Source: an uncultured Bacteroidota bacterium (GTDB lineage: Bacteria > Bacteroidota > Bacteroidia > Chitinophagales > Chitinophagaceae). Taken from it: a stretch of DNA of 64,000 nucleotides. Positions 1 to 64,000 of the stretch are shown here, piece after piece. Both the position numbers and the translations under genes were made by a program. The stretch is taken from the NCBI GenBank assembly GCA_903903635.1, contig CAIUZK010000223.1, positions 1 through 64,000 of the forward strand, written 5' to 3'. Under the pieces are notes generated by a model that was not told the DNA's origin, searched no databases, and saw nothing but the letters and a program-made list of their open reading frames with translations. Numbering within the stretch: the stretch's first letter is position 1; the number at the start of each line of letters is the position of its first letter.

Positions 1-57
1 AACGCCGGATAAATATTCCAGACAGTCGTCGTCTGTTTTAAACCGTTGGTGGAACAT
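1..57 (-). CDS. IS1595/ISXO2-like transposase, N-terminal fragment cut by the window edge
   Basis: Reading leftward from an ATG at 55-57, the frame is open to the window edge and gives 19 residues beginning MFHQRFKTDDD and ending CLEYLSGV. A start of the type 'F..RFKT..DC..YL' is what I recall from transposases of the IS1595 (ISXO2-like) family, where it precedes a zinc ribbon and a DDE-type catalytic domain. Both of those domains would lie outside this window. A well-formed Bacteroidota promoter sits just upstream (75-104), which supports a real gene start. The assignment rests on 19 residues only, so another small protein with a similar start cannot be excluded. No terminal inverted repeat of the insertion sequence was recognised between 57 and 154. 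Confidence 0.5.
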   Translation of the reverse strand, partial: MFHQRFKTDDDCLEYLSGV

Positions 58-74
58 AATTGAATTCACACCTG

Positions 75-104
75 CAAAGGTAATTCGCCTCTCCATAAGG
101 CAAA
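75..104 (-). promoter_or_regulatory. Bacteroidota-type promoter for the left-edge transposase
   Basis: On the minus strand TTTG (101-104) is followed after 18 bases by TACCTTTG (75-82). This matches the Bacteroidota sigma-ABfr consensus TTTG-N19-TAnnTTTG. The presumed ATG at 57 lies about 18 bases downstream of the -7 box. Confidence 0.5.
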
Positions 105-154
105 GCTACATTATTGCGATCTAAACGCCTATACCTATATTATTTATTATAACT

Positions 155-2155
155 TCATTTTCTTCCCACCTGTTTTGCCTTTTTATCTCTCAGCGACTGC
201 ATAAATTCAGGTTTAACAGCATAACCGGATGCCAGTGCCATCTCTGCATAATAGACTGCAAGTGAATCTTTTTCATAGGCATCGAATGCCACACTTAAAT
301 TATAGGACGCCGACTGCCTTACTTCTTTGGTACTGTTGAATTTCAGAGACATAACCCAGTCATTCATGGCGGCAGGCACATTGCTGGTATTGAAGTAGGA
401 CACCCCCCTGTAAAAATAATAATAGGGATTATTGGGATTGAGCATGAGCAGCATATTATATTGTCTTATAGCTGGTTCATAGCGCTTGGTCTGCACATAC
501 TGAAAACTGCTATCGCTCATTAACTGTTCCGACTTCGTATTGAGTCTGTAGCCGGTAATATAATTCTTCAGCGCATTAACCGAATCGCCCATAAGAACAT
601 AGGTCATTGCCCGGTCAATATATGTTCGCCAAACATCATTCTGCACCTCAAGCGATTTATCGAATGTTTCCAGTGCTTTTTTATAATCTTTCCTGTTACT
701 GTAAATTACTGCAACCTTATCCAGCACCTTTGCATCTGCCGAACGTATGGCTACCAATACGTTATAATCCTCAAGCGCCTTATCAAAGTCGCCCTTATCA
801 AAGTAATAGTTGCCCCGCCATTTATACGAAAGCATAGCTATTCCGCTGTTCTTTTCGTCATGTGGTTTATCAAAGTCTTTTTTCATTGGATACTTTTCAA
901 TGGCATCACTTTGCAGGCTTTCCGAATCGTGCCAGGCATAAGTGCGTTCATAGGTTCCATACGCGAGCCCTGCCGAGAGAACCAGTAAAACAATAAGCAT
1001 CGGTATTTTATAAACCGGGTATCGCTTCATTATTTCATTCAGGAAGTAAACAACCAGGAAAACCAAACCGAAATAGGCCACATAAGAATATCTGTCGGCC
1101 ATAATCGCAGCGCCCACCGAGATGAACTGCAACACAAACATAATGTTGAACAAATAGTAGCTTATTCCAAATCCGGCTACCTTGAAATAAAGAGTATTCT
1201 TAAAATAATTTTTAGCAAGCCATATCGGAACAGCCATAATTGCGAACGCAATAAATGGCGATGCATAAAAAATAACATGCAGATTACCACTAATATACCG
1301 GAACGGATAAGGATAGAAAGTAGATAGGTACGTAGGATTGAATAATTTAGATACATACATTATAAATCCGTACGAAGCATACATAAATCGTTCTGCCAAT
1401 GTCAGCGTTTCAAATGATGCGATGGCCCCTGTCTTGTTCTGGGTATAAAACGCAAAGCCTCCGCAAACCAGTGAAGAAAGCACAAAAATAACTTTCTCCA
1501 AAACCAGCATTTTGGTCAGCTTCCTTCCCAGCAAAAAGTCTAATGCTACCATGGAGAACGGGAAGACCACTGCCATAGGCTTCGACAAACAGGATGCAAC
1601 AAAAAGCAAGTAGGTGATAATATACCACTTAGGCTTGTTTTCATCAGTGAACTTAATGTAGGTCATCAGTCCTGCAAAATAGAAAAAGGCATACAGCACA
1701 TCCTTTCTCTCTGCTATCCAGGACACCGACTCCACATGCATGGGATGCACCCCAAACCAGAGTGCCGAAAATGATGCCATAAACAATTTGCTGTTGTCAT
1801 CCATCTTTAGCCGCACACATAACTGCATTACCAGGAAAAAAATAAGTATCACATTGGCTATATGTATCAGTATATTGGTAAGGTAGTAGGCCATTGGGTC
1901 CATTTGCGAAAAATGGTAATTAACCGCCAGTGAGAGCATACACAGCGGATGGTAGTTATTCTTGGTAATATCCTCTGTGAAAATAACCTTTAGGTTATGA
2001 GGTGTAAACTCTTTGATATAAGGATCATTGGTGACATAATAATCATCATCCCAATTGGTAAATTGGTTATTGAGCGTGTACCGGTAACAAATAAAAGTCA
2101 GCACGCAGATAGCTGCTAGGATAAGTATATTTTTATTGAATAACTGGCTCTTCAT
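155..2155 (-). CDS. TPR-containing GT-C membrane glycosyltransferase (TMTC-like)
   Basis: A 666-residue polytopic membrane protein. An N-terminal membrane helix (about residues 9-27) is followed by a periplasmic loop carrying an acidic 'NWDDDYY' motif, the position of catalytic acidic residues in GT-C fold enzymes. About ten more hydrophobic helices follow to residue ~405. The C-terminal part (about 430-650) is soluble and built of tetratricopeptide repeats ('YFDKGDFDKALEDYN', 'KALETFDKSLEV'). This layout is that of the TMTC/DUF1736-like protein O-mannosyltransferase relatives. Family members transfer sugar from a lipid carrier; the acceptor here is unknown. Two related genes lie at 58.6-62.5 kb. 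The start MKSQLF is the only good ATG near the N-terminal helix. The architecture is firm, the exact reaction is not. Confidence 0.72.
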   Translation of the reverse strand: MKSQLFNKNILILAAICVLTFICYRYTLNNQFTNWDDDYYVTNDPYIKEFTPHNLKVIFTEDITKNNYHPLCMLSLAVNYHFSQMDPMAYYLTNILIHIANVILIFFLVMQLCVRLKMDDNSKLFMASFSALWFGVHPMHVESVSWIAERKDVLYAFFYFAGLMTYIKFTDENKPKWYIITYLLFVASCLSKPMAVVFPFSMVALDFLLGRKLTKMLVLEKVIFVLSSLVCGGFAFYTQNKTGAIASFETLTLAERFMYASYGFIMYVSKLFNPTYLSTFYPYPFRYISGNLHVIFYASPFIAFAIMAVPIWLAKNYFKNTLYFKVAGFGISYYLFNIMFVLQFISVGAAIMADRYSYVAYFGLVFLVVYFLNEIMKRYPVYKIPMLIVLLVLSAGLAYGTYERTYAWHDSESLQSDAIEKYPMKKDFDKPHDEKNSGIAMLSYKWRGNYYFDKGDFDKALEDYNVLVAIRSADAKVLDKVAVIYSNRKDYKKALETFDKSLEVQNDVWRTYIDRAMTYVLMGDSVNALKNYITGYRLNTKSEQLMSDSSFQYVQTKRYEPAIRQYNMLLMLNPNNPYYYFYRGVSYFNTSNVPAAMNDWVMSLKFNSTKEVRQSASYNLSVAFDAYEKDSLAVYYAEMALASGYAVKPEFMQSLRDKKAKQVGRK

Positions 2156-2467
2156 GCGATAAAATTAATTGAAATTGGCAATTTCTTTTTAGTTGGTTTT
2201 TACAGGCTGAAATTATGAAAATATAAAATTGCACCCAATGGATTTTTTATTGACTCAAAAATTATGCAATCATCAAGAACCTATAGTTTTCTCCTCAGCA
2301 ATCTATTTTAATTTATTAGAGGATCATTTTTTTGAATAGTAATTCTGCCAAAAAAGCCAAATGGCATCCCCGAATCAATAATTGATGTTGCAACCTCATA
2401 AAATCCGACCCACTCCGGAACTATTTTTTTACTTTTATCTCACGATAGTGCAACACCTATCCTGAAG
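2156..2467. other. Divergent intergenic region, no gene seen
   Basis: About 310 AT-rich bases separate the leftward TMTC-like gene from the rightward GT39-like gene, so both promoters must lie here. I could not find a convincing TTTG/TAnnTTTG pair for either gene, nor a hairpin or small ORF worth reporting. Confidence 0.5.
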
Positions 2468-4009
2468 ATGATCAAAAAACTCACTCCTTACTACCCGGGA
2501 ATACTGCTTTTCATTCTTGCTATGATCCTTGGACTTGTTGTTTTCAGGGACTATGGTATAGCATGGGATGAGTCGATGCAGCGGCACACCGGCGAGGTTA
2601 GCCTTAATTACATATTGCATGCCGACAATGGTTTGTTCAGTTACCGCGACCGTCATTACGGTGTCGGATTTGAATTGCCACTGATTATGCTCGAAAAAGT
2701 CCTGCACATCAAAGACCCCGGAAACGCTTACTTAATGCGGCACCTGGTGTCTCACCTGTTCTTCCTGGTCAGTGCCTTTTGTTGTTACCTGCTAGCCCTG
2801 CGGCTCTTTAAAAACCAATTCATTGCCTGCATCGGTTTCCTGATCTATGCCTTTGCCCCACGCATCTATGCGCACTCTTTTTTCAATAGTAAGGATGTAC
2901 CCTACCTGGCCATGTTCATGATCGTATTTGCCATTAGCCAGTATACCTTCGAAAAAAACAAAAAGTGGCTTTATATAATTCTCGGCCTGGCCTGTGGCTA
3001 TACCACCAGCCTCCGCATAATGGGGGTAATACTTGATGGCTTTATTTTGTTTTTCCTGGGTATCGACCTCCTTACAGCCATGTTGCAAAAAGAAAAGATC
3101 AAACAACCTATTGTCAACATATTACTATTTGGCGCTTCGTTTTTTATTATGCTCTACGCCTGCTGGCCCTACCTGTGGACAAATCCGGTTGAAAATTTCA
3201 TAATATCCTACAAGAGAATGTCGCATTTCGACTGGCCATTCACTGTACTGATCAGTGGAAAACAAGTACCGGGAACTGAACTTTCCTGGACCTATTTCCC
3301 CACCTGGTTCCTCATTACCAACCCGATATTGTGGCTTATCACGGGATTTGCCGGTATTATCCTGGCCATAATCAGTTTTTTAAAGAAACCCCTTGCTTAT
3401 CTTAGAAATACCCAGGATCGTAATTTCCTGCTTTACCTTCTTTCCTTCGGCATCCCAATTCTTGCCGTTATATTCCTTCATGCCGTTATTTACGACGACT
3501 GGCGACACCTGTATTTTGTTTATGCCCCATTCGTAATGCTGCTGCTCTGTTTCATCAACTATGTCCGCAATACCAGGTTTAAAATAATTATTGAGATTGC
3601 CTGCTTGTTACAAATCGGTTTAATTGTATTCTTTATGGTACGCAACCATCCCTATCAACAGGTTTACTTCAACGAACTCGTATCGCATCAAAATGAATCG
3701 CTACGCAAAAATTACGAATTGGATTATTGGGGCTGCACCAATAAACAGGCTTTGGAATATTTGGTTGCTAAGCACCCTGAAGGATCAATTTTGGTGAGTG
3801 GTTCTGCCGTAGGAGAATACCTCATCCGGTTCAATACGCAGTTGCTAAAAGAAAAAGACAGGGTACGTATCGAAATCACCACCCCGGAAAGGGCTGATTA
3901 TTTTATCAGCAACTTCAGATGGCATCCTGAAGATTATCCCTATCCGCAAAAAGAATATTCCATCTCAGTGCTTAACAGTACTATACTTTGTATTTATAAA
4001 ACACATTGA
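2468..4009 (+). CDS. GT39-family (ArnT/PMT-like) membrane glycosyltransferase
   Basis: A 513-residue integral membrane protein with an N-terminal helix (about 9-27), then the short motif 'GIAWDESMQRHTG' in the first extracytoplasmic loop. An Asp-Glu pair at this place is typical of PMT_2/ArnT-type (GT39/GT83) enzymes, which move a sugar from a polyprenyl-phosphate donor to lipid, glycan or protein. About ten further hydrophobic helices follow. A short soluble C-terminal domain (about 400-513) has no motif I recognise. It diverges from the TMTC-like gene and converges on the lipoprotein gene 45 bases downstream. The first ATG is used; a plausible alternative is not visible. Substrate and acceptor cannot be inferred from sequence. 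Confidence 0.7.
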   Translation: MIKKLTPYYPGILLFILAMILGLVVFRDYGIAWDESMQRHTGEVSLNYILHADNGLFSYRDRHYGVGFELPLIMLEKVLHIKDPGNAYLMRHLVSHLFFLVSAFCCYLLALRLFKNQFIACIGFLIYAFAPRIYAHSFFNSKDVPYLAMFMIVFAISQYTFEKNKKWLYIILGLACGYTTSLRIMGVILDGFILFFLGIDLLTAMLQKEKIKQPIVNILLFGASFFIMLYACWPYLWTNPVENFIISYKRMSHFDWPFTVLISGKQVPGTELSWTYFPTWFLITNPILWLITGFAGIILAIISFLKKPLAYLRNTQDRNFLLYLLSFGIPILAVIFLHAVIYDDWRHLYFVYAPFVMLLLCFINYVRNTRFKIIIEIACLLQIGLIVFFMVRNHPYQQVYFNELVSHQNESLRKNYELDYWGCTNKQALEYLVAKHPEGSILVSGSAVGEYLIRFNTQLLKEKDRVRIEITTPERADYFISNFRWHPEDYPYPQKEYSISVLNSTILCIYKTH

Positions 4010-4054
4010 TGGATTTTTCCTCAAATAATTACAGAATCCGCTCATAGCATCTGA

Positions 4055-5008
4055 CTACTGAAACGCCAATCCGAACTTCTTATAGGTTTTGGTACTCTTG
4101 TATAACGGTTCCATTATAGTACTCTGGGAAGGACTTCCTCCCCTGTTGCCTCCTCTATATCCACCACCTCCGCCACCCATGCGCATACCCATTCCCATGC
4201 CGCCAAAGCCGCCAATACCCACACTTGGCCTCATTGCCATACCGCTGCCCCTGCCATTATTCCCATTAGCCTGTCCTGCAGGTCTTTTAGATCCTGTTGT
4301 TTCAAAACAAACCGTGAGCACTTTGCCTTTATCCGGCCTTGTCAGTTCAGGTTTAAAATAGAATGATTTAAAAGGTATCACTGCCTCCCAGATCAATTCA
4401 TTGTTGGCATCCAGTCCTATTTTCACCTCAATACCACAACTGTCTTTTTCGGTTATCGCATATTGCAGGTTGCAGCTCTTAAACCCCTGCAACGAATACT
4501 GATCAGCCTTAGGCAACAAAGCCCTTACCTTATCTTCAAGATACATCCTTTGTTTCTGATCTCGGCTGCCACCCTGCCCTTCCAAACTCTGCGATTGGCC
4601 CGGCCGCTTGGCTTCATCATCTTTTACTGTCTGCGCACCCTTGGCGTAAACTACCGGCAATGGAAAATTGATAGCGGTCTCCTCGCTCTTCTCCCCTGTC
4701 CTGTCTATCCATACGGTAAGCCCTTCGTGCAAAATCTTCAATTGCGTTGCAGCATCACCGGTCTCAACAGTAATATATAGATTGTTCTTATCGTTGGATA
4801 CCGCATAACCCAGCATCGCCTTTTCATCATATTCCGGATAAGGCGATGGCCAGTCTTTATTATCTCCGTCTATCACAATGGGTGTAACCTGCCAGTTCCC
4901 CGGCATCCTTTTTACTGTATGCTTCGAACTGCTGCATGAAATAAATACAGGAATAATAAATGAAAGACAAACAACAAATCTGGTAGCCGAAAATAATTTA
5001 CATATCAT
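4055..5008 (-). CDS. Lipoprotein with CBM9-like domain and Gly/Met-rich tail
   Basis: 317 residues with a lipoprotein signal peptide ending in the lipobox 'VFISC'. The next region (about 40-240) begins 'ITVIDGDNKDWPSPYPEYD'-like: it contains 'PIVIDGDNKDWPSP' and 'NNLYITVETGD', the start and the conserved 'LY..v...D' stretch of carbohydrate-binding-module-9-like domains of outer-membrane or secreted Bacteroidota proteins. The C-terminal ~70 residues hold a low-complexity run rich in Gly and Met ('GGFGGMGMGMRMGGGGGG') and end with 'TKTYKKFGLAFQ'. It is probably anchored in the outer membrane. It ends tail-to-tail with the GT39-like gene. Ligand binding is inferred from fold resemblance only. 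Confidence 0.6.
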   Translation of the reverse strand: MICKLFSATRFVVCLSFIIPVFISCSSSKHTVKRMPGNWQVTPIVIDGDNKDWPSPYPEYDEKAMLGYAVSNDKNNLYITVETGDAATQLKILHEGLTVWIDRTGEKSEETAINFPLPVVYAKGAQTVKDDEAKRPGQSQSLEGQGGSRDQKQRMYLEDKVRALLPKADQYSLQGFKSCNLQYAITEKDSCGIEVKIGLDANNELIWEAVIPFKSFYFKPELTRPDKGKVLTVCFETTGSKRPAGQANGNNGRGSGMAMRPSVGIGGFGGMGMGMRMGGGGGGYRGGNRGGSPSQSTIMEPLYKSTKTYKKFGLAFQ

Positions 5009-5122
5009 ACACTAAACTAATGAATTACAATAAGAATACGCAAATAACGATTTTTGACCTTAAATAAACATTAAAGTTTAAAATCCGCTGATTTTCAAGG
5101 CCAATATTTAAGATTACAATGG

Positions 5123-5130
5123 TACTTTTG
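5123..5130 (+). promoter_or_regulatory. Candidate -7 box of the AsmA-like gene
   Basis: TACTTTTG matches the TAnnTTTG -7 element and lies 22 bases before the ATG at 5153. No good -33 TTTG is seen at the usual spacing, so support is partial. Confidence 0.35.
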
Positions 5131-5152
5131 CAGCAATTAATATTAGATTTTT

Positions 5153-7810
5153 ATGAAAATGGGTAAAATCGTCAAGCGTTTTTTTATTGCCGTGGGTATT
5201 ATAGTAGTTCTATTCATTGCCGCTGCAATATTGGTTCCTTTCCTGTTCAAGGATAAGATTCTGGCAATAGTTAAGAAAGAAATGAACGACCAACTGCTGG
5301 CGACAACAGATTTTAAAGATGTGGACATTTCTCTGTTCCATAGCTTCCCCCATCTTTCGGTGAGTATTCTCGATCTCAGTATCGTGGGTAAAGAGCCCTT
5401 TAAAGGTGATACCCTTATTTCAGCAAAAAGCATTGATGTGTCGCTCGACCTCATGAAAGCCATAAGCGGCACTTATGAAATACTGCATATCGGTCTTATT
5501 ACACCCCGCATACACGCTATTGTTCATCCTGATGGGCTGTCCAACTGGAATATTACAAAACCAACACCTGCCACACAGCCAGCCGCTGCCTCAAAGCCAT
5601 TCTCCATGAAGCTGAAAAAGTATGCCATTGAGAATGGTTATATAGAGTACAACGATGAGCAGGGTAAAATGCATATGATTATTCAAAACCTGAACCACAG
5701 CGGTTCCGGCGACTTCAGCAGCGATGCATTTACCTTGTCTACCAAAACAACTGCCGATGCCATTTCATTCATTTATGGCAATGTGCCCTACCTGAACGAA
5801 GTTAAAACGCTGGTTGACCTCGACCTGAACATCGATAATAAAACCAGCAAATACTCCTTCAACACCGACAAAATTCAGTTGAATGGCCTGAAGTTATCAT
5901 CCAAAGGATTTGTGCAGATGCCCGACACCAACAATATGATCATGGATATCACTTTAAATACCCCATCCAATGATTTCAAAGACATATTATCGCTGGTACC
6001 AGGCATGTACAAAAACAATTTTAAGGACATTAAAACATCCGGAAAGCTGACGCTTAATGGCATGGTGAAAGGCACTTACAACAAGAAGCAGATGCCTGCT
6101 TACAAATTGTCTTTGGGCATACAGGATGGGATGTTCCAATACCCTGATCTGCCGGAGAAAGTTGCTAATATCCAGGTAAAACTGGATGTTGATAATCCGG
6201 ATGGAGTTACTGACCATACTGTTGTAAACCTGGAAAAATTGCATCTTGAATTTGGCACGCAACCTTTCGATTTCAGAATGTTGCTCAAAACTCCTGTATC
6301 AGATCAATGGATAGATGCCAATGCAAAAGGCAAGATCGACCTGACTCAGATTCAGAAATTCGTGAAGCTGGATGCCAGTACCAAACTTGCAGGAAATATT
6401 ACAGCCGATGTATCGGTGAAAGGATCTATGGCTGCTGCCCAGAAAAAACAGTTTGATAAGATCGATGCTTCAGGCATCATTTCACTTGCCGATATATCCT
6501 ACTCAGCAAAGGATTATCCGGATGGTGTCAACCTGTATAGCCTGGTACTTAGCTTTAATCCTAAAAACGTTTCTGTTTCCAACATGAAGGGTAAGTATCT
6601 GGGTACTATTTTTAGCGGAGACGGCAGTATCGATAACTTCCTGGGTTATTACCTGCACAATGAATCTTTAACCGGAGCTTTCCATTTCGTTGCCGACAAG
6701 GTAGATGTAAACAAATTTATGGGGACGCCATCCACTCCCGATACCACCAAAAAGACTGCAACAACTGTATTCCTGGTGCCATCTAACCTGGACATTTCTA
6801 TAAATGCCGAAGTAGGATCCCTGAAGTTTGACAACCTCAACCTGACCAATGTAAAAAGTGCACTGGTGATCCGCAACGAAGTTGTTAACCTACAGAATGT
6901 TTCAGGAAATGGCCTGGATGGAACTATAAAAATGTCTGGTTTCTATTCCACTAAAAAGGACAAGAAAAATCCGGATATACAATTTGATTACAGCCTGACT
7001 ACCGTTGATGTACAGAAGACATTTACCACTTTCAATACCGTGCAAAAAATGATGCCTGCCGCCAAATACATAACCGGTAAGATTACCTCTAACCTCACCA
7101 TGAGCGGCAAACTGGGCGGAGATATGATGCCTGTTATGAATTCGCTTACCGGTAAGGGAGATATGCAGCTACTCGGTTGTGTCCTCAGCAATTTCCCTGT
7201 TACTGACCAGCTTGCAGATAAATTGCATCTTACACAGTTTAAAACCATTAAACTGGAAGACTCCAAGCTATTCTTCAGTTTCGAAAACGGGCGTGTAACT
7301 GTTCAGCCTTATAAGATGAAGCTGGGTGGTATCGATGCCGAAATAGCAGGAAGCCATGGTTTCGATCAGACCATGAATTACGGTGTGAACATGGTTATAC
7401 CTACCTCAATGATGGGCGCACAGGGCACTGCCATGGTAAACAATCTGGTGAGCCAGGCAGCAAGCAAGGGAATACCTGTTAAGGTTGGAGATAAGGTAAA
7501 CCTTACTGCCAAGATCACAGGTACCACCACCAGCCCGAAAATTGAAACGAACCTCAAAAATGTAGCAGGCGATGCCGTTAACAACATCAAGGAAGAGATC
7601 AAGAAAGAGGTAGCCAAGAAAGTGGATAGCGTAAGGACTGTTGTTAAAGATACTATTAAAGCTGTCAAGACCCAGGTTGTAAACCAGGCTAAAGACGAAC
7701 TTAAAAAACAACTTCTGGGTGGTGGCGATACTACTAAAGGTAAAAAGCCTGATGTAATTAAGAACGTAGGTGATGATGCGAAAAAGAAACTGAAAGGTTT
7801 ATTTAAATAA
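5153..7810 (+). CDS. AsmA-like inner-membrane/periplasmic protein
   Basis: 885 residues with one N-terminal membrane helix (about 9-33) and the rest outside the cytoplasm. The opening region has the AsmA pattern: a helix, then a stretch ending 'ISLFHSFPHLSVSILDLSIVG', then repeated beta-rich segments. A C-terminal AsmA-like region ('LTGKGDMQLLGCVLSNFPVTDQ', about residues 665-690) is followed by a charged alanine/lysine/valine-rich tail. AsmA/TamB/YhdP-type proteins are thought to form elongated grooves linked to outer-membrane lipid or protein assembly; the role of this paralog is inferred. It stands alone, with the inverted-repeat element downstream. The first ATG in good context (MKMGKIVKR) is used; M3 is an alternative. 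Confidence 0.75.
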   Translation: MKMGKIVKRFFIAVGIIVVLFIAAAILVPFLFKDKILAIVKKEMNDQLLATTDFKDVDISLFHSFPHLSVSILDLSIVGKEPFKGDTLISAKSIDVSLDLMKAISGTYEILHIGLITPRIHAIVHPDGLSNWNITKPTPATQPAAASKPFSMKLKKYAIENGYIEYNDEQGKMHMIIQNLNHSGSGDFSSDAFTLSTKTTADAISFIYGNVPYLNEVKTLVDLDLNIDNKTSKYSFNTDKIQLNGLKLSSKGFVQMPDTNNMIMDITLNTPSNDFKDILSLVPGMYKNNFKDIKTSGKLTLNGMVKGTYNKKQMPAYKLSLGIQDGMFQYPDLPEKVANIQVKLDVDNPDGVTDHTVVNLEKLHLEFGTQPFDFRMLLKTPVSDQWIDANAKGKIDLTQIQKFVKLDASTKLAGNITADVSVKGSMAAAQKKQFDKIDASGIISLADISYSAKDYPDGVNLYSLVLSFNPKNVSVSNMKGKYLGTIFSGDGSIDNFLGYYLHNESLTGAFHFVADKVDVNKFMGTPSTPDTTKKTATTVFLVPSNLDISINAEVGSLKFDNLNLTNVKSALVIRNEVVNLQNVSGNGLDGTIKMSGFYSTKKDKKNPDIQFDYSLTTVDVQKTFTTFNTVQKMMPAAKYITGKITSNLTMSGKLGGDMMPVMNSLTGKGDMQLLGCVLSNFPVTDQLADKLHLTQFKTIKLEDSKLFFSFENGRVTVQPYKMKLGGIDAEIAGSHGFDQTMNYGVNMVIPTSMMGAQGTAMVNNLVSQAASKGIPVKVGDKVNLTAKITGTTTSPKIETNLKNVAGDAVNNIKEEIKKEVAKKVDSVRTVVKDTIKAVKTQVVNQAKDELKKQLLGGGDTTKGKKPDVIKNVGDDAKKKLKGLFK

Positions 7811-7900
7811 TCGCACGCTTCTATTATCCGGTTGTGAATTATGGGCATAGGGCTTGTAAGGAAATAAAGGTTGCTTTTTGACGTAGTTATTTTTCTTTTA

Positions 7901-8028
7901 TTAACTGCCGTAGCTTTAGCGAAGGCAAGTTATTAACTGCCGTAGCTTTAGCGAAGGCATGTTATTAACTGCCATAGCTTTAGCAAAGGCATGTTATTAA
8001 CTGCCGTAGCTTTAGCGAAGGCATGTTT
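7901..8028. repeat. Four tandem 32-bp modules inside copy A
   Basis: Units begin at 7901, 7933, 7965 and 7997, an exact 32-base period. Each carries 'CTGCCGTAGCTTTAGCGAAG' followed by GCA, with one or two substitutions in unit three. The unit is itself a spaced palindrome (GCC..GCT..AGC..GGC), so it could form a short hairpin or be a protein-binding site. Confidence 0.85.
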
Positions 8029-8126
8029 TGCAAGGCATGCCCGCAAGGGCACGAGCGCAACTCTATCTGCGAATAATGAACTGTTTTAAGACTTTTATAA
8101 CGAAATAAAAATGGGATAGAACGAGT

Positions 8127-8222
8127 AAGATGGTGTACTTTATTTAATCATCGTCACTAAGATGGCGGAAGTTATTTTGCCATCGTTCCTAAGATGGTGG
8201 GAGTTATTTTCTTCGTTCCTTA
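8127..8222. repeat. Right terminus of copy A repeated three times, 32-bp period
   Basis: Units start at 8127, 8159 and 8191 with AAGATGG and end with the TCGTCACT, CATCGTTCCT and TTCGTTCCTTA variants. The last unit is closest to the termini of the other copies; the first is the most diverged. Confidence 0.75.
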
Positions 8223-8343
8223 TTACTGAAGCAAGATAAAATACTGAAAAAGTAAGGGTCATTGAGTTCCATGCGATAATTAATCACCGGAATCTGCAAT
8301 AATCACAGAAAGATTATATTTATATTCGCAAACCCGAATATCC

Positions 8344-9906
8344 ATGCCTGATTACAATTCCATATTCCCGCTGCCAAATACCTGGCTGTTATTGTTGAGT
8401 TTTGGGCTGTGTATTATATCGCTTGTCCTATTTCAAAAACAGAAGTATTCATGGGCTTTAATCAGCTTGTTTTTTACAGCCTTCTTTCTTCGTTTATTCA
8501 TGGCGCATCTCGATCCGTTCCTGCATGAATGGGATGAACGGTTTCATGCGCTCGTGGCCAGAAATATGATGCATGATCCATTTAAGCCTATGCTCAGGGC
8601 CAGCGATTGGGCACGGTATGACTACAGGCAATGGAGCCGCAATCATATATGGCTGCACAAGCAACCTTTATTTTTATGGCAGATGGCATTGAGTATGAAA
8701 ATTTTCGGAGTCTCTGCATTTGCAATTCGTTACCCTGGTGTTTTAATGGGAAGTATAGGTGTTATTATGATTTACAGAATTGCGCTGCTGATGACCGCAA
8801 ATAGATCAATCGCTTTTCTTGCAGCACTGCTTACTTGTTTCTCTTACTACCCGCTCGAATTTATGTCCGGCCTCTTTGGTATGGACATGAATGATACTGC
8901 GTTTTCCTTTTATGTCGTTGCCAGCCTATGGGCTTTTGCAGAATACTCTGTTAAGAAAACCTTGAAGTTTGCTGTCTTAATTGGATTCCTTTCCGGCTGT
9001 GCTATACTCATCAAATGGCTGCCAGGGCTTTTGGTATTTTCAGGTTGGGGTATCTCTATTCTATTAAATATCAAAAAGGAGAACTTTAAAACCAATGTAA
9101 TTCATTACCTAACCGCACTGGTTGTATGCGTAGTTGTTTTCATGCCCTGGCAGATATACATCCTGCATAGATTTCCCCTTGAGGCGCACTTTGAATACGA
9201 ATACAATATCAGGCGGCTGCATGAAGCTGTTGATGGGCGGTCTGGAACCTGGCTGTTCTATATCAACAACTTTGATCTGTATTTCGGGCAATACTTATTC
9301 TGGTTATTGCCTGCCGGCCTTTTACTTATGCTTTTTCTTAAAAGGTATCACACCCGGCTTTCTCTGGTTTTTGCCCTATACTTTATCATAGCCCTTGCCT
9401 TTTTTTCTTTGATTTCCAGGACAATGGTAACTGGCTACTTTTTACTGGTAACGCCGGTGGGTTATATTTTTATGGCAATAGCAATTTATCATTTGATCTG
9501 TCATGAAAAAGTTTTAAGATATCTCTATATTCCGGCAGCCCTTTTAATCTCTTTTTTTATTCTGAATCTGGGCGAAATAACGAACCAACATGACCCCGGA
9601 AATATCAACCACAATAACGGGGGCGACTGGACTTCAAAACGGGACAACACGCTTATTTACAGCAACCTCAGGAAGTACATGCCTGCTACTGTAAAAGTAA
9701 TATTTAATGCAAAAGATTATGAAGATGTAATGTTCTACAATAACGATATTGATGCGTTTTATTCCTACGATATCAACATCAGCGACCTCGATAAAATAAA
9801 AAAACAGCACTTCTTAATTGCTGCATTTAATGCTCATAACGAACCCTTGCCGGATTTCATATGGAGTTATGATTCCATTTTCATAATCAAACAGGAGATA
9901 AAATAG
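8344..9906 (+). CDS. GT39-family (ArnT/PMT-like) membrane glycosyltransferase
   Basis: 520 residues, polytopic. After two membrane helices (about 12-30 and 35-55) comes the loop motif 'LHEWDERFHALVARNM', where the acidic pair matches the catalytic region of PMT_2/ArnT-like enzymes. Further on, 'IRYPGVLMGSIGV' resembles the conserved R.P....G segment of ArnT. Nine or so more helices follow to residue ~420, then a soluble C-terminal domain (about 430-520). It is a distant paralog of the gene at 2468. It stands alone and is converged upon by the NHL/T9SS gene. The lipid-linked sugar donor is known for the family; the acceptor here is not inferable. Confidence 0.72.
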   Translation: MPDYNSIFPLPNTWLLLLSFGLCIISLVLFQKQKYSWALISLFFTAFFLRLFMAHLDPFLHEWDERFHALVARNMMHDPFKPMLRASDWARYDYRQWSRNHIWLHKQPLFLWQMALSMKIFGVSAFAIRYPGVLMGSIGVIMIYRIALLMTANRSIAFLAALLTCFSYYPLEFMSGLFGMDMNDTAFSFYVVASLWAFAEYSVKKTLKFAVLIGFLSGCAILIKWLPGLLVFSGWGISILLNIKKENFKTNVIHYLTALVVCVVVFMPWQIYILHRFPLEAHFEYEYNIRRLHEAVDGRSGTWLFYINNFDLYFGQYLFWLLPAGLLLMLFLKRYHTRLSLVFALYFIIALAFFSLISRTMVTGYFLLVTPVGYIFMAIAIYHLICHEKVLRYLYIPAALLISFFILNLGEITNQHDPGNINHNNGGDWTSKRDNTLIYSNLRKYMPATVKVIFNAKDYEDVMFYNNDIDAFYSYDINISDLDKIKKQHFLIAAFNAHNEPLPDFIWSYDSIFIIKQEIK

Positions 9907-9958
9907 TTAAATAGTTCAGTGCTATTATTGCCCTAAGTCTCCCAACTTCACCAAAAAA

Positions 9959-9981
9959 AACTCCCGGCAAAACCGGGAGTT
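9959..9981 (-). terminator. Rho-independent terminator of the NHL/T9SS gene
   Basis: AACTCCCGG-CAAAA-CCGGGAGTT forms a nine-base perfect stem with a five-base loop. On the minus strand it is followed by a run of T (A8 on the plus strand, 9953-9960). It lies about 30 bases past the stop at 10013. Confidence 0.85.
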
Positions 9982-10012
9982 CCACAACTCAACAATATTG
10001 TAACATCTGGTT

Positions 10013-12442
10013 CTATTCCCTCACTACCCTTCCGCAATAAATAATACTTCCAGACTTGACAGTAATTATATAAACACCTTCCTCAATACCGCTCAAATCT
10101 ATAACTGCCTGTCCTTTTACAGCATTAATATCCAGTGCGCTTCTCATCACCACCCTGCCCGTCATATCTGTTACTACTACATCAGCGCTACCAATTGTTT
10201 GGTTATTCCACTCAATATTCAGGTTGCCGCTGGTAGGGTTCGGGTACAGGTTTAAAATTGTACCGGTAGCTGCCGACAGCACACTATTTGTAATAACAGG
10301 TGTAATTGTCCCGAATGTGGTGTGCTGTTTGAAATTAACGTTGGCAGCAGTTTCATAGGTTGTTGTCAGTGTAATAACCGATGAATGGGTGGTGTAATAT
10401 TTATAGGCTTCCGGATATATGATATACGACCCGTTAGCCAGGCTTCCGAATGAATAATAGCCGGAAGTATTGGTGTAAGTATAAGTAATTATATGCCCTG
10501 TGACATCTTCCAGGTATACCAGCATATTCACTGCAGGCACATCAGATGCTGTATTTTTTCCAGCACCCGACACCACATAGCCGCTTATAAAGCCCGGACC
10601 TGAAGGTACAGTTCCATATATCATGTTGATATTCTGGTTATCAGTAGCTGCAGCATGGCTAATACTTGCACCAGAATCCCAATGTGGGTTCGACAGGCCA
10701 TATGTGGGAATATATCCGCTGGTTCCGGGAGTTCCGCCCAACACATATGCCTTCACCAGGTAGCTGCCGCTGGCAGGGTCCATGAATTCATAATACATGG
10801 TGCCTCCCGATGTGCATGCCATAGTAGAGTCTGTTGCGATTATACTACTGTCTGAAGGATTAAAATGTACCAGCCATACTCTAACAGATCCCGCTACTGT
10901 CGGGGATACTATACCGTTGATCCTGTTACCGTCGATGCTAACTGTTACTGAACCCGAACAACCCAGCGTTGTACCAGTCACCGTAAATGTAGTAGTTGCA
11001 GTTGGGTTTACTGTAACAATACTGCATGTGGTACAGGAAAGCCCTGTGGATGGCGACCATGAATAAGTCGTTCCACCACTTGCTGTGAGGGTATACACCC
11101 CGCCGCAGGCTGCATAACTTGCCGATGCTGTAATAGTTGGAGCTGCATTCACAGTTATTGTAACAACAGCATAGCCACCTCCTAAGTAATAGGTAATATT
11201 ATCAACACCTGCTGACACGCCTGTTACTACACCTGTAGCGGGTGCAACAGTAGCTATAGTAGGCGCTGCACTTACCCATGTACCTCCGGGTGTGGCATCA
11301 GCTAACGTGGTAGTCCCTCCTACACATACAGTAAATGTCCCTGTTATAGGCGCAACATAGGTGGTAGAGTCATACCTCCGCACACGTGCCTGGCTGCCAC
11401 CGCTTATATATACATAGGGCGAGCCATAAGCCATGCCCACATTAAATGCGCTGATCATCGCTAAGCCGGCAGGGCCGCCATCTCCGCTATATCCAAGTGT
11501 TCCGTTTCCTGCCACAGTAACAATAAGCCCGGTAGATGTAATATGCCTGATCCTGTTGTTTCCGTTATCTGCAATAAATATGCTCCCATCACCCGGCGAC
11601 GTTACACCTGTTGGCAGGTTCAGTTGTGCTGCTGTGGCAGCCCCACCATCTCCGGAGTAGCCCGCAGTACCGGTTCCGGCCAGGGTAGTAATTATCCCAC
11701 TGGGATTAACCCTTCTTATCCTGTTGTTGCTGTAATCAGCAATATAAATATTGCTCGATGCATCAACAGTTACACCCGTTGGGTTATTCAATTTGGCTGC
11801 GGTGCCGGCTCCCCCGTCCCCGCTATATCCGGCGGTTCCGTTACCTGCCACCGTGGTAATAGTACCCGAGGGAGTAACCTTCCTTATTTTATGGTTATTC
11901 TTATCTGATATAAACACCGTGTCTCCCCACACAGCAATCCCGCATGGATTACTAAGCTGAGCCGCTGTACCAGGGCCACCATCGCCACTGGAACCAGTAG
12001 TTCCATTGCCCGCAATAGTTGTTATTATACCCGCACTCGAAATCTTCCTCACCCGCTCATTACCATTATCCGAAAAATAGATATTGCCGCTTGAAGCTTC
12101 CACTGCCACGCCAAAGGGGGCCATGATCTGCGCTGCTGAAGCAGGTCCACCATCACCGCTGAATCCAGCAATTCCGGATCCGGCAATGGTAGTTATTATA
12201 CCCGATGCGCTTATTTTCCTGATCCGGTTGGCCCCAAAATCAGCAATGTAAATATCTCCTGTTGATGAGTTAACTGCTGCCGAATAAGGCTGATTTACTT
12301 CTGCAGCAGTTGCCGGACCGCCATCACCTGTATAGCCCGATATTCCTGTACCCGCAGCCGTAGTGATTATCTGGGCATTAGTGTTTGTGGAAGCCACCAA
12401 TACCAATGCTGTCAGTAAGAACGTTTGTAATTGTGATTTCAT
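10013..12442 (-). CDS. Secreted six-bladed NHL propeller protein with T9SS sorting domain
   Basis: 809 residues. Signal peptide 1-23 (ends 'STNTNAQ'). Six NHL-type repeats follow (about 27-365), each of the form 'TIAGNGT.GYSGDGGPATAA' then 'IYIAD.GNNRIRK'; six repeats suit a six-bladed beta-propeller. Next is one BIG_2-like domain ('GTFTVCVGGTTTLADATPGG', about 370-435) very like those of the giant protein at 29.4-46 kb. An Ig-like domain (about 438-510) and a region with carboxypeptidase-regulatory-like Ig folds (about 600-700) come next. The last ~80 residues start 'LNLYPNPTSG' and end 'IIYCGRVVRE', a type A T9SS C-terminal domain. So it should be exported by Sec, carried through the outer membrane by T9SS and attached to the surface or released. 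Its ligand is unknown. Confidence 0.85.
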   Translation of the reverse strand: MKSQLQTFLLTALVLVASTNTNAQIITTAAGTGISGYTGDGGPATAAEVNQPYSAAVNSSTGDIYIADFGANRIRKISASGIITTIAGSGIAGFSGDGGPASAAQIMAPFGVAVEASSGNIYFSDNGNERVRKISSAGIITTIAGNGTTGSSGDGGPGTAAQLSNPCGIAVWGDTVFISDKNNHKIRKVTPSGTITTVAGNGTAGYSGDGGAGTAAKLNNPTGVTVDASSNIYIADYSNNRIRRVNPSGIITTLAGTGTAGYSGDGGAATAAQLNLPTGVTSPGDGSIFIADNGNNRIRHITSTGLIVTVAGNGTLGYSGDGGPAGLAMISAFNVGMAYGSPYVYISGGSQARVRRYDSTTYVAPITGTFTVCVGGTTTLADATPGGTWVSAAPTIATVAPATGVVTGVSAGVDNITYYLGGGYAVVTITVNAAPTITASASYAACGGVYTLTASGGTTYSWSPSTGLSCTTCSIVTVNPTATTTFTVTGTTLGCSGSVTVSIDGNRINGIVSPTVAGSVRVWLVHFNPSDSSIIATDSTMACTSGGTMYYEFMDPASGSYLVKAYVLGGTPGTSGYIPTYGLSNPHWDSGASISHAAATDNQNINMIYGTVPSGPGFISGYVVSGAGKNTASDVPAVNMLVYLEDVTGHIITYTYTNTSGYYSFGSLANGSYIIYPEAYKYYTTHSSVITLTTTYETAANVNFKQHTTFGTITPVITNSVLSAATGTILNLYPNPTSGNLNIEWNNQTIGSADVVVTDMTGRVVMRSALDINAVKGQAVIDLSGIEEGVYIITVKSGSIIYCGRVVRE

Positions 12443-12800
12443 AAACTAATATTTTATAAGGTTTGAGAAACAAAATTAAGATGTTTAATTGTACTTCCAA
12501 ATAAATTACAATATTAATCCGATATTAATATCCTATTCCATATTCAATACTATTTCAGCCAATCATATTCTTTTTTCCACGGGTTCAGCAAATTCACCCG
12601 CTCATTCATTAAATGGAGTCTGCTTATTGAGGGGCACTGCGGATTCAAATCCTGGCATGTTGTTTAGTATTATCCCGGTAAAACAAATCAATGTTATCTG
12701 CTCCATATTGTTTATTTATCGTCCGTTGAAAACGGATACAAAATTGCCGGATGCTATAACACCTACACAAACACAGACTCTTCATTGTGAACTAAGATCT
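12443..12800. other. Intergenic region without a gene
   Basis: About 360 bases between two leftward genes. Apart from the promoter near its left end I see no conserved structure. The ORF-track entry at 12489 (117 codons, plus strand) has no recognisable motif and runs into the next gene, so I treat it as chance. Confidence 0.5.
12471..12501 (-). promoter_or_regulatory. Promoter of the NHL/T9SS gene
   Basis: On the minus strand TTTGG (12497-12501) is followed after 18 bases by TAATTTTG (12471-12478), matching TTTG-N19-TAnnTTTG. It lies about 29 bases upstream of the ATG at 12442. Confidence 0.55.
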
Positions 12801-14984
12801 TTATTTTATATTCTTTTTCTCCGGCTCGGTCTGTGCAAATAGCTTACCTAAATCGCAGGTATACCGGATGTAGCCATATGTTTCGTTATAATTATTTACG
12901 GTATTGAAGCGGTCAATAAAAGGCTGGTAGCCACCTTCCACATCTATACCCATGCCCTTAAAGAATCTGACACCAAATCTAACGATATACGCCATCCTGT
13001 AAGTCGGATATGAGTATAAGTATACAGGAGTATAGGTTGTCATCTGGTTGTTGGAGATAGCAACTGAAGTAAAAAACAATTTGGGCTTTATCTGCCAGTC
13101 CAGGCTGAAGTTATAGACCAGCACATCCGACATTTTATTATTATCAGAACCAGTCATAATGGTTTGCCCTATATCGGCGTTCACATTGAGTGTTTTTGTC
13201 AATCCCTCACTGATGCCGAACATACCATTGGTGGATGCATATTTGTTTTGAGGGTTTACCTGGTCATTGCGGTTACTCATATTAAGCATAACCCTCAGCT
13301 GATGGTTTATATTCCAAATCGTTTTGCCGTAATTAATACTGAACATATAATTAGTCAGGAGGTCATTTACGCCCGGCATATTTTCAATATCACTGGTACC
13401 GGTGCGCGCAACATTGAAATAATAAAACATCAGCGATGGCCATTTTATTCCGGGGTTGACCATAATATTTCCATTATAGCCCTGGGTATAAACCTTCATT
13501 GCTCTTGCAAGGTTAAGGTCATTGGAGTAATTCTGATATCCCAACCCGATATGTATGTGCTTCTTTAATAAGGAAAACCGCTCGCCTGCTACAATTCCAC
13601 TGTAATCATTCAGCAGATACGGATTGCCCAGTGAGTAGTAAACCGGCCCTATATTTTTCGCTTCTACATTAAAGGACTGGTATTTGTTGGTATAGTTGAG
13701 TTGTGCATAGAACGACATATTATTAAACGCCGGTGAAATATTGGCAGGCAGGGTTGAAGCGTTCATTATGATAATGTCCTTAAGCTTCATCGGGTCGAAA
13801 GCAAGATTCTTTACATTATACGAAGTATCCAACGTCTGTTTTGAAATAGCTCCGCCTGTAATATCGTTCGTAAGTATCGACATTGCAGTGCCTGCTTTTA
13901 CAACTACTTTTTTGTGAAATGCCTTTATCACAAGGTCTATCCCTCCGGCCACATTGCCTTTGGGCGATAAACCATACTTAATAGAGTTAATATCATCAAT
14001 AGCCCTGAATACTCCGGCACACAGTTTAATTTCATCGGTGGGGCTGCCCAGTTCTACTCTTGCAGCCATCATTGATCTTTTATAGGTACCGGATGATATA
14101 TAATGTGTTGAATCCACAAGATTAGTGGGTAGCACCCCTTGTCCCGGCACATATAGCTGCAGTGACCCCTCAACCGGCCTGGTCATATCGCCATATATTA
14201 CCTGGATAGAACTTACCTTGCTTTTTAACTTTACCCCTACACCCCTTACTCTGATACCGTTTACTATCAATGGATCCCAAGATGGGTTTAAGTCTCCCGC
14301 AGCCAGGTCAATCCATTTATTCCTGAAACCTGCCTGGTAATAATTCATACTCTGAATACCGGTTACATTATCGCTGGTAGCAAATATTTTTACCGGGATT
14401 TCCATATCCTTATAAGATGCCACCATATCTACATTAATAGTACTTGTACTTGCAGGCTCCTGCCTTAATCCCTGCCCTGAACCCGACAGCATCTCACTCC
14501 TGTAATCCGCGCTTACAGTACCACTCAGCTTCAATTTATCTTTACCCATTGCACTTGAATCGCCCCTGGCAGGAACACCATCTTTTTTACCTGCATAAAA
14601 TACCCATGTACCATTCTGCAGTCCTTTAAACTCCTTAAACTTAGCCTCTATTTTTATTGTATGTTTTCCATTCTTTATTTTGAAAGGGTACACAAACCGT
14701 ACCACATTTCCCGATACTTTGGTTACGCCGGTAATCAGGTAATCATCAAGGTAAAAGGTTACGCTGTTTGCCGATGCAAAATGGTAATTGCTATCTGCTG
14801 ATACAGAGATAAACAGGTTCTGGCTTTGTACAAGGGAGTCAGGTTTGGGCGAGATCACCTTGAGGTCTACCTGGGCATAGGTACTTGCTGAAAGCAAAAA
14901 GGATATAACCAGTACATATAAGTACCTAATCAAAGCCGGAATAATGCAAATTCTGTTCATAAAATCTGATTTTAGTTTATTCAT
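12801..14984 (-). CDS. Predicted outer-membrane beta-barrel protein with N-terminal Ig-like domain
   Basis: 727 residues. A signal sequence lies around residues 17-38 ('VLVISFLLSASTYAQ'). Residues ~40-130 form an Ig-like domain ('VISPKPDSLVQSQNLFISVS', 'VTFYLDDYLITGV'). The rest (about 155-727) is rich in alternating hydrophobic and polar strands with aromatic residues ('LFFTSVAISNNQMTTYTPVY', 'AYIVRFGVRFFKGMGIDVEG'), as in outer-membrane barrels. I do not recognise a named family. It is the last gene of a three-gene leftward unit (27 bases after the SprB-repeat gene), so it may transport, anchor or display its partners. The track start is used; ATG at 14960 (MNRICII, residue 9) would give a more usual signal peptide length and is perhaps the true start. 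Confidence 0.6.
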   Translation of the reverse strand: MNKLKSDFMNRICIIPALIRYLYVLVISFLLSASTYAQVDLKVISPKPDSLVQSQNLFISVSADSNYHFASANSVTFYLDDYLITGVTKVSGNVVRFVYPFKIKNGKHTIKIEAKFKEFKGLQNGTWVFYAGKKDGVPARGDSSAMGKDKLKLSGTVSADYRSEMLSGSGQGLRQEPASTSTINVDMVASYKDMEIPVKIFATSDNVTGIQSMNYYQAGFRNKWIDLAAGDLNPSWDPLIVNGIRVRGVGVKLKSKVSSIQVIYGDMTRPVEGSLQLYVPGQGVLPTNLVDSTHYISSGTYKRSMMAARVELGSPTDEIKLCAGVFRAIDDINSIKYGLSPKGNVAGGIDLVIKAFHKKVVVKAGTAMSILTNDITGGAISKQTLDTSYNVKNLAFDPMKLKDIIIMNASTLPANISPAFNNMSFYAQLNYTNKYQSFNVEAKNIGPVYYSLGNPYLLNDYSGIVAGERFSLLKKHIHIGLGYQNYSNDLNLARAMKVYTQGYNGNIMVNPGIKWPSLMFYYFNVARTGTSDIENMPGVNDLLTNYMFSINYGKTIWNINHQLRVMLNMSNRNDQVNPQNKYASTNGMFGISEGLTKTLNVNADIGQTIMTGSDNNKMSDVLVYNFSLDWQIKPKLFFTSVAISNNQMTTYTPVYLYSYPTYRMAYIVRFGVRFFKGMGIDVEGGYQPFIDRFNTVNNYNETYGYIRYTCDLGKLFAQTEPEKKNIK

Positions 14985-15011
14985 GGATAGGCTCCAATAT
15001 TATATTTCGGA

Positions 15012-16550
15012 TCAGAAATCAAACCCAATTGCAAAAATGCATCCATGTGCATCTATTACTTGCAATGAATGATAGCCCGGTGTAATTGGACCTGACCAAT
15101 GTGGGCTAGGTGAATAGGCGCCACTTGGCGCCATGCTCCAGTAGTATTGATAGTACGAGAAGGTGCCTCCCATAGTAGGTGGTGTTCCACCAGGGACTGT
15201 AAAAGGAGTACCTCCGGATACAGATGCGGTTACCCCTCCCATACCGTCCGGGGCAACTGTAGCAGTAAGCTCATCTGGCTGCAAAATGGTATATGTTGGG
15301 GTTAGTTTGCAACCTTTCGAATCGGTAATAGTTACACTATATGTACCAGCAGGTTTTCCTAAAAGATTTGCAGTAGTGGACCCATCAGACCAACTATAGG
15401 TATATGGTGGAGTACCTCCAGTAACTGTTAATTTTATTTTTCCATTACTTTCTCCATGACATCGAACACTGTCAATATGGGCGGTCACCTTAAGAGAATC
15501 AGGCGATGGTAGAAAATACTGGCCAGAAATATGGCAATTATTCCCATCTGTAACATAGACATCATAATTACCGCCACCAATATTGTATAAATACGATGTA
15601 GTAGCACCAGTGTTCCAGGCATATGTGTAAGGTGTTGCCCCCCCTGTAACTGTAGTAGAAATTCCGCCATTTAAATCTCCGGCACATTTCGGACTATCAA
15701 GCACAGCCGTCATAAACAGGTCGGGAAATACACCGATCGGAAATGTTGCCTTATACTTAATGCCTGAAATAGTATAGGTACAGGTTAAATCCTGACTTGC
15801 ATTAACTACCAGATCAATAGAATCTGTTGTTTCACCAGTTGACCATAGGATTGAACCTCCCGATGGATAGGTATAAACTGAATAGGTTGCGGTACTTCCT
15901 TTACAAACCATATTGTGTCCATTTATCATAGCTAGAATACTGTAGACATTAATATCAACGATCTCAGTACAGTTGTTTTCACATAAAACATGTAGCCCGC
16001 CAGGATAACTATGGCACCCACTTCCACAAACAGCCCCAGCAAGAGGACCAACTTCACAATTATGTGAAGATAAAACGGTTCCACCATATGAGCAATTATC
16101 GCAATTCGAATATTGTACCATTGCAGTAGCGCTAATTGAAGCCGAGGCAGAAGTTCCGGCTGCCGGAGCGGTAGCTGGATCCACTGATATATCACCATTC
16201 CAGGTATGAGTAGAAAATAATCCTATTGTGACCGAACTTGGGTTTTTAACGCCATCAATAAAACATTGAATCGGACCGGAATAAGTAAAAATGCATTTAC
16301 CCTGCTCAAAACTATCTGTTGTCGTTGCAGTATAACTTCCCGTTGAATGGTTTGATTGTCCAACACCATCAACAATTTCACTGGTATTCTGGTTAGAGTA
16401 ATATATGAAATACTTATCAACTGGCGAAGTAAGTCCATAAGACCCACATCCATTTGTAACCTGAGCTTGTATGCGCGCAACAGGACTAATCACTAATAAG
16501 AACCAAACAAATATTATGTTTATATATTTAAAATCATACGTTTTTTTCAT
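15012..16550 (-). CDS. Secreted SprB-repeat protein without a T9SS sorting domain
   Basis: 512 residues, signal peptide 1-29 (ends 'ARIQAQ'). The first half (about 30-200) is Cys-rich with no family I know. Around 205-275 is an Ig/PKD-like domain ('CKGSTATYSVYTYPSGGS'). Then come SprB-type repeats: one near 285-345 ('CAGDLNGGISTTVTGG', 'YTYAWNTGATTS', 'YDVYVTDGNNC'), one near 352-415 ('CHGESNGKIKLTVTGG'), and a third degenerate copy reaching the C-terminus ('LQVIDAHGCIFAIG'). SprB repeats are named after the gliding adhesin of Flavobacterium. Neither the type A nor the gliding-type C-terminal sorting domain is visible. It is the middle gene of the three-gene unit, starting nine bases after the preceding stop. 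Confidence 0.72.
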   Translation of the reverse strand: MKKTYDFKYINIIFVWFLLVISPVARIQAQVTNGCGSYGLTSPVDKYFIYYSNQNTSEIVDGVGQSNHSTGSYTATTTDSFEQGKCIFTYSGPIQCFIDGVKNPSSVTIGLFSTHTWNGDISVDPATAPAAGTSASASISATAMVQYSNCDNCSYGGTVLSSHNCEVGPLAGAVCGSGCHSYPGGLHVLCENNCTEIVDINVYSILAMINGHNMVCKGSTATYSVYTYPSGGSILWSTGETTDSIDLVVNASQDLTCTYTISGIKYKATFPIGVFPDLFMTAVLDSPKCAGDLNGGISTTVTGGATPYTYAWNTGATTSYLYNIGGGNYDVYVTDGNNCHISGQYFLPSPDSLKVTAHIDSVRCHGESNGKIKLTVTGGTPPYTYSWSDGSTTANLLGKPAGTYSVTITDSKGCKLTPTYTILQPDELTATVAPDGMGGVTASVSGGTPFTVPGGTPPTMGGTFSYYQYYWSMAPSGAYSPSPHWSGPITPGYHSLQVIDAHGCIFAIGFDF

Positions 16551-16559
16551 AAAAATATT

Positions 16560-17993
16560 TTAAAGTGATTTTAATCCAAATAATTTTTTCACAAAACCAT
16601 TAAAGGGGTTTTTAAAACCACCATTTGAAAGTATACCCAGCTTAATGGTAACCGTTGCAAACTCCGTAGCTGTTCCTGCACTCACCAGCACAGCCACCGT
16701 ATTGCCCCCCTGCCCTGCTGTAAAAAGACCTGTTGGGGTTACGGTTCCATAGGCTGGGGTTACCTGCCACTTAGGGGTTGCATCGGAGACTATATTACCA
16801 TTATCATCATAACAGATAATTGCAAACTGAGTTTGTTGTCCTGGAGCCAGCGTGATTTCATCTGGTTTAATAACGATACTGGAAACAATCTTTTTACCTG
16901 AGCCTAATGAACTGATATACTTAAACCGGTATACCTCGCTGGGCAGGTAATGAGTACCTGTAGCTGATACTGATTTACCCTGCACCTGCCATGCATATGT
17001 TTTTCCATCTTCCAGCTTTTCAGCGCTGTTGGGGTATAAAAGACTGTTGCTGCTGATATCCATTTGTTTATATACCGCCACATTACGGGTAACCTCTTCA
17101 GCACTTTGACCAGGTCGGCATTCATAAAGTGCGAAATCATACCGGTTGTTATGCCCGAACCACTGAAAAAGAGGCAGTGGAGTATATACTTCGGGTATAT
17201 TATCGGTAAAAGACCCACCGGGCGTTATCAGCTCAGGGTTGGTTTCAGGGTTGGTGATGATAGTCGATGTGCTTGCTGTAGCGAGTACATTGCCACTAAT
17301 ATCAGTTACAGTTAGCACATAGGTATAATTATCAGGCGGAAAAACACCTGTTAACTCTACAGTATTTAAAAAATCCTTGCCATTCTGTCCATTTGTTTTT
17401 ACCGCATCATAATCGCGGTTATTGAATTTCACAATGCCACCGGGGCTTATCGGTATATTCTTTTTTGATATTGTACCCAATAACCCTTTGGAGGCTGCCG
17501 AAACAGTTATACCCAGATTTACTGTTCTTTGCGTAGCATCATTGTAGATATTCGTAAAAAACAGAACAGGGGTTGCTTTTGGATTACTCAGGTCTACATC
17601 TTTCAGCGATATAGACTCCATGGGCAACAATTCAATATCTGCCCTTAATACCCCTCCTGCCAGGAATACTTCAAAACCATTCGGCAATGATACTACTTCA
17701 CCCCTGGTGGTAACCCTTACATCCCTTGCACCAGGCGAAGCAGATCCGTTAACTGAGATTGTTGCAGTAGCGGTAATCGTATTGGCGACTACCAGTTTTT
17801 TCACAGTAATCCCAGCTCCAAAATCAGCGGTCGAGATACCACTCTGAAAATGGGTATTTATGCCTCTGATGGTTACATCAACAGTTTGTCCAGGTAAGGA
17901 GGAATTAGGTGTTAACGTACTGATAGTCTGTGAAATACAGACAGTATCAGTAAAGAACACGACTGAACATAAAATTAATAGCCACTTATTCAT
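16560..17993 (-). CDS. Secreted protein with TIG-like and bacterial Ig-like domains
   Basis: 477 residues, signal peptide 1-22. Residues ~23-112 look like an IPT/TIG domain ('ISTLTPNSSLPGQTVDVTIRG', which also has the SP.s...G..v...G pattern of that family). A middle beta-rich region (about 115-260) and a fibronectin-like stretch follow ('PLPLFQWFGHNNRYDFALYE', 'KTYAWQVQGKS', about 270-370). A Big-type Ig domain comes near 375-455 ('LAPGQQTQFAIICYDDNGNI', 'VTPTGLFTAGQGGNTVAV'). No sorting domain is visible at the C-terminus, which ends in a basic/hydrophobic stretch. It is the first gene of the leftward three-gene unit with the SprB-repeat and barrel proteins, suggesting they act together at the surface. 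Function unknown. Confidence 0.65.
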   Translation of the reverse strand: MNKWLLILCSVVFFTDTVCISQTISTLTPNSSLPGQTVDVTIRGINTHFQSGISTADFGAGITVKKLVVANTITATATISVNGSASPGARDVRVTTRGEVVSLPNGFEVFLAGGVLRADIELLPMESISLKDVDLSNPKATPVLFFTNIYNDATQRTVNLGITVSAASKGLLGTISKKNIPISPGGIVKFNNRDYDAVKTNGQNGKDFLNTVELTGVFPPDNYTYVLTVTDISGNVLATASTSTIITNPETNPELITPGGSFTDNIPEVYTPLPLFQWFGHNNRYDFALYECRPGQSAEEVTRNVAVYKQMDISSNSLLYPNSAEKLEDGKTYAWQVQGKSVSATGTHYLPSEVYRFKYISSLGSGKKIVSSIVIKPDEITLAPGQQTQFAIICYDDNGNIVSDATPKWQVTPAYGTVTPTGLFTAGQGGNTVAVLVSAGTATEFATVTIKLGILSNGGFKNPFNGFVKKLFGLKSL

Positions 17994-18183
17994 ATACCAA
18001 TATTTAATTGTATAACAAATGTTTTGCTTTTAGACTTGTATATTATTTGTGCTTAATGAGTGCAGATATCCCCCTATTCCGTCTTTGCCTATATCAATCC
18101 TTAGTATTAATTAAAATGCAGGTATTGGTTTCAATAACAATATAATCACATACAAAATTGTTTATAATAAATTCAGGGTACAA

Positions 18184-18217
18184 TGACTTGCATCAATGCT
18201 GGCATTGATGCAAGTCA
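18184..18217. repeat. Perfect 16-bp inverted repeat with 2-base spacer
   Basis: TGACTTGCATCAATGC, then TG, then GCATTGATGCAAGTCA: all 16 positions pair. There is no T-run on either side, and it is about 190 bases from either gene. A binding site for a dimeric regulator, or a cruciform, is more likely than a terminator. Confidence 0.85.
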
Positions 18218-18377
18218 GTAGGGTAATAGGCAATTAAATATATGTGGCTAATTTGTGATAATTTAGGTGCGAATTCAGGAAATGAACAAAAGGCTGGCAA
18301 CAAGAGTTTGTAATCCTTTATTTATAAAAACAGTGCTGTTAAATAATTAAAGTGGCAAAAAACCTGATGATAACTTA

Positions 18378-18407
18378 TTGCTGCTCCACCTTAAAAAATT
18401 ACCTTTG
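18378..18407 (+). promoter_or_regulatory. Promoter of the DUF6438 gene
   Basis: TTG (18378-18380), 19 bases, then TACCTTTG (18400-18407), a close match to the Bacteroidota consensus. The ATG at 18423 is 15 bases downstream. Confidence 0.6.
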
Positions 18408-18422
18408 GTTTAAAATAGTATA

Positions 18423-18911
18423 ATGAGAAAGGCTTTTTTAATTGTACTTGCAATGGTTCTTGGATTCTCTTTGCAGGCTAAACATAAAAAATACAAAAAG
18501 CAGCATAAATCAGGTACCGGCATTGTATCAGTGCGATTGCACCGCCCGGGTTGTTTCGGCAGGTGTCCTGCTTACATTATTGACATAAATTCGGCAGGGC
18601 TGGCGACATATAGCGCTTTGAGGAATAATGCAGATACCGGAGAATTCACAAAAAATGCGGGAACAAAAAAAGCCGAAGAAATTTTTAATCAGATCCTGGC
18701 CACCCGGATTGATACCTGTATGAATGAATACAAATCACCTTCTCCTGACCTGCCTGGATTGATTATTACAGTTACTTATAAAGATTCTGTAAAAACAATC
18801 AGTAATGCCAATTACGGATCACCGGTATTAAGGTTACTGGCCGAAAAAATGGATGCTATTGTGGGCGGAAAAACAGATAAGACCTGGAAAAAAGTAAAAG
18901 AGTATAAATAG
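18423..18911 (+). CDS. Secreted DUF6438-like protein
   Basis: 162 residues. A signal peptide (about 1-19, 'MVLGFSLQAK') is followed by a Lys/His-rich linker and a small domain starting 'VSVRLHRPGCFGRCPAYIID'. The 'PGCFG.CP.Y' signature, with two cysteines, and the later 'LPGLIITVTYKDSVKTISN' stretch fit the uncharacterised DUF6438 family of Bacteroidota. The family's function is not known. The protein should be periplasmic or secreted. It has its own promoter and ends about 140 bases before the converging ferredoxin gene. Confidence 0.68.
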   Translation: MRKAFLIVLAMVLGFSLQAKHKKYKKQHKSGTGIVSVRLHRPGCFGRCPAYIIDINSAGLATYSALRNNADTGEFTKNAGTKKAEEIFNQILATRIDTCMNEYKSPSPDLPGLIITVTYKDSVKTISNANYGSPVLRLLAEKMDAIVGGKTDKTWKKVKEYK

Positions 18912-18988
18912 TTCCGACCTGCAATTCTATATATTGACTGCATGCAGTCCTCAAATCCAAATGCTGAACTTTGCACAAGGACAATATA

Positions 18989-19023
18989 AATAGTTTCGGT
19001 TCTGATAAGGAACCGAAACTATT
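18989..19023. terminator. Bidirectional hairpin between convergent genes
   Basis: AATAGTTTCGGTTC-TGATAAG-GAACCGAAACTATT is a perfect 14-base stem with a 7-base loop. It lies between the convergent DUF6438 and ferredoxin genes. There is no clear T-run on either strand, so termination efficiency is uncertain. Confidence 0.55.
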
Positions 19024-19053
19024 CAACAGTTTTCAATAAAAAAATTAGAAGGA

Positions 19054-19401
19054 TCAGGCGTGTAAGCGAGTTTTCTTTGCCAACAGTTCTTCGGCAGTTT
19101 CTTTGCAATCCTCATCAGGTAAACAACAATCTACCGGGCAAACAGCAGCGCATTGTGGCTCTTCGTGAAAACCCTGGCACTCAGTGCACTTATTAGGTGT
19201 AATATAATATACATCAACAGCAACCGGAGAATGACCGGCATGCGCATCTGTAACACTGCCATCCATTAAGGTATAATTCCCGTTAACCGTTGTGCCATCT
19301 GCCATGTTCCATTCTACACCACCCTCATATATCGCATTATTCGGACATTCCGGTTCACAAGCACCGCAATTGATACACTCATCTGTGATCTTAATAGCCA
19401 T
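19054..19401 (-). CDS. 2[4Fe-4S] ferredoxin
   Basis: 115 residues, cytoplasmic. The first cluster motif is '[14 protein letters not shown]' (residues ~9-22), the classical CxxCxxCxxxCP. The second is expanded, '[21 protein letters not shown]' in form, with the cysteines at ~73-94. Between them is a ~45-residue insertion, as in many Bacteroidota and Alphaproteobacteria bacterial-type ferredoxins. It should be a low-potential electron carrier; its redox partner is not shown by context. The divergent neighbour is a LuxC-like acyl-CoA reductase, which normally uses NADPH. A -7 box lies about 30 bases upstream. Confidence 0.85.
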
Positions 19402-19432
19402 AATAACTTTATTTATTTAGTTTTTGTGGGCA

Positions 19433-19440
19433 CAAAGTTA
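19433..19440 (-). promoter_or_regulatory. -7 box of the ferredoxin gene
   Basis: TAACTTTG on the minus strand matches TAnnTTTG, 31 bases before the ATG. No good -33 element is seen. Confidence 0.4.
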
Positions 19441-19503
19441 CAACTTCGCATCTAATTCCGAAACGATAATAAGCCGGTTTATTATTACTACTTTGATTTT
19501 ATT

Positions 19504-20505
19504 ATGACTAATATTTTATCTGCAGCACAAAGAATTGAATTACTGGTCCGTCTGGGCCATTACATGAATTCAAATGAACTGGCCTGGATGGATATACAGG
19601 ACAGAGCTGTTGGCGCTAATCAATGGTTTACCGCTGCTCATATTTCGCTTGCCGTGGAGCAAATAGCCGACGAGTTTTTACAAAAAGACAAACTTGAAAA
19701 ATGGCTATCCGGTTATAAATTACCAACGGAGATAAAAACAATTGGCATTGTGATGGCTGGAAATATTCCGCTGGTTGGTTTCCATGATTTCGTTTGCGGA
19801 TTCATTAGCGGGCATAACCTGATGATCAAACTTTCGTCGAAAGACGATGTGCTGATGAAACACCTCATCGGCAAATTAACAGAATGGGAACCACTGGTAG
19901 CCGGGCAGGTACAGATTGCCGACAGGCTTAATGGTTGCGACGCTTATATTGCAACCGGCAGCAATAACACCGCACGCTACTTCGAACAGTACTTTGGTAA
20001 GTACCCGCACATTATCCGGAAAAACAGAACTTCAGTTGCCATACTGGACGGCAGCGAAACCGATGAAGAACTTAGCCTGCTTGCCGATGATGTGTATCAT
20101 TATTATGGCCTGGGTTGCAGGAATGTGACACAGGTCTGCATTCCCCGCGACTATGATTTTGCCAGGATGCTGCAAATTTTCAATAAGCATAATGACTATG
20201 CCGACCTGAATAAATACAAGAATAATTACGACTACCACCTTGCCATATACCTGCTGAACCGCATACCCTACATGAGCAATGAATCGCTGCTGATGGTGGA
20301 GAATGACATGCCGTTTTCGGCAGTTAGTGTGCTGCATTACAAATTCTACGACAACAAAGAGGAACTTATAGTCGGCCTTCAGGCAAGCGATGATATTCAG
20401 GCGATCATCGGTAAAGAATTTGTTGGGTTCGGCGATTCGCAAAAACCGGCATTGAGTGATTATGCAGACGGAGAGGACACCATGGCATTTTTATGCGGGC
20501 TGTAG
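19504..20505 (+). CDS. LuxC-like acyl-CoA reductase
   Basis: 333 residues, cytoplasmic. The segment 'GIVMAGNIPLVGFHDFVCGF' (about 82-101) followed by 'GHNLMIKLSSKDD' is the nucleotide-binding region of the LuxC/acyl-CoA reductase family within the aldehyde dehydrogenase superfamily. 'YYGLGCRNVTQVCIP' (about 200-214) contains the likely catalytic cysteine. The family reduces acyl-CoA, or in luminous bacteria acyl-protein, to aldehyde with NADPH. It is shorter than Vibrio LuxC (~480), as is common in Bacteroidota. No luciferase genes are nearby, so a role in making fatty aldehyde or another lipid precursor is more likely. It diverges from the ferredoxin gene. Confidence 0.8.
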   Translation: MTNILSAAQRIELLVRLGHYMNSNELAWMDIQDRAVGANQWFTAAHISLAVEQIADEFLQKDKLEKWLSGYKLPTEIKTIGIVMAGNIPLVGFHDFVCGFISGHNLMIKLSSKDDVLMKHLIGKLTEWEPLVAGQVQIADRLNGCDAYIATGSNNTARYFEQYFGKYPHIIRKNRTSVAILDGSETDEELSLLADDVYHYYGLGCRNVTQVCIPRDYDFARMLQIFNKHNDYADLNKYKNNYDYHLAIYLLNRIPYMSNESLLMVENDMPFSAVSVLHYKFYDNKEELIVGLQASDDIQAIIGKEFVGFGDSQKPALSDYADGEDTMAFLCGL

Positions 20506-20551
20506 TCTGGTTTACACTTTCATAAACATTTAATCAAACAACTCCGACCTG

Positions 20552-20589
20552 GTTACCCTGAAATAAAATAAGGTAACGTTATTTTTTTT
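20552..20589 (+). terminator. Possible terminator of the acyl-CoA reductase gene
   Basis: GTTACC and GGTAAC pair over a 14-base A-rich loop, followed four bases later by T8. The stem is only six pairs and the T-run overlaps the end of the converging NHL gene. Confidence 0.35.
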
Positions 20590-21697
20590 GCACACCTGCA
20601 TTTATTGGTACGCCTGCTTTTGATACCATGCGGATCCTGTTATTTACAGGGTCGCAGATGTAGAGATTTCCTGCTGCATCCAGCATCAATCCTGCGGCGC
20701 TTAAAAAGGTAGCCTCTTTTGCCTCCTTACCATCTCCGCTATAGCTATTTACTCCTGTTCCTGCTATTGTACTTATTTTTCCTGTTGGCGAAACTTTACG
20801 CACACAATGATTATTGAAATCGGCTATAAAAACATTCCCTGCGCCATCCACTGCCAACCCGCTGGGACCCGATAATTCGGCATCGGTAGCAGGGCCCCCG
20901 TCACCATAAAATGCGCCTGTTCCGGGTTCGGAAGCATAACCATTCCCTGCAAAGGTGGAAATGATTCCTGAGGCATTCACTTTTCTAACCCGGTTATCGT
21001 CATAGTCTGCAATGTAGAGGTTGCCATCATTATCCCAGGCAAGCGCCCTTGGCTTTACCATACCGGCTGCGGTTGCAGGGCCTCCATCGCCGCTATAACC
21101 GGCAACAGCTTTACCAACTATTGTAGTAATGATTCCCGAAGGCGATATCTTTCTCACTGCGCTGTTATCCGTAAATAAAATATCGCCCATCGGATCAACC
21201 ATAATCCCCCATGGGCCGCTTCCAAGGCCAGCCCTTATAGCAATCGAATGATCTCCATCATAAACATCCGTGCCGGTTCCCGCTATAGTAGTTACAATTC
21301 CTGAAGTACTGATTTTACGAATCCGGCTATTCCCATAATCCGCAACATAAACATTACCAGCCTGATCGACCGCCACACCTGTAATTTCCGTAAATTCAGC
21401 AGCAGGTCCGAGGCCGCCATCCCCACCGAATCCTGTAATCACAGAGCCGGCAATTGTAGAAATAATGCCATTGCTGTTAATCTTCCTGACACAATAATTG
21501 TAATCATCAGCTATATACAGGTTGCCTGCCCTATCTGCTGCAATAGCCATTGGATAAAATATCTGGGCTACTGAAGCTAAATTACCATCACCTGCCCGGC
21601 CAATGGTTCCGGTTCCGGCAATCGTTGTAACAATTTGAGCCTGAAGTGTTTTAGTAAAACACGAAAACAATAAAATTAAAAATAATACGTTTTTCAA
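20579..21697 (-). CDS. Secreted six-bladed NHL propeller protein
   Basis: 372 residues: signal peptide 1-21 ('LFSCFTKTLQAQ'), then six NHL-type repeats filling the rest of the protein. Typical pieces are 'GYSGDGGPATAAGM', 'GNLYIADYDDNRVRKV' and 'GNVFIADFNNHCVRKV'. One repeat (about 135-190) is weaker, with 'DILFTDNSAVRKI'. The repeats are close to those of the 809-residue protein at 10 kb. Unlike that protein, this one ends right after the propeller ('AGVPINAGVQKK') with no T9SS sorting domain, so it is probably periplasmic. It converges with the acyl-CoA reductase gene. Six-bladed NHL domains bind many kinds of partner; this one's ligand cannot be told. Confidence 0.82.
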   Translation of the reverse strand: MKNVLFLILLFSCFTKTLQAQIVTTIAGTGTIGRAGDGNLASVAQIFYPMAIAADRAGNLYIADDYNYCVRKINSNGIISTIAGSVITGFGGDGGLGPAAEFTEITGVAVDQAGNVYVADYGNSRIRKISTSGIVTTIAGTGTDVYDGDHSIAIRAGLGSGPWGIMVDPMGDILFTDNSAVRKISPSGIITTIVGKAVAGYSGDGGPATAAGMVKPRALAWDNDGNLYIADYDDNRVRKVNASGIISTFAGNGYASEPGTGAFYGDGGPATDAELSGPSGLAVDGAGNVFIADFNNHCVRKVSPTGKISTIAGTGVNSYSGDGKEAKEATFLSAAGLMLDAAGNLYICDPVNNRIRMVSKAGVPINAGVQKK

Positions 21698-21713
21698 AAT
21701 AACAATAATTAAG

Positions 21714-21743
21714 CAAAGGTAAGCATTGACTATAACAGAGCAA
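21714..21743 (-). promoter_or_regulatory. Promoter of the 372-residue NHL gene
   Basis: On the minus strand TTG (21741-21743), 19 bases, then TACCTTTG (21714-21721). It lies 17 bases upstream of the ATG. Confidence 0.6.
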
Positions 21744-21782
21744 TATTATGAATTTACCTGGATTGGCAACCTGTTGTAAAAG

Positions 21783-21815
21783 TTGGCGAATATAGCGATC
21801 CATAGAATAACTTTG
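21783..21815 (+). promoter_or_regulatory. Promoter of nadE, inside the over-extended ORF
   Basis: TTG (21783-21785), 22 bases, then TAACTTTG (21808-21815). The TTG that the ORF track took as a start codon is better read as the -33 element. Transcription would begin near 21820, leaving the ATG at 21840 or 21846 as the real start. Confidence 0.55.
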
Positions 21816-21839
21816 CGCCAAGCAATACAGGCTGACTTA

Positions 21840-23525
21840 ATGAGCATGAAAATTATACTCGCGCAACAGAACTATCATATAGGCAATTTTGAAGCCAATA
21901 CGGCCAGGATTTTATCGGCTATTGCCGAGGCAAAGAAACAGGGAGGAGATCTTATTGTATTTTCAGAGCTGGCTGTGTGCGGCTACCCGCCGCGCGATTT
22001 CCTGGAATTTGATGATTTCGTGATAGAATCAACGACTGCTATTGACAAAATAAGGCAGGCTGCAGATACTATTGGCGTACTGGTTGGCGGCCCATCTGTT
22101 AACCCTGAAAAAGCAGGAAAAAACCTGTTCAACAGCGCCTATCTGTTGTATAATAATGAAATACAAGGCATTGCTCATAAAACACTGCTGCCCAACTACG
22201 ATATTTTTGACGAATACCGGTATTTCGAACCAGCCTTTGAATGGAATATCCTGGAATTCAAAGGTAAGAGGCTGGCGGTAACAATATGCGAAGACATATG
22301 GGATTTGGTAGATGACCCTATCTATCGCAAACACCCGATGGATGAACTCATAAAATTACGTCCGGATATAATGATCAATCTGAGTGCATCTCCCTTCGAT
22401 TATATTCATGCCGATGGCCGTAAAAGCACGGTAAAGAAAAATGTGCTGAAATATAAGCTACCTATGGTTTATTGCAATACCGTAGGTTCTCATACCGAAA
22501 TAGTTTTCGATGGCGGCTCTATGGTAATGAATGCCCAGGGCGACCTTGTAACCGAGATGCCTTATTTCAGTGAGGCCATTCAATCTGTAACCTGGGAAAA
22601 TGGAGATTTTTACGAAACGGTTGTTTGTAAATCAGGGGAAATGCCTATGGTGAAATTAACGCCCGAAAAATTCGAACCAGGTAAAAATACTTCAAAAATT
22701 CACCAGGCGCTCATACTTGGCATCCGCGATTATTTCACTAAAATGGGTTTCACTAAGGCCATTATAGCCTCATCCGGAGGCATTGATAGTGCAGTGGTAC
22801 TGGCGCTGGCCTGCGAGGCATTGGATGCCGGCAATGTTCATGCTTTGCTGCTACCTTCACAATTTTCAACCGATCACTCAGTTTCAGATGCCGTAAAACT
22901 GTCCGAAAATCTGGACTGCAAGTATGATATTATCCCTATTGCAGACGTTTTCGGTGCTTTCGAAAAATCGTTATCCCCTGTATTTAATGACCTGCCTTTT
23001 AATGTTGCCGAAGAGAACCTGCAGTCGCGAATTAGAGGGGCTATGGTAATGGCATTGTCCAATAAGTTTGGTTACATTCTGCTCAATACATCCAATAAAA
23101 GTGAACTCGCCACCGGTTATGGCACCCTTTATGGCGATATGGCCGGCGGCCTTGGCGTTATAGGAGATCTCTATAAACAACAGGTTTACGAATTAGCCCG
23201 GTTTATAAACCGGGAAAAGGAGATTATTCCCTGCAATATTATTACTAAACCACCAAGCGCCGAGCTGCGCCCTGGTCAGAAAGATAGCGACAGCCTGCCG
23301 GAGTATGATATCCTTGACCCGATTCTATACCAGTATATCGAACGCAGGCAAGGGCCAAAAGAATTAATAGAAATGGGTTATGAGCAGGCGCTGGTAACCC
23401 GCATCCTGAAAATGGTCAATTCAAATGAATATAAACGAAACCAGTTCTGCCCTATTATCCGGGTTTCACCTAAAGCTTTTGGCATAGGCCGCAGAATGCC
23501 AATAGTAGGAAAATACCTGACTTAA
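21840..23525 (+). CDS. nadE: Glutamine-dependent NAD+ synthetase
   Basis: 561 residues from the ATG at 21840 (MSMKIILAQQNYHIG). The N-terminal nitrilase-type glutaminase domain (about 1-255) shows 'FSELAVCGYPPRDFL' with the catalytic Glu, and 'VTICEDIWD' with the nucleophilic Cys. The C-terminal synthetase domain (about 275-560) has the ATP pyrophosphatase P-loop 'SSGGIDSAVVLALA' and the later 'TSNKSELATGYGTLYGD'. It converts nicotinate adenine dinucleotide to NAD+ in the cytoplasm, using ammonia from glutamine. The length fits two-domain bacterial NadE of the ~550-residue class. The track start (TTG, 21783) is rejected because a promoter lies in that stretch. Its stop shares the bases TTAA with the stop of the converging thioesterase gene. 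Confidence 0.93.
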   Translation: MSMKIILAQQNYHIGNFEANTARILSAIAEAKKQGGDLIVFSELAVCGYPPRDFLEFDDFVIESTTAIDKIRQAADTIGVLVGGPSVNPEKAGKNLFNSAYLLYNNEIQGIAHKTLLPNYDIFDEYRYFEPAFEWNILEFKGKRLAVTICEDIWDLVDDPIYRKHPMDELIKLRPDIMINLSASPFDYIHADGRKSTVKKNVLKYKLPMVYCNTVGSHTEIVFDGGSMVMNAQGDLVTEMPYFSEAIQSVTWENGDFYETVVCKSGEMPMVKLTPEKFEPGKNTSKIHQALILGIRDYFTKMGFTKAIIASSGGIDSAVVLALACEALDAGNVHALLLPSQFSTDHSVSDAVKLSENLDCKYDIIPIADVFGAFEKSLSPVFNDLPFNVAEENLQSRIRGAMVMALSNKFGYILLNTSNKSELATGYGTLYGDMAGGLGVIGDLYKQQVYELARFINREKEIIPCNIITKPPSAELRPGQKDSDSLPEYDILDPILYQYIERRQGPKELIEMGYEQALVTRILKMVNSNEYKRNQFCPIIRVSPKAFGIGRRMPIVGKYLT

Positions 23526-23971
23526 ACAACATACTGGATAGGAGACAATAGTTTTTGTAACGCTACCGACATGGCCATTATTTTGCGAATGTTGTAGTCG
23601 AAACAAACCATCCCGGTTTTGGCATGTGCTATTTCTATTGTATTACCACCCCTTATGGTTGAGATCCGGTATAGCAGATCGAAGGAGTGATCTGTTATTT
23701 CGTCTGAATGAATTGCTACCGTAAGGGTATCGCCATAAAATGATTCTCCTTTGTAAGCAATCATTACATCGGCCATTATCAGGCTCACTCCTCCTATATA
23801 CAGTTCCGAGTATCCCCGGCTGCGCAAAAATTGCATCCTTGACTCATGTATAATGGAGAGAATTGAATCATTGCCAACATGGTCGGCATAGTTTAAATCG
23901 CCCACCCGCACAGGAATTGTGGCAATAAACAGTGGATTTTCATCAGGAAATTTTAACTTTACACGAGCCAT
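23522..23971 (-). CDS. Hotdog-fold acyl-CoA thioesterase (4HBT/YbgC-like)
   Basis: 149 residues, a single hotdog domain. The start region 'VRVGDLNYADHVGNDSIL' corresponds to the 'V...D.D..GHVNN' motif of the 4-hydroxybenzoyl-CoA thioesterase family, with the catalytic Asp in the YbgC-like position. 'ESRMQFLRSRGY' (about 44-55) is the usual helix that follows. It should hydrolyse acyl-CoA thioesters in the cytoplasm; the chain length is not predictable. It converges with nadE, overlapping by four bases, so they are separate transcription units. The start MARVKLKFPDE has no competing ATG. Confidence 0.75.
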   Translation of the reverse strand: MARVKLKFPDENPLFIATIPVRVGDLNYADHVGNDSILSIIHESRMQFLRSRGYSELYIGGVSLIMADVMIAYKGESFYGDTLTVAIHSDEITDHSFDLLYRISTIRGGNTIEIAHAKTGMVCFDYNIRKIMAMSVALQKLLSPIQYVV

Positions 23972-24032
23972 TTTTTTATTCGAAAGTAAAAAGTATACTG
24001 TCTTAATGCAAATAAAAAAGTAAACGTTTATT

Positions 24033-24644
24033 ATGAAGATAATTTGTGTAGGGCGAAATTACGCTGATCATGCCAAAGAATTAAAAAATGATGTGCCCAA
24101 AGAGCCGGTAATTTTCATGAAGCCAAAGGGCGCAGTATTGCTTCCATGGAAGCCATTGTATTATCCCGAGTTTACCGACGACTTACAGTACGAGTGCGAG
24201 ATGGTCGTAAAGATCTGTAAGAACGGCAAATACATACAGGAGAAATTTGCCAATAAGTATTATAACGAGGTAACACTAGGCATAGATTTTACAGCCCGCG
24301 ACCTGCAACGGGAACAGCAAAATAAAGGCCTTCCCTGGGAAATAGCCAAGGCATTTGATGGCTCAGCTGCTGTTGGCAATTTCGTTCCTATTACAGTGGA
24401 AACCAACGTGCACAATATTGCTTTCCAACTAAGAAAGAATGGCGAAACTGTTCAGGATGGTCATACCCGCAATATGATTTTTACTGTTGACAAAATCATT
24501 GCCTATGTCTCCAAATTTTTCACTATTAATATTGGCGACCTCATATTTACAGGCACACCGGCAGGTGTAGGCCCCGTTGCGCCCGGCGACAAACTGGAAG
24601 GTGTAATGCAGGGAAACATGGTTCTTGAAGTTGAGATCAAATAA
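24033..24644 (+). CDS. Fumarylacetoacetate hydrolase (FAH) family protein
   Basis: 203 residues, the compact FAH fold. It opens 'KIICVGRNYADHAKELKN', the family's typical 'GrNY..Ha.E' start. The metal-binding acidic residues are in 'YECEMVVKI' (about 66-74) and 'GIDFTARDLQ' (about 90-99). 'GDLIFTGTPAGVGPVAPGD' near 170-190 is the conserved C-terminal signature. Members act as acylpyruvases, oxaloacetate decarboxylases or 2-hydroxyhepta-2,4-dienedioate isomerases; the small ~200-residue type is closest to acylpyruvase (FAHD1-like). The exact substrate is not inferable. It may be cotranscribed with ung, which starts 48 bases downstream. Confidence 0.82.
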   Translation: MKIICVGRNYADHAKELKNDVPKEPVIFMKPKGAVLLPWKPLYYPEFTDDLQYECEMVVKICKNGKYIQEKFANKYYNEVTLGIDFTARDLQREQQNKGLPWEIAKAFDGSAAVGNFVPITVETNVHNIAFQLRKNGETVQDGHTRNMIFTVDKIIAYVSKFFTINIGDLIFTGTPAGVGPVAPGDKLEGVMQGNMVLEVEIK

Positions 24645-24692
24645 TAACCTGTACGTTCAGGATAACAATAGCTATTTCCAAAAAGACACTTA

Positions 24693-25364
24693 ATGGAAGT
24701 AAACATAGAAACCAGTTGGAAACAGGAACTCAGAGAGGAATTTGACAAGCCTTATTTTGGGAATATTGTCAGTTTTTTAAAGGAAGAAAAGAAAGTCGGC
24801 AAGATTATTTATCCGCCGGGCAAACTGATTTTCAATGCGTTTGATTGTACTCCCTTCAGCAAGGTCAAAGTCGTAATTATTGGCCAGGATCCGTACCATG
24901 GCAACGGACAGGCGCATGGTTTGTCGTTTTCGGTTCCGGCAGGCATTCCGCCACCGCCATCACTGGTCAACATTTTTAAAGAGTTGAATAATGATCTGAA
25001 AATACCAATTGCTGCTACCGGCAACCTGGAACCCTGGGCAAGACAGGGCGTTTTATTACTCAATGCCTCATTAACCGTTGAGGCCAATACGCCCAATTCT
25101 CATAGCCAGATTGGCTGGCATACTTTTACCGATGAAGTGATCCGGCATATCTCCGACCATAAAGAACATGTGGTTTTTATGCTGTGGGGGAAATTTGCAC
25201 AAAACAAGAAAGCCCTGATTGATGCGACAAAACATAAAATTTTAAAAGCAGCACACCCCTCCCCTTTTTCGGCTTATAGTGGGTTCTTTGGTTGCGGCCA
25301 TTTTAGCAAAACAAATAACTGGTTAACCGAACATGGAGAAAAACCTATTGACTGGAATTTATGA
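24693..25364 (+). CDS. ung: Uracil-DNA glycosylase (family 1)
   Basis: 223 residues, matching the usual ~220-230 of family 1 UDG. The water-activating motif '[19 protein letters not shown]' is at about 63-81, with the catalytic Asp. The uracil-binding Asn sits in '[12 protein letters not shown]' (about 120-131), and the Leu-loop motif '[14 protein letters not shown]' at about 188-201. It excises uracil from DNA to start base excision repair. The start [10 protein letters not shown] fits the family N-terminus. It lies 48 bases after the FAH-family gene on the same strand. Confidence 0.95.
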
Positions 25365-25491
25365 GTCTTCACCATGGGATCATCAGCAGCAAATACACAC
25401 TCATAAAATACTTAATATTTCGGTAAAAATGAAATTTATGGAACAAACGATTTACACTTACTTTTGGGGATTATCCACTATCTCTGACTAA

Positions 25492-26250
25492 ATGAAAATA
25501 TTAAGAAAAATATCCGGGGCTGTTTTCATGGTTTATGCACTGTTGATGTTTGTGCTTACCATGCTGGTAGTTCTTATTCCCATCTGGCTGATCACCTTTT
25601 TTCCCGAACCACGAAAATCGTCAATGATACATCCGATATTCAGGCTATGGATGGGCGTATATATGCCGCTGATTTTTTGTCCTGTTTTTCGCAAGGGCAA
25701 AAATAAATTCAAAAAAGGCGAGCAGTATGTGGTCATCCTCAACCACAACTCCATGATGGATATTCCTGTTTCTTCACCCTGGATTCCCGGTCCGAATAAA
25801 ACGCTGGCTAAAGTAGAAATGGCCAAAACACCGCTGTTTGGCATTATTTATCGTGCGGGTTCTATTTTGGTAGACAGAAAACAGGAAAACAGCCGACGTG
25901 AAAGCTTTGCAAAAATGCAGGAAACTCTGGAGATGGGCATTCATCTCTGCCTCTACCCTGAAGGCACCAGGAATAAGACCGATCAACCTATGCAGCCTTT
26001 TTTCGACGGCGCTTTTATTACAGCCATTAAGACCCAGAAACCTGTTATGCCGGGTGTTATGTTTAATACCGGGATAATATTACCGCACAAAAATATTCTT
26101 TACGCACGTCCTAAACCTGTTCATATTCATTTTCTGGATCCTATCCCTACTACGGGATTAACACTAAATGATGTGGCTGGTTTAAAACAAAAGGCTTTCG
26201 AAGTAATGGAAAAACACTTTTTATCCGGACCATACAATTACCAGAGATGA
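25492..26250 (+). CDS. plsC: 1-acyl-sn-glycerol-3-phosphate acyltransferase (PlsC-like)
   Basis: 252 residues with an N-terminal membrane helix (about 11-33). Acyltransferase motif I is 'NHNSMMD' (H-x4-D, about 83-89). Motif III is 'YPEGTRNK' (about 156-163) and a downstream 'PVMPGVMFNTG' fits motif IV. It adds the second acyl chain to lysophosphatidic acid at the inner membrane. A TACTTTTG box (25459-25466) lies about 25 bases before the start and may be its -7 element. The stop overlaps the next start (ATGA), so translation of the two genes is probably coupled. Bacteroidota usually have several plsC-like paralogs, so the acceptor preference is uncertain. Confidence 0.85.
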   Translation: MKILRKISGAVFMVYALLMFVLTMLVVLIPIWLITFFPEPRKSSMIHPIFRLWMGVYMPLIFCPVFRKGKNKFKKGEQYVVILNHNSMMDIPVSSPWIPGPNKTLAKVEMAKTPLFGIIYRAGSILVDRKQENSRRESFAKMQETLEMGIHLCLYPEGTRNKTDQPMQPFFDGAFITAIKTQKPVMPGVMFNTGIILPHKNILYARPKPVHIHFLDPIPTTGLTLNDVAGLKQKAFEVMEKHFLSGPYNYQR

Positions 26251-27020
26251 CATTCAGTATTATAGGCACCGGCAACATAGCCTGGTTTCTTAGCAACAGC
26301 CTGGTTTCAGCCCGGCATCATTGTACAGGCATATATGGCCGCGACCTTGAATCAGCCCGGATACTGGCCTCCCATTTGCTGGTTGACAAATATGGCCTGA
26401 TCAGTGAAATTGAAGATGGGAATGCAGATGTTTGTTTCCTGGCAGTTTCCGATAAAGGCATCAGTGAGGTAGCCGCGCAAATCCGCTTTCATCATACTGT
26501 ACTCGTACATACGGCAGGAGCTGTTTCTATAGACGAAATAAAACCCTGCGCCCCTGATATTGCTATACTATGGCCTGTTTTTTCGATATTAAAGAATAAC
26601 CCTCCCGGACACAGGGACATTCCTTGTGCATGGGAAGCAGCCACCCCTAAAAGCAAACGGATTGTACTGGAAATGGGGCATGCTTTATCCGACGTCCTTT
26701 TTGAAGCCGCTTTCGAACAAAGAAAATGGCTGCACCTCTCGGCAGTAATAGGGAATAATTTCATTAATCACTTACTGACCATATGCGAACATATATGTGT
26801 GGAGAACAAAATTCCCTTTTCCATGTTAATGCCTATAATTGAGCAAACTTTCGAGCGCATAAAGCACGCATCGCCATCCAGGCTGCAAACAGGCCCAGCC
26901 GTAAGAAACGACCAGGCCACCCTGAAATCACAGGAAAAACTGCTGGAAAAACACCCTGAATGGCAGCATATATATAAAGTAATTACCGATTCTATCCAGT
27001 CTGAACATCCGAATAAATAG
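26247..27020 (+). CDS. Rossmann-like/DUF2520 oxidoreductase-like protein
   Basis: 257 residues. The N-terminal half begins 'FSIIGTGNIAWFLSNSL', a Rossmann GxGxxxxxL nucleotide-binding loop as in ProC and 6-phosphogluconate dehydrogenases. It continues 'DVCFLAVSDKGISEVA' and 'LVHTAGAVSIDEI'. The C-terminal helical half (about 125-255) with 'HLSAVIGNNFINHLLTICE' is the DUF2520 domain typical of these short proteins. Substrate unknown; NAD(P)-dependent reduction is likely. It overlaps plsC by four bases and is followed after ~90 bases by the ferredoxin gene. Confidence 0.8.
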   Translation: MTFSIIGTGNIAWFLSNSLVSARHHCTGIYGRDLESARILASHLLVDKYGLISEIEDGNADVCFLAVSDKGISEVAAQIRFHHTVLVHTAGAVSIDEIKPCAPDIAILWPVFSILKNNPPGHRDIPCAWEAATPKSKRIVLEMGHALSDVLFEAAFEQRKWLHLSAVIGNNFINHLLTICEHICVENKIPFSMLMPIIEQTFERIKHASPSRLQTGPAVRNDQATLKSQEKLLEKHPEWQHIYKVITDSIQSEHPNK

Positions 27021-27080
27021 CTTTTTTTCAAAAAAATACCCTTATAACCGTTCCCTATTCATTGTTCACCTTTGAAACAT

Positions 27081-27088
27081 TACCTTTG
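27081..27088 (+). promoter_or_regulatory. Candidate -7 box for the ferredoxin-iscX genes
   Basis: TACCTTTG lies 24 bases before the ATG at 27113. A TTG occurs at 27063, nearer than usual for the -33 element, so the match is partial. Confidence 0.4.
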
Positions 27089-27112
27089 CCGCAAATTCTG
27101 CCTTAATAATTC

Positions 27113-27448
27113 ATGTACACAATAAAATTCAATTTTGAACAAAAAGGGTTATCACCGGTAACAATCGACAATGTTGCTCCCGGACAGAGTATCCTTGAAG
27201 TTGCTTTAGAAAACAATATCGATTTACATCACAATTGTGGAATGGTGTGTGCATGCAGTACCTGCCACCTTTATGTAGAGAATGGCGAACACCTGTTACC
27301 TGAATTAAGCGACCACGAAGAGGATTTTATTGACCGCGCCATAAGCCCCAGGATCAACTCCAGGTTAGGCTGCCAATGCTACCTCGACGAGGGAGAAGGA
27401 ACCATAGAGGTTACCCTGCCCGACCAGACTCAGTTTCTGGGGGAATAA
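27113..27448 (+). CDS. [2Fe-2S] ferredoxin (adrenodoxin/Isc type)
   Basis: 111 residues, cytoplasmic. The cluster ligands are in 'HNCGMVCACSTCH' (C-x5-C-x2-C, about 42-54) and 'LGCQCYLDEG' near 83-92, the pattern of vertebrate-type and Isc-type ferredoxins rather than plant-type. 'ELSDHEEDFIDRA' is the acidic partner-binding helix of the family. Such ferredoxins donate electrons in Fe-S cluster assembly. The next gene is iscX, 39 bases downstream, which supports that role even though no iscS/iscU is in this window. Confidence 0.88.
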   Translation: MYTIKFNFEQKGLSPVTIDNVAPGQSILEVALENNIDLHHNCGMVCACSTCHLYVENGEHLLPELSDHEEDFIDRAISPRINSRLGCQCYLDEGEGTIEVTLPDQTQFLGE

Positions 27449-27487
27449 AAAATCCGTATTCAAGTAAATAAGTCAAATTAAGAATCT

Positions 27488-27730
27488 ATGTCGTCCCATT
27501 ACGAACCACCGATAAACTGGAGAGATCACGAAGATATTGCTATGAAACTTTACGAGCGTTTTGGTGATGATTTTGGTGAAAGTAAAATATACCGCATCCG
27601 GTTTACCGAGCTTATAGAGTGGGTGCTGGAGATACCAAATTTTGAGGGAAAACGCGAAGATTGCAACGAGGGCCACCTTGAAATGATTCAGTCAGGTTGG
27701 GTATACGAATGGCGCGATAACCAAGGCTAA
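27488..27730 (+). CDS. iscX: Fe-S cluster assembly protein IscX
   Basis: 80 residues, all of one small acidic helical domain. 'INWRDHEDIAMKLYERF' and 'RFTELIEWVLEIPNF' match the IscX (YfhJ) family, whose usual length is ~66-75. In Escherichia coli IscX binds IscS and iron and modulates cluster assembly. Pairing with an Isc-type ferredoxin repeats the fdx-iscX order at the end of proteobacterial isc operons. The C-terminus is slightly extended (ends 'YEWRDNQG'). Confidence 0.85.
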   Translation: MSSHYEPPINWRDHEDIAMKLYERFGDDFGESKIYRIRFTELIEWVLEIPNFEGKREDCNEGHLEMIQSGWVYEWRDNQG

Positions 27731-27876
27731 AATACATACCAGATCCCACCATTTTTCAGGATTCCTTTGGGGCTCTGCCGTTCTGCCTTGTTACACTGAT
27801 TATTGTACCTGCTGCTCTTAGCAATCTGAGAATTTGTTTGCATATTTGCATATTATTCATCTTCATACTGTTTGCA

Positions 27877-28383
27877 ATGGAACTTCTCGAATTATTTGGA
27901 CAAATAAACACTTTTGTGTTCGATGTAGATGGTGTGCTCACTGATGGCAGCCTGTTTCTAACAGAAGAAGGCAAAATGCTGCGCACAATGAACATTAAGG
28001 ATGGTTACGCCTTGCAACAGGCCGTAAAGGCAGATTATAATGTTTGGATAATTACCGGCGGCAAATCTGAGCCTGTTCGTTTAAGATTAAATAAACTGGG
28101 AATTAATGAAGTACACCTGGGAATTGAAAACAAAGCTGAATTCCTACGGGATATAATGAACGCATACGATATTGGTCGGGACACAGTACTTTATATGGGT
28201 GATGATATACCGGATCATAAAGCAATGCAGCATTGTGCCCTGCCATGCTGCCCTGCCGATGCCGTAACAGATATAAAAGATATCAGTAAATATATTTCTC
28301 CCTATTCCGGAGGAAAGGGTTGTGTCAGGGATGTAATAGAAAAAGTAATAAAATTACAAGGGAAATGGAAAAAAGAATTGTGA
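27877..28383 (+). CDS. kdsC: KDO-8-phosphate phosphatase-like HAD hydrolase
   Basis: 168 residues from the ATG at 27877 (MELLELFGQ). HAD motif I is 'FVFDVDGVLTDG' with the D-x-D pair, motif II 'WIITGGKS', and motif IV 'LYMGDDIPDHKAM'. The short capless (C0) form and the 'DVDGVLTDG' signature identify the KdsC group, tetrameric enzymes that release phosphate from KDO-8-phosphate for LPS. The track start (TTG at 27838) would add 13 hydrophobic residues not seen in this family. The inverted-repeat element copy B begins two bases after its stop codon. Related sialic-acid and KDN phosphatases are alternatives. Confidence 0.87.
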   Translation: MELLELFGQINTFVFDVDGVLTDGSLFLTEEGKMLRTMNIKDGYALQQAVKADYNVWIITGGKSEPVRLRLNKLGINEVHLGIENKAEFLRDIMNAYDIGRDTVLYMGDDIPDHKAMQHCALPCCPADAVTDIKDISKYISPYSGGKGCVRDVIEKVIKLQGKWKKEL

Positions 28384-28384
28384 T

Positions 28385-28582
28385 CCTTAGGAACGTTGAT
28401 GAAATAAGTTCCACCATATTGCGAAGTTATATTTCTTTTATTAACTGCCATAGCTTTAGCGAAGGCATGTTTTGTGAGGCGTAAAATCTGCGAATAATGA
28501 ATTATTTTAAGACTTTTACAACGAAATAAAAATGGAATAGAACAAGTAAGATGGTGGGAGTTATTTCGTCATCGTTCCTTAC
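28385..28582. repeat. MITE-like inverted-repeat element, copy B
   Basis: The ends are imperfect 28-bp inverted repeats. The left end GGAACGTTGATGAAATAA starts at 28390 and the right end closes with CGTTCC at 28578; 24 of 28 positions pair. TTA flanks both ends in the same orientation. Inside is a single 32-bp module with 'CTGCCATAGCTTTAGCGAAG' (from 28441), then the shared core 'TCTGCGAATAATGAA' and 'ACGAAATAAAAATGG'. It sits exactly between convergent kdsC and the small lipoprotein gene, whose TAA stop (28579-28581) is made by the element's right edge. As RNA, the ends could pair and act as a bidirectional 3'-end structure. Confidence 0.8.
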
Positions 28583-28866
28583 TCTATATCACAATTCATT
28601 GTCCAGTATTCAACCTCCAGAGTGTCATTCCTGAAAAACATTGTATCCACCTTAGTGTTCACTCTTTGATAAAATCTCACCTGAGCATCAGTAAAACCAC
28701 ATTTCGTACCATAAATATAAATATAGTGCGCCTTATTTAAGGCAGGTATATTAGACACAACAGAGTCATTACTTGCACAGTTATAGCAGTTAACCGGTGC
28801 GGATTTTTTTGTACACGAATTCGCAAATAATAAAACAACCAAAGTTGATATAAACAGACGTGTCAT
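28579..28866 (-). CDS. Small lipoprotein of unknown function
   Basis: 95 residues with a short signal peptide and lipobox-like 'LFANSC' (Cys ~18). The mature part begins 'KKSAPVNCYNCASNDSVVSN' and ends 'EVEYWTMNCDIE'. It has further cysteines near 27, 30, 56 and the C-terminus. It is clearly related in layout to the next gene: lipobox, 'NCY.C', about 65 residues, 'VDTMFFRNDT' against 'VDSFYYRTDS', and a terminal Trp..Cys. No known family is recognised. The stop codon lies in the end of inverted-repeat copy B, so the C-terminus may have been altered by that insertion. Confidence 0.6.
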   Translation of the reverse strand: MTRLFISTLVVLLFANSCTKKSAPVNCYNCASNDSVVSNIPALNKAHYIYIYGTKCGFTDAQVRFYQRVNTKVDTMFFRNDTLEVEYWTMNCDIE

Positions 28867-28937
28867 GATATTATATTAACAATACAAACATAAAATAATT
28901 CCTCTACTGAAATTTCCGGATTAATCCAACGTTATCA

Positions 28938-29216
28938 TTAAAACTGAGGACATCTCCATTCAGTATAACCATGCGCAAAGCTATCTGTACGATAATAAAA
29001 ACTATCTACGTAAACATGTGTTTTTAACCAGAAATCAACCCACCCCTGAGACCTGTCACACATAGTGTCAACAACTCCGGAGGGAACAATTTTGTAGTAG
29101 GGAGTTACCATTGAGTCATACTGAGTGCATGCATAGCAATTACCTGCTACAGTTTTCTTTTTACAGGCTGTAAATATCAGGATAAATGCTGCAACTAACA
29201 TGAATGTATACTTCAT
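28938..29216 (-). CDS. Small lipoprotein, sister of the preceding gene
   Basis: 92 residues. Signal peptide with lipobox 'IFTAC' (Cys 18), followed by 'KKKTVAGNCYACTQYDSMV'. 'GWVDFWLKTHVYVDSFYYRT' and the end 'GYTEWRCPQF' align with the sister gene at 28579. Together they look like a recent tandem duplication. Probably anchored in the outer or inner membrane; function unknown. It lies between its sister and the giant surface-protein gene, all on the minus strand, but the giant gene has its own terminator upstream of this one. Confidence 0.6.
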   Translation of the reverse strand: MKYTFMLVAAFILIFTACKKKTVAGNCYACTQYDSMVTPYYKIVPSGVVDTMCDRSQGWVDFWLKTHVYVDSFYYRTDSFAHGYTEWRCPQF

Positions 29217-29386
29217 ATGCGTATGTTTTTTTCAGAATTTTTATGGCTGGAATTATATTGCGGGTAAAGTTACAAAAATATTTCTCTATGAAAACTCATT
29301 ATTTTAAAAAGTTAACAAAAAAATACCCGATTATAAAATATGCAAAAATATCAATTTGTAATAAAGGGTACAACTTGTGTTATTTT

Positions 29387-29428
29387 CAAAAATCAGGTAG
29401 CGTGAACAGGTTATTCACCCTACCTGAT
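29387..29428 (-). terminator. Terminator of the giant surface-protein gene
   Basis: ATCAGGTAG-C-GTGAA and TTCAC-C-CTACCTGAT pair over 15 positions with one mismatch around a 7-base loop. On the minus strand the stem is followed by TTTTT. It lies about 22 bases past the stop at 29451. Confidence 0.82.
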
Positions 29429-29450
29429 AGTTTATCGGTTTGTCATCGAA

Positions 29451-32400
29451 CTATTGTTCAACAACCATGTGGAATACTTTATTATCCGTCAATGAACGTA
29501 GGTTAACTATATACATTCCATTAGCGAGGTTATTACCCAGTATTACTCTTTCATTGATCTCACCGTTATGTGTAGTAACGTTGGTATGATATACAACCTG
29601 TCCAACAATGTCGGTAATTTCCAGAATCAATGATTCATCATTGCCGGCAGCGAACTTACCACTTAGTATAAATTGGCCCTTGTTAGGGTTTGGAGCCAGC
29701 CTGATCTCGCCTCCTGTATTTACCACAGGTTGTACACCAACATTAGCTGATTGAACAATTACCTTGCTTATCGCAGTTTGCAATCCGCATGTGCTGTTAA
29801 CGCCTGCATAGCACGAAACTTCCTGTCCGTCGATAAGAGTAGCTGCCAGGTAGGTTGCATTGGTTGCTCCAGGTACAGGAGCGCCGTTTACCAGCCACTG
29901 ATACGTTGGAGCAAGACCACCTGCTGAAACCGTAGCTGTAAAGGTGGTATTGTAAACATTTGGCCCTACACTGGTACCATATGCAACATCAATTGAAACG
30001 GCAGGGGCAATTACATTCTGTACATCCATTGTCTTATAATTACTGATTGCAGTAGCAGTAACAAGACAAGGATAATTGCTTGTCAGTCTGCAGTAAACAA
30101 CATCATTATTTGATGGAGCGTAAGTATACGTTGATCCTGTTGCTACCATACCGCTGTTGATAAACCATGTATATACTGGCGCATTGCCGCCGTTTACAGA
30201 ACTGGCTGTAAAGTTAACAAGTGTACCTGTACATACCGTATCACCAGGCAGCGCTACTATCGCTACATCAGGAGTCAGATTATCCCTTACCATCATGGTA
30301 ATTGTATATACTGCGGTATCAGGAGAAGGACAAGCCTCACTGCTGGTAAGCTTAACCTTAACGTCGTCGCCGTTTACAGGCATATAGGTATAGTTGGCTC
30401 CCGATCCCACTGCCAGACCATTGATTGTCCAGGAATAGGACGGAGAAGTACCGCCATGTGTGCTTATCGCACTGTAAGTAACAGATGTACCATAGCAAAC
30501 CGTATCGCCAAGGCTGGATACAACTGTAACATCAGGAATAACAGTTGGGATAACATTTATTGTTACAGTTCCTGTCATATTGCTGCTGCATCCTGTTGCG
30601 GTATCAGTAGCTACCACGCTATACGTTGCCGCAGCAGTCTGTAGTCCAAATGTAATTGCAGCGCCATTACCATGAACCGGGCTGCCGGTAGCAGTAAGCG
30701 GAGAAGAAGTGTACAATTGATAACTTATGCCGGTGTTTGAACCAATAAGGCCGATAGCAATACCAGAGCCACCGGAGCAATAATTACCGCCTCCTGTAAG
30801 CGCATATGCTGAAGGCAATGTATTTACTGTAACATTTGCACTGCCTGCCATTGTATCCTTACAACCTGTAGTTGCGTTTGTTGCTACTACAAAATAAGCG
30901 CCTGCAGTGGTCTGCAATCCGAAATTCAATCCAAGACCAGTACCCGGTACAGCACCACCAATCGATGATGTATTGTACAACTGGTAGTTTATTCCTGTAT
31001 TAGATCCCGAAAGTGTAACAGTTACTCCTGTTCCACCTGCGCAATAACTACCGCCTCCGTTTGTATTGTAAACTACTGGAAGAGAATTAATGGATACAGT
31101 TGCTGAACCGGTCATATTACTTGTACAACCGGTAGCATTATTCGTTGCTACTACTGTGTAGATACCAGCAAGTATCTGTGGCCCGAAATGTAGAAGTGAA
31201 CCTGTACCTGCAACCGGACTGCCGATTAATGCAGAGTTGTGATACAACTGATAGCTGACACCTGTTTCAGATAATGAAACTGTTACATCCACACCAGTTG
31301 AACCCGAGCAGTAACTTCCGCCACCTGCAACAGAATAAACTATTGGAAGCGGATCAACACTGATGGATACACTGGATGTCATATTTGAAGTACAACCTGT
31401 TGATGGATTTGTTGCAATCACGGTATAAATGCCGGATACTGTCTGTAATCCAAAATTAATCGAACCGCCGGTTCCTGCTACTGCACTGCCCAGCGCTACC
31501 CCACCTCTGTATAATCTGTAATTTATACCGGTAGCTGAACCACTAAGTCCCACGTTAAGACCAGTTCCGCCATTGCAATAATTACCGCCTCCGGTAACAG
31601 TAAACTGAGCCGGCAAAGGATTTATGCTGATAACTGCAGAACTTGTCATGGTATTACTGCAACCTGTTGTCGCATTAACTGCGCCAACTGTATAGGTTCC
31701 TACCATACTCTGAACTCCCATATCAAGTGCAAAACCAGTACCGGCGATTGTACCCATTACCACAGGAGTATCATTATGATATAACTGGTAATTTACGCCT
31801 GATTCAGAACCATTAAGCATTACATGAACACCGGGAGCGCCGCTGCAATATCCGCCGCCGCCTGAAACTGCGAATGTAAGTGGCAATGCATTGATTGCAA
31901 CTGTTGCCGTTGATCCCATATTGCTGCTGCAAGATGTAGCAGGATCAGTAGCGACTACTGAATAAGCGCCTGCTGCTGTAAGAAGACCAAAATCAAGTCC
32001 TGTTCCACTACCGCCTAATGCTGCACCTGAAACGACCGTACCATTGTATAACTGGTAATTGATTGAATGGTCTGAACCACTCAGGAAGATATGTACTCCT
32101 GTACCACCAACGCAATAACCACCACCACCGGTAACTGTATAAACAACCGGCGTTGCATTGATTGTTATTGTAGCGCTGCCTGTCATTGTATTCGTACAAC
32201 CTGTTCCTGCATTAATTGCAACTACAGTATAGTTTCCCGCCAGCGATTGAACACCAAAATCAATTGCTGTTCCTGTACCCGCCATTGCAGCGCCTATTGC
32301 AGTTGTACCATTGTAAAGCTGATAATTATAGCCAAACTGTGAACCTGAAAGACCAACATGCAACGTACTTGCAAGTGCAGAGCAATAACTACCGCCACCG

Positions 32401-35400
32401 GTTACATTAAAGGCCACAGGCAATGAATTGATAACGATACTTGCTGAACCTGTCATAGTGCTGGTACATCCGGTAAGGTCGTCTGAAGCAACTACGGTAT
32501 AAGTACCTGCTGAGGTCTGTATTCCAAAGTCAAGAGCTATGCCTGTTCCTCCAACCAAACCACCTATTGCAAGTGTACCACGATACAACTGGTAGCTGAT
32601 ACCAGTTGACGAATTGCTAAGTCCAACAGACAAGCCTGAACCGCCTGCGCAATAGCTTCCGCCTCCTGTTACTGTATATACTGCAGGAAGTGCGTTCTGG
32701 GTAACAGATACGCTTCCTGTCATATTCATGGTACATGCCGTAGCCGAATTGATGGCTACTACTGTATAAGTACCGCTAATTGACTGAACACCGAAATCAA
32801 GTAAAGAACCTGTACCGGTAAGTGGACTGCCAACCAAAGTAGTACCTCTGTATAATTGATAATTAATACCTGAATTAGATCCGCTTAAGCCAACATTCAC
32901 CCCTGTACCGCCGGCGCAATAGCTACCACCACCGGTTACAGTGTAAGTACCAGGTAATGGATTAACAGATACTACTGCACTGCCAGCCATATTGCTTACA
33001 CAAGATGAAGGATTTGTTGCAACCACGGTATAAGTACCTGCTATATTCTGCAATCCGAAATCAAGTGATGAACCTGTACCTGTAACAGGGCTGCCTGCAG
33101 TAAGTGTACCGCTATATAACTGATAAGATACACCTAGTTCAGAATTAGAAAGTCCGATATGAACTCCAGTGCCACCTGCGCAATATGCACCACCACCGCT
33201 AACACTATAAACAATTGGCAGGGATGTAATTACCACTGATGTGCTGCTGGTCATATTAGCAGTACAACCACTTGTATTATCTGTAGCCACTACTGTATAA
33301 CTACCTGCCGACGTCATTAATCCGAAGTCAAGGCCTGTTGTAGTACCCGCTAATGAGGTAACCGGTACCAAACCATTATACAACTGATAAGTAACTCCGC
33401 CTTGTGAACCGGTCAATAAAACATGAACCCCGGTGCCTCCGGCACAATAATTACCACCACCATATACTGTATACACACTCGGGGTGGCATTTATAGATAC
33501 TGATACACTGCCGGTCATATTATTGGTGCAACCCGAAGTTGCATCTGTAGCAACTACTGTGTATACACCTGACAATACCTGAAATCCAAAATCAATTGAT
33601 GATCCTGTTCCTGCTATTACTGATCCTACTGCTGTAGGTCCGACATATAACTGATAGTTCACGCCTGTAGTTGAATTATTCAAACCAACATGTACACCTG
33701 TTCCACCGGCACAGTAGCTGCCGCCACCGGTTACATTATACAGTGTTGGCAATGCATTTACATTTATTACAGCGCTTCCAGCCATATTGCTGGTGCATAA
33801 TGTAGTTGAATTGGTAGCTACTACAGTATAAGTACCTGCGAGGAACCTGAAGCCAAAATCAAGTGGCAATCCTGTACCGGCAATTGCTGCACCCGAAAGA
33901 CCTGCGCCATTATATAACTGATAACTGTTACCCACAACCGAACCGTTCAGTCCGATATGCACACCTGTACCACCGGCACAGTATGCGCCACCACCCGTTA
34001 CATTATTAACCGTTGGTAACGCTGTAATAGTTACAGTAGCGCTGCCCGACATGGTATTTGTACATAATGTAGTTGCGTTGGTAGCAATAACTGTGTAAGA
34101 ACCTGCTGCTGTCTTTAAACCAAAGTCAATAGCAGCTCCGGTACCAGGAACAAATGCACCTGAAAGTGACAGCCCGATATACAACTGGTAATTAACACCA
34201 ACTGTTGAACTGCTTAGACCAATATGAACTCCTGTACCACCGGCACAATAGCTGCCGCCTCCGGTAACATTTTGAACAAGAGGCAATGGATTTGCAGTTA
34301 TTACTGCACCACCCGTCATATTAAAGGTACATAATGTCGCTGCGTTTGTAGCTTGTATGGTATATGTACCGGCTGTAAAGAAGCCGAAATCAAGAGCCGC
34401 GCCTGTTCCTGCAATAACAGGAGAAACAGCTAAGCCAGCCTTGAATACCTGGTAATTAATACCCAGATCAGAATTTGCCAGACCTACATGCAACCCTGCC
34501 CCACCTGCACAATAACTGCCGGTGCCTGTAACAGCATATGCTGTTGGTAATGGGTTAGATGTGATCAACGCGCTTCCAAGCATATTAACAGAACAAGTAG
34601 TTAGCGAATTCTGCGCAAAGGCAGTATAGGTTCCCGGAGTGGTAACCAGACCTGAACTAAGCGGCAAACCGGTACCAGGTAAAGTACCTATTGTACCTGT
34701 ACCAACCAGCACAAGTGAGTAATTGATGCCTATATCCGAACCGCTTAAGCTATCTATACTTCCTGCACCACCTGCACAGAATGAACCACCACCATAGATT
34801 GTATATACATTAGGCAATGGATTAATAGCAAGCGATACCGTGCCGGTCATAGTGCTGCTGCACGTTGTAGCTATATTAGTACCTGCAACCGTATATGCTG
34901 CGACTCCTGCTCCACTGCGTGTACCAAATGTAATTGGTAACCCTGTACCTGCAACCGGAGCCCCTGAAGGAACACCGAAATACATCAACTGGTAATTTAC
35001 ACCTGTTTGCGTATTGCTTAAGTTAAAGGTTGGAGGAGTAGATCCTAAACAATAGGAAACTGCTGTTGATGATAAAACGTAAGTATTGGTTGGCAATGGA
35101 TTAGATGTAATACTTACAGTACCCGACATCGTTGTTGTACAACCGGTAATTGTATTCAATGCAGTAACTGTATATGCACCTAATGTACTTTGCAAACCGA
35201 AACTGATAGCTGATCCTGTACCGGCAACAGTAACAATTGATGTTGCTCCTTGTTTCAGCGTATAATTGATGAACAGGTCAGAATTGCTCAGACCGATGGC
35301 AACTGAGCCGCCGGGACAAACACCACCACCTCCGTTAATTGTATATAAGGTTGGTAATGGATTTATTACAACAGTAGCCGTACCGGTCATAGCCTGAGTA

Positions 35401-38400
35401 CAACCTGTAGATGCATTGGTTGCAATAACGGTATAAACACCTGCTGCTACCTGAGCACCAAAGCTAATAGCATTGCCTGTAATACCTGCAACTGGTGTAC
35501 CCACGGCAACACCTCCCAGATATAACTGGTAGTTTACACCGGTTGTCGAATTACTGAGACCTACAGTAACACCTGTAGTTCCGGCACAATAACTACCCGA
35601 ACCAACCCAGGTTACGGTATAGGCTGTTGGTAGTACATTAATACCAACAGTTGCGCTGGCATTCATCTGTACATTACATCCGGTAGCAGCATTGATGGCT
35701 ACCACTGTATATACACCGGCACCGGTAAAAAGTCCAAAATTAATTGCTGCTCCTGTTCCTGCCCATGGAGTACCGTAGGTATTAGTTATTACACCATTAT
35801 TATAATAAACCTGGTAATTGATACCAATAGTAGAATTGCTTAATCCGATTGCAACACCCGAACCACCTGCACAATAGTTGCCTCCTCCTGTTACTGAATA
35901 GATAACAGGTAATGCATTAACAGTTACTGGCATCGTAGCAATACATGCTGTAGGCAACGTATAAGTAAATGTAGTAGTACCTGCTGCCACACCGGTAATG
36001 ATCCCGGATGCACTTCCTATGATTGCGCTGGCCACATTACTGCTGCTCCATACACCACCAGCGGTAGCGTCGGTCAGAGTGCTTGTTGCGGCAACACAAA
36101 CCGTAGAGAATCCTGCTATGGCCGCCGGTAATGGATTAACTGTTAAAGGATAAGTTACATTGCAACCAGCAGGAAGCGTATAGGTAATGGTTATTGCGCC
36201 TGCCGAAATACCTGTAACTACCCCGGTCAATAAACCGACTGTACCTATTCCGATATTTGAACTGGTCCATGAACCTCCTATACTTGGGTTAATTAATGTA
36301 GCGGTTGATGCAACGCAAACATTGCTTACACCTGTAATCGGTGAAGGAGTCTGGTTAACTGTAAATAATCTAAGTGAAGTACAACCACCTGGCATAGTGT
36401 AGGTAATTGTAACAGCGCCTGCGGTAATGCCGGACACCACTCCTGTCAGAGCCCCGACAGTTGCTACCGATGTATTGCTGCTGGTCCATGTTCCGCCTGC
36501 TGTTATATCAGCCAGCGTTGTGGTAAAGCCGGTACAAACTGATCCAGCTCCTGTAATTGCTGCAGGCTGGGTATTCACGGTCATTGGCAGAATAGCGGTA
36601 CATCCTGCTGGTAAAGTATAGGTAATAACTACATTACCTGCTGCTACACCGGTAACAACTCCAGATGCTGCATTTACAGTTGCCAAAGTAAGATCGCTGC
36701 TGCTCCATGTGCCGCCGGAGGTTGCATCAGCCAGTGCTGTTGTTAATCCTGTACATACTGTATTTGCGCCTGTTATGGCTGCAGGTGTCGGATTAACAGT
36801 TATTGCCGAAGATATGATACAACCTGTTGGTAATGTATAGGTAATGTTTGGATTACCTGCTGCAACACCGGTAACAACTCCTGTTCCCGCATTAACTGTT
36901 GCGAGAAGCGTATTGCTGCTGCTCCATGTTCCGCCGCCTGGTGTAGATCCTAATGCAGTGGTAAGACCAACACATAAGTTCAATGTCCCGGTGATGGCCG
37001 ATGGTAACGCATTAACAGTAAATGGCAAAGTATTGATACAACCTGTTGCTAGCGTATAAGTAATAGTGATATTACCTGCACTCACACCGGTTACTACCCC
37101 ACCCACTGATATAGAACCAATGGCAGTGTTGCTCGAACTCCATGTTCCTGCAGGTGTTGCATCAGTAAGGGCTGTGTTTAAGCCCACGCAAACATTATTC
37201 GCTCCTGAAATTGATACAGGATTGGGATTAACTGTTATTGCGTATGTTGTCAGGCAACCTCCAGGCAAAGTATAGGTAATATTAAGTGTACCTGCTGAAA
37301 CACCGGTTACAACACCGGTACCTGCAATTACTGTTGCCAGAGCCCCATTGCTGCTGGTCCATACACCACCGGTGATCGTATTTCCAAGATTTGTAGTAAG
37401 ACCTATGCAAACATTATTTACTCCTGTTATAGCCGCAGGAATAGGATTAACAACGAAACTGGTTGTAGTATAACAACCGGTTGGCAATGTATAAGTAATG
37501 GTTAGTGTACCTGCTGAAACGCCGGTTACAACACCCGTAAGCGCTATTACCGTTGCAAATGATGGATTGCTGCTGCTCCATGTACCACCTGGATTTGCAT
37601 CTGCAAGCGTTACCGAAGAACCAACACACACACTTGCAGTACCTGTTATAGCTGCAGGTAATGGATTAACTGTAATGGTAGAAATTACAAAACAACCATT
37701 TACAGTATAAGTAATAACAGGACTTCCTGCGGCAACACCGCTAACCAGACCGGTTGCTGCATTTACTGTAGCAACTGAGCTATTGCTGCTGGTCCATGAA
37801 CCTCCTGCAGTTGTACTGCTTAATAATGTAGTCTGCCCCGGACAAACTGTTGTTGTTCCGGTAATTGCGGCAGGCGTATTATTCACTGTAACCTGGGCTG
37901 TTGCAAGACAGCCGGTAGGTAATGTATAAGTCATTGTAGGTGTACCTGCATTTACTCCGGCAACAATTCCGGTAGCCGCTCCTATTGTAGCTTCACCAAC
38001 ATTGCTGCTTGCCCATGTACCGCCGCTTGAAGCATCAGTCAATGCCAGAGTGCTACCGGTACAAACCGGGCCTGCGCCGATAATTGCTGATGGATTAGGA
38101 TTAACTGTAACTATTGTGGTAGCTACGCAACCTGTAGGTAATGTATAACTTATTACAGATGTACCTGCTGAAACCCCTGTCACAACTCCTGATGCTGCAT
38201 TTACTGTAGCTGCTGCTGTATTAACACTGGTCCAGGTTCCTGTTGGAGAAGCGCTGGCCAATGTTGTTGTAAGTCCAGGACAAACACTGGCTGTACCTGT
38301 TATTGCTCCAGGCAAAGGATTAACAACAACTATTGCGCTGCCGCCCATAGTATTTGTACAAGTTGTTGCGGTGGTGGTGGCTATTACTGTATAAGTGCCC

Positions 38401-41400
38401 GCCGAAGTTCTGAGCCCGAAACTGATGGCCCCACCGGTACCGGTCACCGGGCTACCTGATGCAACGCCGCCTAAATACAATTGATAAGTGTTGCCGATAT
38501 CAGAATTGGCCATGCCTATAACAACTCCCGTACCACCTGCACAATAAGATCCGCCACCGGTAACTGCATAAACAGTTGGCAGTGGATTAACCGTAATAAT
38601 GGCACTGCCTGTCATGTTAGAGGCACATAATGTTGTTGTATTCGTACCTATAACTGTGTAAGTTCCTGCGGTTGTCTGCGCACCCATATCGAGTGTAACA
38701 AATGTACCGGCTACAGGCGCTCCTGTGGCAACACCGCCCAGATATAACTGGTAGCTGATACCTCCCGCAGAGTTGGAAAGCATAACATGTATTCCGGTAC
38801 CACCTGCGCAATAACCCCCTGTTCCGGTAACTGTATAGGCTACAGGATAAGGATAAACTGTGAATGAAGATGTATTGCCTGAAGATAGAGCGCTTGAACA
38901 ACCAAAGTTATTGGTGATCTGAGTAACTGTTACCGTAGTAGCGCCGGAATTGGCTAGTAAACCGGATGGTATTGTGAAAGTACCTGATCCGCCACCACCC
39001 ATGGTAAGTGTAGCGGTACTTGCGGATGCAGAATTTGCTCCGCTTAAATTATAAATTACTGTAAATGTTCCTGCTCCAAGGCTGGCTGAGGTAATGGTAA
39101 CTGTTGATGCAATACTGGTACATTGCGAAGTTGCGGAAGTTGCAAATGAAGCAATATTCGGAACTGCGTTTACAGTAATCGGATAGGTTGCTGTACAACC
39201 TGCCGGTAATGTATATATAATAGAAGGATTACCTGATGATACACCAGTAACAACTCCTGTAGCTGCATTAACTGTAGCTCTGCCCACATCGCTGCTGCTC
39301 CATGTACCACCGCTTGTTACATCACTAAGTGTAACGTTAGATCCCACGCATACGACATTGGTACCTGTAATTGCCGCTGGTGTAGGATTAACCGTAAATG
39401 GCTGAACAGAGAAACAACCTGCCGGTAAGGTATAAGACAAATTAAGTGTACCTGCAGTGATACCGGTAACAAGACCGCCTACTGATATTGTTGCTGTTGC
39501 AGGATTACTGCTGCTCCATGTACCACCAATAGTGGGATCAGTTAGAGAAGTGGTAAGTCCGACACAAACACCGCTGGCGCCGACAATTGCACTTGGCTGC
39601 GGATTAACTGTTATTGCTTTGGTAGCATTACAACCTGCCGGTAATGTATAAATAATATTGGTAGAACCTGCCGCGACACCTGTTACCAGCCCGCTGACAG
39701 CATTAACCAATGCTGTGCCCGGAGCAGCGCTGCTCCATGTACCGCCGGTTACTGAATTGGCAAATAAAGTAGTCAGCGTAGCACATACTGAAGTTGCGCC
39801 TGTAATAGCTGCAGGAGAAGGATTAACTGTAAATGGTGCAGAAACCGCACAACCTGTTGGAAGTGTAAATGTGATTGTAATAACTCCAGCCGACAAACCG
39901 GTAACTAAACCTGTTGCCGCGCCCACAGTTGCATAAGTCGGATTGCTGCTGGTCCAGGTTGAAGCGCCTGATGCATCTGTTACTGTTGCAGTAAGGCCAA
40001 CGCAGACATTGGTTGCGCCACCTATTGATAATGGTAACGGATTAACAGTAATCGGGGTACTTACAAAACAGCTGGTAGGCATGGTATATAATATATTAGG
40101 ATTACCATTCGATACACCCGAAACAATACCTGTCAATGCGCCAACCGTTGCCTGAGCAGGATTACTGGTCGTCCAGGTACCACCTGCAGTTGCATCACTT
40201 AGTGTAGTTGTTGAACCAACGCAGACTGTAGTTGTTCCTGTTGTAACTGCAGGTGTCAGATTAACGGTATAAATAACCGATGCCAGACATCCTGTTGCCA
40301 ATGTATAGGAAATGGTAGCGTTACCAGGAGCAACTCCGGTAACCACACCGCTACCTGCTCCTACTGTCGCTACTGTCGGGTTACTTGTGCTCCAGGTACC
40401 CAATAATGTTGCATCGGTCAACGTTGTGGTAAACCCGGTACATACAGTTGCAGTACCAAGTATGGAAGCAGGATTAGGATTAACAGTAACAATTGCTGTT
40501 GCAATACATCCTGTGGGTAATGTGTAGGTAATTGTTGAATTGCCCGGACCTGCACCAACTGCATTAACGGTTCCTGTTAATGCGCCTACCGTAGCCACAG
40601 CAGGTGTACTGCTGCTCCATGTTCCCAGTGGCGTTGCATCAGCAAGCGTAGAGTTAAGACCTGAGCAAATAGCCAGTGTACCGGATATTGCAGCAGGTAA
40701 CGGATTAACTACAACCGTAGCTGTATTGAAACAACCTGTTGCAGGTATAGTATAAGTAATAACCGGGCTTCCTGCTCCTACACCGGTAAGAACACCTGAA
40801 CCTGCAATAATTGAGGCAAAAGCAGTATTGCTGCTGGTCCAGACTCCCGTTCCGGGAAGATATGCATCCGTTAAAGTAATATTGGAACCTACGCAAACCG
40901 GACCGGGAACACCTATTGCCGCAGGTGTTTGGCTTACAGTAACTGTGGCCGTAATGGCACAACCTGTAGGTAATGTATAAGTGATAACTGTAGTTCCGGG
41001 AGTTAATGCATTCACCAGACCTGATCCCGCGTTAATGGTAGCAACCCCGGGAGATGCGCTGCTCCATGTGCCCCCCGGGTTGGCATTAGAAAGTGTGGTA
41101 GTCAATCCTGTACAAACTGATAGCGATCCTGAGATGGCAACTGGTAATGGATTAACTGTAACAATACCGGTAGCTGAAGAAATACATCCGTTGGTATTGG
41201 TAACCTGCAATGATGCAGTATAAGTACCTGGTGCAGCATAAGTATGAATTGGATTATTACCTGCGGCAGTAATTGCATCACCGAAATTCCAGGCATAAGC
41301 CGTAATACCGGCAGATGCATTATTAAATGTTGTTGCTATACCTATACAGAACGGATTTGGAGTAGCTGTAAATGCGGCGCTTGATTGTGCATTTACTGTT

Positions 41401-44400
41401 ACTGTTTGTGTAGTATAATTACCCGGAGTCAGACCACTCGCTGTTCCCTGATAAGTAATAGTAGTGGTTCCTGCTGTTAATCCGGCTACTACTCCTGTTG
41501 TTGCGCCAACTGTTGCTATAGCAGGATTATTGCTGGTCCATGTCCCACCGATAGCGGCCTCACTTAAAGTTGAAGTTGGACCATTCTGGCAAACTACAAA
41601 TGTGCCAGTGATTGGTTGCAATGGATCATTCCGTAATACAGAAATTGAGGCAGAACTTTTGTTGGAAACCACTATATCAGCCTTACCATCACCATCCAGG
41701 TCCCCTACTGCCGAAACGTATTCGTTTGGCGTAGTGCCGCCTGCAGCGGCGAAATTTACTGCGTTAGCAAAAGAACCAGCATTAATCGTACCACTTGTGG
41801 CTGTATTTCTGAAAACAAAAATACTTCCACCATTTGAGTTGGTGCTGATTACATCTGGCTTACCATCACCATCTATATCGCCAATTCCTATATTAAAAAA
41901 TGGATTGGAAGAAGTACCATAGTCAACACGTGCAGCAAGTGAACCAGCGACGAATGGAACACCGGAGGTGGCAGTATTACGGAAAACAGAAAAATTGTTT
42001 GCTCCGTTATTTGCAACTACAACATCCAGTTTACTATCACCATCAATATCAGCAAACCTCATTCCTACCGGACTTGTACCTGCGCCAAAGTTTACTGCAG
42101 AAGCCAGTGTACCGGCATTGATCGTTCCAATAGTTGAAGTATTACGTAACAGGGATATGTTATTTGAATTACGGTTAGAAACCCCAATATCTGGCTTCCC
42201 GTCTCCATCTATATCTCCGAATGCAAGGCCTTCAGGGTTAGTGCCTGCTGTGAAGTTTACAGCCGAATTAAAGGATGATCCGTTAATCACACCTGGAACT
42301 GAAACATTCTGAAGTACGGAAATATTATTCGAACTGAAATTACAGGTTATCAATTCAGGCTTGCCATCTCCGTCTACATCTCCTATTATTACATTTGTCG
42401 GTGCGCTTGCACCAATAGAAATATCCACATTTGCACTGAAGGATATTGTACCGGGTGTACTCGTATTGCGCAACACGGAAACAGTGGTTGTACCGGAATT
42501 TGCAGTAGCAACATCCAGTTTGCCATCACCATCTACATCACCAATGGCAAGGCCAATAGGGCTTGAACCTGTAGCAAAAGAAACTCCGGCACTAAATGAA
42601 CCTGAAGTCAACGATCCAGATGAACTAATGTTTCTGAAAACAGTAATTGTATTTGATCCGTTATTTACTACCACAATGTCTGATTTTCCATCTCCATCTA
42701 TATCTCCTAATGCAACATCCCAAGGGCTACTGCCGGTTGTCATTGTAAATTGAGGATCGAAGTTTACAGTATTAGCGATGTAAGCGCCATTACTGTAATT
42801 CTGCAAATAGGTTCCGGTTGAAGCTGCCTGTAAACCACAGGTTGCATTCTCAACTGTTACCGGGCCAAACACAGACCCCACTGGCACAGATACTGTCAAC
42901 GAAGTTGCAGAAGCTGTATTTACGGTAGCGCGTGTAGCACCAAACCATACTACATCATTAGTAGTGGTAGTATTAAAATTGGTACCTGTAATAGTTACCG
43001 AAGAAGTAGGGAAGCCGACTAATGGAGATATATTGGTAACTGTAGGAGTTGCCGTAACCGTTACCGATGAAACTACTACTTGAGATGTTCCTGCTGTTGT
43101 AAAGGTAATATTTGCCGTACCACCTTCCAGGATGCCGGTAACAACGCCGGTGCCGGCCACAACGCTTGCAATAGTGGGAGCGCTGGAAGACCATGTACCA
43201 CCGCCTGCAAACGAATTACTTAAAGTAGTAGTTAAACCAGGGCAAACGGTTAGTGTGCCTGTATTGGGGAGTAATGGATTGTTATGGAAAACAGAAACAA
43301 TATTGGAATTAAAACTGGTAACCGCCATCTCTGGTTTACCATCTCCATCCAGATCACCTATAGCTACCGTAACTGGCGACGAGCCGGTGGTAAAACCTAC
43401 AGCATTTGCAAATGATCCTGCAGCTATTGTGCCGCTCGTTGCTGTATTCCTAAATACGGATACCGTATTGCTACCCCTGTTGGTGCATGCAATATCAGGC
43501 TTGCCATCACCATCAACATCTCCGACTGATACCCACCAGGGGTTAGTACCAGCAATAAATTCCACATGGGAATTCATGGCCGGAAAGGTATTATTACGTA
43601 TCACAGATACATTTGACGAGCCCTGATTTGCTGTAATAATATCCAGTTTGCCATCTCCGTCAATATCAGCTAATGCTACTCCATATGGAGTTGTTCCGGT
43701 AGCAAAATCAACCTTGGCAGCAAATGATATTGCACCCGGTGACGAAGCGTTAACCAGCACGGAAACACTGTTCATTCCAAAATTCATGTTTGAACAAACT
43801 GCATCTGGTAACCCATCTCCGTTCATGTCGCCCAGAGCCACTCCAATCGATCCGCCGGCAATTGCGAATGTTCCAACAGACCCGAATGAAATGCTTCCGG
43901 CTGAAGATGTATTTCTGTATGTATATAAAAAAGCCGATGCGACATTGGTAACTGCCAGATCCGCTTTTCCATCTCCATCTAAATCCTGGATGGCAATGCC
44001 ATAAGGAACACCGCCTGGCGTAAGTACAATTTGCGGTGCTAATGAAATAGTACCAGGTGTGGATGTATTGCGAAAAACCGAAACGGAACCACTTCCCTGG
44101 TTGGAAACAGCTAAATCAGGCTTACCATCACCATCAATATCACTAAACGCAATCTGCGTTGGGTTTGTTCCGGTAGTAAATGATACAGGAGCGGCAAATG
44201 AACCAGCAGTAATAGAGCCGGAAGCACTGGTATTCTTATAAATAAAAATAGAACTTGAATTATAACTGGCAACTACTAAATCTGCCTTGCCATCTCCATC
44301 CACGTCAACTAAAGAAACGCCTTCAGCACCATTCAGGCCTCCGTTAAAATCAACCTTTGCATCAAAGTTCACTGTATTGGGGGCATAGGATGCATTATTG

Positions 44401-45965
44401 TAAGTTGGCAGGAAGAATTTGGTAGCTGCATTACTTATTAAGGCACAAGTGCTATTCTCAACGGTCACCGGATAAAACGTCGCATCAGCAGGTACATTAA
44501 CGCTAAGCGACGTGGCAGATGCCGAAGTAACAGCAGCGCGTGTAGCACCGAAATAAACTATGTTATTCCCGGCTGTAGTATTAAAATTAGTACCTGTAAT
44601 TGTCACAGGCGCAAATGGATTAGCAGCATTCGGACTAACTAGTGTAATGGTTGGTGTGGGGTTTACAACAACATTGATAGTTGTAGTTACACTTATAATA
44701 CCATCTGAAACCTGTACTGTAAAGGCATCTGCTCCGATATAACCTGCTGTGGGTGTAAATGTTGTGAAAGCAGGAGATATGTTGGTGCCGCCTGCCGCGC
44801 TCTGTGGTAATCCACCAATAGTTCCATGAGATGGTCCTGATGTAACCGTCCAGTTAAAGGTGGAGCCGATTGTACCTGTTGCAGTAAGCAATGAACTAAT
44901 TGAATTCGTAGAACTAATACAAACCGAAAGGGATTGAGGACTTCCATTATTAAAAGCAAGGCAACCATTACTAACTTCCGCGCCTATGCTTTGAGTAGTA
45001 CCAGCGGCATCATACTTCCTGGCACGATACCAATCAACAACCATATTCCCTGTTCCAGAACATAAAGAACCCAATACGAGCTGCTGATTTGTGGTAGGAT
45101 GAGATAAAAAACCAGCAGTATTGCTTCCACCTGGCCAAGAAGTGATTAGTTGTGTTGCAGTCCTTACCATACTCCAAGTACCTGCTCCACCTAAGGCTCC
45201 AACCCCGTTTAGTGTCATATCATAAAATGCGCAATTCGAAAGGGTGCTACCCACATACATAGTCCCACCACCAAACGACAATGCATTTCCATTAGCTGTT
45301 CCATTATCAACCTGCCCGATATTCGGCCAGTTGCCTGTAGCTGAATTCACTTTTGCCTCACTTGTAATAGGAAAAGCAAAAGAAGAATTAGAAACAATAT
45401 CAACCTCAGATGTTGAACTGAATGATGCTGTACCGCCCCCTATTACTAGACTTCCACCACCATTATGCAATGTCCATTTTGCACCGTCTAAAGCAACACC
45501 ATTAAAATCATCGAAAAACAGGAATGTAGCATTACCATCTGAAGCCGCAGCAGCAACAGGGTTTCCATAATATAGGTAAATAGTGGTTGTTGTACTCGGT
45601 GCAATACTGTTTACATTGATCCAGATAACAGTGGTGGCGGTGTTCATTCCGCTTTCTATCCAGTATGGCAGGTTGGTACAGCTGGCATCAGCAAACCTGA
45701 TATCATTGCCTGATGCCTGCATCTTACCTGCACCTACTAGTGCAGCAGTATTTAATGTTATGGAAACCTGGTAGTTTGAAAGCGTAGAAGCTCCAAGGTT
45801 CGTTACAGTAACCGGCACAGAATGCACCCAGCTACAATTACAAGAAGCCCATGAGGGAATGCTTAATAACAATATCCCAAATAAAAGAACCGCCTTCTTA
45901 AAACTAAGTCCGCCCATTTTTTTTACAATTTGCTGCATTTGGAAGGATAGATTTCCTGATCTCAT
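29451..45965 (-). CDS. Giant T9SS-exported repeat protein (predicted surface adhesin)
   Basis: 5504 residues, uninterrupted. Signal region 1-41 (hydrophobic 'AVLLFGILLLSIPSWAS'). A DUF2341-like domain (about 44-150, 'LPYWIESGMNTATTVIW', 'TTTIYLYYGNP') and a concanavalin-like stretch (about 150-330) follow. Then come two copies of the same module: IPT/TIG domain ('VTITGTNFNTT'), seven FG-GAP repeats ('GDIDGDGKPDI'), and a BIG_2-like domain (residues ~435-970 and ~970-1520). A PKD-like domain is near 1525-1590 ('AYAWNFGD'). After it lie nine BIG_2-like repeats, an odd domain (2265-2372), two 'GGGSYC' repeats, 11 BIG_2-like repeats, 20 'GGGSYC' repeats (about 3350-5135), three Ig-like domains, and a type A T9SS C-terminal domain ('LAPNPNKGQFILSG' to 'FHMVVEQ'). 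This suits a long stalk with integrin-like propellers at its far end. M10 and M17 are alternative starts. Confidence 0.88.
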   Translation of the reverse strand: MRSGNLSFQMQQIVKKMGGLSFKKAVLLFGILLLSIPSWASCNCSWVHSVPVTVTNLGASTLSNYQVSITLNTAALVGAGKMQASGNDIRFADASCTNLPYWIESGMNTATTVIWINVNSIAPSTTTTIYLYYGNPVAAAASDGNATFLFFDDFNGVALDGAKWTLHNGGGSLVIGGGTASFSSTSEVDIVSNSSFAFPITSEAKVNSATGNWPNIGQVDNGTANGNALSFGGGTMYVGSTLSNCAFYDMTLNGVGALGGAGTWSMVRTATQLITSWPGGSNTAGFLSHPTTNQQLVLGSLCSGTGNMVVDWYRARKYDAAGTTQSIGAEVSNGCLAFNNGSPQSLSVCISSTNSISSLLTATGTIGSTFNWTVTSGPSHGTIGGLPQSAAGGTNISPAFTTFTPTAGYIGADAFTVQVSDGIISVTTTINVVVNPTPTITLVSPNAANPFAPVTITGTNFNTTAGNNIVYFGATRAAVTSASATSLSVNVPADATFYPVTVENSTCALISNAATKFFLPTYNNASYAPNTVNFDAKVDFNGGLNGAEGVSLVDVDGDGKADLVVASYNSSSIFIYKNTSASGSITAGSFAAPVSFTTGTNPTQIAFSDIDGDGKPDLAVSNQGSGSVSVFRNTSTPGTISLAPQIVLTPGGVPYGIAIQDLDGDGKADLAVTNVASAFLYTYRNTSSAGSISFGSVGTFAIAGGSIGVALGDMNGDGLPDAVCSNMNFGMNSVSVLVNASSPGAISFAAKVDFATGTTPYGVALADIDGDGKLDIITANQGSSNVSVIRNNTFPAMNSHVEFIAGTNPWWVSVGDVDGDGKPDIACTNRGSNTVSVFRNTATSGTIAAGSFANAVGFTTGSSPVTVAIGDLDGDGKPEMAVTSFNSNIVSVFHNNPLLPNTGTLTVCPGLTTTLSNSFAGGGTWSSSAPTIASVVAGTGVVTGILEGGTANITFTTAGTSQVVVSSVTVTATPTVTNISPLVGFPTSSVTITGTNFNTTTTNDVVWFGATRATVNTASATSLTVSVPVGSVFGPVTVENATCGLQAASTGTYLQNYSNGAYIANTVNFDPQFTMTTGSSPWDVALGDIDGDGKSDIVVVNNGSNTITVFRNISSSGSLTSGSFSAGVSFATGSSPIGLAIGDVDGDGKLDVATANSGTTTVSVLRNTSTPGTISFSANVDISIGASAPTNVIIGDVDGDGKPELITCNFSSNNISVLQNVSVPGVINGSSFNSAVNFTAGTNPEGLAFGDIDGDGKPDIGVSNRNSNNISLLRNTSTIGTINAGTLASAVNFGAGTSPVGMRFADIDGDSKLDVVVANNGANNFSVFRNTATSGVPFVAGSLAARVDYGTSSNPFFNIGIGDIDGDGKPDVISTNSNGGSIFVFRNTATSGTINAGSFANAVNFAAAGGTTPNEYVSAVGDLDGDGKADIVVSNKSSASISVLRNDPLQPITGTFVVCQNGPTSTLSEAAIGGTWTSNNPAIATVGATTGVVAGLTAGTTTITYQGTASGLTPGNYTTQTVTVNAQSSAAFTATPNPFCIGIATTFNNASAGITAYAWNFGDAITAAGNNPIHTYAAPGTYTASLQVTNTNGCISSATGIVTVNPLPVAISGSLSVCTGLTTTLSNANPGGTWSSASPGVATINAGSGLVNALTPGTTVITYTLPTGCAITATVTVSQTPAAIGVPGPVCVGSNITLTDAYLPGTGVWTSSNTAFASIIAGSGVLTGVGAGSPVITYTIPATGCFNTATVVVNPLPAAISGTLAICSGLNSTLADATPLGTWSSSTPAVATVGALTGTVNAVGAGPGNSTITYTLPTGCIATAIVTVNPNPASILGTATVCTGFTTTLTDATLLGTWSTSNPTVATVGAGSGVVTGVAPGNATISYTLATGCLASVIYTVNLTPAVTTGTTTVCVGSTTTLSDATAGGTWTTSNPAQATVGALTGIVSGVSNGNPNILYTMPTSCFVSTPITVNPLPLSIGGATNVCVGLTATVTDASGASTWTSSNPTYATVGAATGLVTGLSAGVITITFTLPTGCAVSAPFTVNPSPAAITGATSVCATLTTLFANSVTGGTWSSAAPGTALVNAVSGLVTGVAAGSTNIIYTLPAGCNATKAITVNPQPSAIVGASGVCVGLTTSLTDPTIGGTWSSSNPATATISVGGLVTGITAGTLNLSYTLPAGCFSVQPFTVNPTPAAITGTNVVCVGSNVTLSDVTSGGTWSSSDVGRATVNAATGVVTGVSSGNPSIIYTLPAGCTATYPITVNAVPNIASFATSATSQCTSIASTVTITSASLGAGTFTVIYNLSGANSASASTATLTMGGGGSGTFTIPSGLLANSGATTVTVTQITNNFGCSSALSSGNTSSFTVYPYPVAYTVTGTGGYCAGGTGIHVMLSNSAGGISYQLYLGGVATGAPVAGTFVTLDMGAQTTAGTYTVIGTNTTTLCASNMTGSAIITVNPLPTVYAVTGGGSYCAGGTGVVIGMANSDIGNTYQLYLGGVASGSPVTGTGGAISFGLRTSAGTYTVIATTTATTCTNTMGGSAIVVVNPLPGAITGTASVCPGLTTTLASASPTGTWTSVNTAAATVNAASGVVTGVSAGTSVISYTLPTGCVATTIVTVNPNPSAIIGAGPVCTGSTLALTDASSGGTWASSNVGEATIGAATGIVAGVNAGTPTMTYTLPTGCLATAQVTVNNTPAAITGTTTVCPGQTTLLSSTTAGGSWTSSNSSVATVNAATGLVSGVAAGSPVITYTVNGCFVISTITVNPLPAAITGTASVCVGSSVTLADANPGGTWSSSNPSFATVIALTGVVTGVSAGTLTITYTLPTGCYTTTSFVVNPIPAAITGVNNVCIGLTTNLGNTITGGVWTSSNGALATVIAGTGVVTGVSAGTLNITYTLPGGCLTTYAITVNPNPVSISGANNVCVGLNTALTDATPAGTWSSSNTAIGSISVGGVVTGVSAGNITITYTLATGCINTLPFTVNALPSAITGTLNLCVGLTTALGSTPGGGTWSSSNTLLATVNAGTGVVTGVAAGNPNITYTLPTGCIISSAITVNPTPAAITGANTVCTGLTTALADATSGGTWSSSDLTLATVNAASGVVTGVAAGNVVITYTLPAGCTAILPMTVNTQPAAITGAGSVCTGFTTTLADITAGGTWTSSNTSVATVGALTGVVSGITAGAVTITYTMPGGCTSLRLFTVNQTPSPITGVSNVCVASTATLINPSIGGSWTSSNIGIGTVGLLTGVVTGISAGAITITYTLPAGCNVTYPLTVNPLPAAIAGFSTVCVAATSTLTDATAGGVWSSSNVASAIIGSASGIITGVAAGTTTFTYTLPTACIATMPVTVNALPVIYSVTGGGNYCAGGSGVAIGLSNSTIGINYQVYYNNGVITNTYGTPWAGTGAAINFGLFTGAGVYTVVAINAATGCNVQMNASATVGINVLPTAYTVTWVGSGSYCAGTTGVTVGLSNSTTGVNYQLYLGGVAVGTPVAGITGNAISFGAQVAAGVYTVIATNASTGCTQAMTGTATVVINPLPTLYTINGGGGVCPGGSVAIGLSNSDLFINYTLKQGATSIVTVAGTGSAISFGLQSTLGAYTVTALNTITGCTTTMSGTVSITSNPLPTNTYVLSSTAVSYCLGSTPPTFNLSNTQTGVNYQLMYFGVPSGAPVAGTGLPITFGTRSGAGVAAYTVAGTNIATTCSSTMTGTVSLAINPLPNVYTIYGGGSFCAGGAGSIDSLSGSDIGINYSLVLVGTGTIGTLPGTGLPLSSGLVTTPGTYTAFAQNSLTTCSVNMLGSALITSNPLPTAYAVTGTGSYCAGGAGLHVGLANSDLGINYQVFKAGLAVSPVIAGTGAALDFGFFTAGTYTIQATNAATLCTFNMTGGAVITANPLPLVQNVTGGGSYCAGGTGVHIGLSSSTVGVNYQLYIGLSLSGAFVPGTGAAIDFGLKTAAGSYTVIATNATTLCTNTMSGSATVTITALPTVNNVTGGGAYCAGGTGVHIGLNGSVVGNSYQLYNGAGLSGAAIAGTGLPLDFGFRFLAGTYTVVATNSTTLCTSNMAGSAVINVNALPTLYNVTGGGSYCAGGTGVHVGLNNSTTGVNYQLYVGPTAVGSVIAGTGSSIDFGFQVLSGVYTVVATDATSGCTNNMTGSVSVSINATPSVYTVYGGGNYCAGGTGVHVLLTGSQGGVTYQLYNGLVPVTSLAGTTTGLDFGLMTSAGSYTVVATDNTSGCTANMTSSTSVVITSLPIVYSVSGGGAYCAGGTGVHIGLSNSELGVSYQLYSGTLTAGSPVTGTGSSLDFGLQNIAGTYTVVATNPSSCVSNMAGSAVVSVNPLPGTYTVTGGGSYCAGGTGVNVGLSGSNSGINYQLYRGTTLVGSPLTGTGSLLDFGVQSISGTYTVVAINSATACTMNMTGSVSVTQNALPAVYTVTGGGSYCAGGSGLSVGLSNSSTGISYQLYRGTLAIGGLVGGTGIALDFGIQTSAGTYTVVASDDLTGCTSTMTGSASIVINSLPVAFNVTGGGSYCSALASTLHVGLSGSQFGYNYQLYNGTTAIGAAMAGTGTAIDFGVQSLAGNYTVVAINAGTGCTNTMTGSATITINATPVVYTVTGGGGYCVGGTGVHIFLSGSDHSINYQLYNGTVVSGAALGGSGTGLDFGLLTAAGAYSVVATDPATSCSSNMGSTATVAINALPLTFAVSGGGGYCSGAPGVHVMLNGSESGVNYQLYHNDTPVVMGTIAGTGFALDMGVQSMVGTYTVGAVNATTGCSNTMTSSAVISINPLPAQFTVTGGGNYCNGGTGLNVGLSGSATGINYRLYRGGVALGSAVAGTGGSINFGLQTVSGIYTVIATNPSTGCTSNMTSSVSISVDPLPIVYSVAGGGSYCSGSTGVDVTVSLSETGVSYQLYHNSALIGSPVAGTGSLLHFGPQILAGIYTVVATNNATGCTSNMTGSATVSINSLPVVYNTNGGGSYCAGGTGVTVTLSGSNTGINYQLYNTSSIGGAVPGTGLGLNFGLQTTAGAYFVVATNATTGCKDTMAGSANVTVNTLPSAYALTGGGNYCSGGSGIAIGLIGSNTGISYQLYTSSPLTATGSPVHGNGAAITFGLQTAAATYSVVATDTATGCSSNMTGTVTINVIPTVIPDVTVVSSLGDTVCYGTSVTYSAISTHGGTSPSYSWTINGLAVGSGANYTYMPVNGDDVKVKLTSSEACPSPDTAVYTITMMVRDNLTPDVAIVALPGDTVCTGTLVNFTASSVNGGNAPVYTWFINSGMVATGSTYTYAPSNNDVVYCRLTSNYPCLVTATAISNYKTMDVQNVIAPAVSIDVAYGTSVGPNVYNTTFTATVSAGGLAPTYQWLVNGAPVPGATNATYLAATLIDGQEVSCYAGVNSTCGLQTAISKVIVQSANVGVQPVVNTGGEIRLAPNPNKGQFILSGKFAAGNDESLILEITDIVGQVVYHTNVTTHNGEINERVILGNNLANGMYIVNLRSLTDNKVFHMVVEQ
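30550..35910 (-). repeat. Array of 20 tandem ~268-bp units coding the 'GGGSYC' repeat
   Basis: In the protein each unit reads roughly 'YTVTGGGSYCAGGTGVHVGL', then 'NYQLY', a 'GTG' turn, 'DFGLQT.AGTYTVVATN', 'C...MTGSATV', 'NPLP'. I count 20 here and two more at 38330-38850. Units differ enough at the DNA level to keep the array from being identical repeats, though the pattern is unmistakable. Confidence 0.85.
35920..38310 (-). repeat. Array of 11 tandem ~217-bp BIG_2-like units
   Basis: Units encode 'ITGT..VC.G.TTTL.DAT' then 'GGTWSSSN..ATV', 'TGVVTGV.AG...ITYTLP.GC'. This is the central block of the giant protein. Confidence 0.83.
39180..41150 (-). repeat. Array of 9 tandem ~219-bp BIG_2-like units
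   Basis: Same unit as the 35920-38310 array. Two further single BIG_2-like copies follow each FG-GAP block, giving 22 in the protein by my count. Confidence 0.82.
41640..42740 (-). repeat. Second block of seven FG-GAP/VCBS units
   Basis: Seven calcium-loop motifs of the form D-x-DGDGK-x-D occur at ~155-bp spacing (one reads 'DIDGDSKLD'). Seven blades make one full FG-GAP beta-propeller. Confidence 0.8.
43270..44340 (-). repeat. First block of seven FG-GAP/VCBS units
   Basis: Seven motifs such as 'DVDGDGKADLVV' and 'DMNGDGLPDAV'. With the upstream IPT/TIG domain this block duplicates the module at 41.6-43.0 kb. Confidence 0.8.
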
Positions 45966-46408
45966 AAGTCGTGATTTATTTAAAAAAAACTCGGAAACAG
46001 ATTAAATTAATAATTTCTTAATGCATAATATTAGAGCCCCGTCACAGCAGTATGCGGCACTTTAACATTATGAATTGTAAACATAATGCTTTATTCTAAA
46101 AAAAACAAAACATAGCTGAAATAAATAGGCGTAAACTGTATATTTTATTCTTGAAACTGATATGATCCACTGGTTCTTCGTCTTTATCTAATGGCTAAAT
46201 TTTCAAACATATATTTCTTGTTATGTATATATGTTACTATACATATGACAACATATACCAACAAGGTTTTTTGATTTCAATAATATGTTGCTGAACCTTC
46301 AGGTTTTAAAAAAGTCTCAAGCAAAGCAAATCGCCAGGCAAAGTAATTGCCCGGAAATAAATAAAATAAAAACAATATAAATGAAACAATCTTGGTTCAG
46401 AATCGGAT
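45966..46408. other. Intergenic region upstream of the giant gene
   Basis: About 440 AT-rich bases that must hold the promoter of the giant gene. I found no clean TTTG/TAnnTTTG pair on the minus strand. Around 46220-46256 is a run of short interlocking inverted repeats (ATGTATA...TATACAT) whose meaning is unclear. No ORF is convincing. Confidence 0.45.
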
Positions 46409-46987
46409 TTACACCACCATTTCAGCAGGAATCAACCGCGAGGCCCATGCATAAAGGGAATCGAATTGTTCGTCGATAAGGTCATGTGGCATGTCGAAAG
46501 GGACATGTTTGGTAGTGAGGAAAACGTTATACATAGCCAGCCTTTTTCCAAATTCCATATCACTTAAACTATTGCCGATCATCACGCACTTTTTAAAATT
46601 AATTTCGGGGAAATCCTGCTGAGCCTGCAGACCCATTCCTGTATTTGGTTTGCGGTTATGGTCGTCATCGGTAACCGAGGTCGCGGCATAAATTTTATCA
46701 ACCCTGCCGCCATGATCTGCAACGGCCATGCGCATATTTTTATTTATATCCCGGAGATCTTCCATACTCATGATACCCCGCCCTACCCCTCGCTGGTTGG
46801 TAACAACTACTATGTTGCCGAATACATGGCTCAATACCCTGAGCGCCTCTAGTACGCCATCATGAAATTTAAATTCATCCCATGATGTAATATATGACCC
46901 CACAGACTCTACATTGATTACGCCATCACGGTCAAGAAATAAAGTCCAGGATTTATCTATTTCGGGTTTATTATTGAAAAGTTTCAT
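46409..46987 (-). CDS. gmhB: GmhB/histidinol-phosphatase-type HAD phosphatase
   Basis: 192 residues from the ATG at 46987 (MKLFNNKPE). HAD motif I 'LFLDRDGVIN' (D-x-D), motif II 'VVTNQRGVGRG', and motif IV 'MIGNSLSDMEFGK' are the set of the HisB-N/GmhB group. Directly following gmhA (11 bases), it should dephosphorylate heptose 1,7-bisphosphate in ADP-heptose synthesis. The zinc-binding Cys loop usual in GmhB (C-x-H...C-x-C) is absent: the loop reads 'ATSVTDDDHNRKPNTGM' with no Cys. The track start at 47107 adds 40 residues that overlap gmhA in another frame and are not family-like, so it is rejected. The specificity could differ from true GmhB. Confidence 0.75.
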   Translation of the reverse strand: MKLFNNKPEIDKSWTLFLDRDGVINVESVGSYITSWDEFKFHDGVLEALRVLSHVFGNIVVVTNQRGVGRGIMSMEDLRDINKNMRMAVADHGGRVDKIYAATSVTDDDHNRKPNTGMGLQAQQDFPEINFKKCVMIGNSLSDMEFGKRLAMYNVFLTTKHVPFDMPHDLIDEQFDSLYAWASRLIPAEMVV

Positions 46988-46998
46988 AAGGTCTGTTT

Positions 46999-47571
46999 TT
47001 AAAACAACTGCTCTTCTACCAACTGGCAAATTATATGCCCGATCATAATATGCGACTCCTGAATTCTCGGGGTATCGCTGCTGGGCACATTGATGAGGTG
47101 ATCGCAAACTGCTTTCATCTTACCTCCGCCTTCTCCTGTTAATCCTACACAAATCATACCAATCTCTCTGGCCTGCTCCATTGCCTTGATAATATTAACA
47201 GAATTGCCCGAGGTGCTCAGCCCTACCAGTACATCGCCGGGCTTCCCCGTACCTTTCACAATCCGGCTGTATACCACATCATAACCATAATCGTTGGCTA
47301 CCGCTGTCATATAAGATGAATTGCAGTGAAGTGCTTCAGACGGAAGCGGATCCCTGTCTGAATAAAACCTGCCGCTGAATTCAGCGGCCAGATGCTGGGC
47401 ATCGGCAGCGCTGCCGCCATTGCCGCAGAAAAGCACTTTATTGCCTGCCGCAAAAGCATCGGCTATCAGTCTGGTTACAGTTCCAATTTTTTCAATTAAG
47501 GTAAGGTCAGTAAGTATGTGCTGCTTTACGTCAATAGAAGATTGTATGATCTTTTTTATTTCCTGTTGCAT
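46999..47571 (-). CDS. gmhA: Sedoheptulose-7-phosphate isomerase
   Basis: 190 residues from ATG at 47571 (MQQEIKKII), near the usual ~192. The SIS-fold signature 'LFCGNGGSAADAQHLAAEF' (about 44-62) and 'LVGLSTSGNSVNIIKAM' (about 115-131) are those of GmhA. It isomerises sedoheptulose 7-phosphate to D-glycero-D-manno-heptose 7-phosphate, the first step to ADP-heptose for LPS or glycoprotein sugars. The track start is a TTG four codons upstream. A TATTTTTG box at 47581-47588 partly overlaps that TTG, which argues for the ATG. The gmhB-like gene follows after 11 bases, so the two form an operon. Confidence 0.9.
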   Translation of the reverse strand: MQQEIKKIIQSSIDVKQHILTDLTLIEKIGTVTRLIADAFAAGNKVLFCGNGGSAADAQHLAAEFSGRFYSDRDPLPSEALHCNSSYMTAVANDYGYDVVYSRIVKGTGKPGDVLVGLSTSGNSVNIIKAMEQAREIGMICVGLTGEGGGKMKAVCDHLINVPSSDTPRIQESHIMIGHIICQLVEEQLF

Positions 47572-47863
47572 CGTGTTTGCCAAAAATACATGCTAAAGAT
47601 CAATTCAAAAATAAAAATCCATAAACAACAGGGTGTAATACACACTTATTTAACATTCTTCTGAATTTTAGCATTATTACGGGCCGGGCCAAACCAACAA
47701 TTAAACATAACGATATATAACTGAGACTACATGTTCACAAAAACAGCTCACTTAAAAAAATAGTCTGCCCACATTTTCAAGTTCAACAATTTCACGAATT
47801 ATTACTGAATGGATAGTTCTCCCTCACAAAGTCCCAATCTTTCAATCTGGGTGAATCATTAGT

Positions 47864-49183
47864 TTATTTCGCCACAGCGATCCTGTACTTCTTTCCCTTC
47901 ATTTTGTCATGCTGTACATTCTTCAGCAGTTGTTTCACTTTATTTCTTTTCACAGCCGCATAGCTCATATGGTCCTTCACATCTATCAGCCCAAGGTCCC
48001 CTTTCTCCAGTTGTCCCACCTTAGAAAAGAAGCCTACAATATCTGTTTTATTAAGTTTATCTTTTTTGCCTCCGCTTATATAAATGGTTGTCCACTGCGC
48101 ATCAGGTGGCAATGCATTATCGCTTTTCAAAACCAGTGCCTCGCTTTCTTCTGTATGCCATGCAGGCACAGTCTCTTCGGCATGAAGCAGCAGGTAGGCA
48201 GTACCTTCAGCATCTTGTCTTGCAGTACGTCCGTTGCGGTGTATGAACTCTTCAGCGGTTGTAGGCATATGGTAGTGCACAATATGCTTCACCTCCGGTA
48301 TGTCAAGTCCGCGTGCAGCAAGGTCGGTAGCTATGAGGTACCATACCGATCCGTTCCTGAAACGGGCCAGCGTTTGCTCCCGTTCTGTTTGCTCCAGCCC
48401 CCCATGAAAATAGGCATTTTCAATACCCATCTCTGTTATCAGATTATGCGTACGTTCTGCCGCTTCTCTATGGTTGCAAAATACCAATGTAGACTCCCCT
48501 CCTATCTGGCAAAGCAGATTAAAAAGTGTTTCCGCTTTATCTTTCGTTGGCGATATTACCCGCTTCAGTTCCAGTTTTCCGGCTGCCGCTTTTTCACTTA
48601 TAAAATCCAGCGTTACCGGGTGCTCAACACCTGTAAATGGTGGTATCTCAACCGCCGCCGTGGCCGACACAAGTATGCGCTTGTGCAGGTGATACAGCTT
48701 GCTGATGATAAAAGACATTTCATCCTCAAAGCCCAGTGCCAGCGACTTGTCAAACTCATCCAGCACCAGTGTGTTGATGTTTTTGCAATCTATGGTACCA
48801 CGCACTATATGATCCATTACCCTGCCCGGCGTACCAATAATAAGCGCAGGTGGTGTTTTAAGGTTGTTGATCTCTGTCTCCAGCAAATGGCCGCCATAAC
48901 AGGCATTGGCTTTAAAGCCGGTCGACATTTTCTTCCATACCTGTTCTATCTGCAGCGCCAGTTCGCGCGATGGAACCAGCACCAGGCACTGAGGATTCTT
49001 AAACGATGCTTTAAGTATTTTCAGCACCGGCAGCAGATAGGCCAGTGTTTTACCCGACCCCGTTGGCGCCAGCAACAGTACATCCCTTTCCTTTAATATT
49101 GCCTTATGCGCGGCCTCCTGCATTTCATTGAGGGCTGCTATATTGAATGACCGGAGAATACTATTGGTATCTGTATGCTGCAT
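47864..49183 (-). CDS. DbpA-like DEAD-box RNA helicase
   Basis: 439 residues. Helicase motifs in order: I 'LAPTGSGKT' (about 38-46), Ia 'PSRELALQIE', Ib 'GTPGRV', II 'VLDEFDKSL', III 'SATAA', IV 'LVFCNHR', V 'ATDLAARGLDIP', VI 'HRNGRTARQ'. Residues ~365-435 ('TIYISGGKKDKLNKTDIVGF') form a DbpA-type RNA-binding domain, which in Escherichia coli targets helix 92 of 23S rRNA during ribosome assembly. Motif II reads DEFD instead of DEAD and motif VI has HRNGRTAR for HRIGRTGR. These are departures from the classical motifs but keep the key acidic and Arg residues. Probably active and monocistronic. Confidence 0.87.
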   Translation of the reverse strand: MQHTDTNSILRSFNIAALNEMQEAAHKAILKERDVLLLAPTGSGKTLAYLLPVLKILKASFKNPQCLVLVPSRELALQIEQVWKKMSTGFKANACYGGHLLETEINNLKTPPALIIGTPGRVMDHIVRGTIDCKNINTLVLDEFDKSLALGFEDEMSFIISKLYHLHKRILVSATAAVEIPPFTGVEHPVTLDFISEKAAAGKLELKRVISPTKDKAETLFNLLCQIGGESTLVFCNHREAAERTHNLITEMGIENAYFHGGLEQTEREQTLARFRNGSVWYLIATDLAARGLDIPEVKHIVHYHMPTTAEEFIHRNGRTARQDAEGTAYLLLHAEETVPAWHTEESEALVLKSDNALPPDAQWTTIYISGGKKDKLNKTDIVGFFSKVGQLEKGDLGLIDVKDHMSYAAVKRNKVKQLLKNVQHDKMKGKKYRIAVAK

Positions 49184-49652
49184 TGTGCAAAGGTAGGCTA
49201 ATGTAGCATTGAGGAAATAATAAAATCCGCTACAGGAAGTTGATCAATTTATTGAATCCCTGAAAATGCGCTGTGGATTTCTTAAGGCTTAATCAATAAT
49301 ACCCGACTTTCCTTTCCATTAACTTCACCTTCTCTTTTAAATGGCTCATGGGCTTTTTATTTTTTTCCTGTGCTCCGGCCTTTGTACAGGGAGCACTCTA
49401 TATCACAACAAGCAAACCATATATAAAAAAGCCACGAAACACAAATTCTATTTAAAGCCCAAAGGAACGAACGTTGATGAATTAAAAATGCAGGAGAACA
49501 ATTAAGATGGCATAAGTATTTTTATCATCATACATAAGGAAAATTGCCGCCGCTTATATAGCAACACAGTTATCCATGCATCAATACTTAATTACCAAAA
49601 TCAGCCCATTCCAAAAATAGAAAAGCTGTAGCTACAGGAAAGAATTTGCAGA
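49184..49652. other. Intergenic region with a decayed inverted-repeat element
   Basis: About 470 bases. The only structure recognised is the probable relic at 49462-49541. The rest shows no ORF, hairpin or promoter that I would defend. Confidence 0.45.
49462..49541. repeat. Probable relic (copy D) of the inverted-repeat element
   Basis: It starts AAAGGAACGAACGTTGATGAA and ends ATCATCATACATAAGGAA. In between are AAAAATG and TAAGATGG, in the same order as in the full copies. Most of the interior is missing and the right end is degraded (no CGTTCC). The relationship is suggestive rather than certain. Confidence 0.4.
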
Positions 49653-49859
49653 TTAATACAAGGTACGGCCATAATGCGGCGTACGCACCCACAGGCGGCG
49701 ACCGCCAAAATTATTGCCCTTATGATAAAAGAACTTTGGATGATGCCTGGTACTCCATTTGAAATCACCACTCCTGCGCCAAAAGCAGGAACTCAATCCA
49801 AAATTAAAGGAGATCGCAAGGAACACTAACAGAATAATATTTCTCAGGGTATTCTTCAT
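49653..49859 (-). CDS. Small secreted or lipoprotein-like protein, unknown
   Basis: 68 residues. A hydrophobic N-terminus (about 7-24, 'IILLVFLAISFNFGLSSC') ends in a lipobox-like LSSC. The mature part is short, basic and rich in His, Arg, Tyr and Trp ('HHPKFFYHKGNNFGGRRLWV'). No family recognised. It could be a periplasmic or outer-membrane peptide. The neighbouring gene at 49994 is also a short secreted basic protein on the same strand. Confidence 0.45.
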   Translation of the reverse strand: MKNTLRNIILLVFLAISFNFGLSSCFWRRSGDFKWSTRHHPKFFYHKGNNFGGRRLWVRTPHYGRTLY

Positions 49860-49993
49860 CTTTTTATTCTTTAAGCAAAGAAAAGAAAAATAATTTTAAA
49901 TAACACTATGCTAACCCCAAATAAATGAAGAAGAAAACCGATAAACTATTTTAACCATACCCCCGGCCTGGTTTTTTTCAGGATATTTAACCC

Positions 49994-50605
49994 CTACTTC
50001 GGAGTTTCATCCTTAGGCTTTTCTCCCTCTTTGGGGGTCTCTCCTCCCTTAGGCTTCTCTCCTTCTTTTGGTTTTTCATCTTCCTTGGGTTTTTCACCTT
50101 CTTTTGGTTTTTCACCTTCCTTGGGTTTTTCACCTTCCTTGGGTTTTTCACCTTCTTTGGGTTTTTCAACCTCCTTAGGGGTTTCAGGTTCCTTGGCTTT
50201 TACCTCTTCCTTAGGCTTTACTTCTTCCTGTGGCCTGGCTTCCTCCTCCGATTTATGCTTCTTCTCCTCAATGGCCTTATCATTACCCCGTTGCTTTGCA
50301 CTTCTCTCCTTTTCTGCCATCTTCCTGTGCCTGGCGGCCAGTTTCTTATCCGATTTGGTCACTTTGTTTGGATTCAGATGGTGCTTGCTGATTCTCTTCT
50401 GTTCCCGCTTTGATTTCAGGTAAAACTCATGATGGCCCCGGTTGACATACCTGTTATGCTCCCGTTTTTTATAACCTATCATGTGGATGCGGTACAGAAT
50501 ATTCCGCTTCTCCTTCTTTTTATGCTTTTCCTTCGAAAAACCAGACATAGGACTCCCGATAGTAAACAGTACTAATGCAATCAGAATGGCTATGTATCTT
50601 TTCAT
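49994..50605 (-). CDS. Secreted Lys/Glu/Pro-rich protein with EKPKEG repeats
   Basis: 203 residues. Signal peptide 1-24 ('LVLFTIGSPMSGFSK'). A strongly basic middle part (about 25-110) contains 'YKKREHNRYVNRGHHEFYLK'. From about 125 to the end the sequence is low-complexity, with a near-perfect hexapeptide 'EKPKEG' repeated about nine times. Such extended charged Pro-rich stretches act as periplasmic spacers, for example in TonB-like proteins, but no TonB fold or membrane anchor is present. Function unknown. The ORF-track plus-strand frame across this region is a shadow of the repeats. Confidence 0.55.
   Translation of the reverse strand: MKRYIAILIALVLFTIGSPMSGFSKEKHKKKEKRNILYRIHMIGYKKREHNRYVNRGHHEFYLKSKREQKRISKHHLNPNKVTKSDKKLAARHRKMAEKERSAKQRGNDKAIEEKKHKSEEEARPQEEVKPKEEVKAKEPETPKEVEKPKEGEKPKEGEKPKEGEKPKEGEKPKEDEKPKEGEKPKGGETPKEGEKPKDETPK
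50010..50180 (-). repeat. 18-bp tandem repeats coding EKPKEG
   Basis: On the plus strand the unit is close to CTTCTTTGGGTTTTTCAC, repeated about nine times with scattered substitutions. It lies at the 3' end of the 203-codon gene. Confidence 0.75.
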
Positions 50606-50980
50606 AATAATTTAGCTAAAAAACAGTCTTTTCAGGCAATAAAAGTAACATAAAAGAATGAATTTGCACCAAGCAGCAGCCAAAGCACATAAATTTTCAG
50701 TAAACATTTAGTTACATTTATCTTCATAATTATCAGTTACAACTGATGCAACTACAAACGATAAGCAACTTGCGTTAACAAAAAAATACACATAATGCAA
50801 TTAGTATGTATTTAATGCCACTCCCTCCGAAAAACTTCTTTTTTCTTTCTACTCATTCCTCTTTACTTTTGACTAAAGCAAAAAACACAAAAACAAGGTC
50901 TTTAAGCCCAACTTAGTAATTTCGACTTTATACGCTCGACTTTCTACTTTCGACTAATGACTTTCGACTTAAAAAAATAA
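50606..50980. other. Intergenic region upstream of dnaX
   Basis: About 375 AT-rich bases. Near 50920-50970 the short word CGACTTT or TCGACTT recurs four times ('TTTCGACTT' type), just before the dnaX start. This may be a decayed simple repeat. No clear -33/-7 pair was found. Confidence 0.45.
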
Positions 50981-52825
50981 ATGAGCGATAATTACATAGT
51001 TTCCGCCCGTAAATACCGCCCCCAAACCTTCGATACGGTTGTGGGGCAGGAGCACATTACCACTACCCTTAAAAATGCCATCAAAAACCAGCACCTGGCT
51101 CATGCCTACCTGTTTTGTGGTCCTCGCGGAGTGGGTAAAACCACATGCGCCCGTATCCTGGCTAAAACTATTAATTGCGAATCGCCTACTGCCGACATGG
51201 AAGCATGCGGCATCTGCAATACCTGCATCAGTTTCAAAAACAACAACTCATTCAACGTCTTCGAGCTCGATGCTGCCAGCAACAACTCCGTTGATGATAT
51301 CCGCGAATTGACCAACCAGGTAAGGTTTGCACCACAACAGGGCCGCTATAAAGTATACATCATAGATGAGGTACACATGCTTAGTGCCCAGGCGTTCAAT
51401 GCGTTCCTCAAAACGCTGGAAGAACCACCACCCTACGCTATCTTTATTCTGGCTACAACCGAGAAACATAAAATACTCCCTACCATCCTCAGCCGTTGCC
51501 AGATATTCGATTTCAAACGCATCACCACCCACGATATTGTTGCCCACCTCCAGAGCATTGCTGTTAAGGAGCGAATGGTAGCACAGGAAGCCGCCCTGCA
51601 CATTATAGCCCAGAAGAGCGAAGGCTGTATGCGCGATGCACTTTCCATGCTCGACCGCATAGCCAGCTTTACCAATGGCATCCTCACCTATGCCAATACT
51701 ATGGAGCACCTCAACATGCTCGATGCGGAATTCTATTTCCGCCTCTCCGATGGTATGCTGAGCCAGGATGTAGCCGGCAATCTGCTCCTGCTCGATCAGG
51801 CCCTCGAAAAAGGCTTTGAAGGCGATGTCATCATCAATGGCCTTGCCGAGCATTTCCGTAATCTGCTGCTGTGCAAAGACAGCCGTATGGCCAGGCTCCT
51901 CGATGTGCCCAACGATTTCAAACCGGTGTATAACGAAAAGGCAAACCAGGCTCCTCCATCATTTATTCTTTCGGCCCTCAATGTCATCAACGACTGCGAA
52001 CTGAACTATAAAAACGCTACCAACAAACGCCTGCACATCGAAATGTGCCTCATCCGTTTGTGCTTTCTGCTGCAGGCCGTTTCCGGCGTCCAGGTTACAT
52101 TGGGTAGTATGCAGGCTGAAACCGGAGACGTAAAAAAAAACTTCGGTAGTGTAGCTACAGAGACCCCATCTGCGGTAAAACCCAATTCAGGCATTGCCGC
52201 AAATAATACCGGCAATGAACCAACAGAAACTAAAAAACCTGTTGTTCCGCCTCCGCAGAATACCCTTGCGCCTGCAGCCGAAACCAGGCCAAACCCAGCG
52301 GCATCTGTCCCTCAGCCTGCCGCTGCTCCGGTACCCCCCCCGGCAGCAAGGCCCGCAGGTAGTCGCGGAAGGTTAAGCATGGATCTGCTCAGCGATCTCG
52401 ACTCAGAGGTTACCAAGGCCACCGCCAATCAGAACCAGGAACAAAAAATACTGACCAAAGAAGCGGCCCACAACATTTTCGACCAATACAAAGCCCTCCT
52501 GCAGGCAACCTCCAAAAACGTGATCCATGCACAATTCAGCATGATGAAACTGGAAGTATACCCGCCCGATGAACTGCGTATCATTTCGCCTAGCGAACTT
52601 ACCGACACCTACGCCAAAGAGCAGCGCACAGCCCTTATCGATTATTTTATTGCCGAGGCAAAAATGATTGTTCGCATCACTACCGGGATACAGGAAGACG
52701 AAGCAACAAAAGCCGAACAAAGCAAAGGTGTGCTCAGCAAAAGCGAAATGTTTGAAGTAATGGCCCAAAAGAACCCCCAGCTTGCCCGCCTCAAAGAAGG
52801 ACTGAGTATGAATATTGAATATTAA
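50981..52825 (+). CDS. dnaX: DNA polymerase III subunit gamma/tau
   Basis: 614 residues. The clamp-loader AAA+ module shows Walker A 'GPRGVGKTTCARILAKTINC' (about 46-65). It also has a zinc site with Cys pairs in 'CGICNTC', Walker B 'IIDEVHML' (about 127-134) and sensor/SRC 'LSRCQIFDFKRI'. Domain III ends near residue 380. A Pro/Ala-rich linker (about 400-470) and a C-terminal tau-like domain (about 480-614, 'NIFDQYKALLQAT') follow. It loads the sliding clamp and, through the C-terminal part, couples polymerase to helicase. At codons 384-387 the gene has a run of nine A (52132-52140) at the domain III/linker border. A one-base slip in either direction stops translation within six codons, so a shorter gamma-like product of ~390 residues is possible. 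Confidence 0.95.
   Translation: MSDNYIVSARKYRPQTFDTVVGQEHITTTLKNAIKNQHLAHAYLFCGPRGVGKTTCARILAKTINCESPTADMEACGICNTCISFKNNNSFNVFELDAASNNSVDDIRELTNQVRFAPQQGRYKVYIIDEVHMLSAQAFNAFLKTLEEPPPYAIFILATTEKHKILPTILSRCQIFDFKRITTHDIVAHLQSIAVKERMVAQEAALHIIAQKSEGCMRDALSMLDRIASFTNGILTYANTMEHLNMLDAEFYFRLSDGMLSQDVAGNLLLLDQALEKGFEGDVIINGLAEHFRNLLLCKDSRMARLLDVPNDFKPVYNEKANQAPPSFILSALNVINDCELNYKNATNKRLHIEMCLIRLCFLLQAVSGVQVTLGSMQAETGDVKKNFGSVATETPSAVKPNSGIAANNTGNEPTETKKPVVPPPQNTLAPAAETRPNPAASVPQPAAAPVPPPAARPAGSRGRLSMDLLSDLDSEVTKATANQNQEQKILTKEAAHNIFDQYKALLQATSKNVIHAQFSMMKLEVYPPDELRIISPSELTDTYAKEQRTALIDYFIAEAKMIVRITTGIQEDEATKAEQSKGVLSKSEMFEVMAQKNPQLARLKEGLSMNIEY
52132..52140 (+). promoter_or_regulatory. A9 slippage site in dnaX
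   Basis: The run GTA-AAA-AAA-AAC contains nine consecutive A. With eight A the frame reads K-K-T-S-V-V-stop (TAG at 52152-52154); with ten A it reads K-K-K-L-R-stop (TAG at 52148-52150). This is the arrangement known from Thermus thermophilus dnaX, where slippage on A9 yields gamma. Confidence 0.55.
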
Positions 52826-53219
52826 CCCACGTTACCTATAGACAGCGGCTCCCAATGAAAACCTTATCACAAGGTCCTTGGCCTGCTATGCCGTTTATCA
52901 GAAATAAGCCGGTTCATCTGAAGGATTGCTATTCTGCGAATTGGTATTTAACCCAAAATGTCCATTAGAACCATCACCCTGAAAAAGTAAAATTATTCAC
53001 ATTTGTCCATGGTTTAGAAATCCATTGCCGTCGTTGCATCTGAAGAGCCATTTTAATGCGTATGTCCAGAGGGAATAAATCATCTTATAAACTTATCAAC
53101 AAAATCCCCTATCTTTGCACTCCCAAAAAAACGGGTTGGAAACAACATTTAATTTATTTTTTTAACCGCCGGAATCCCTAAAGCATTCGGGACATCCGTA
53201 CAAATTGAAGTGAGTACAA
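52826..53219. other. Leader region of rpsA
   Basis: About 390 bases between dnaX and rpsA without a gene. TATCTTTG at 53110-53117 fits the TAnnTTTG -7 box and would give a ~95-base leader, long enough for translational control of S1. I saw no conserved RNA structure that I could name. Confidence 0.5.
53110..53117 (+). promoter_or_regulatory. -7 box of rpsA
   Basis: TATCTTTG followed by CACTCCC, a form often seen before Bacteroidota ribosomal genes. A good -33 TTG at 19-21 bases is not seen. Confidence 0.45.
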
Positions 53220-55262
53220 TTGGAAGATCAAGTATTGAATTCAGAAGCGCAAGAAGCAACTAATGAGGCTGCGGCCATAGCGCCGGAAGCAATTAACGAT
53301 GCTGCGGCAGAAACAGTGGTAACCGCAGATGCAGTTGCCGAAACTGTTCACCCGATGCACGATGAGGCTCAAAACCTCACCGCAGACGAAGCTCATGAAG
53401 CTGCACAGCCAGCTACTGAGGAAAAAGCACAACCTCGTGCTCCTCGTCATTACTACACAGAGCCATCGACTACATCGCACGATGATTTCGACTGGAGTGT
53501 GGACAAACGCAATGTGGCTTCTTACAAAGAAGACGACCGCGTTAAGTACGACAGCCTTTATGGCAGCACATTTAAAGCCATCGCTGAAAGCGAACTGTTG
53601 CGTGGCGCTATCGTGGGTCTTACCAAGACCGACGTTATCATCAACATCGGTTTCAAATCAGATGGTCTTGTTTCACTTAATGAATTCCGTGACATGTCCG
53701 AAATACGTATCGGAGATGAAATAGAAGTAATGGTAGTGGAAAAAGAAGACAAACATGGTCACCTGCACCTGAGCCGTAAACTGGCCAGAGCAGCGCGCGC
53801 ATGGCAGCAGATCGTGGACTTCTACAAAACAGGCGAAGTGGTTACAGGTACTATCACCAGCAAGACCAAGGGCGGTCTTATTGTGGATGTTTATGGCCTG
53901 GAAACATTCTTACCTGGTTCTCAGATCGACGTGAAGCCCGTTACCGACTACGATCAGTATGTGGGTAAAACAATGGACTTCAAGGTTGTTAAGATCAACG
54001 AAACTATCCGCAACGCGGTTGTATCGCACAAGGCGCTTATCGAAAGCGACATCGAGCAGCAGCGTAGTGTTATCATTGGCCAGCTTGAAAAAGGACAGGT
54101 ACTGGAAGGTACTGTTAAGAATGTTACCGACTTCGGCGCATTCATCGACCTGGGCGGTGTTGACGGATTACTTTATATTACCGACATTAGCTGGGGCCGC
54201 GTAACGCACCCGAGCGAAGTGCTGCATAACGGCCAGAAACTTAACGTCGTGGTTCTTGACTTCGATGATGAGAAGAAACGTATCAGCCTTGGTCTGAAAC
54301 AACTGACTCCTCACCCATGGGATAACCTGCCTGTTGAAATAGTAGAAGGCGCTCACATCAAGGGTAAAGTGGTTAACATCGAAGATTATGGTGCATTCCT
54401 TGAAATCATGCCGGGCGTAGAAGGTCTTGTACACGTTTCAGAGATCACATGGTCTTCTCAGCCTATCAACGCGAAGGAATTCTTCAAGTTGGGCGAAGAG
54501 CATGAAGCAGTTGTGGTAACTCTTGATAAAGATGAGCGTAAGATGAGCCTGTCTATCAAGCAGATGTCACAGGATCCCTGGGATACGATTGAAAACAAAT
54601 TCCCTGTTGATAGCCGCCATGAAGGAACCGTTAAGAATATCACTCCATATGGCGTATTTGTGGAATTGGAAACCGGCATCGGCGGCATGATCCATATCAG
54701 CGACCTGAGCTGGATCAAGCGTTACAATCACCCAAGCGAGTTTGTGAAAGTAGGCGATAAAATAGATGTGGCTATCCTGTCGATTGATAAGGAAAACCGC
54801 AAGCTGGCGCTCGGACACAAACAACTGGAAGAAGATCCATGGAATACATTTGAATCAGTATTCCCGATCGGTTCTATTCATGAAGGTAGCGTTACCCGTA
54901 AAGACGACAAGGGCGCAACTGTACAACTGCAGTACGGCCTTGAAGCATACTCTCCTGCCCGTCACCTCCGCAAGGAAGATGGCAGCAACGTAGAAGCTGA
55001 AGAAACATTGCCGTTCATGATCATCGAATTCGATCGTAACGACAAGCGTATCATGGTTTCTCACAGCAAGGTATGGGAGCAGGTAAAAACTGAAGAAAAA
55101 GAAGCTGCAAGAAAAGAGGCTACTGCTGAAAGCGACAAGACCAAGAAAGCGGTTAAAAACATACAGAGCAAAGTTGAGAAGCCAACACTTGGCGACCTCG
55201 GCGCACTGGCTGCTATCAAGGACAAGATGAAGAAAGCAGAAGACGATGCTGCGGCTGAGTAA
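53220..55262 (+). CDS. rpsA: Small ribosomal subunit protein S1
   Basis: 680 residues with six S1 (OB-fold) domains between about residue 118 and 625. Examples are 'LEGTVKNVTDFGAFIDLGGV' (third), 'IKGKVVNIEDYGAFLEIMPG' (fourth) and 'HEGTVKNITPYGVFVELETG' (fifth). S1 binds mRNA on the 30S subunit and helps initiation, important in Bacteroidota whose mRNAs mostly lack Shine-Dalgarno sites. The N-terminal ~100 residues are an acidic Ala/Glu-rich extension, and the C-terminal ~50 a charged tail. The only start that includes this extension is TTG at 53220: an in-frame TGA lies at 53211-53213, and the first ATG is codon 46. The start is therefore less certain than the rest. A terminator follows. 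Confidence 0.92.
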   Translation: MEDQVLNSEAQEATNEAAAIAPEAINDAAAETVVTADAVAETVHPMHDEAQNLTADEAHEAAQPATEEKAQPRAPRHYYTEPSTTSHDDFDWSVDKRNVASYKEDDRVKYDSLYGSTFKAIAESELLRGAIVGLTKTDVIINIGFKSDGLVSLNEFRDMSEIRIGDEIEVMVVEKEDKHGHLHLSRKLARAARAWQQIVDFYKTGEVVTGTITSKTKGGLIVDVYGLETFLPGSQIDVKPVTDYDQYVGKTMDFKVVKINETIRNAVVSHKALIESDIEQQRSVIIGQLEKGQVLEGTVKNVTDFGAFIDLGGVDGLLYITDISWGRVTHPSEVLHNGQKLNVVVLDFDDEKKRISLGLKQLTPHPWDNLPVEIVEGAHIKGKVVNIEDYGAFLEIMPGVEGLVHVSEITWSSQPINAKEFFKLGEEHEAVVVTLDKDERKMSLSIKQMSQDPWDTIENKFPVDSRHEGTVKNITPYGVFVELETGIGGMIHISDLSWIKRYNHPSEFVKVGDKIDVAILSIDKENRKLALGHKQLEEDPWNTFESVFPIGSIHEGSVTRKDDKGATVQLQYGLEAYSPARHLRKEDGSNVEAEETLPFMIIEFDRNDKRIMVSHSKVWEQVKTEEKEAARKEATAESDKTKKAVKNIQSKVEKPTLGDLGALAAIKDKMKKAEDDAAAE

Positions 55263-55286
55263 TTGCTCAATAGCTTAATGAAAAGG

Positions 55287-55314
55287 ACCACTCGATTTTC
55301 GGGTGGTTTTTTTT
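55287..55314 (+). terminator. Rho-independent terminator of rpsA
   Basis: ACCACTCGA-TTT-TCGGGTGGT forms a nine-pair stem with one G-T pair, followed by a T8 run. It starts 25 bases after the rpsA stop. Confidence 0.88.
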
Positions 55315-55403
55315 GTTTTGTACAGATATTTTTGGTCCGGGCTTTGGTTTTGCTATTGATCTTAAGTGGCCATAGCACGCTTCAACAAAATCTCGCTATT
55401 GGC

Positions 55404-55426
55404 CTGCCCTGAGGTATCGAAGGGGC
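55404..55426. repeat. CCCTGAG...TCGAAGGG palindromic repeat remnant
   Basis: GCCTGCCCTGAGGTATCGAAGGG resembles the short dispersed 'CCCTGAG..TCGAAGGG' palindromes that I recall from intergenic regions of many bacterial genomes. Only one copy is seen here, so the call depends on outside knowledge. Confidence 0.3.
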
Positions 55427-55543
55427 ACAGTTCAACTGAGGATAGCTATCGGGCAAAAAATTATCGCAAACATGTAGAAACAAAAAGAAACCCTTTTTAT
55501 GATCCACTACGCAAAACCTGAACCCAGATACTTTGCTGCATTA

Positions 55544-55876
55544 TTACTCACCAGCCTCACCCTTGATAATCTTACAATTTTCTCTTGATATCCTAAAAGT
55601 TACCTCCCCATCTGAACAGTTGCAAATCGGGAGTAATAAAATAATAAAACAGCTAGTGTCCGGTTTGAAAAAAGTGGCCCATTCACTGTCGTTTTCTGCA
55701 ATTCTTTTATATTTACGTTCATGATAGTATGAATAAAAATTCGTATCAGCTACCTTTATAGCTTCAGACAGATTACAGCCAATCGGTTGATATGGCTTTA
55801 CTCCCGGAATTTTTGATTTCTTATACACATTGCATCCCAAAATTACTATAAAGAAAGATGATATTATTAATTTCAT
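55544..55876 (-). CDS. Small lipoprotein of unknown function
   Basis: 110 residues. Signal peptide with lipobox 'VILGC' (Cys 15). The mature domain (about 16-110) contains 'PIGCNLSEAIKVADTNFYSY', 'NDSEWATFFKPDTSCF' and 'CNCSDGEVTFRISRENCKII', with several cysteines that could pair outside the cytoplasm. No family recognised. It ends just before the A/T-rich gap after rpsA and lies 15 bases downstream of the JAMM-like gene on the same strand, so the two may be cotranscribed. Confidence 0.55.
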   Translation of the reverse strand: MKLIISSFFIVILGCNVYKKSKIPGVKPYQPIGCNLSEAIKVADTNFYSYYHERKYKRIAENDSEWATFFKPDTSCFIILLLPICNCSDGEVTFRISRENCKIIKGEAGE

Positions 55877-55891
55877 GCAAATGTTATATTT

Positions 55892-56296
55892 CTATCTGAA
55901 AAAATAAATGTAAAATGGATAAGGATTATATACACTATTGCTGGTTACCGATGAAGTGCCGAATTGATAAGGAAAAGTACCATAATATTCATTACTTCTT
56001 GAAACAACGAATGAAGGTACATTTAATTTAGTATTAATAACCTGCCGATCTACTGGACCAAAATCAGGATTAAAATGTCGACCAAATTCATCTCGCATTG
56101 TAGAAAATGGATGGGTGTGAAACCACCCACTTATATTCGGAGGCGTTTTAGGTAATAAGTCTACACCTTCATGTTGCATATAGGCACCATGCATTATAAT
56201 CCCGTATATAAATACTAAAGAAAAAGAAAAGATAACAGACATACTACCCATCACCATACCCGCAAGTTTAGCTGCAGGAGTATTTGGACTCATCAT
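55892..56296 (-). CDS. Membrane-anchored protein with JAMM/MPN-like motif
   Basis: 134 residues. A hydrophobic helix (about 15-40, 'VIFSFSLVFIYGIIMHGAYM') is followed by a small domain with 'ISGWFHTHPFS' and, about 17 residues on, 'FGPVDRQVINTKLNVPSFVV'. GW-H-x-H-P followed by S/G-x-x-D is the order of metal ligands in JAB/MPN (JAMM) metalloproteases and in DUF4329-like toxin-associated domains. The spacing here is longer than the usual H-x-H-x7-S-x2-D. It may therefore be an inactive or unusual member, or the end of a larger protein that has decayed. The start is uncertain. It probably shares a transcript with the lipoprotein gene at 55544. Confidence 0.42.
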   Translation of the reverse strand: MMSPNTPAAKLAGMVMGSMSVIFSFSLVFIYGIIMHGAYMQHEGVDLLPKTPPNISGWFHTHPFSTMRDEFGRHFNPDFGPVDRQVINTKLNVPSFVVSRSNEYYGTFPYQFGTSSVTSNSVYNPYPFYIYFFR

Positions 56297-56332
56297 TGGC
56301 GTAAAAAGACAATAAGGCTCAGTAGCCTATGA

Positions 56333-56470
56333 CTCAACTACTATCCGATTAACACTGACTCAGCCACCGGAGATATGATTACTTATACCAGGAACATCAA
56401 ACAAAATAGCTGGGGTAAAGATCCCGGCTATTCATTTTATGCCCATAGGGCCAACCAAAATTTTATATAA
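56333..56470 (+). pseudogene. Possible coding remnant, C-terminal fragment
   Basis: Between an in-frame TGA (56330-56332) and TAA (56468-56470) the frame reads with protein-like composition ('NTDSATGDMITYTRNIKQNS', then 'WGKDPGYSFYAHRANQNFI'). There is no upstream start except an internal ATG. It has no match that I know and could be chance, or the tail of a lost gene. No other gene covers this gap. Confidence 0.22.
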
Positions 56471-56474
56471 TCAG

Positions 56475-56999
56475 CTACCTGTTCCCCCTGTTGAAGCGGC
56501 CATCACCGCCATTTCTATTTTGCCTGAGGCGCTGCATAAGCATCTGATTAAACTCGCGTTCTGCCTTGTAGAGTTCTGCCAGTTGCTGGGGGGATATAAT
56601 TTTAATAAAACGATCGTTATACTTTCTTTTCAGTTCAATGATCTGTTGCTGGTAATCGAGATTATCATCTAACCATTGCCTGGATGTGGCATCATCGGCA
56701 TCTTCCGGCCTGGTCCCATTATACTTGCTGAAAAAAGCCTGACGCGTAGCTCTTACATCAGCTTCATACTCATTATATAGTGGAGTGAAACCAGCAGCCT
56801 GATTAGACGATAAATGCAGGCGGTCTGTGATGTAAGCCATTTTTGCGGCATGTATCCGTTCATGCCCACGTCCGTGCCCGGGGCCGCGATCAGGACCTGG
56901 GCCATGTTCAGGTCTGTGTCCAGGACCACGATCTGGCTGTGCCTGGGCCACTGAGACCGACATTACCAATAAGATGATTGCAATTAATAACTTTTTCAT
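56475..56999 (-). CDS. Spy/CpxP-like periplasmic protein
   Basis: 174 residues, signal peptide 1-20 ('SVSVAQAQ'). A His/Gly/Pro-rich linker (about 22-50, 'GPGHRPEHGPGPDRGPGH') is followed by a long helical domain (about 50-160). 'AYITDRLHLSSNQAAGFTPL' and 'IKIISPQQLAELYKAEREF' are in the positions of the two LTxxQ-like motifs of the Spy/CpxP family, here in changed form. Spy-type proteins are periplasmic chaperones or stress sensors, and some bind metal; the His-rich linker could too. It is the last gene of a leftward set with an ECF sigma factor and a one-pass membrane protein, as is common for Bacteroidota envelope-stress loci. Confidence 0.6.
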   Translation of the reverse strand: MKKLLIAIILLVMSVSVAQAQPDRGPGHRPEHGPGPDRGPGHGRGHERIHAAKMAYITDRLHLSSNQAAGFTPLYNEYEADVRATRQAFFSKYNGTRPEDADDATSRQWLDDNLDYQQQIIELKRKYNDRFIKIISPQQLAELYKAEREFNQMLMQRLRQNRNGGDGRFNRGNR

Positions 57000-57045
57000 A
57001 AAATTAATTCTTCACTGTAATTATCAGGTAATCTGCCAATCACTT

Positions 57046-57693
57046 CTATTCCCATCCTGATTCATTCAGGTACTCAATAATTTCTTTACTTTCGAAAGCC
57101 ATCGCAGGGGTTTCACTATTTCCGACTGCATGATCCAGTTCCATCCTGCTGTTGTGCTGCAGATATTCCTGAATTTCATTTGCAGGCACATTGGCAAGCA
57201 TTCTTTCGGGGTTGCCGGGCTGGCCGGTGAAATACATATAGCCGCCCAGACCAACGATAATGAACAGTATTGCTGCCGCTGCCCAGTTTTTTTGCCACGG
57301 CTTAACAACCCGCTTCAATGGGATGGTTTTTGAATTACTGCCGGCTTTTTTTGCCGCTGCCAGCATTTTTTCGGGCATTTGCTCAAAATAACCATCCGGC
57401 ACCGTAAATGCAATAACATTCTTTGATACATCTACCCCATTGCTATTGTGAATGGCAGACAAAATCTGACCAGGCAACCCTTCGAAATAGCCATCAGGCA
57501 TCGAAAAAGGCATTGACCGGCTCCAGTCTGGCACAGTTTCAGCAGCCTCTGTATTTTGAATCGTTTTTACCAATTCAGTTTCCAGATCACCGAAGTAACC
57601 TTCAGGAACCGGATAAGGCATTTTACGCGACAAATCAGCCAACGGACTACCCATTTCCCTCAACTCTTCTGATATGTTATTTTGTCGGTTCAT
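57046..57693 (-). CDS. One-pass membrane protein with three GYF motifs, anti-sigma candidate
   Basis: 215 residues. The cytoplasmic N-terminal part carries three evenly spaced copies of a short motif: 'PYPVPEGYFGDLETEL', 'PFSMPDGYFEGLPGQI' and 'AFTVPDGYFEQMPEKM' (near 26, 64 and 96). One membrane helix follows (about 135-155, 'NWAAAAILFIIVGLGGYMYF'). The C-terminal part (about 160-215) is periplasmic and ends 'EIIEYLNESGWE'. Because it follows the ECF sigma gene by 33 bases and is membrane-bound, it may serve as anti-sigma factor, though no zinc-finger anti-sigma motif is present. 'GYF' motifs of this kind recur in Bacteroidota proteins next to sigma factors. Confidence 0.55.
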   Translation of the reverse strand: MNRQNNISEELREMGSPLADLSRKMPYPVPEGYFGDLETELVKTIQNTEAAETVPDWSRSMPFSMPDGYFEGLPGQILSAIHNSNGVDVSKNVIAFTVPDGYFEQMPEKMLAAAKKAGSNSKTIPLKRVVKPWQKNWAAAAILFIIVGLGGYMYFTGQPGNPERMLANVPANEIQEYLQHNSRMELDHAVGNSETPAMAFESKEIIEYLNESGWE

Positions 57694-57726
57694 TGTATAA
57701 TTCAGACGTTAATCCAGGTAATAAGT

Positions 57727-58287
57727 TTAATTTCCGGTCACAAATGCTTCCACCTTTTTCACAGCATGATGGTAGGATGCCTTTAATGCGCCAACAGATG
57801 TACCCAACACACCAGACATCTCTTCATAGGGCATTTCATCATAGTAGCGTAAGTTAAAAACGAGTTTTTGCTTTTCTGGTAACGACTGTATAGCTTGTTG
57901 TAAAAGCCACTCAATTTTACAGGGGTTAAAATCTTTTTGCGCCATTAATTTGTCGGCAAAGTAGTCTTCATTCTGGCTCAATGATACCGCCGCCTTTCTC
58001 TTTTGCTGATCTATCCAGGTAAGCGCTTCATTGGTTGCAATCCGGTAAAGCCAGGTATACAGGTTCGACTCCTCCCTGAATTCACCCAGGTTTTTCCAGA
58101 CTTTTATAAATACATTTTGCAATATATCATTTGTATCCTCATGCTCTATTACCATACGCCTTATATGCCAATACAATCGCTCCTGGTACTTACGTACCAA
58201 TTGTGTAAATGCAGTTTCCTTCATTTTTTCATCCTTGAACGATGCTACCAGAATATGATCATTCAATTGTCCCCTGGGGTCAGGCAT
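57727..58287 (-). CDS. ECF-type RNA polymerase sigma factor
   Basis: 186 residues. Region 2 (about 22-90) has 'DTNDILQNVFIKVWKNLGEF' and 'LYTWLYRIATNEALTWI', the core-binding and -10 recognition helices. Region 4 (about 125-180) has 'AIQSLPEKQKLVFNLRYYDE' and the DNA-binding helix 'GTSVGALKASYHHAVKKVE'. There is no region 1.1 or 3, so it is an ECF sigma70 factor. It heads a leftward set with the GYF membrane protein and the Spy-like protein, which are probably its regulator and a target or sensor. The regulon is unknown. The start MPDPRGQLN is the first ATG before the domain. Confidence 0.88.
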   Translation of the reverse strand: MPDPRGQLNDHILVASFKDEKMKETAFTQLVRKYQERLYWHIRRMVIEHEDTNDILQNVFIKVWKNLGEFREESNLYTWLYRIATNEALTWIDQQKRKAAVSLSQNEDYFADKLMAQKDFNPCKIEWLLQQAIQSLPEKQKLVFNLRYYDEMPYEEMSGVLGTSVGALKASYHHAVKKVEAFVTGN

Positions 58288-58345
58288 TAAAAGATTTTGT
58301 TTGGTTTTTGACCATGTTAAGATACAAAAGTTTAACCAGGGAGTT

Positions 58346-58510
58346 CCTTAGGAACGTTGACGAAATAAGTTCCATCATATTGCGAAGTTATATTTTTTTT
58401 TATGAGGCGTAAAATCTGCGAATAATGAATTATTTAAAGACTTTTGCAACGAAATAAAAATGAGATAGAACGAGTAAGATGGTGGGAGTTATTTCATCAT
58501 CGTTCCTTAT
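58346..58510. repeat. MITE-like inverted-repeat element, copy C (no internal module)
   Basis: GGAACGTTGACGAAATAAG at 58351 and its partner ending CGTTCC at 58506 pair at 23 of 28 positions; TTA again flanks both ends. The shared core 'TCTGCGAATAATGAA' and 'ACGAAATAAAAATG' is present, but the 32-bp module found in copies A and B is missing, and the sequence runs straight from the T-rich stretch into TGAGGCG. It lies between the divergent sigma and TMTC-like genes. Its left flank GTTCCTTA looks like the end of another copy. Confidence 0.8.
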
Positions 58511-58525
58511 AAATACTACTTTGTG

Positions 58526-58556
58526 TTGGATACAATTATTCGTTGCCCTAAATTTG
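58526..58556 (+). promoter_or_regulatory. Promoter of the first tandem TMTC-like gene
   Basis: TTG (58526-58528), 20 bases, then TAAATTTG (58549-58556). The ATG at 58573 is 16 bases downstream. The promoter starts about 16 bases outside element copy C. Confidence 0.55.
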
Positions 58557-58572
58557 TTCATTACCCAAGCAA

Positions 58573-60468
58573 ATGAGTACTAAGCCGATAAAGCCAATAA
58601 TTAAAGCTGCAATCCCCCCCGACCAAATTACCATTGGTCAGAAGGATACTCAGCCCGATGCCGCCAATTATTCCGGATGGATACCGGGATGGATGCAGGA
58701 TATCCGTTTTCAACTGGCAGTCATCGTTTTACTGGCCACCGGACTCTATTGTAATACTTTTAAGCACACTTATGCGCTTGATGATACCGCCGTAATAGTG
58801 AGAAATGAATTTGTGCATCAGGGTTTGGCCGGAATTCCGGACATATTAACAAAAGACGTGTATTTTAGTTACTATAACCAACTCCGGTCCAGCGACCAGC
58901 TATCCGGGGGAAGGTATCGCCCCTTGTCGGTGGTTACTTTTGCAATTGAACAGCAATTATTTGGGCCTGTGCCCCCTGGTAGTACCGACAGTATTGTGCA
59001 ATACGGACTAGGCTACGACATGCAGGCCGGCTATGAAAAGAAATTCATCAGTGAAATGCAGGTACGGCATATTGTAAATGTGCTTTTGTATGCCCTGCTG
59101 GCGATGTTGTGCTTTTACTTTATGCGGAGTATTGTGTTCAAAAACCAGCCACTTATGGCCTGGCTCGCTACCATCATTTTCACCATTCACCCGCTGCATA
59201 CAGAGGTGGTTGCCAATGTAAAGAGCCGGGATGAAATAATGTCGCTGTTATTTATTTTTCTCACGTTCCTGTTTTCCTTCCGCTATCTGGAATCTAAAAA
59301 AGTGTGGGTTCTGCTGATGGCGCTTATAAGCTATTTCCTTGCCTTTTTATCAAAGGAATATGCCATAACATTACTGGTATTATTGCCTGTTTCTTATTAC
59401 GTTATCAATAAGGAAACCTTCCTGAAAAGTCTGATCAATGTGCTGCCCTACCTGGGTGTTGCGCTTATCTACATTATGATACGGTGGCACATCACAGGCC
59501 CACGTAACGAACTATCGGACAATGACATACAAATAAACCCGTATGCTTTTGCAACTGCCGGCGAAAAGCTCGCCTCTGAAATATCCACATCTTTCAACTA
59601 CATAAAACTGCTTTTTTTCCCTCATCCGCTTTCCTCCGACTATTCCTACAATCAGATTCCTTACAAAAGCTTTGGCGATCTGAGTGTCTGGATTTCAATT
59701 TTAGCTCACATTAGTTTGGCAGGTGGCTGTATTTATTTCATAATAAAGAGGAACATTCTTGGGTTTGCTCTGGCCTTTTACCTTGTCAATTTGCTCATGA
59801 TATGCAACATAATATTCGACATTGGTGCAACTATGGGTGAGCGACTCATTTTTCATTCTTCGGTTGGATTTGCTATTGTTATTGCTTATTTGATTGTAAA
59901 AGGATTGGAAAGAATACCTGCAGCCTCAGCTCGGGTGGGTGCATTATCCGGTTTAATGGCAGTATTAATTATGCTATGCGGATTTAAGACAATTAGCCGT
60001 AATGCTGACTGGAAAAATGATGAAACCCTGTTCTTTCAGGATATAAATGTATCGCCCAATAGCTTCCTGGTGAATGTAAATGTTGCGGCGATGCTGGTTA
60101 ACAAGTCGGATTTTGAGCAGGATAAAAAGGTACAAGCTGCTGAACTGCACAGGGCAGTGAATATATTCACAAAAGTAATTGGCATGCAGAATAATTATGT
60201 ATTGGGGTATATGAACCGATGTGTAGCCAATTATAAACTGGGCAATACAGACAGCATGGTTGCAGACCTGAATACCGTCATGAAACTATACCCTATACAT
60301 CCTCAGTTGCCGGAGATGTATTACCGTGCAGGTATATTGTATAAAGACAACAAGCAATACCAGCAGGCGCTCACCGCGCTCAATCAATCTTTGAAATTAA
60401 ATCCGGGGGTTGCGGATGTAAAAAAAGCGATAGATGAGGTAACTAAGGCATTGGAGCAACCAAAATGA
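58573..60468 (+). CDS. TPR-containing GT-C membrane glycosyltransferase (TMTC-like)
   Basis: 631 residues. After a short cytoplasmic N-terminus there is a membrane helix (about 48-65), then 'TYALDDTAVIVRNEFV', which places the acidic pair of GT-C enzymes in the first outer loop. The segment 'IIFTIHPLHTEVVANVKSRD' is the conserved 'HP.H.e.V..i..r.d' signature of the TMTC/DUF1736 proteins. About nine helices follow to residue ~470. The soluble end (about 490-630) has TPR-like repeats ('QQALTALNQSLKLNPGV'). It should glycosylate a substrate outside the cytoplasm. It is a close paralog of the next gene, 60 bases downstream, which has its own promoter. Confidence 0.75.
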   Translation: MSTKPIKPIIKAAIPPDQITIGQKDTQPDAANYSGWIPGWMQDIRFQLAVIVLLATGLYCNTFKHTYALDDTAVIVRNEFVHQGLAGIPDILTKDVYFSYYNQLRSSDQLSGGRYRPLSVVTFAIEQQLFGPVPPGSTDSIVQYGLGYDMQAGYEKKFISEMQVRHIVNVLLYALLAMLCFYFMRSIVFKNQPLMAWLATIIFTIHPLHTEVVANVKSRDEIMSLLFIFLTFLFSFRYLESKKVWVLLMALISYFLAFLSKEYAITLLVLLPVSYYVINKETFLKSLINVLPYLGVALIYIMIRWHITGPRNELSDNDIQINPYAFATAGEKLASEISTSFNYIKLLFFPHPLSSDYSYNQIPYKSFGDLSVWISILAHISLAGGCIYFIIKRNILGFALAFYLVNLLMICNIIFDIGATMGERLIFHSSVGFAIVIAYLIVKGLERIPAASARVGALSGLMAVLIMLCGFKTISRNADWKNDETLFFQDINVSPNSFLVNVNVAAMLVNKSDFEQDKKVQAAELHRAVNIFTKVIGMQNNYVLGYMNRCVANYKLGNTDSMVADLNTVMKLYPIHPQLPEMYYRAGILYKDNKQYQQALTALNQSLKLNPGVADVKKAIDEVTKALEQPK

Positions 60469-60480
60469 TGCAGAATACTG

Positions 60481-60511
60481 TTGTCATTAAAAAGATAAAC
60501 GATTACATTTG
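60481..60511 (+). promoter_or_regulatory. Promoter of the second tandem TMTC-like gene
   Basis: TTG (60481-60483), 20 bases, then TACATTTG (60504-60511). The ATG at 60529 is 17 bases downstream, so the gene can be expressed without its upstream paralog. Confidence 0.6.
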
Positions 60512-60528
60512 ACTATTACATAAAAGCA

Positions 60529-62502
60529 ATGGCAAAAAAAAACAATAATTCTATTCAAAGACCGATACCGGTTAGGCCTGCAGCGCAGAAAAAGGAAGTA
60601 TTTGTTGAAACCCCTTTTGTACCTGATCCGTTGATTCCTTCATGGCTTTATGATTTAAAGTTTCAGGCCATTATTGTTGGTATACTGGCAATAGTGCTGT
60701 ATGCCAATACATTTGATCATGAATATGCACTGGATGATACCATAGTAATTGTAAAAAACGAGTATGTATACGAGGGATTTGCAGGTATTCCCAGCATTAT
60801 GACCAAGGATGCTTTTGACAGTTACTACAAACAGTTTAACTCAAGCAACCAGTTATCAGGAGGTCGTTACAGGCCATTATCTATAGCCACTTTTGCCTTT
60901 GAACAGCAGTTTATGGGCACCATACCTGAAAAAAAGGTAGACAGTGTGGTAGCGCATGCCGGAGAGATGGGGCCGCAGGAAAAAACGCTGATGAAGAATA
61001 TGCATGTGCGACACGTGCTTAATGTGTTATGGTATACCCTATCCGTCATCATACTGTTGATATTCTTACGAAATGTAGTATTCAAAAGCAACCCGCTGCT
61101 TGCATTGCTGGCAGCTATAATTTTTACAATGCATCCATTGCATACCGAGGTAGTTGCCAATGTAAAGAGCCGCGATGAAATCATGTCGCTGATGTTCATT
61201 TGCCTTACGTTTATATTCGCCTTTAAGTTTGAAGACCATAAGGAGAAGAAGAGTTACCTGGCGGGTGGACTCATCTGCTTTTTCCTGGCATTTCTGGCCA
61301 AGGAGTATGCCGTAGGCCTTATGTTCCTGCTGCCCCTGTCTTTCTATTTATTTAAGGGTTATTCCTTATCCAAAAGCATTATGGCTACCCTGCCCTACCT
61401 GACAGTGATGGCGGTTTATATTATTATAAGGTTACAGATAGTTGGGCCAAAGAGCGCGGACTCCGAAGGAGACATACTCAACAACCCTTATGCGCTGGCC
61501 AATGAGGCGCAACAACTGGCTACAAAAATATCGACCACACTCAATTACTTAAAGCTGCTCATATTCCCGCACCCATTATCAGCCGACTACTCCTACAATA
61601 CAATTCCGTATAAGGACTTTACAGACATTATTGTTTGGGTTTCCCTGGCTATTCACCTGGCGCTTATCAGGGGATTCTTCTATTTTCTTAAGACCAGACA
61701 CGTTTTGAGTTTTGCCATTGCCTTCTACCTGGTCAACATTCTGCTCATCTGTAATATTATCTTCAATATCGGCGGAACGATGGGTGAACGTCTTTGCTAT
61801 CATTCATCTGTAGGCTTTGCCATTGCTGTAGCCTACCTTTTATACATGGGGACAGAAAAGATTAAACCTTTGATGACGGGCAAAATGGCCCTTGCGGGCT
61901 GCATGGTGGTGCTTATTGGATTGTGCGGATTTAAGACCATTGACCGAAATAAATACTGGAAAAACGACCAGACCTTATTCTTCGAAGACATTAAAGTGGC
62001 GCCCAACAGTGTGTTGGTAAATGCCGATGTAGCTTCCTCCTATGTAAATATGTCTGACGGAGAAAAGACGGATGCAGAGCGGGTTGCTGATCTTCATAAG
62101 GGAATTGCCTATTTCTCGAAAGCAATAGAAATTAACCCTGCATTTGTATCGGGATATCTTAACAGGGGTATGTCTTATTTCAAATTGAAACAGCCGGACA
62201 GCGCTTATTACAATATCCGCAAAGTTTGGGAATTATACCCCAGGTATCCCAAAGTAGGCGAAATGATGTATAACATTGGTGTAAACTTCTATATAGAGAA
62301 GCGATATGCTGAAGCTTTGAAATCATGGAACACCGCATTGCAAATGGATCCTAATTTTGCCCCGGCAGCCCAGGCATTGCAGGTGCTGAACAACCAGATG
62401 AGGTCACCACAACCGGCAGCACCGGCACCAGCGGCACAACAACCGACCCAGGCAGCACCTCCGGCACAACAACCTCAACCATTACAGCCACTACAGAAAT
62501 AA
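60529..62502 (+). CDS. TPR-containing GT-C membrane glycosyltransferase (TMTC-like), paralog
   Basis: 657 residues, close in sequence along its whole length to the gene at 58573. It has 'EYALDDTIVIVKNEYVYEGF', 'IIFTMHPLHTEVVANVKSRD', 'FPHPLSADYSYNTIPY' and 'GGTMGERLCYHSSVGFA', then TPR-like repeats (about 520-625, 'YAEALKSWNTALQMDPNF'). It differs by a basic N-terminus and a Pro/Ala/Gln-rich tail of ~40 residues. Tandem duplication is evident. As with its paralog, transfer of sugar from a lipid carrier to a protein or glycan in the periplasm is inferred from fold only. A terminator follows. Confidence 0.75.
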   Translation: MAKKNNNSIQRPIPVRPAAQKKEVFVETPFVPDPLIPSWLYDLKFQAIIVGILAIVLYANTFDHEYALDDTIVIVKNEYVYEGFAGIPSIMTKDAFDSYYKQFNSSNQLSGGRYRPLSIATFAFEQQFMGTIPEKKVDSVVAHAGEMGPQEKTLMKNMHVRHVLNVLWYTLSVIILLIFLRNVVFKSNPLLALLAAIIFTMHPLHTEVVANVKSRDEIMSLMFICLTFIFAFKFEDHKEKKSYLAGGLICFFLAFLAKEYAVGLMFLLPLSFYLFKGYSLSKSIMATLPYLTVMAVYIIIRLQIVGPKSADSEGDILNNPYALANEAQQLATKISTTLNYLKLLIFPHPLSADYSYNTIPYKDFTDIIVWVSLAIHLALIRGFFYFLKTRHVLSFAIAFYLVNILLICNIIFNIGGTMGERLCYHSSVGFAIAVAYLLYMGTEKIKPLMTGKMALAGCMVVLIGLCGFKTIDRNKYWKNDQTLFFEDIKVAPNSVLVNADVASSYVNMSDGEKTDAERVADLHKGIAYFSKAIEINPAFVSGYLNRGMSYFKLKQPDSAYYNIRKVWELYPRYPKVGEMMYNIGVNFYIEKRYAEALKSWNTALQMDPNFAPAAQALQVLNNQMRSPQPAAPAPAAQQPTQAAPPAQQPQPLQPLQK

Positions 62503-62517
62503 AGACTTAAAACATAT

Positions 62518-62559
62518 AAAAAAGCGCATCCTACACTTGTATTGTATGATGCGCTTTTT
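62518..62559. terminator. Terminator between the TMTC-like gene and fmt
   Basis: AAAAAGCGCATC and GATGCGCTTTTT form a 12-pair stem around a 17-base loop. The T-run on the plus strand and the A-run before it make it bidirectional in form; here it serves the rightward TMTC-like gene. Confidence 0.82.
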
Positions 62560-62592
62560 GATTTCAATCCATGTAGCCTAAAGTATTTAATT

Positions 62593-62600
62593 TAGATTTG
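62593..62600 (+). promoter_or_regulatory. Candidate -7 box of fmt
   Basis: TAGATTTG lies eight bases before the fmt ATG. If it is used, the mRNA would have almost no leader. No -33 element is clear. Confidence 0.3.
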
Positions 62601-62608
62601 CAGCCTCA

Positions 62609-63541
62609 ATGAAGACATTTGAACAATTAAGGATAGTATTTTTCGGAACACCAGATTTTGCGGTAGGCTCGCTCGATGCACTGGTAAAAGCTGGCAGTAA
62701 TGTGGTGGCGGTGGTTACCATGCCCGATAAACCTGCCGGCAGGGGTAAACATCTGCAGGCCTCGGCGGTAAAAGAATATGCCGTTGCCAATGGATTGCCT
62801 GTATTGCAACCTGAAAAAATGAAGGATCCGGGTTTTATTGAAGAATTAAGAAGCCTTAATGCTGATCTGCAGGTGGTGGTAGCATTCAGAATGATGCCTG
62901 TAGTAGTATGGAATATGCCGCCTATGGGAACCATCAATGTTCATGGTTCACTACTTCCTCAATACCGGGGTGCAGCTCCCATAAACTGGGCCATAATAAA
63001 CGGAGAAATTGAAACCGGAGTAACCACATTTAAACTGAAACATGAAATAGATACCGGTGATATATTGCTGCAACAAAAAGTAACCATACTACCCAATGAT
63101 ACAGCCGGAACCATGCACGACAAACTCATGGTTGCGGGAGCAGAACTACTGGTAAGAACTATTAAGGGCCTTGCCGAAGGCTCCTTACAGGAGATACCAC
63201 AGGAAACCATTGCCACAAGTGACATAAAACACGCGCCTAAAATATTCAAGGAACATCTGAATATAAACTGGCAAAAGCCGGTGGCAGTGATCAATAATTT
63301 TATTAGGGGAATGTCGCCATACCCTGCCGCATTTACATCACTGACCAATAAGTCGGTAAAAATATTCACAACACATACGCTGGAGCAACCCATGAATGCA
63401 ATACCCGGCACCATGGAAACAGATCACGGTAGTTTCCTGCGTTTTGCCGGAACAGATGGATGGGTATATATTGACGACCTTCAACTTGAGGGTAAAAAAA
63501 GGCTAAAGGTTGTGGAATTTCTACGCGGATTTCGTGGCTAA
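62609..63541 (+). CDS. fmt: Methionyl-tRNA formyltransferase
   Basis: 310 residues, near the usual ~315. The N-terminal formyltransferase domain starts 'RIVFFGTPDFAVGSLDAL' and contains 'NVHGSLLPQYRGAAPINWAI' (about 110-129) with the catalytic Asn and His, and 'HEIDTGDILLQ' (about 147-157) with the catalytic Asp. The C-terminal OB-like domain (about 210-305) has 'RGMSPYPAAFT'. It formylates the initiator Met-tRNA with 10-formyltetrahydrofolate. The start MKTFEQLRI fits, two or so residues longer than the core. It is separated from the TMTC-like gene by a terminator and so has its own promoter. Confidence 0.95.
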   Translation: MKTFEQLRIVFFGTPDFAVGSLDALVKAGSNVVAVVTMPDKPAGRGKHLQASAVKEYAVANGLPVLQPEKMKDPGFIEELRSLNADLQVVVAFRMMPVVVWNMPPMGTINVHGSLLPQYRGAAPINWAIINGEIETGVTTFKLKHEIDTGDILLQQKVTILPNDTAGTMHDKLMVAGAELLVRTIKGLAEGSLQEIPQETIATSDIKHAPKIFKEHLNINWQKPVAVINNFIRGMSPYPAAFTSLTNKSVKIFTTHTLEQPMNAIPGTMETDHGSFLRFAGTDGWVYIDDLQLEGKKRLKVVEFLRGFRG

Positions 63542-64000
63542 AACCCAATACCACTACCTTTAGTCCAAAACCTAAAGCACTGCGTTGAAGAAGCGGTGGA
63601 ACGCAATACTACCATTAAGACAGAGATTGGCTGCAGGAAATGTTGCAATTGATCTGCGGTATGCCACATGTTTTTATACAAATAAAAATATCAATTATTG
63701 TTTCCTTGCACTAGACCGACTTCCGGTTTGCTTCACAAAACTTCTGGTTTTGCTTCTGGTCACTTCTGGTTTTGCTTCTGGTTTTGGGCGAAAAATTTCT
63801 GGTTTGCTTCCGGAAGTTTCCGGAAATCGGAAGTTTTTAAAGTTGCAACTGGTTTGTTTTTAGCTGTTTATATATTTTTGATCAGAATTCACAGGATTAG
63901 AGGATTTTCAGAATCGTGATTTGGAAAGTAAATACCCAATTTGCAAAAAAATCTGGATATATAGATAAATTTGCTGTCTGCAAGAAAGTTGCAAAAACCT
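63542..64000. other. Right-edge region without a convincing gene
   Basis: About 460 bases after fmt. The stretch 63740-63830 is a degenerate simple repeat of the word CTTCTGGTTTTG. Near 63888 the words CACAGGATTAGAGGATTTTC resemble the GGATT-rich dispersed intergenic sequences of some Bacteroidota. The ORF-track entries here (63585 and 63698) are frames through this simple repeat and have no protein motif. Confidence 0.5.
63740..63830. repeat. Degenerate CTTCTGGTTTTG simple repeat
   Basis: The word ACTTCTGGTTTTGCTTCTGG recurs with small changes over about 90 bases and grades into TTTCCGGAA words. Probably slippage-generated; no function is implied. Confidence 0.6.

Follow-up and report, generated by a model that had tools for sequence, protein, structure and literature searches.

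The window, by which is meant the whole stretch of 64,000 nucleotides analysed here, contains three copies (A, B and C) of a short repeated element, within which a 32-bp module occurs n times. The features concerned are:

7850..8219, forward strand: copy A, 370 bp, with a class-3 left end, four modules, a GC-hairpin variant and a triple right end
7850..7899, forward strand: left arm of copy A, terminal inverted repeat (TIR) class 3 (GGGCTTGTAAGGAAATAAAGG...CTTTT)
7900..7931, forward strand: module unit 1, GTAG variant
7932..7963, forward strand: module unit 2, GTAG variant
7964..7995, forward strand: module unit 3, ATAG...GCAAAG variant
7996..8027, forward strand: module unit 4, GTAG variant
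8028..8125, forward strand: interior of copy A, comprising a GC-hairpin module (GCATGCCCGCAAGGGCACGAGCGCAACTCTATCTGCG), an AT hairpin and the 3' half of the inner stem
8126..8219, forward strand: three tandem right ends of copy A (class 2, class 1 variant, class 1) at a 32-bp period with TAA between them
28390..28578, forward strand: copy B, 189 bp, class 1 ends, n=1, TTA target duplication
28440..28471, forward strand: the single module of copy B
58351..58506, forward strand: copy C, 156 bp, class 1 ends, n=0, TTA target duplication

The original prediction for this DNA had counted four modules in copy A, one in copy B and none in copy C, and these counts hold, in an exact common register. 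The four units of copy A do form an array at an exact 32-base period (TRF score 239, 94% matches, no indels), which is located at 7900-8027 rather than at 7901-8028 as first placed. The 3-mers flanking copy A are unequal (ATA and TTA), and its tandem right ends look like the product of end accretion at the target motif. Bare single right ends were observed at two other loci (L068 2496 and L122 2477, minus strand). Elsewhere in the window, positions 29451-45965 (minus strand) are occupied by one ORF of 5504 aa, and an imperfect 18-bp tandem array of about 11 units at 50010-50234 overlaps a 203-aa ORF.

The module is a spaced palindrome, as had been proposed, whose hairpin is flanked by ATTAAC and TGTT, with GTAG found inside some of the hairpins only. 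A 20-mer taken from it has five matches in the window when up to three mismatches are allowed, against 0.00 expected in shuffles, and 114 times at up to two mismatches in the genome as a whole (5.27 Mb in 275 contigs), where the reversed control gave no match. The register CTTTT-[ATTAACTGCCRTAGCTTTAGCGAAGGCATGTT]n-TTATGAGG is exact for n=0, 1, 2 and 4.

The anatomy of the element was parsed from 132 genomic regions. The genome houses about 100 copies, mostly of 156-370 bp, each built in the order TWA target duplication, left arm, CTTTT, n 32-bp modules, interior, right arm and target duplication. The interior consists of exchangeable pieces, namely a GC hairpin (adding 23 bp), an AT or CCCGAAAGCTTTCGGG hairpin, and an extra tail. 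There are at least four diverged end classes in the genome (GGAACG, GTGACG, GGGCTTG and GGCATTG), each pairing a left end with a right end of its own, and AAATAA has an equal offset in all of them; chimaeras that mix classes are few (L124, L135, L152, L156 and copy A). The module, the GC hairpin, the inner hairpin and the right-end type co-occur in most of the possible combinations, and such free combination of parts is as expected of recombining modules. The module itself is unchanged across TIR classes whose remaining sequence has diverged.

Several properties mark the element as mobile. Imperfect TIRs of about 33 bp are present in every class, and the flanking 3-mers are equal in 35 of 46 class-1 elements (mean of 5000 shuffles 16.7, maximum 26). 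The duplicated 3-mers are mostly TTA or TAA, with TCA, ACA and CAA also occurring. With genes taken as simple ORF calls of 90 aa or more, 66 of 68 elements are intergenic; among the same 68 there is no preferred orientation with respect to neighbouring genes, so a role as part of an mRNA is not favoured. With its TIRs and target duplication, its shortness, its many intergenic copies and its lack of a transposase gene, the element has the attributes of a MITE. MITEs of the IS5/PIF-Harbinger type have a 3-bp TWA target duplication and TIRs beginning with G. The present element resembles them in both respects, but differs in that no IS5-like transposase with the ends of the element was found in the source genome or in that of the second species described below (G015). 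PF13359 transposases are absent from both genomes, and neither a search with three transposase families nor inspection of unpaired ends gave a transposase with matching ends. Two PF01609 matches were considered as the mobilising partner and rejected, one being an IS that interrupts an element and the other being without such ends. The genome also contains two genes for Y1-type transposases (PF01797 matches), one of them broken by a stop. No matches pointing to a phage, plasmid or viral-contig origin were found.

Some individual elements carry insertions. At L053 (G000:C16:380-1111) the CCCGAAAG hairpin of an element seems to have been invaded by an IS whose transposase ORF (PF01609) is 370 aa long. 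At L160 908-2502 (minus strand coordinates), class-1 ends surround about 1.6 kb of sequence containing three ORFs (93, 106 and 152 aa); this insert splits the inner hairpin and has borders of its own, inverted CGATTATACC/GGTATAATC. Sequence that looks like domains V-VI, the 3' end, of a group II intron splits an element at L142 (about 2500-2740, minus strand coordinates), and intron-like stretches of a similar kind flank L044 and L218. In the second module unit of the element at L156 2049-2127 (minus strand), about 60 extra bases are inserted into the 3' half (TTACCCCAATAAGGCATTGCC...ATAGAA).

The central claim of the original prediction, that the number of modules varies inside a mobile repeat, is borne out, the number being 0, 1, 2 or 4 across the roughly 100 genomic copies. 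In class 1 there are about 24 elements with n=0 (29 listed, less five reverse-strand or truncated reads), 35 with n=1, 13 with n=2 and one with n=4; three of the 24 or so represent larger internal deletions. Outside the 32-bp module no base distinguishes the n=0 element at L059 from copy B, which has n=1, so the number of modules changes independently of the rest. Four further n=0/n=1 pairs lie 1-3 bases apart. When the module is left out of the tree, 10 changes are needed to account for the n=0 state, at least four of them forced by well-supported branches, and its clustering is above chance and far from that of one origin.

It is very improbable that these counts are an artefact of assembling a repeat-rich genome from short reads. 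Many contigs do end inside elements, as would happen where multicopy sequence interrupts an assembly; but the units differ by diagnostic bases, the copies lie within long contigs with unique flanks and matching target duplications, and a second, separately assembled genome has the same dimorphism. This is G015, the JABDBX MAG, from a second species, in which a fifth end class surrounds the same invariant module. Twenty of its 29 parsed elements have n=0 and nine have n=1, with an exact, in-register difference of 32 bp; the closest such pairs are 3-4 bases apart, and no element with n>1 was seen among the 29. A comparison between strains was also attempted: the CAIYJV contig L207 gave partial matches to the genome only, with no orthologous element site.

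In three arrays neighbouring units have private variants in common. CTATAG is shared by units 3 and 4 of L042, GTAG is found in three of the four units of copy A, and GGCACG in both units of L150. Shared variants of this kind show what appears to be local duplication in L042, L150 and copy A. Together with the exact tandem period, they would also suit a functionless minisatellite, carried by the MITE, whose 32-bp unit grows and shrinks by slippage. Such an origin is conceivable but rather unlikely, given that the module has stayed invariant while the TIR classes diverged elsewhere, that the main polymorphism is between n=0 and n=1, and that the junction favoured by a slippage deletion in G000 would be one of 34 bp (at the TTTTAT repeat), not the 32 bp observed. 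Since precise loss of 32 bp has little microhomology in G000, we favour for the n=0 allele one or a few origins, probably followed by exchange between copies. The module might instead be a putative protein-binding site, its number tuning the binding, and the palindromic core, the strong conservation and the helical-phase spacing (32 bp is about three helical turns) are in keeping with this. The idea is improbable, in that elements with n=0 are as widespread as those with n=1 and there is no candidate protein.

The core of the module also occurs by itself. In the source genome a 20-bp core with other flanks, often with longer stems, was found at L100, L101 (four times), L163 and L221. Close variants are present in five other genomes (G006, G008, G021, G066 and G321), that in G008 lying within the loops that separate the arms of different long inverted repeats. 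Of 396 genomes sampled across the phylum, only two, the source genome being one, had cores matching a degenerate pattern. The four core palindromes in L101 (1970-2160) have a spacing of 55 bp and lie within AACTTATCAACCTATC-type simple repeats. Two findings had been named in advance as fatal to the original prediction, a module that never occurs alone and a number that is the same in all other elements. Both were contradicted, for the core is found outside the element and the number differs among elements.

GTAG- or CGTC-tagged REP sequences are short, dispersed intergenic palindromes, and some REP dimers lie within longer palindromes (PMC3733652). It might be supposed that the module is likewise a small mobile palindrome in its own right, inserted into the element and then excised or lost, the element being merely its main host. 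The solitary cores here and in other genomes would agree with this, as would the two Y1-type transposase genes, one of them stop-interrupted, and the short TTAT direct repeat that borders the module in G015. However, within elements the module always occupies one site, in one orientation and in the 32-bp register, and this holds across five TIR classes in two species. Solo copies are few, dimers of the head-to-head or tail-to-tail kind were not observed, and the GTAG tetramer is internal to the hairpin, not adjacent to it. The module differs from REP sequences in having no external GTAG or CGTC tag, in residing within a TIR element with a target duplication, and in being repeated head to tail only, and there is little probability that it moves by itself in this way. 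Of the suggestion that a second repeat family is nested in the first, what survives is that the core is dispersed outside the element and belongs to a wider family; that it inserts into these elements by a mobility of its own is not supported. Constancy of position, orientation and register in all five classes and both species is consistent with a structural domain integral to the element.

A consensus structure (A1) derived from ten elements of four end classes is one long predicted hairpin, in which the module forms its own 9-pair hairpin near the tip. In A1, 96% of cells are paired and 19 of 60 pairs have double-sided changes; none of 500 shuffles reached as high, and slid structures were 39-52% paired. 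TIR complementarity, which a transposase needs, would alone give much of the long-hairpin signal, yet the inner helices covary too. The fold also has a strand bias. The module-sense strand is the more stable in 67 of 68 elements, by a mean of 17 kcal/mol, and single folds of copy B show the same asymmetry (z -5.9 versus -2.6). At the level of class consensus, arm transitions are wobble-compatible (G-U on the module-sense strand) by 13 to 0, for which the nominal p of 0.0002 is optimistic because the classes are partly homologous; per-element ratios are 198:24, 15:0 and 36:7. Strand-specific C-to-T deamination was considered as the main cause of the wobble bias and rejected, there being no such skew in the polymorphism of G000, where counts are small. 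Polymorphisms that keep pairs stand to those that break them as 37:14 in G000, and about evenly (26:24) in G015. A search of six representative loci against Rfam gave no family at gathering score.

These predicted folds make it likely, though indirectly, that one strand is kept foldable as RNA, each extra module giving a transcript one more hairpin branch and leaving the main stem undisturbed. A bolder proposal would regard the element as a mobile structured RNA, with its module-sense transcript selected to fold, its ends swapped to follow different transposases, and the number of modules tuning the effect of the RNA. The module would then be a conserved active or recognised hairpin, which would explain why it is constant in five end classes and two species. 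We consider this unlikely.

There are published precedents for such an architecture. The BOX elements found in Streptococcus pneumoniae and S. suis are composites, boxA-boxB(n)-boxC, in which boxB is absent or tandem; in the predicted RNA fold boxB is a nearly independent branch, and S. suis has one boxB that occurs with either of two types of end (PMC3049150). Compared by architecture only, the present element is like BOX in having flanking modules around a tandem central module of variable number, zero included. It is unlike BOX in its visible 3-bp TTA/TAA target duplication, in n being mostly 0-2, in its four or more end classes in one genome, and in the occurrence of the core alone. BrickBuilt of Porphyromonas gingivalis is a strictly intergenic MITE with a leader, a tandem internal unit of 23 nt and a tail; its inverted ends are like those of IS5-family elements, and it has long stem-loops, 19 copies and irregular target duplications (PMC4596501). 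The two share a Bacteroidota host, the make-up of an intergenic MITE with leader, tandem internal unit and tail, IS5-like inverted ends and long stem-loops. They differ in the unit, here of 32 bp, and in the ends, here GGAACG/GTGACG/GGCATT/GGGCTT as against the GAGACCTTTGCA type (Table 2 of PMC4596501), and the parts of that account consulted report no pairs of elements identical except for one unit. Variation in module number, which had been thought unusual, is so only in part, given boxB and the 23-nt repeat of BrickBuilt.

The explanation we prefer, with a probability of roughly 0.8, is that the element is a non-autonomous intergenic MITE of BOX-like modular anatomy, whose internal hairpin is gained and lost through recombination between copies together with local tandem duplication. 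A transposase provided in trans would insert the element by acting on its inverted repeats; recombination or gene conversion between dispersed copies would reshuffle the 0 and 1 states; and values of n above 1 would arise by local tandem duplication, whether through slippage or unequal crossover. The element is a new family whose plan has precedents in BOX of the pneumococcus and BrickBuilt of Porphyromonas. Less ordinary are the constant core in five end classes, the pairs identical but for one module, and the strand-biased fold. The plan, mobile ends around a countable hairpin, is here extended to apparently unrelated sequence in environmental Bacteroidota. The 0/1-module twins, the several end classes on one core and the like state of affairs in a second species form an unusually clean natural series, with which it can be asked what purpose the internal module serves, and whether selection acts at the level of DNA or of RNA.
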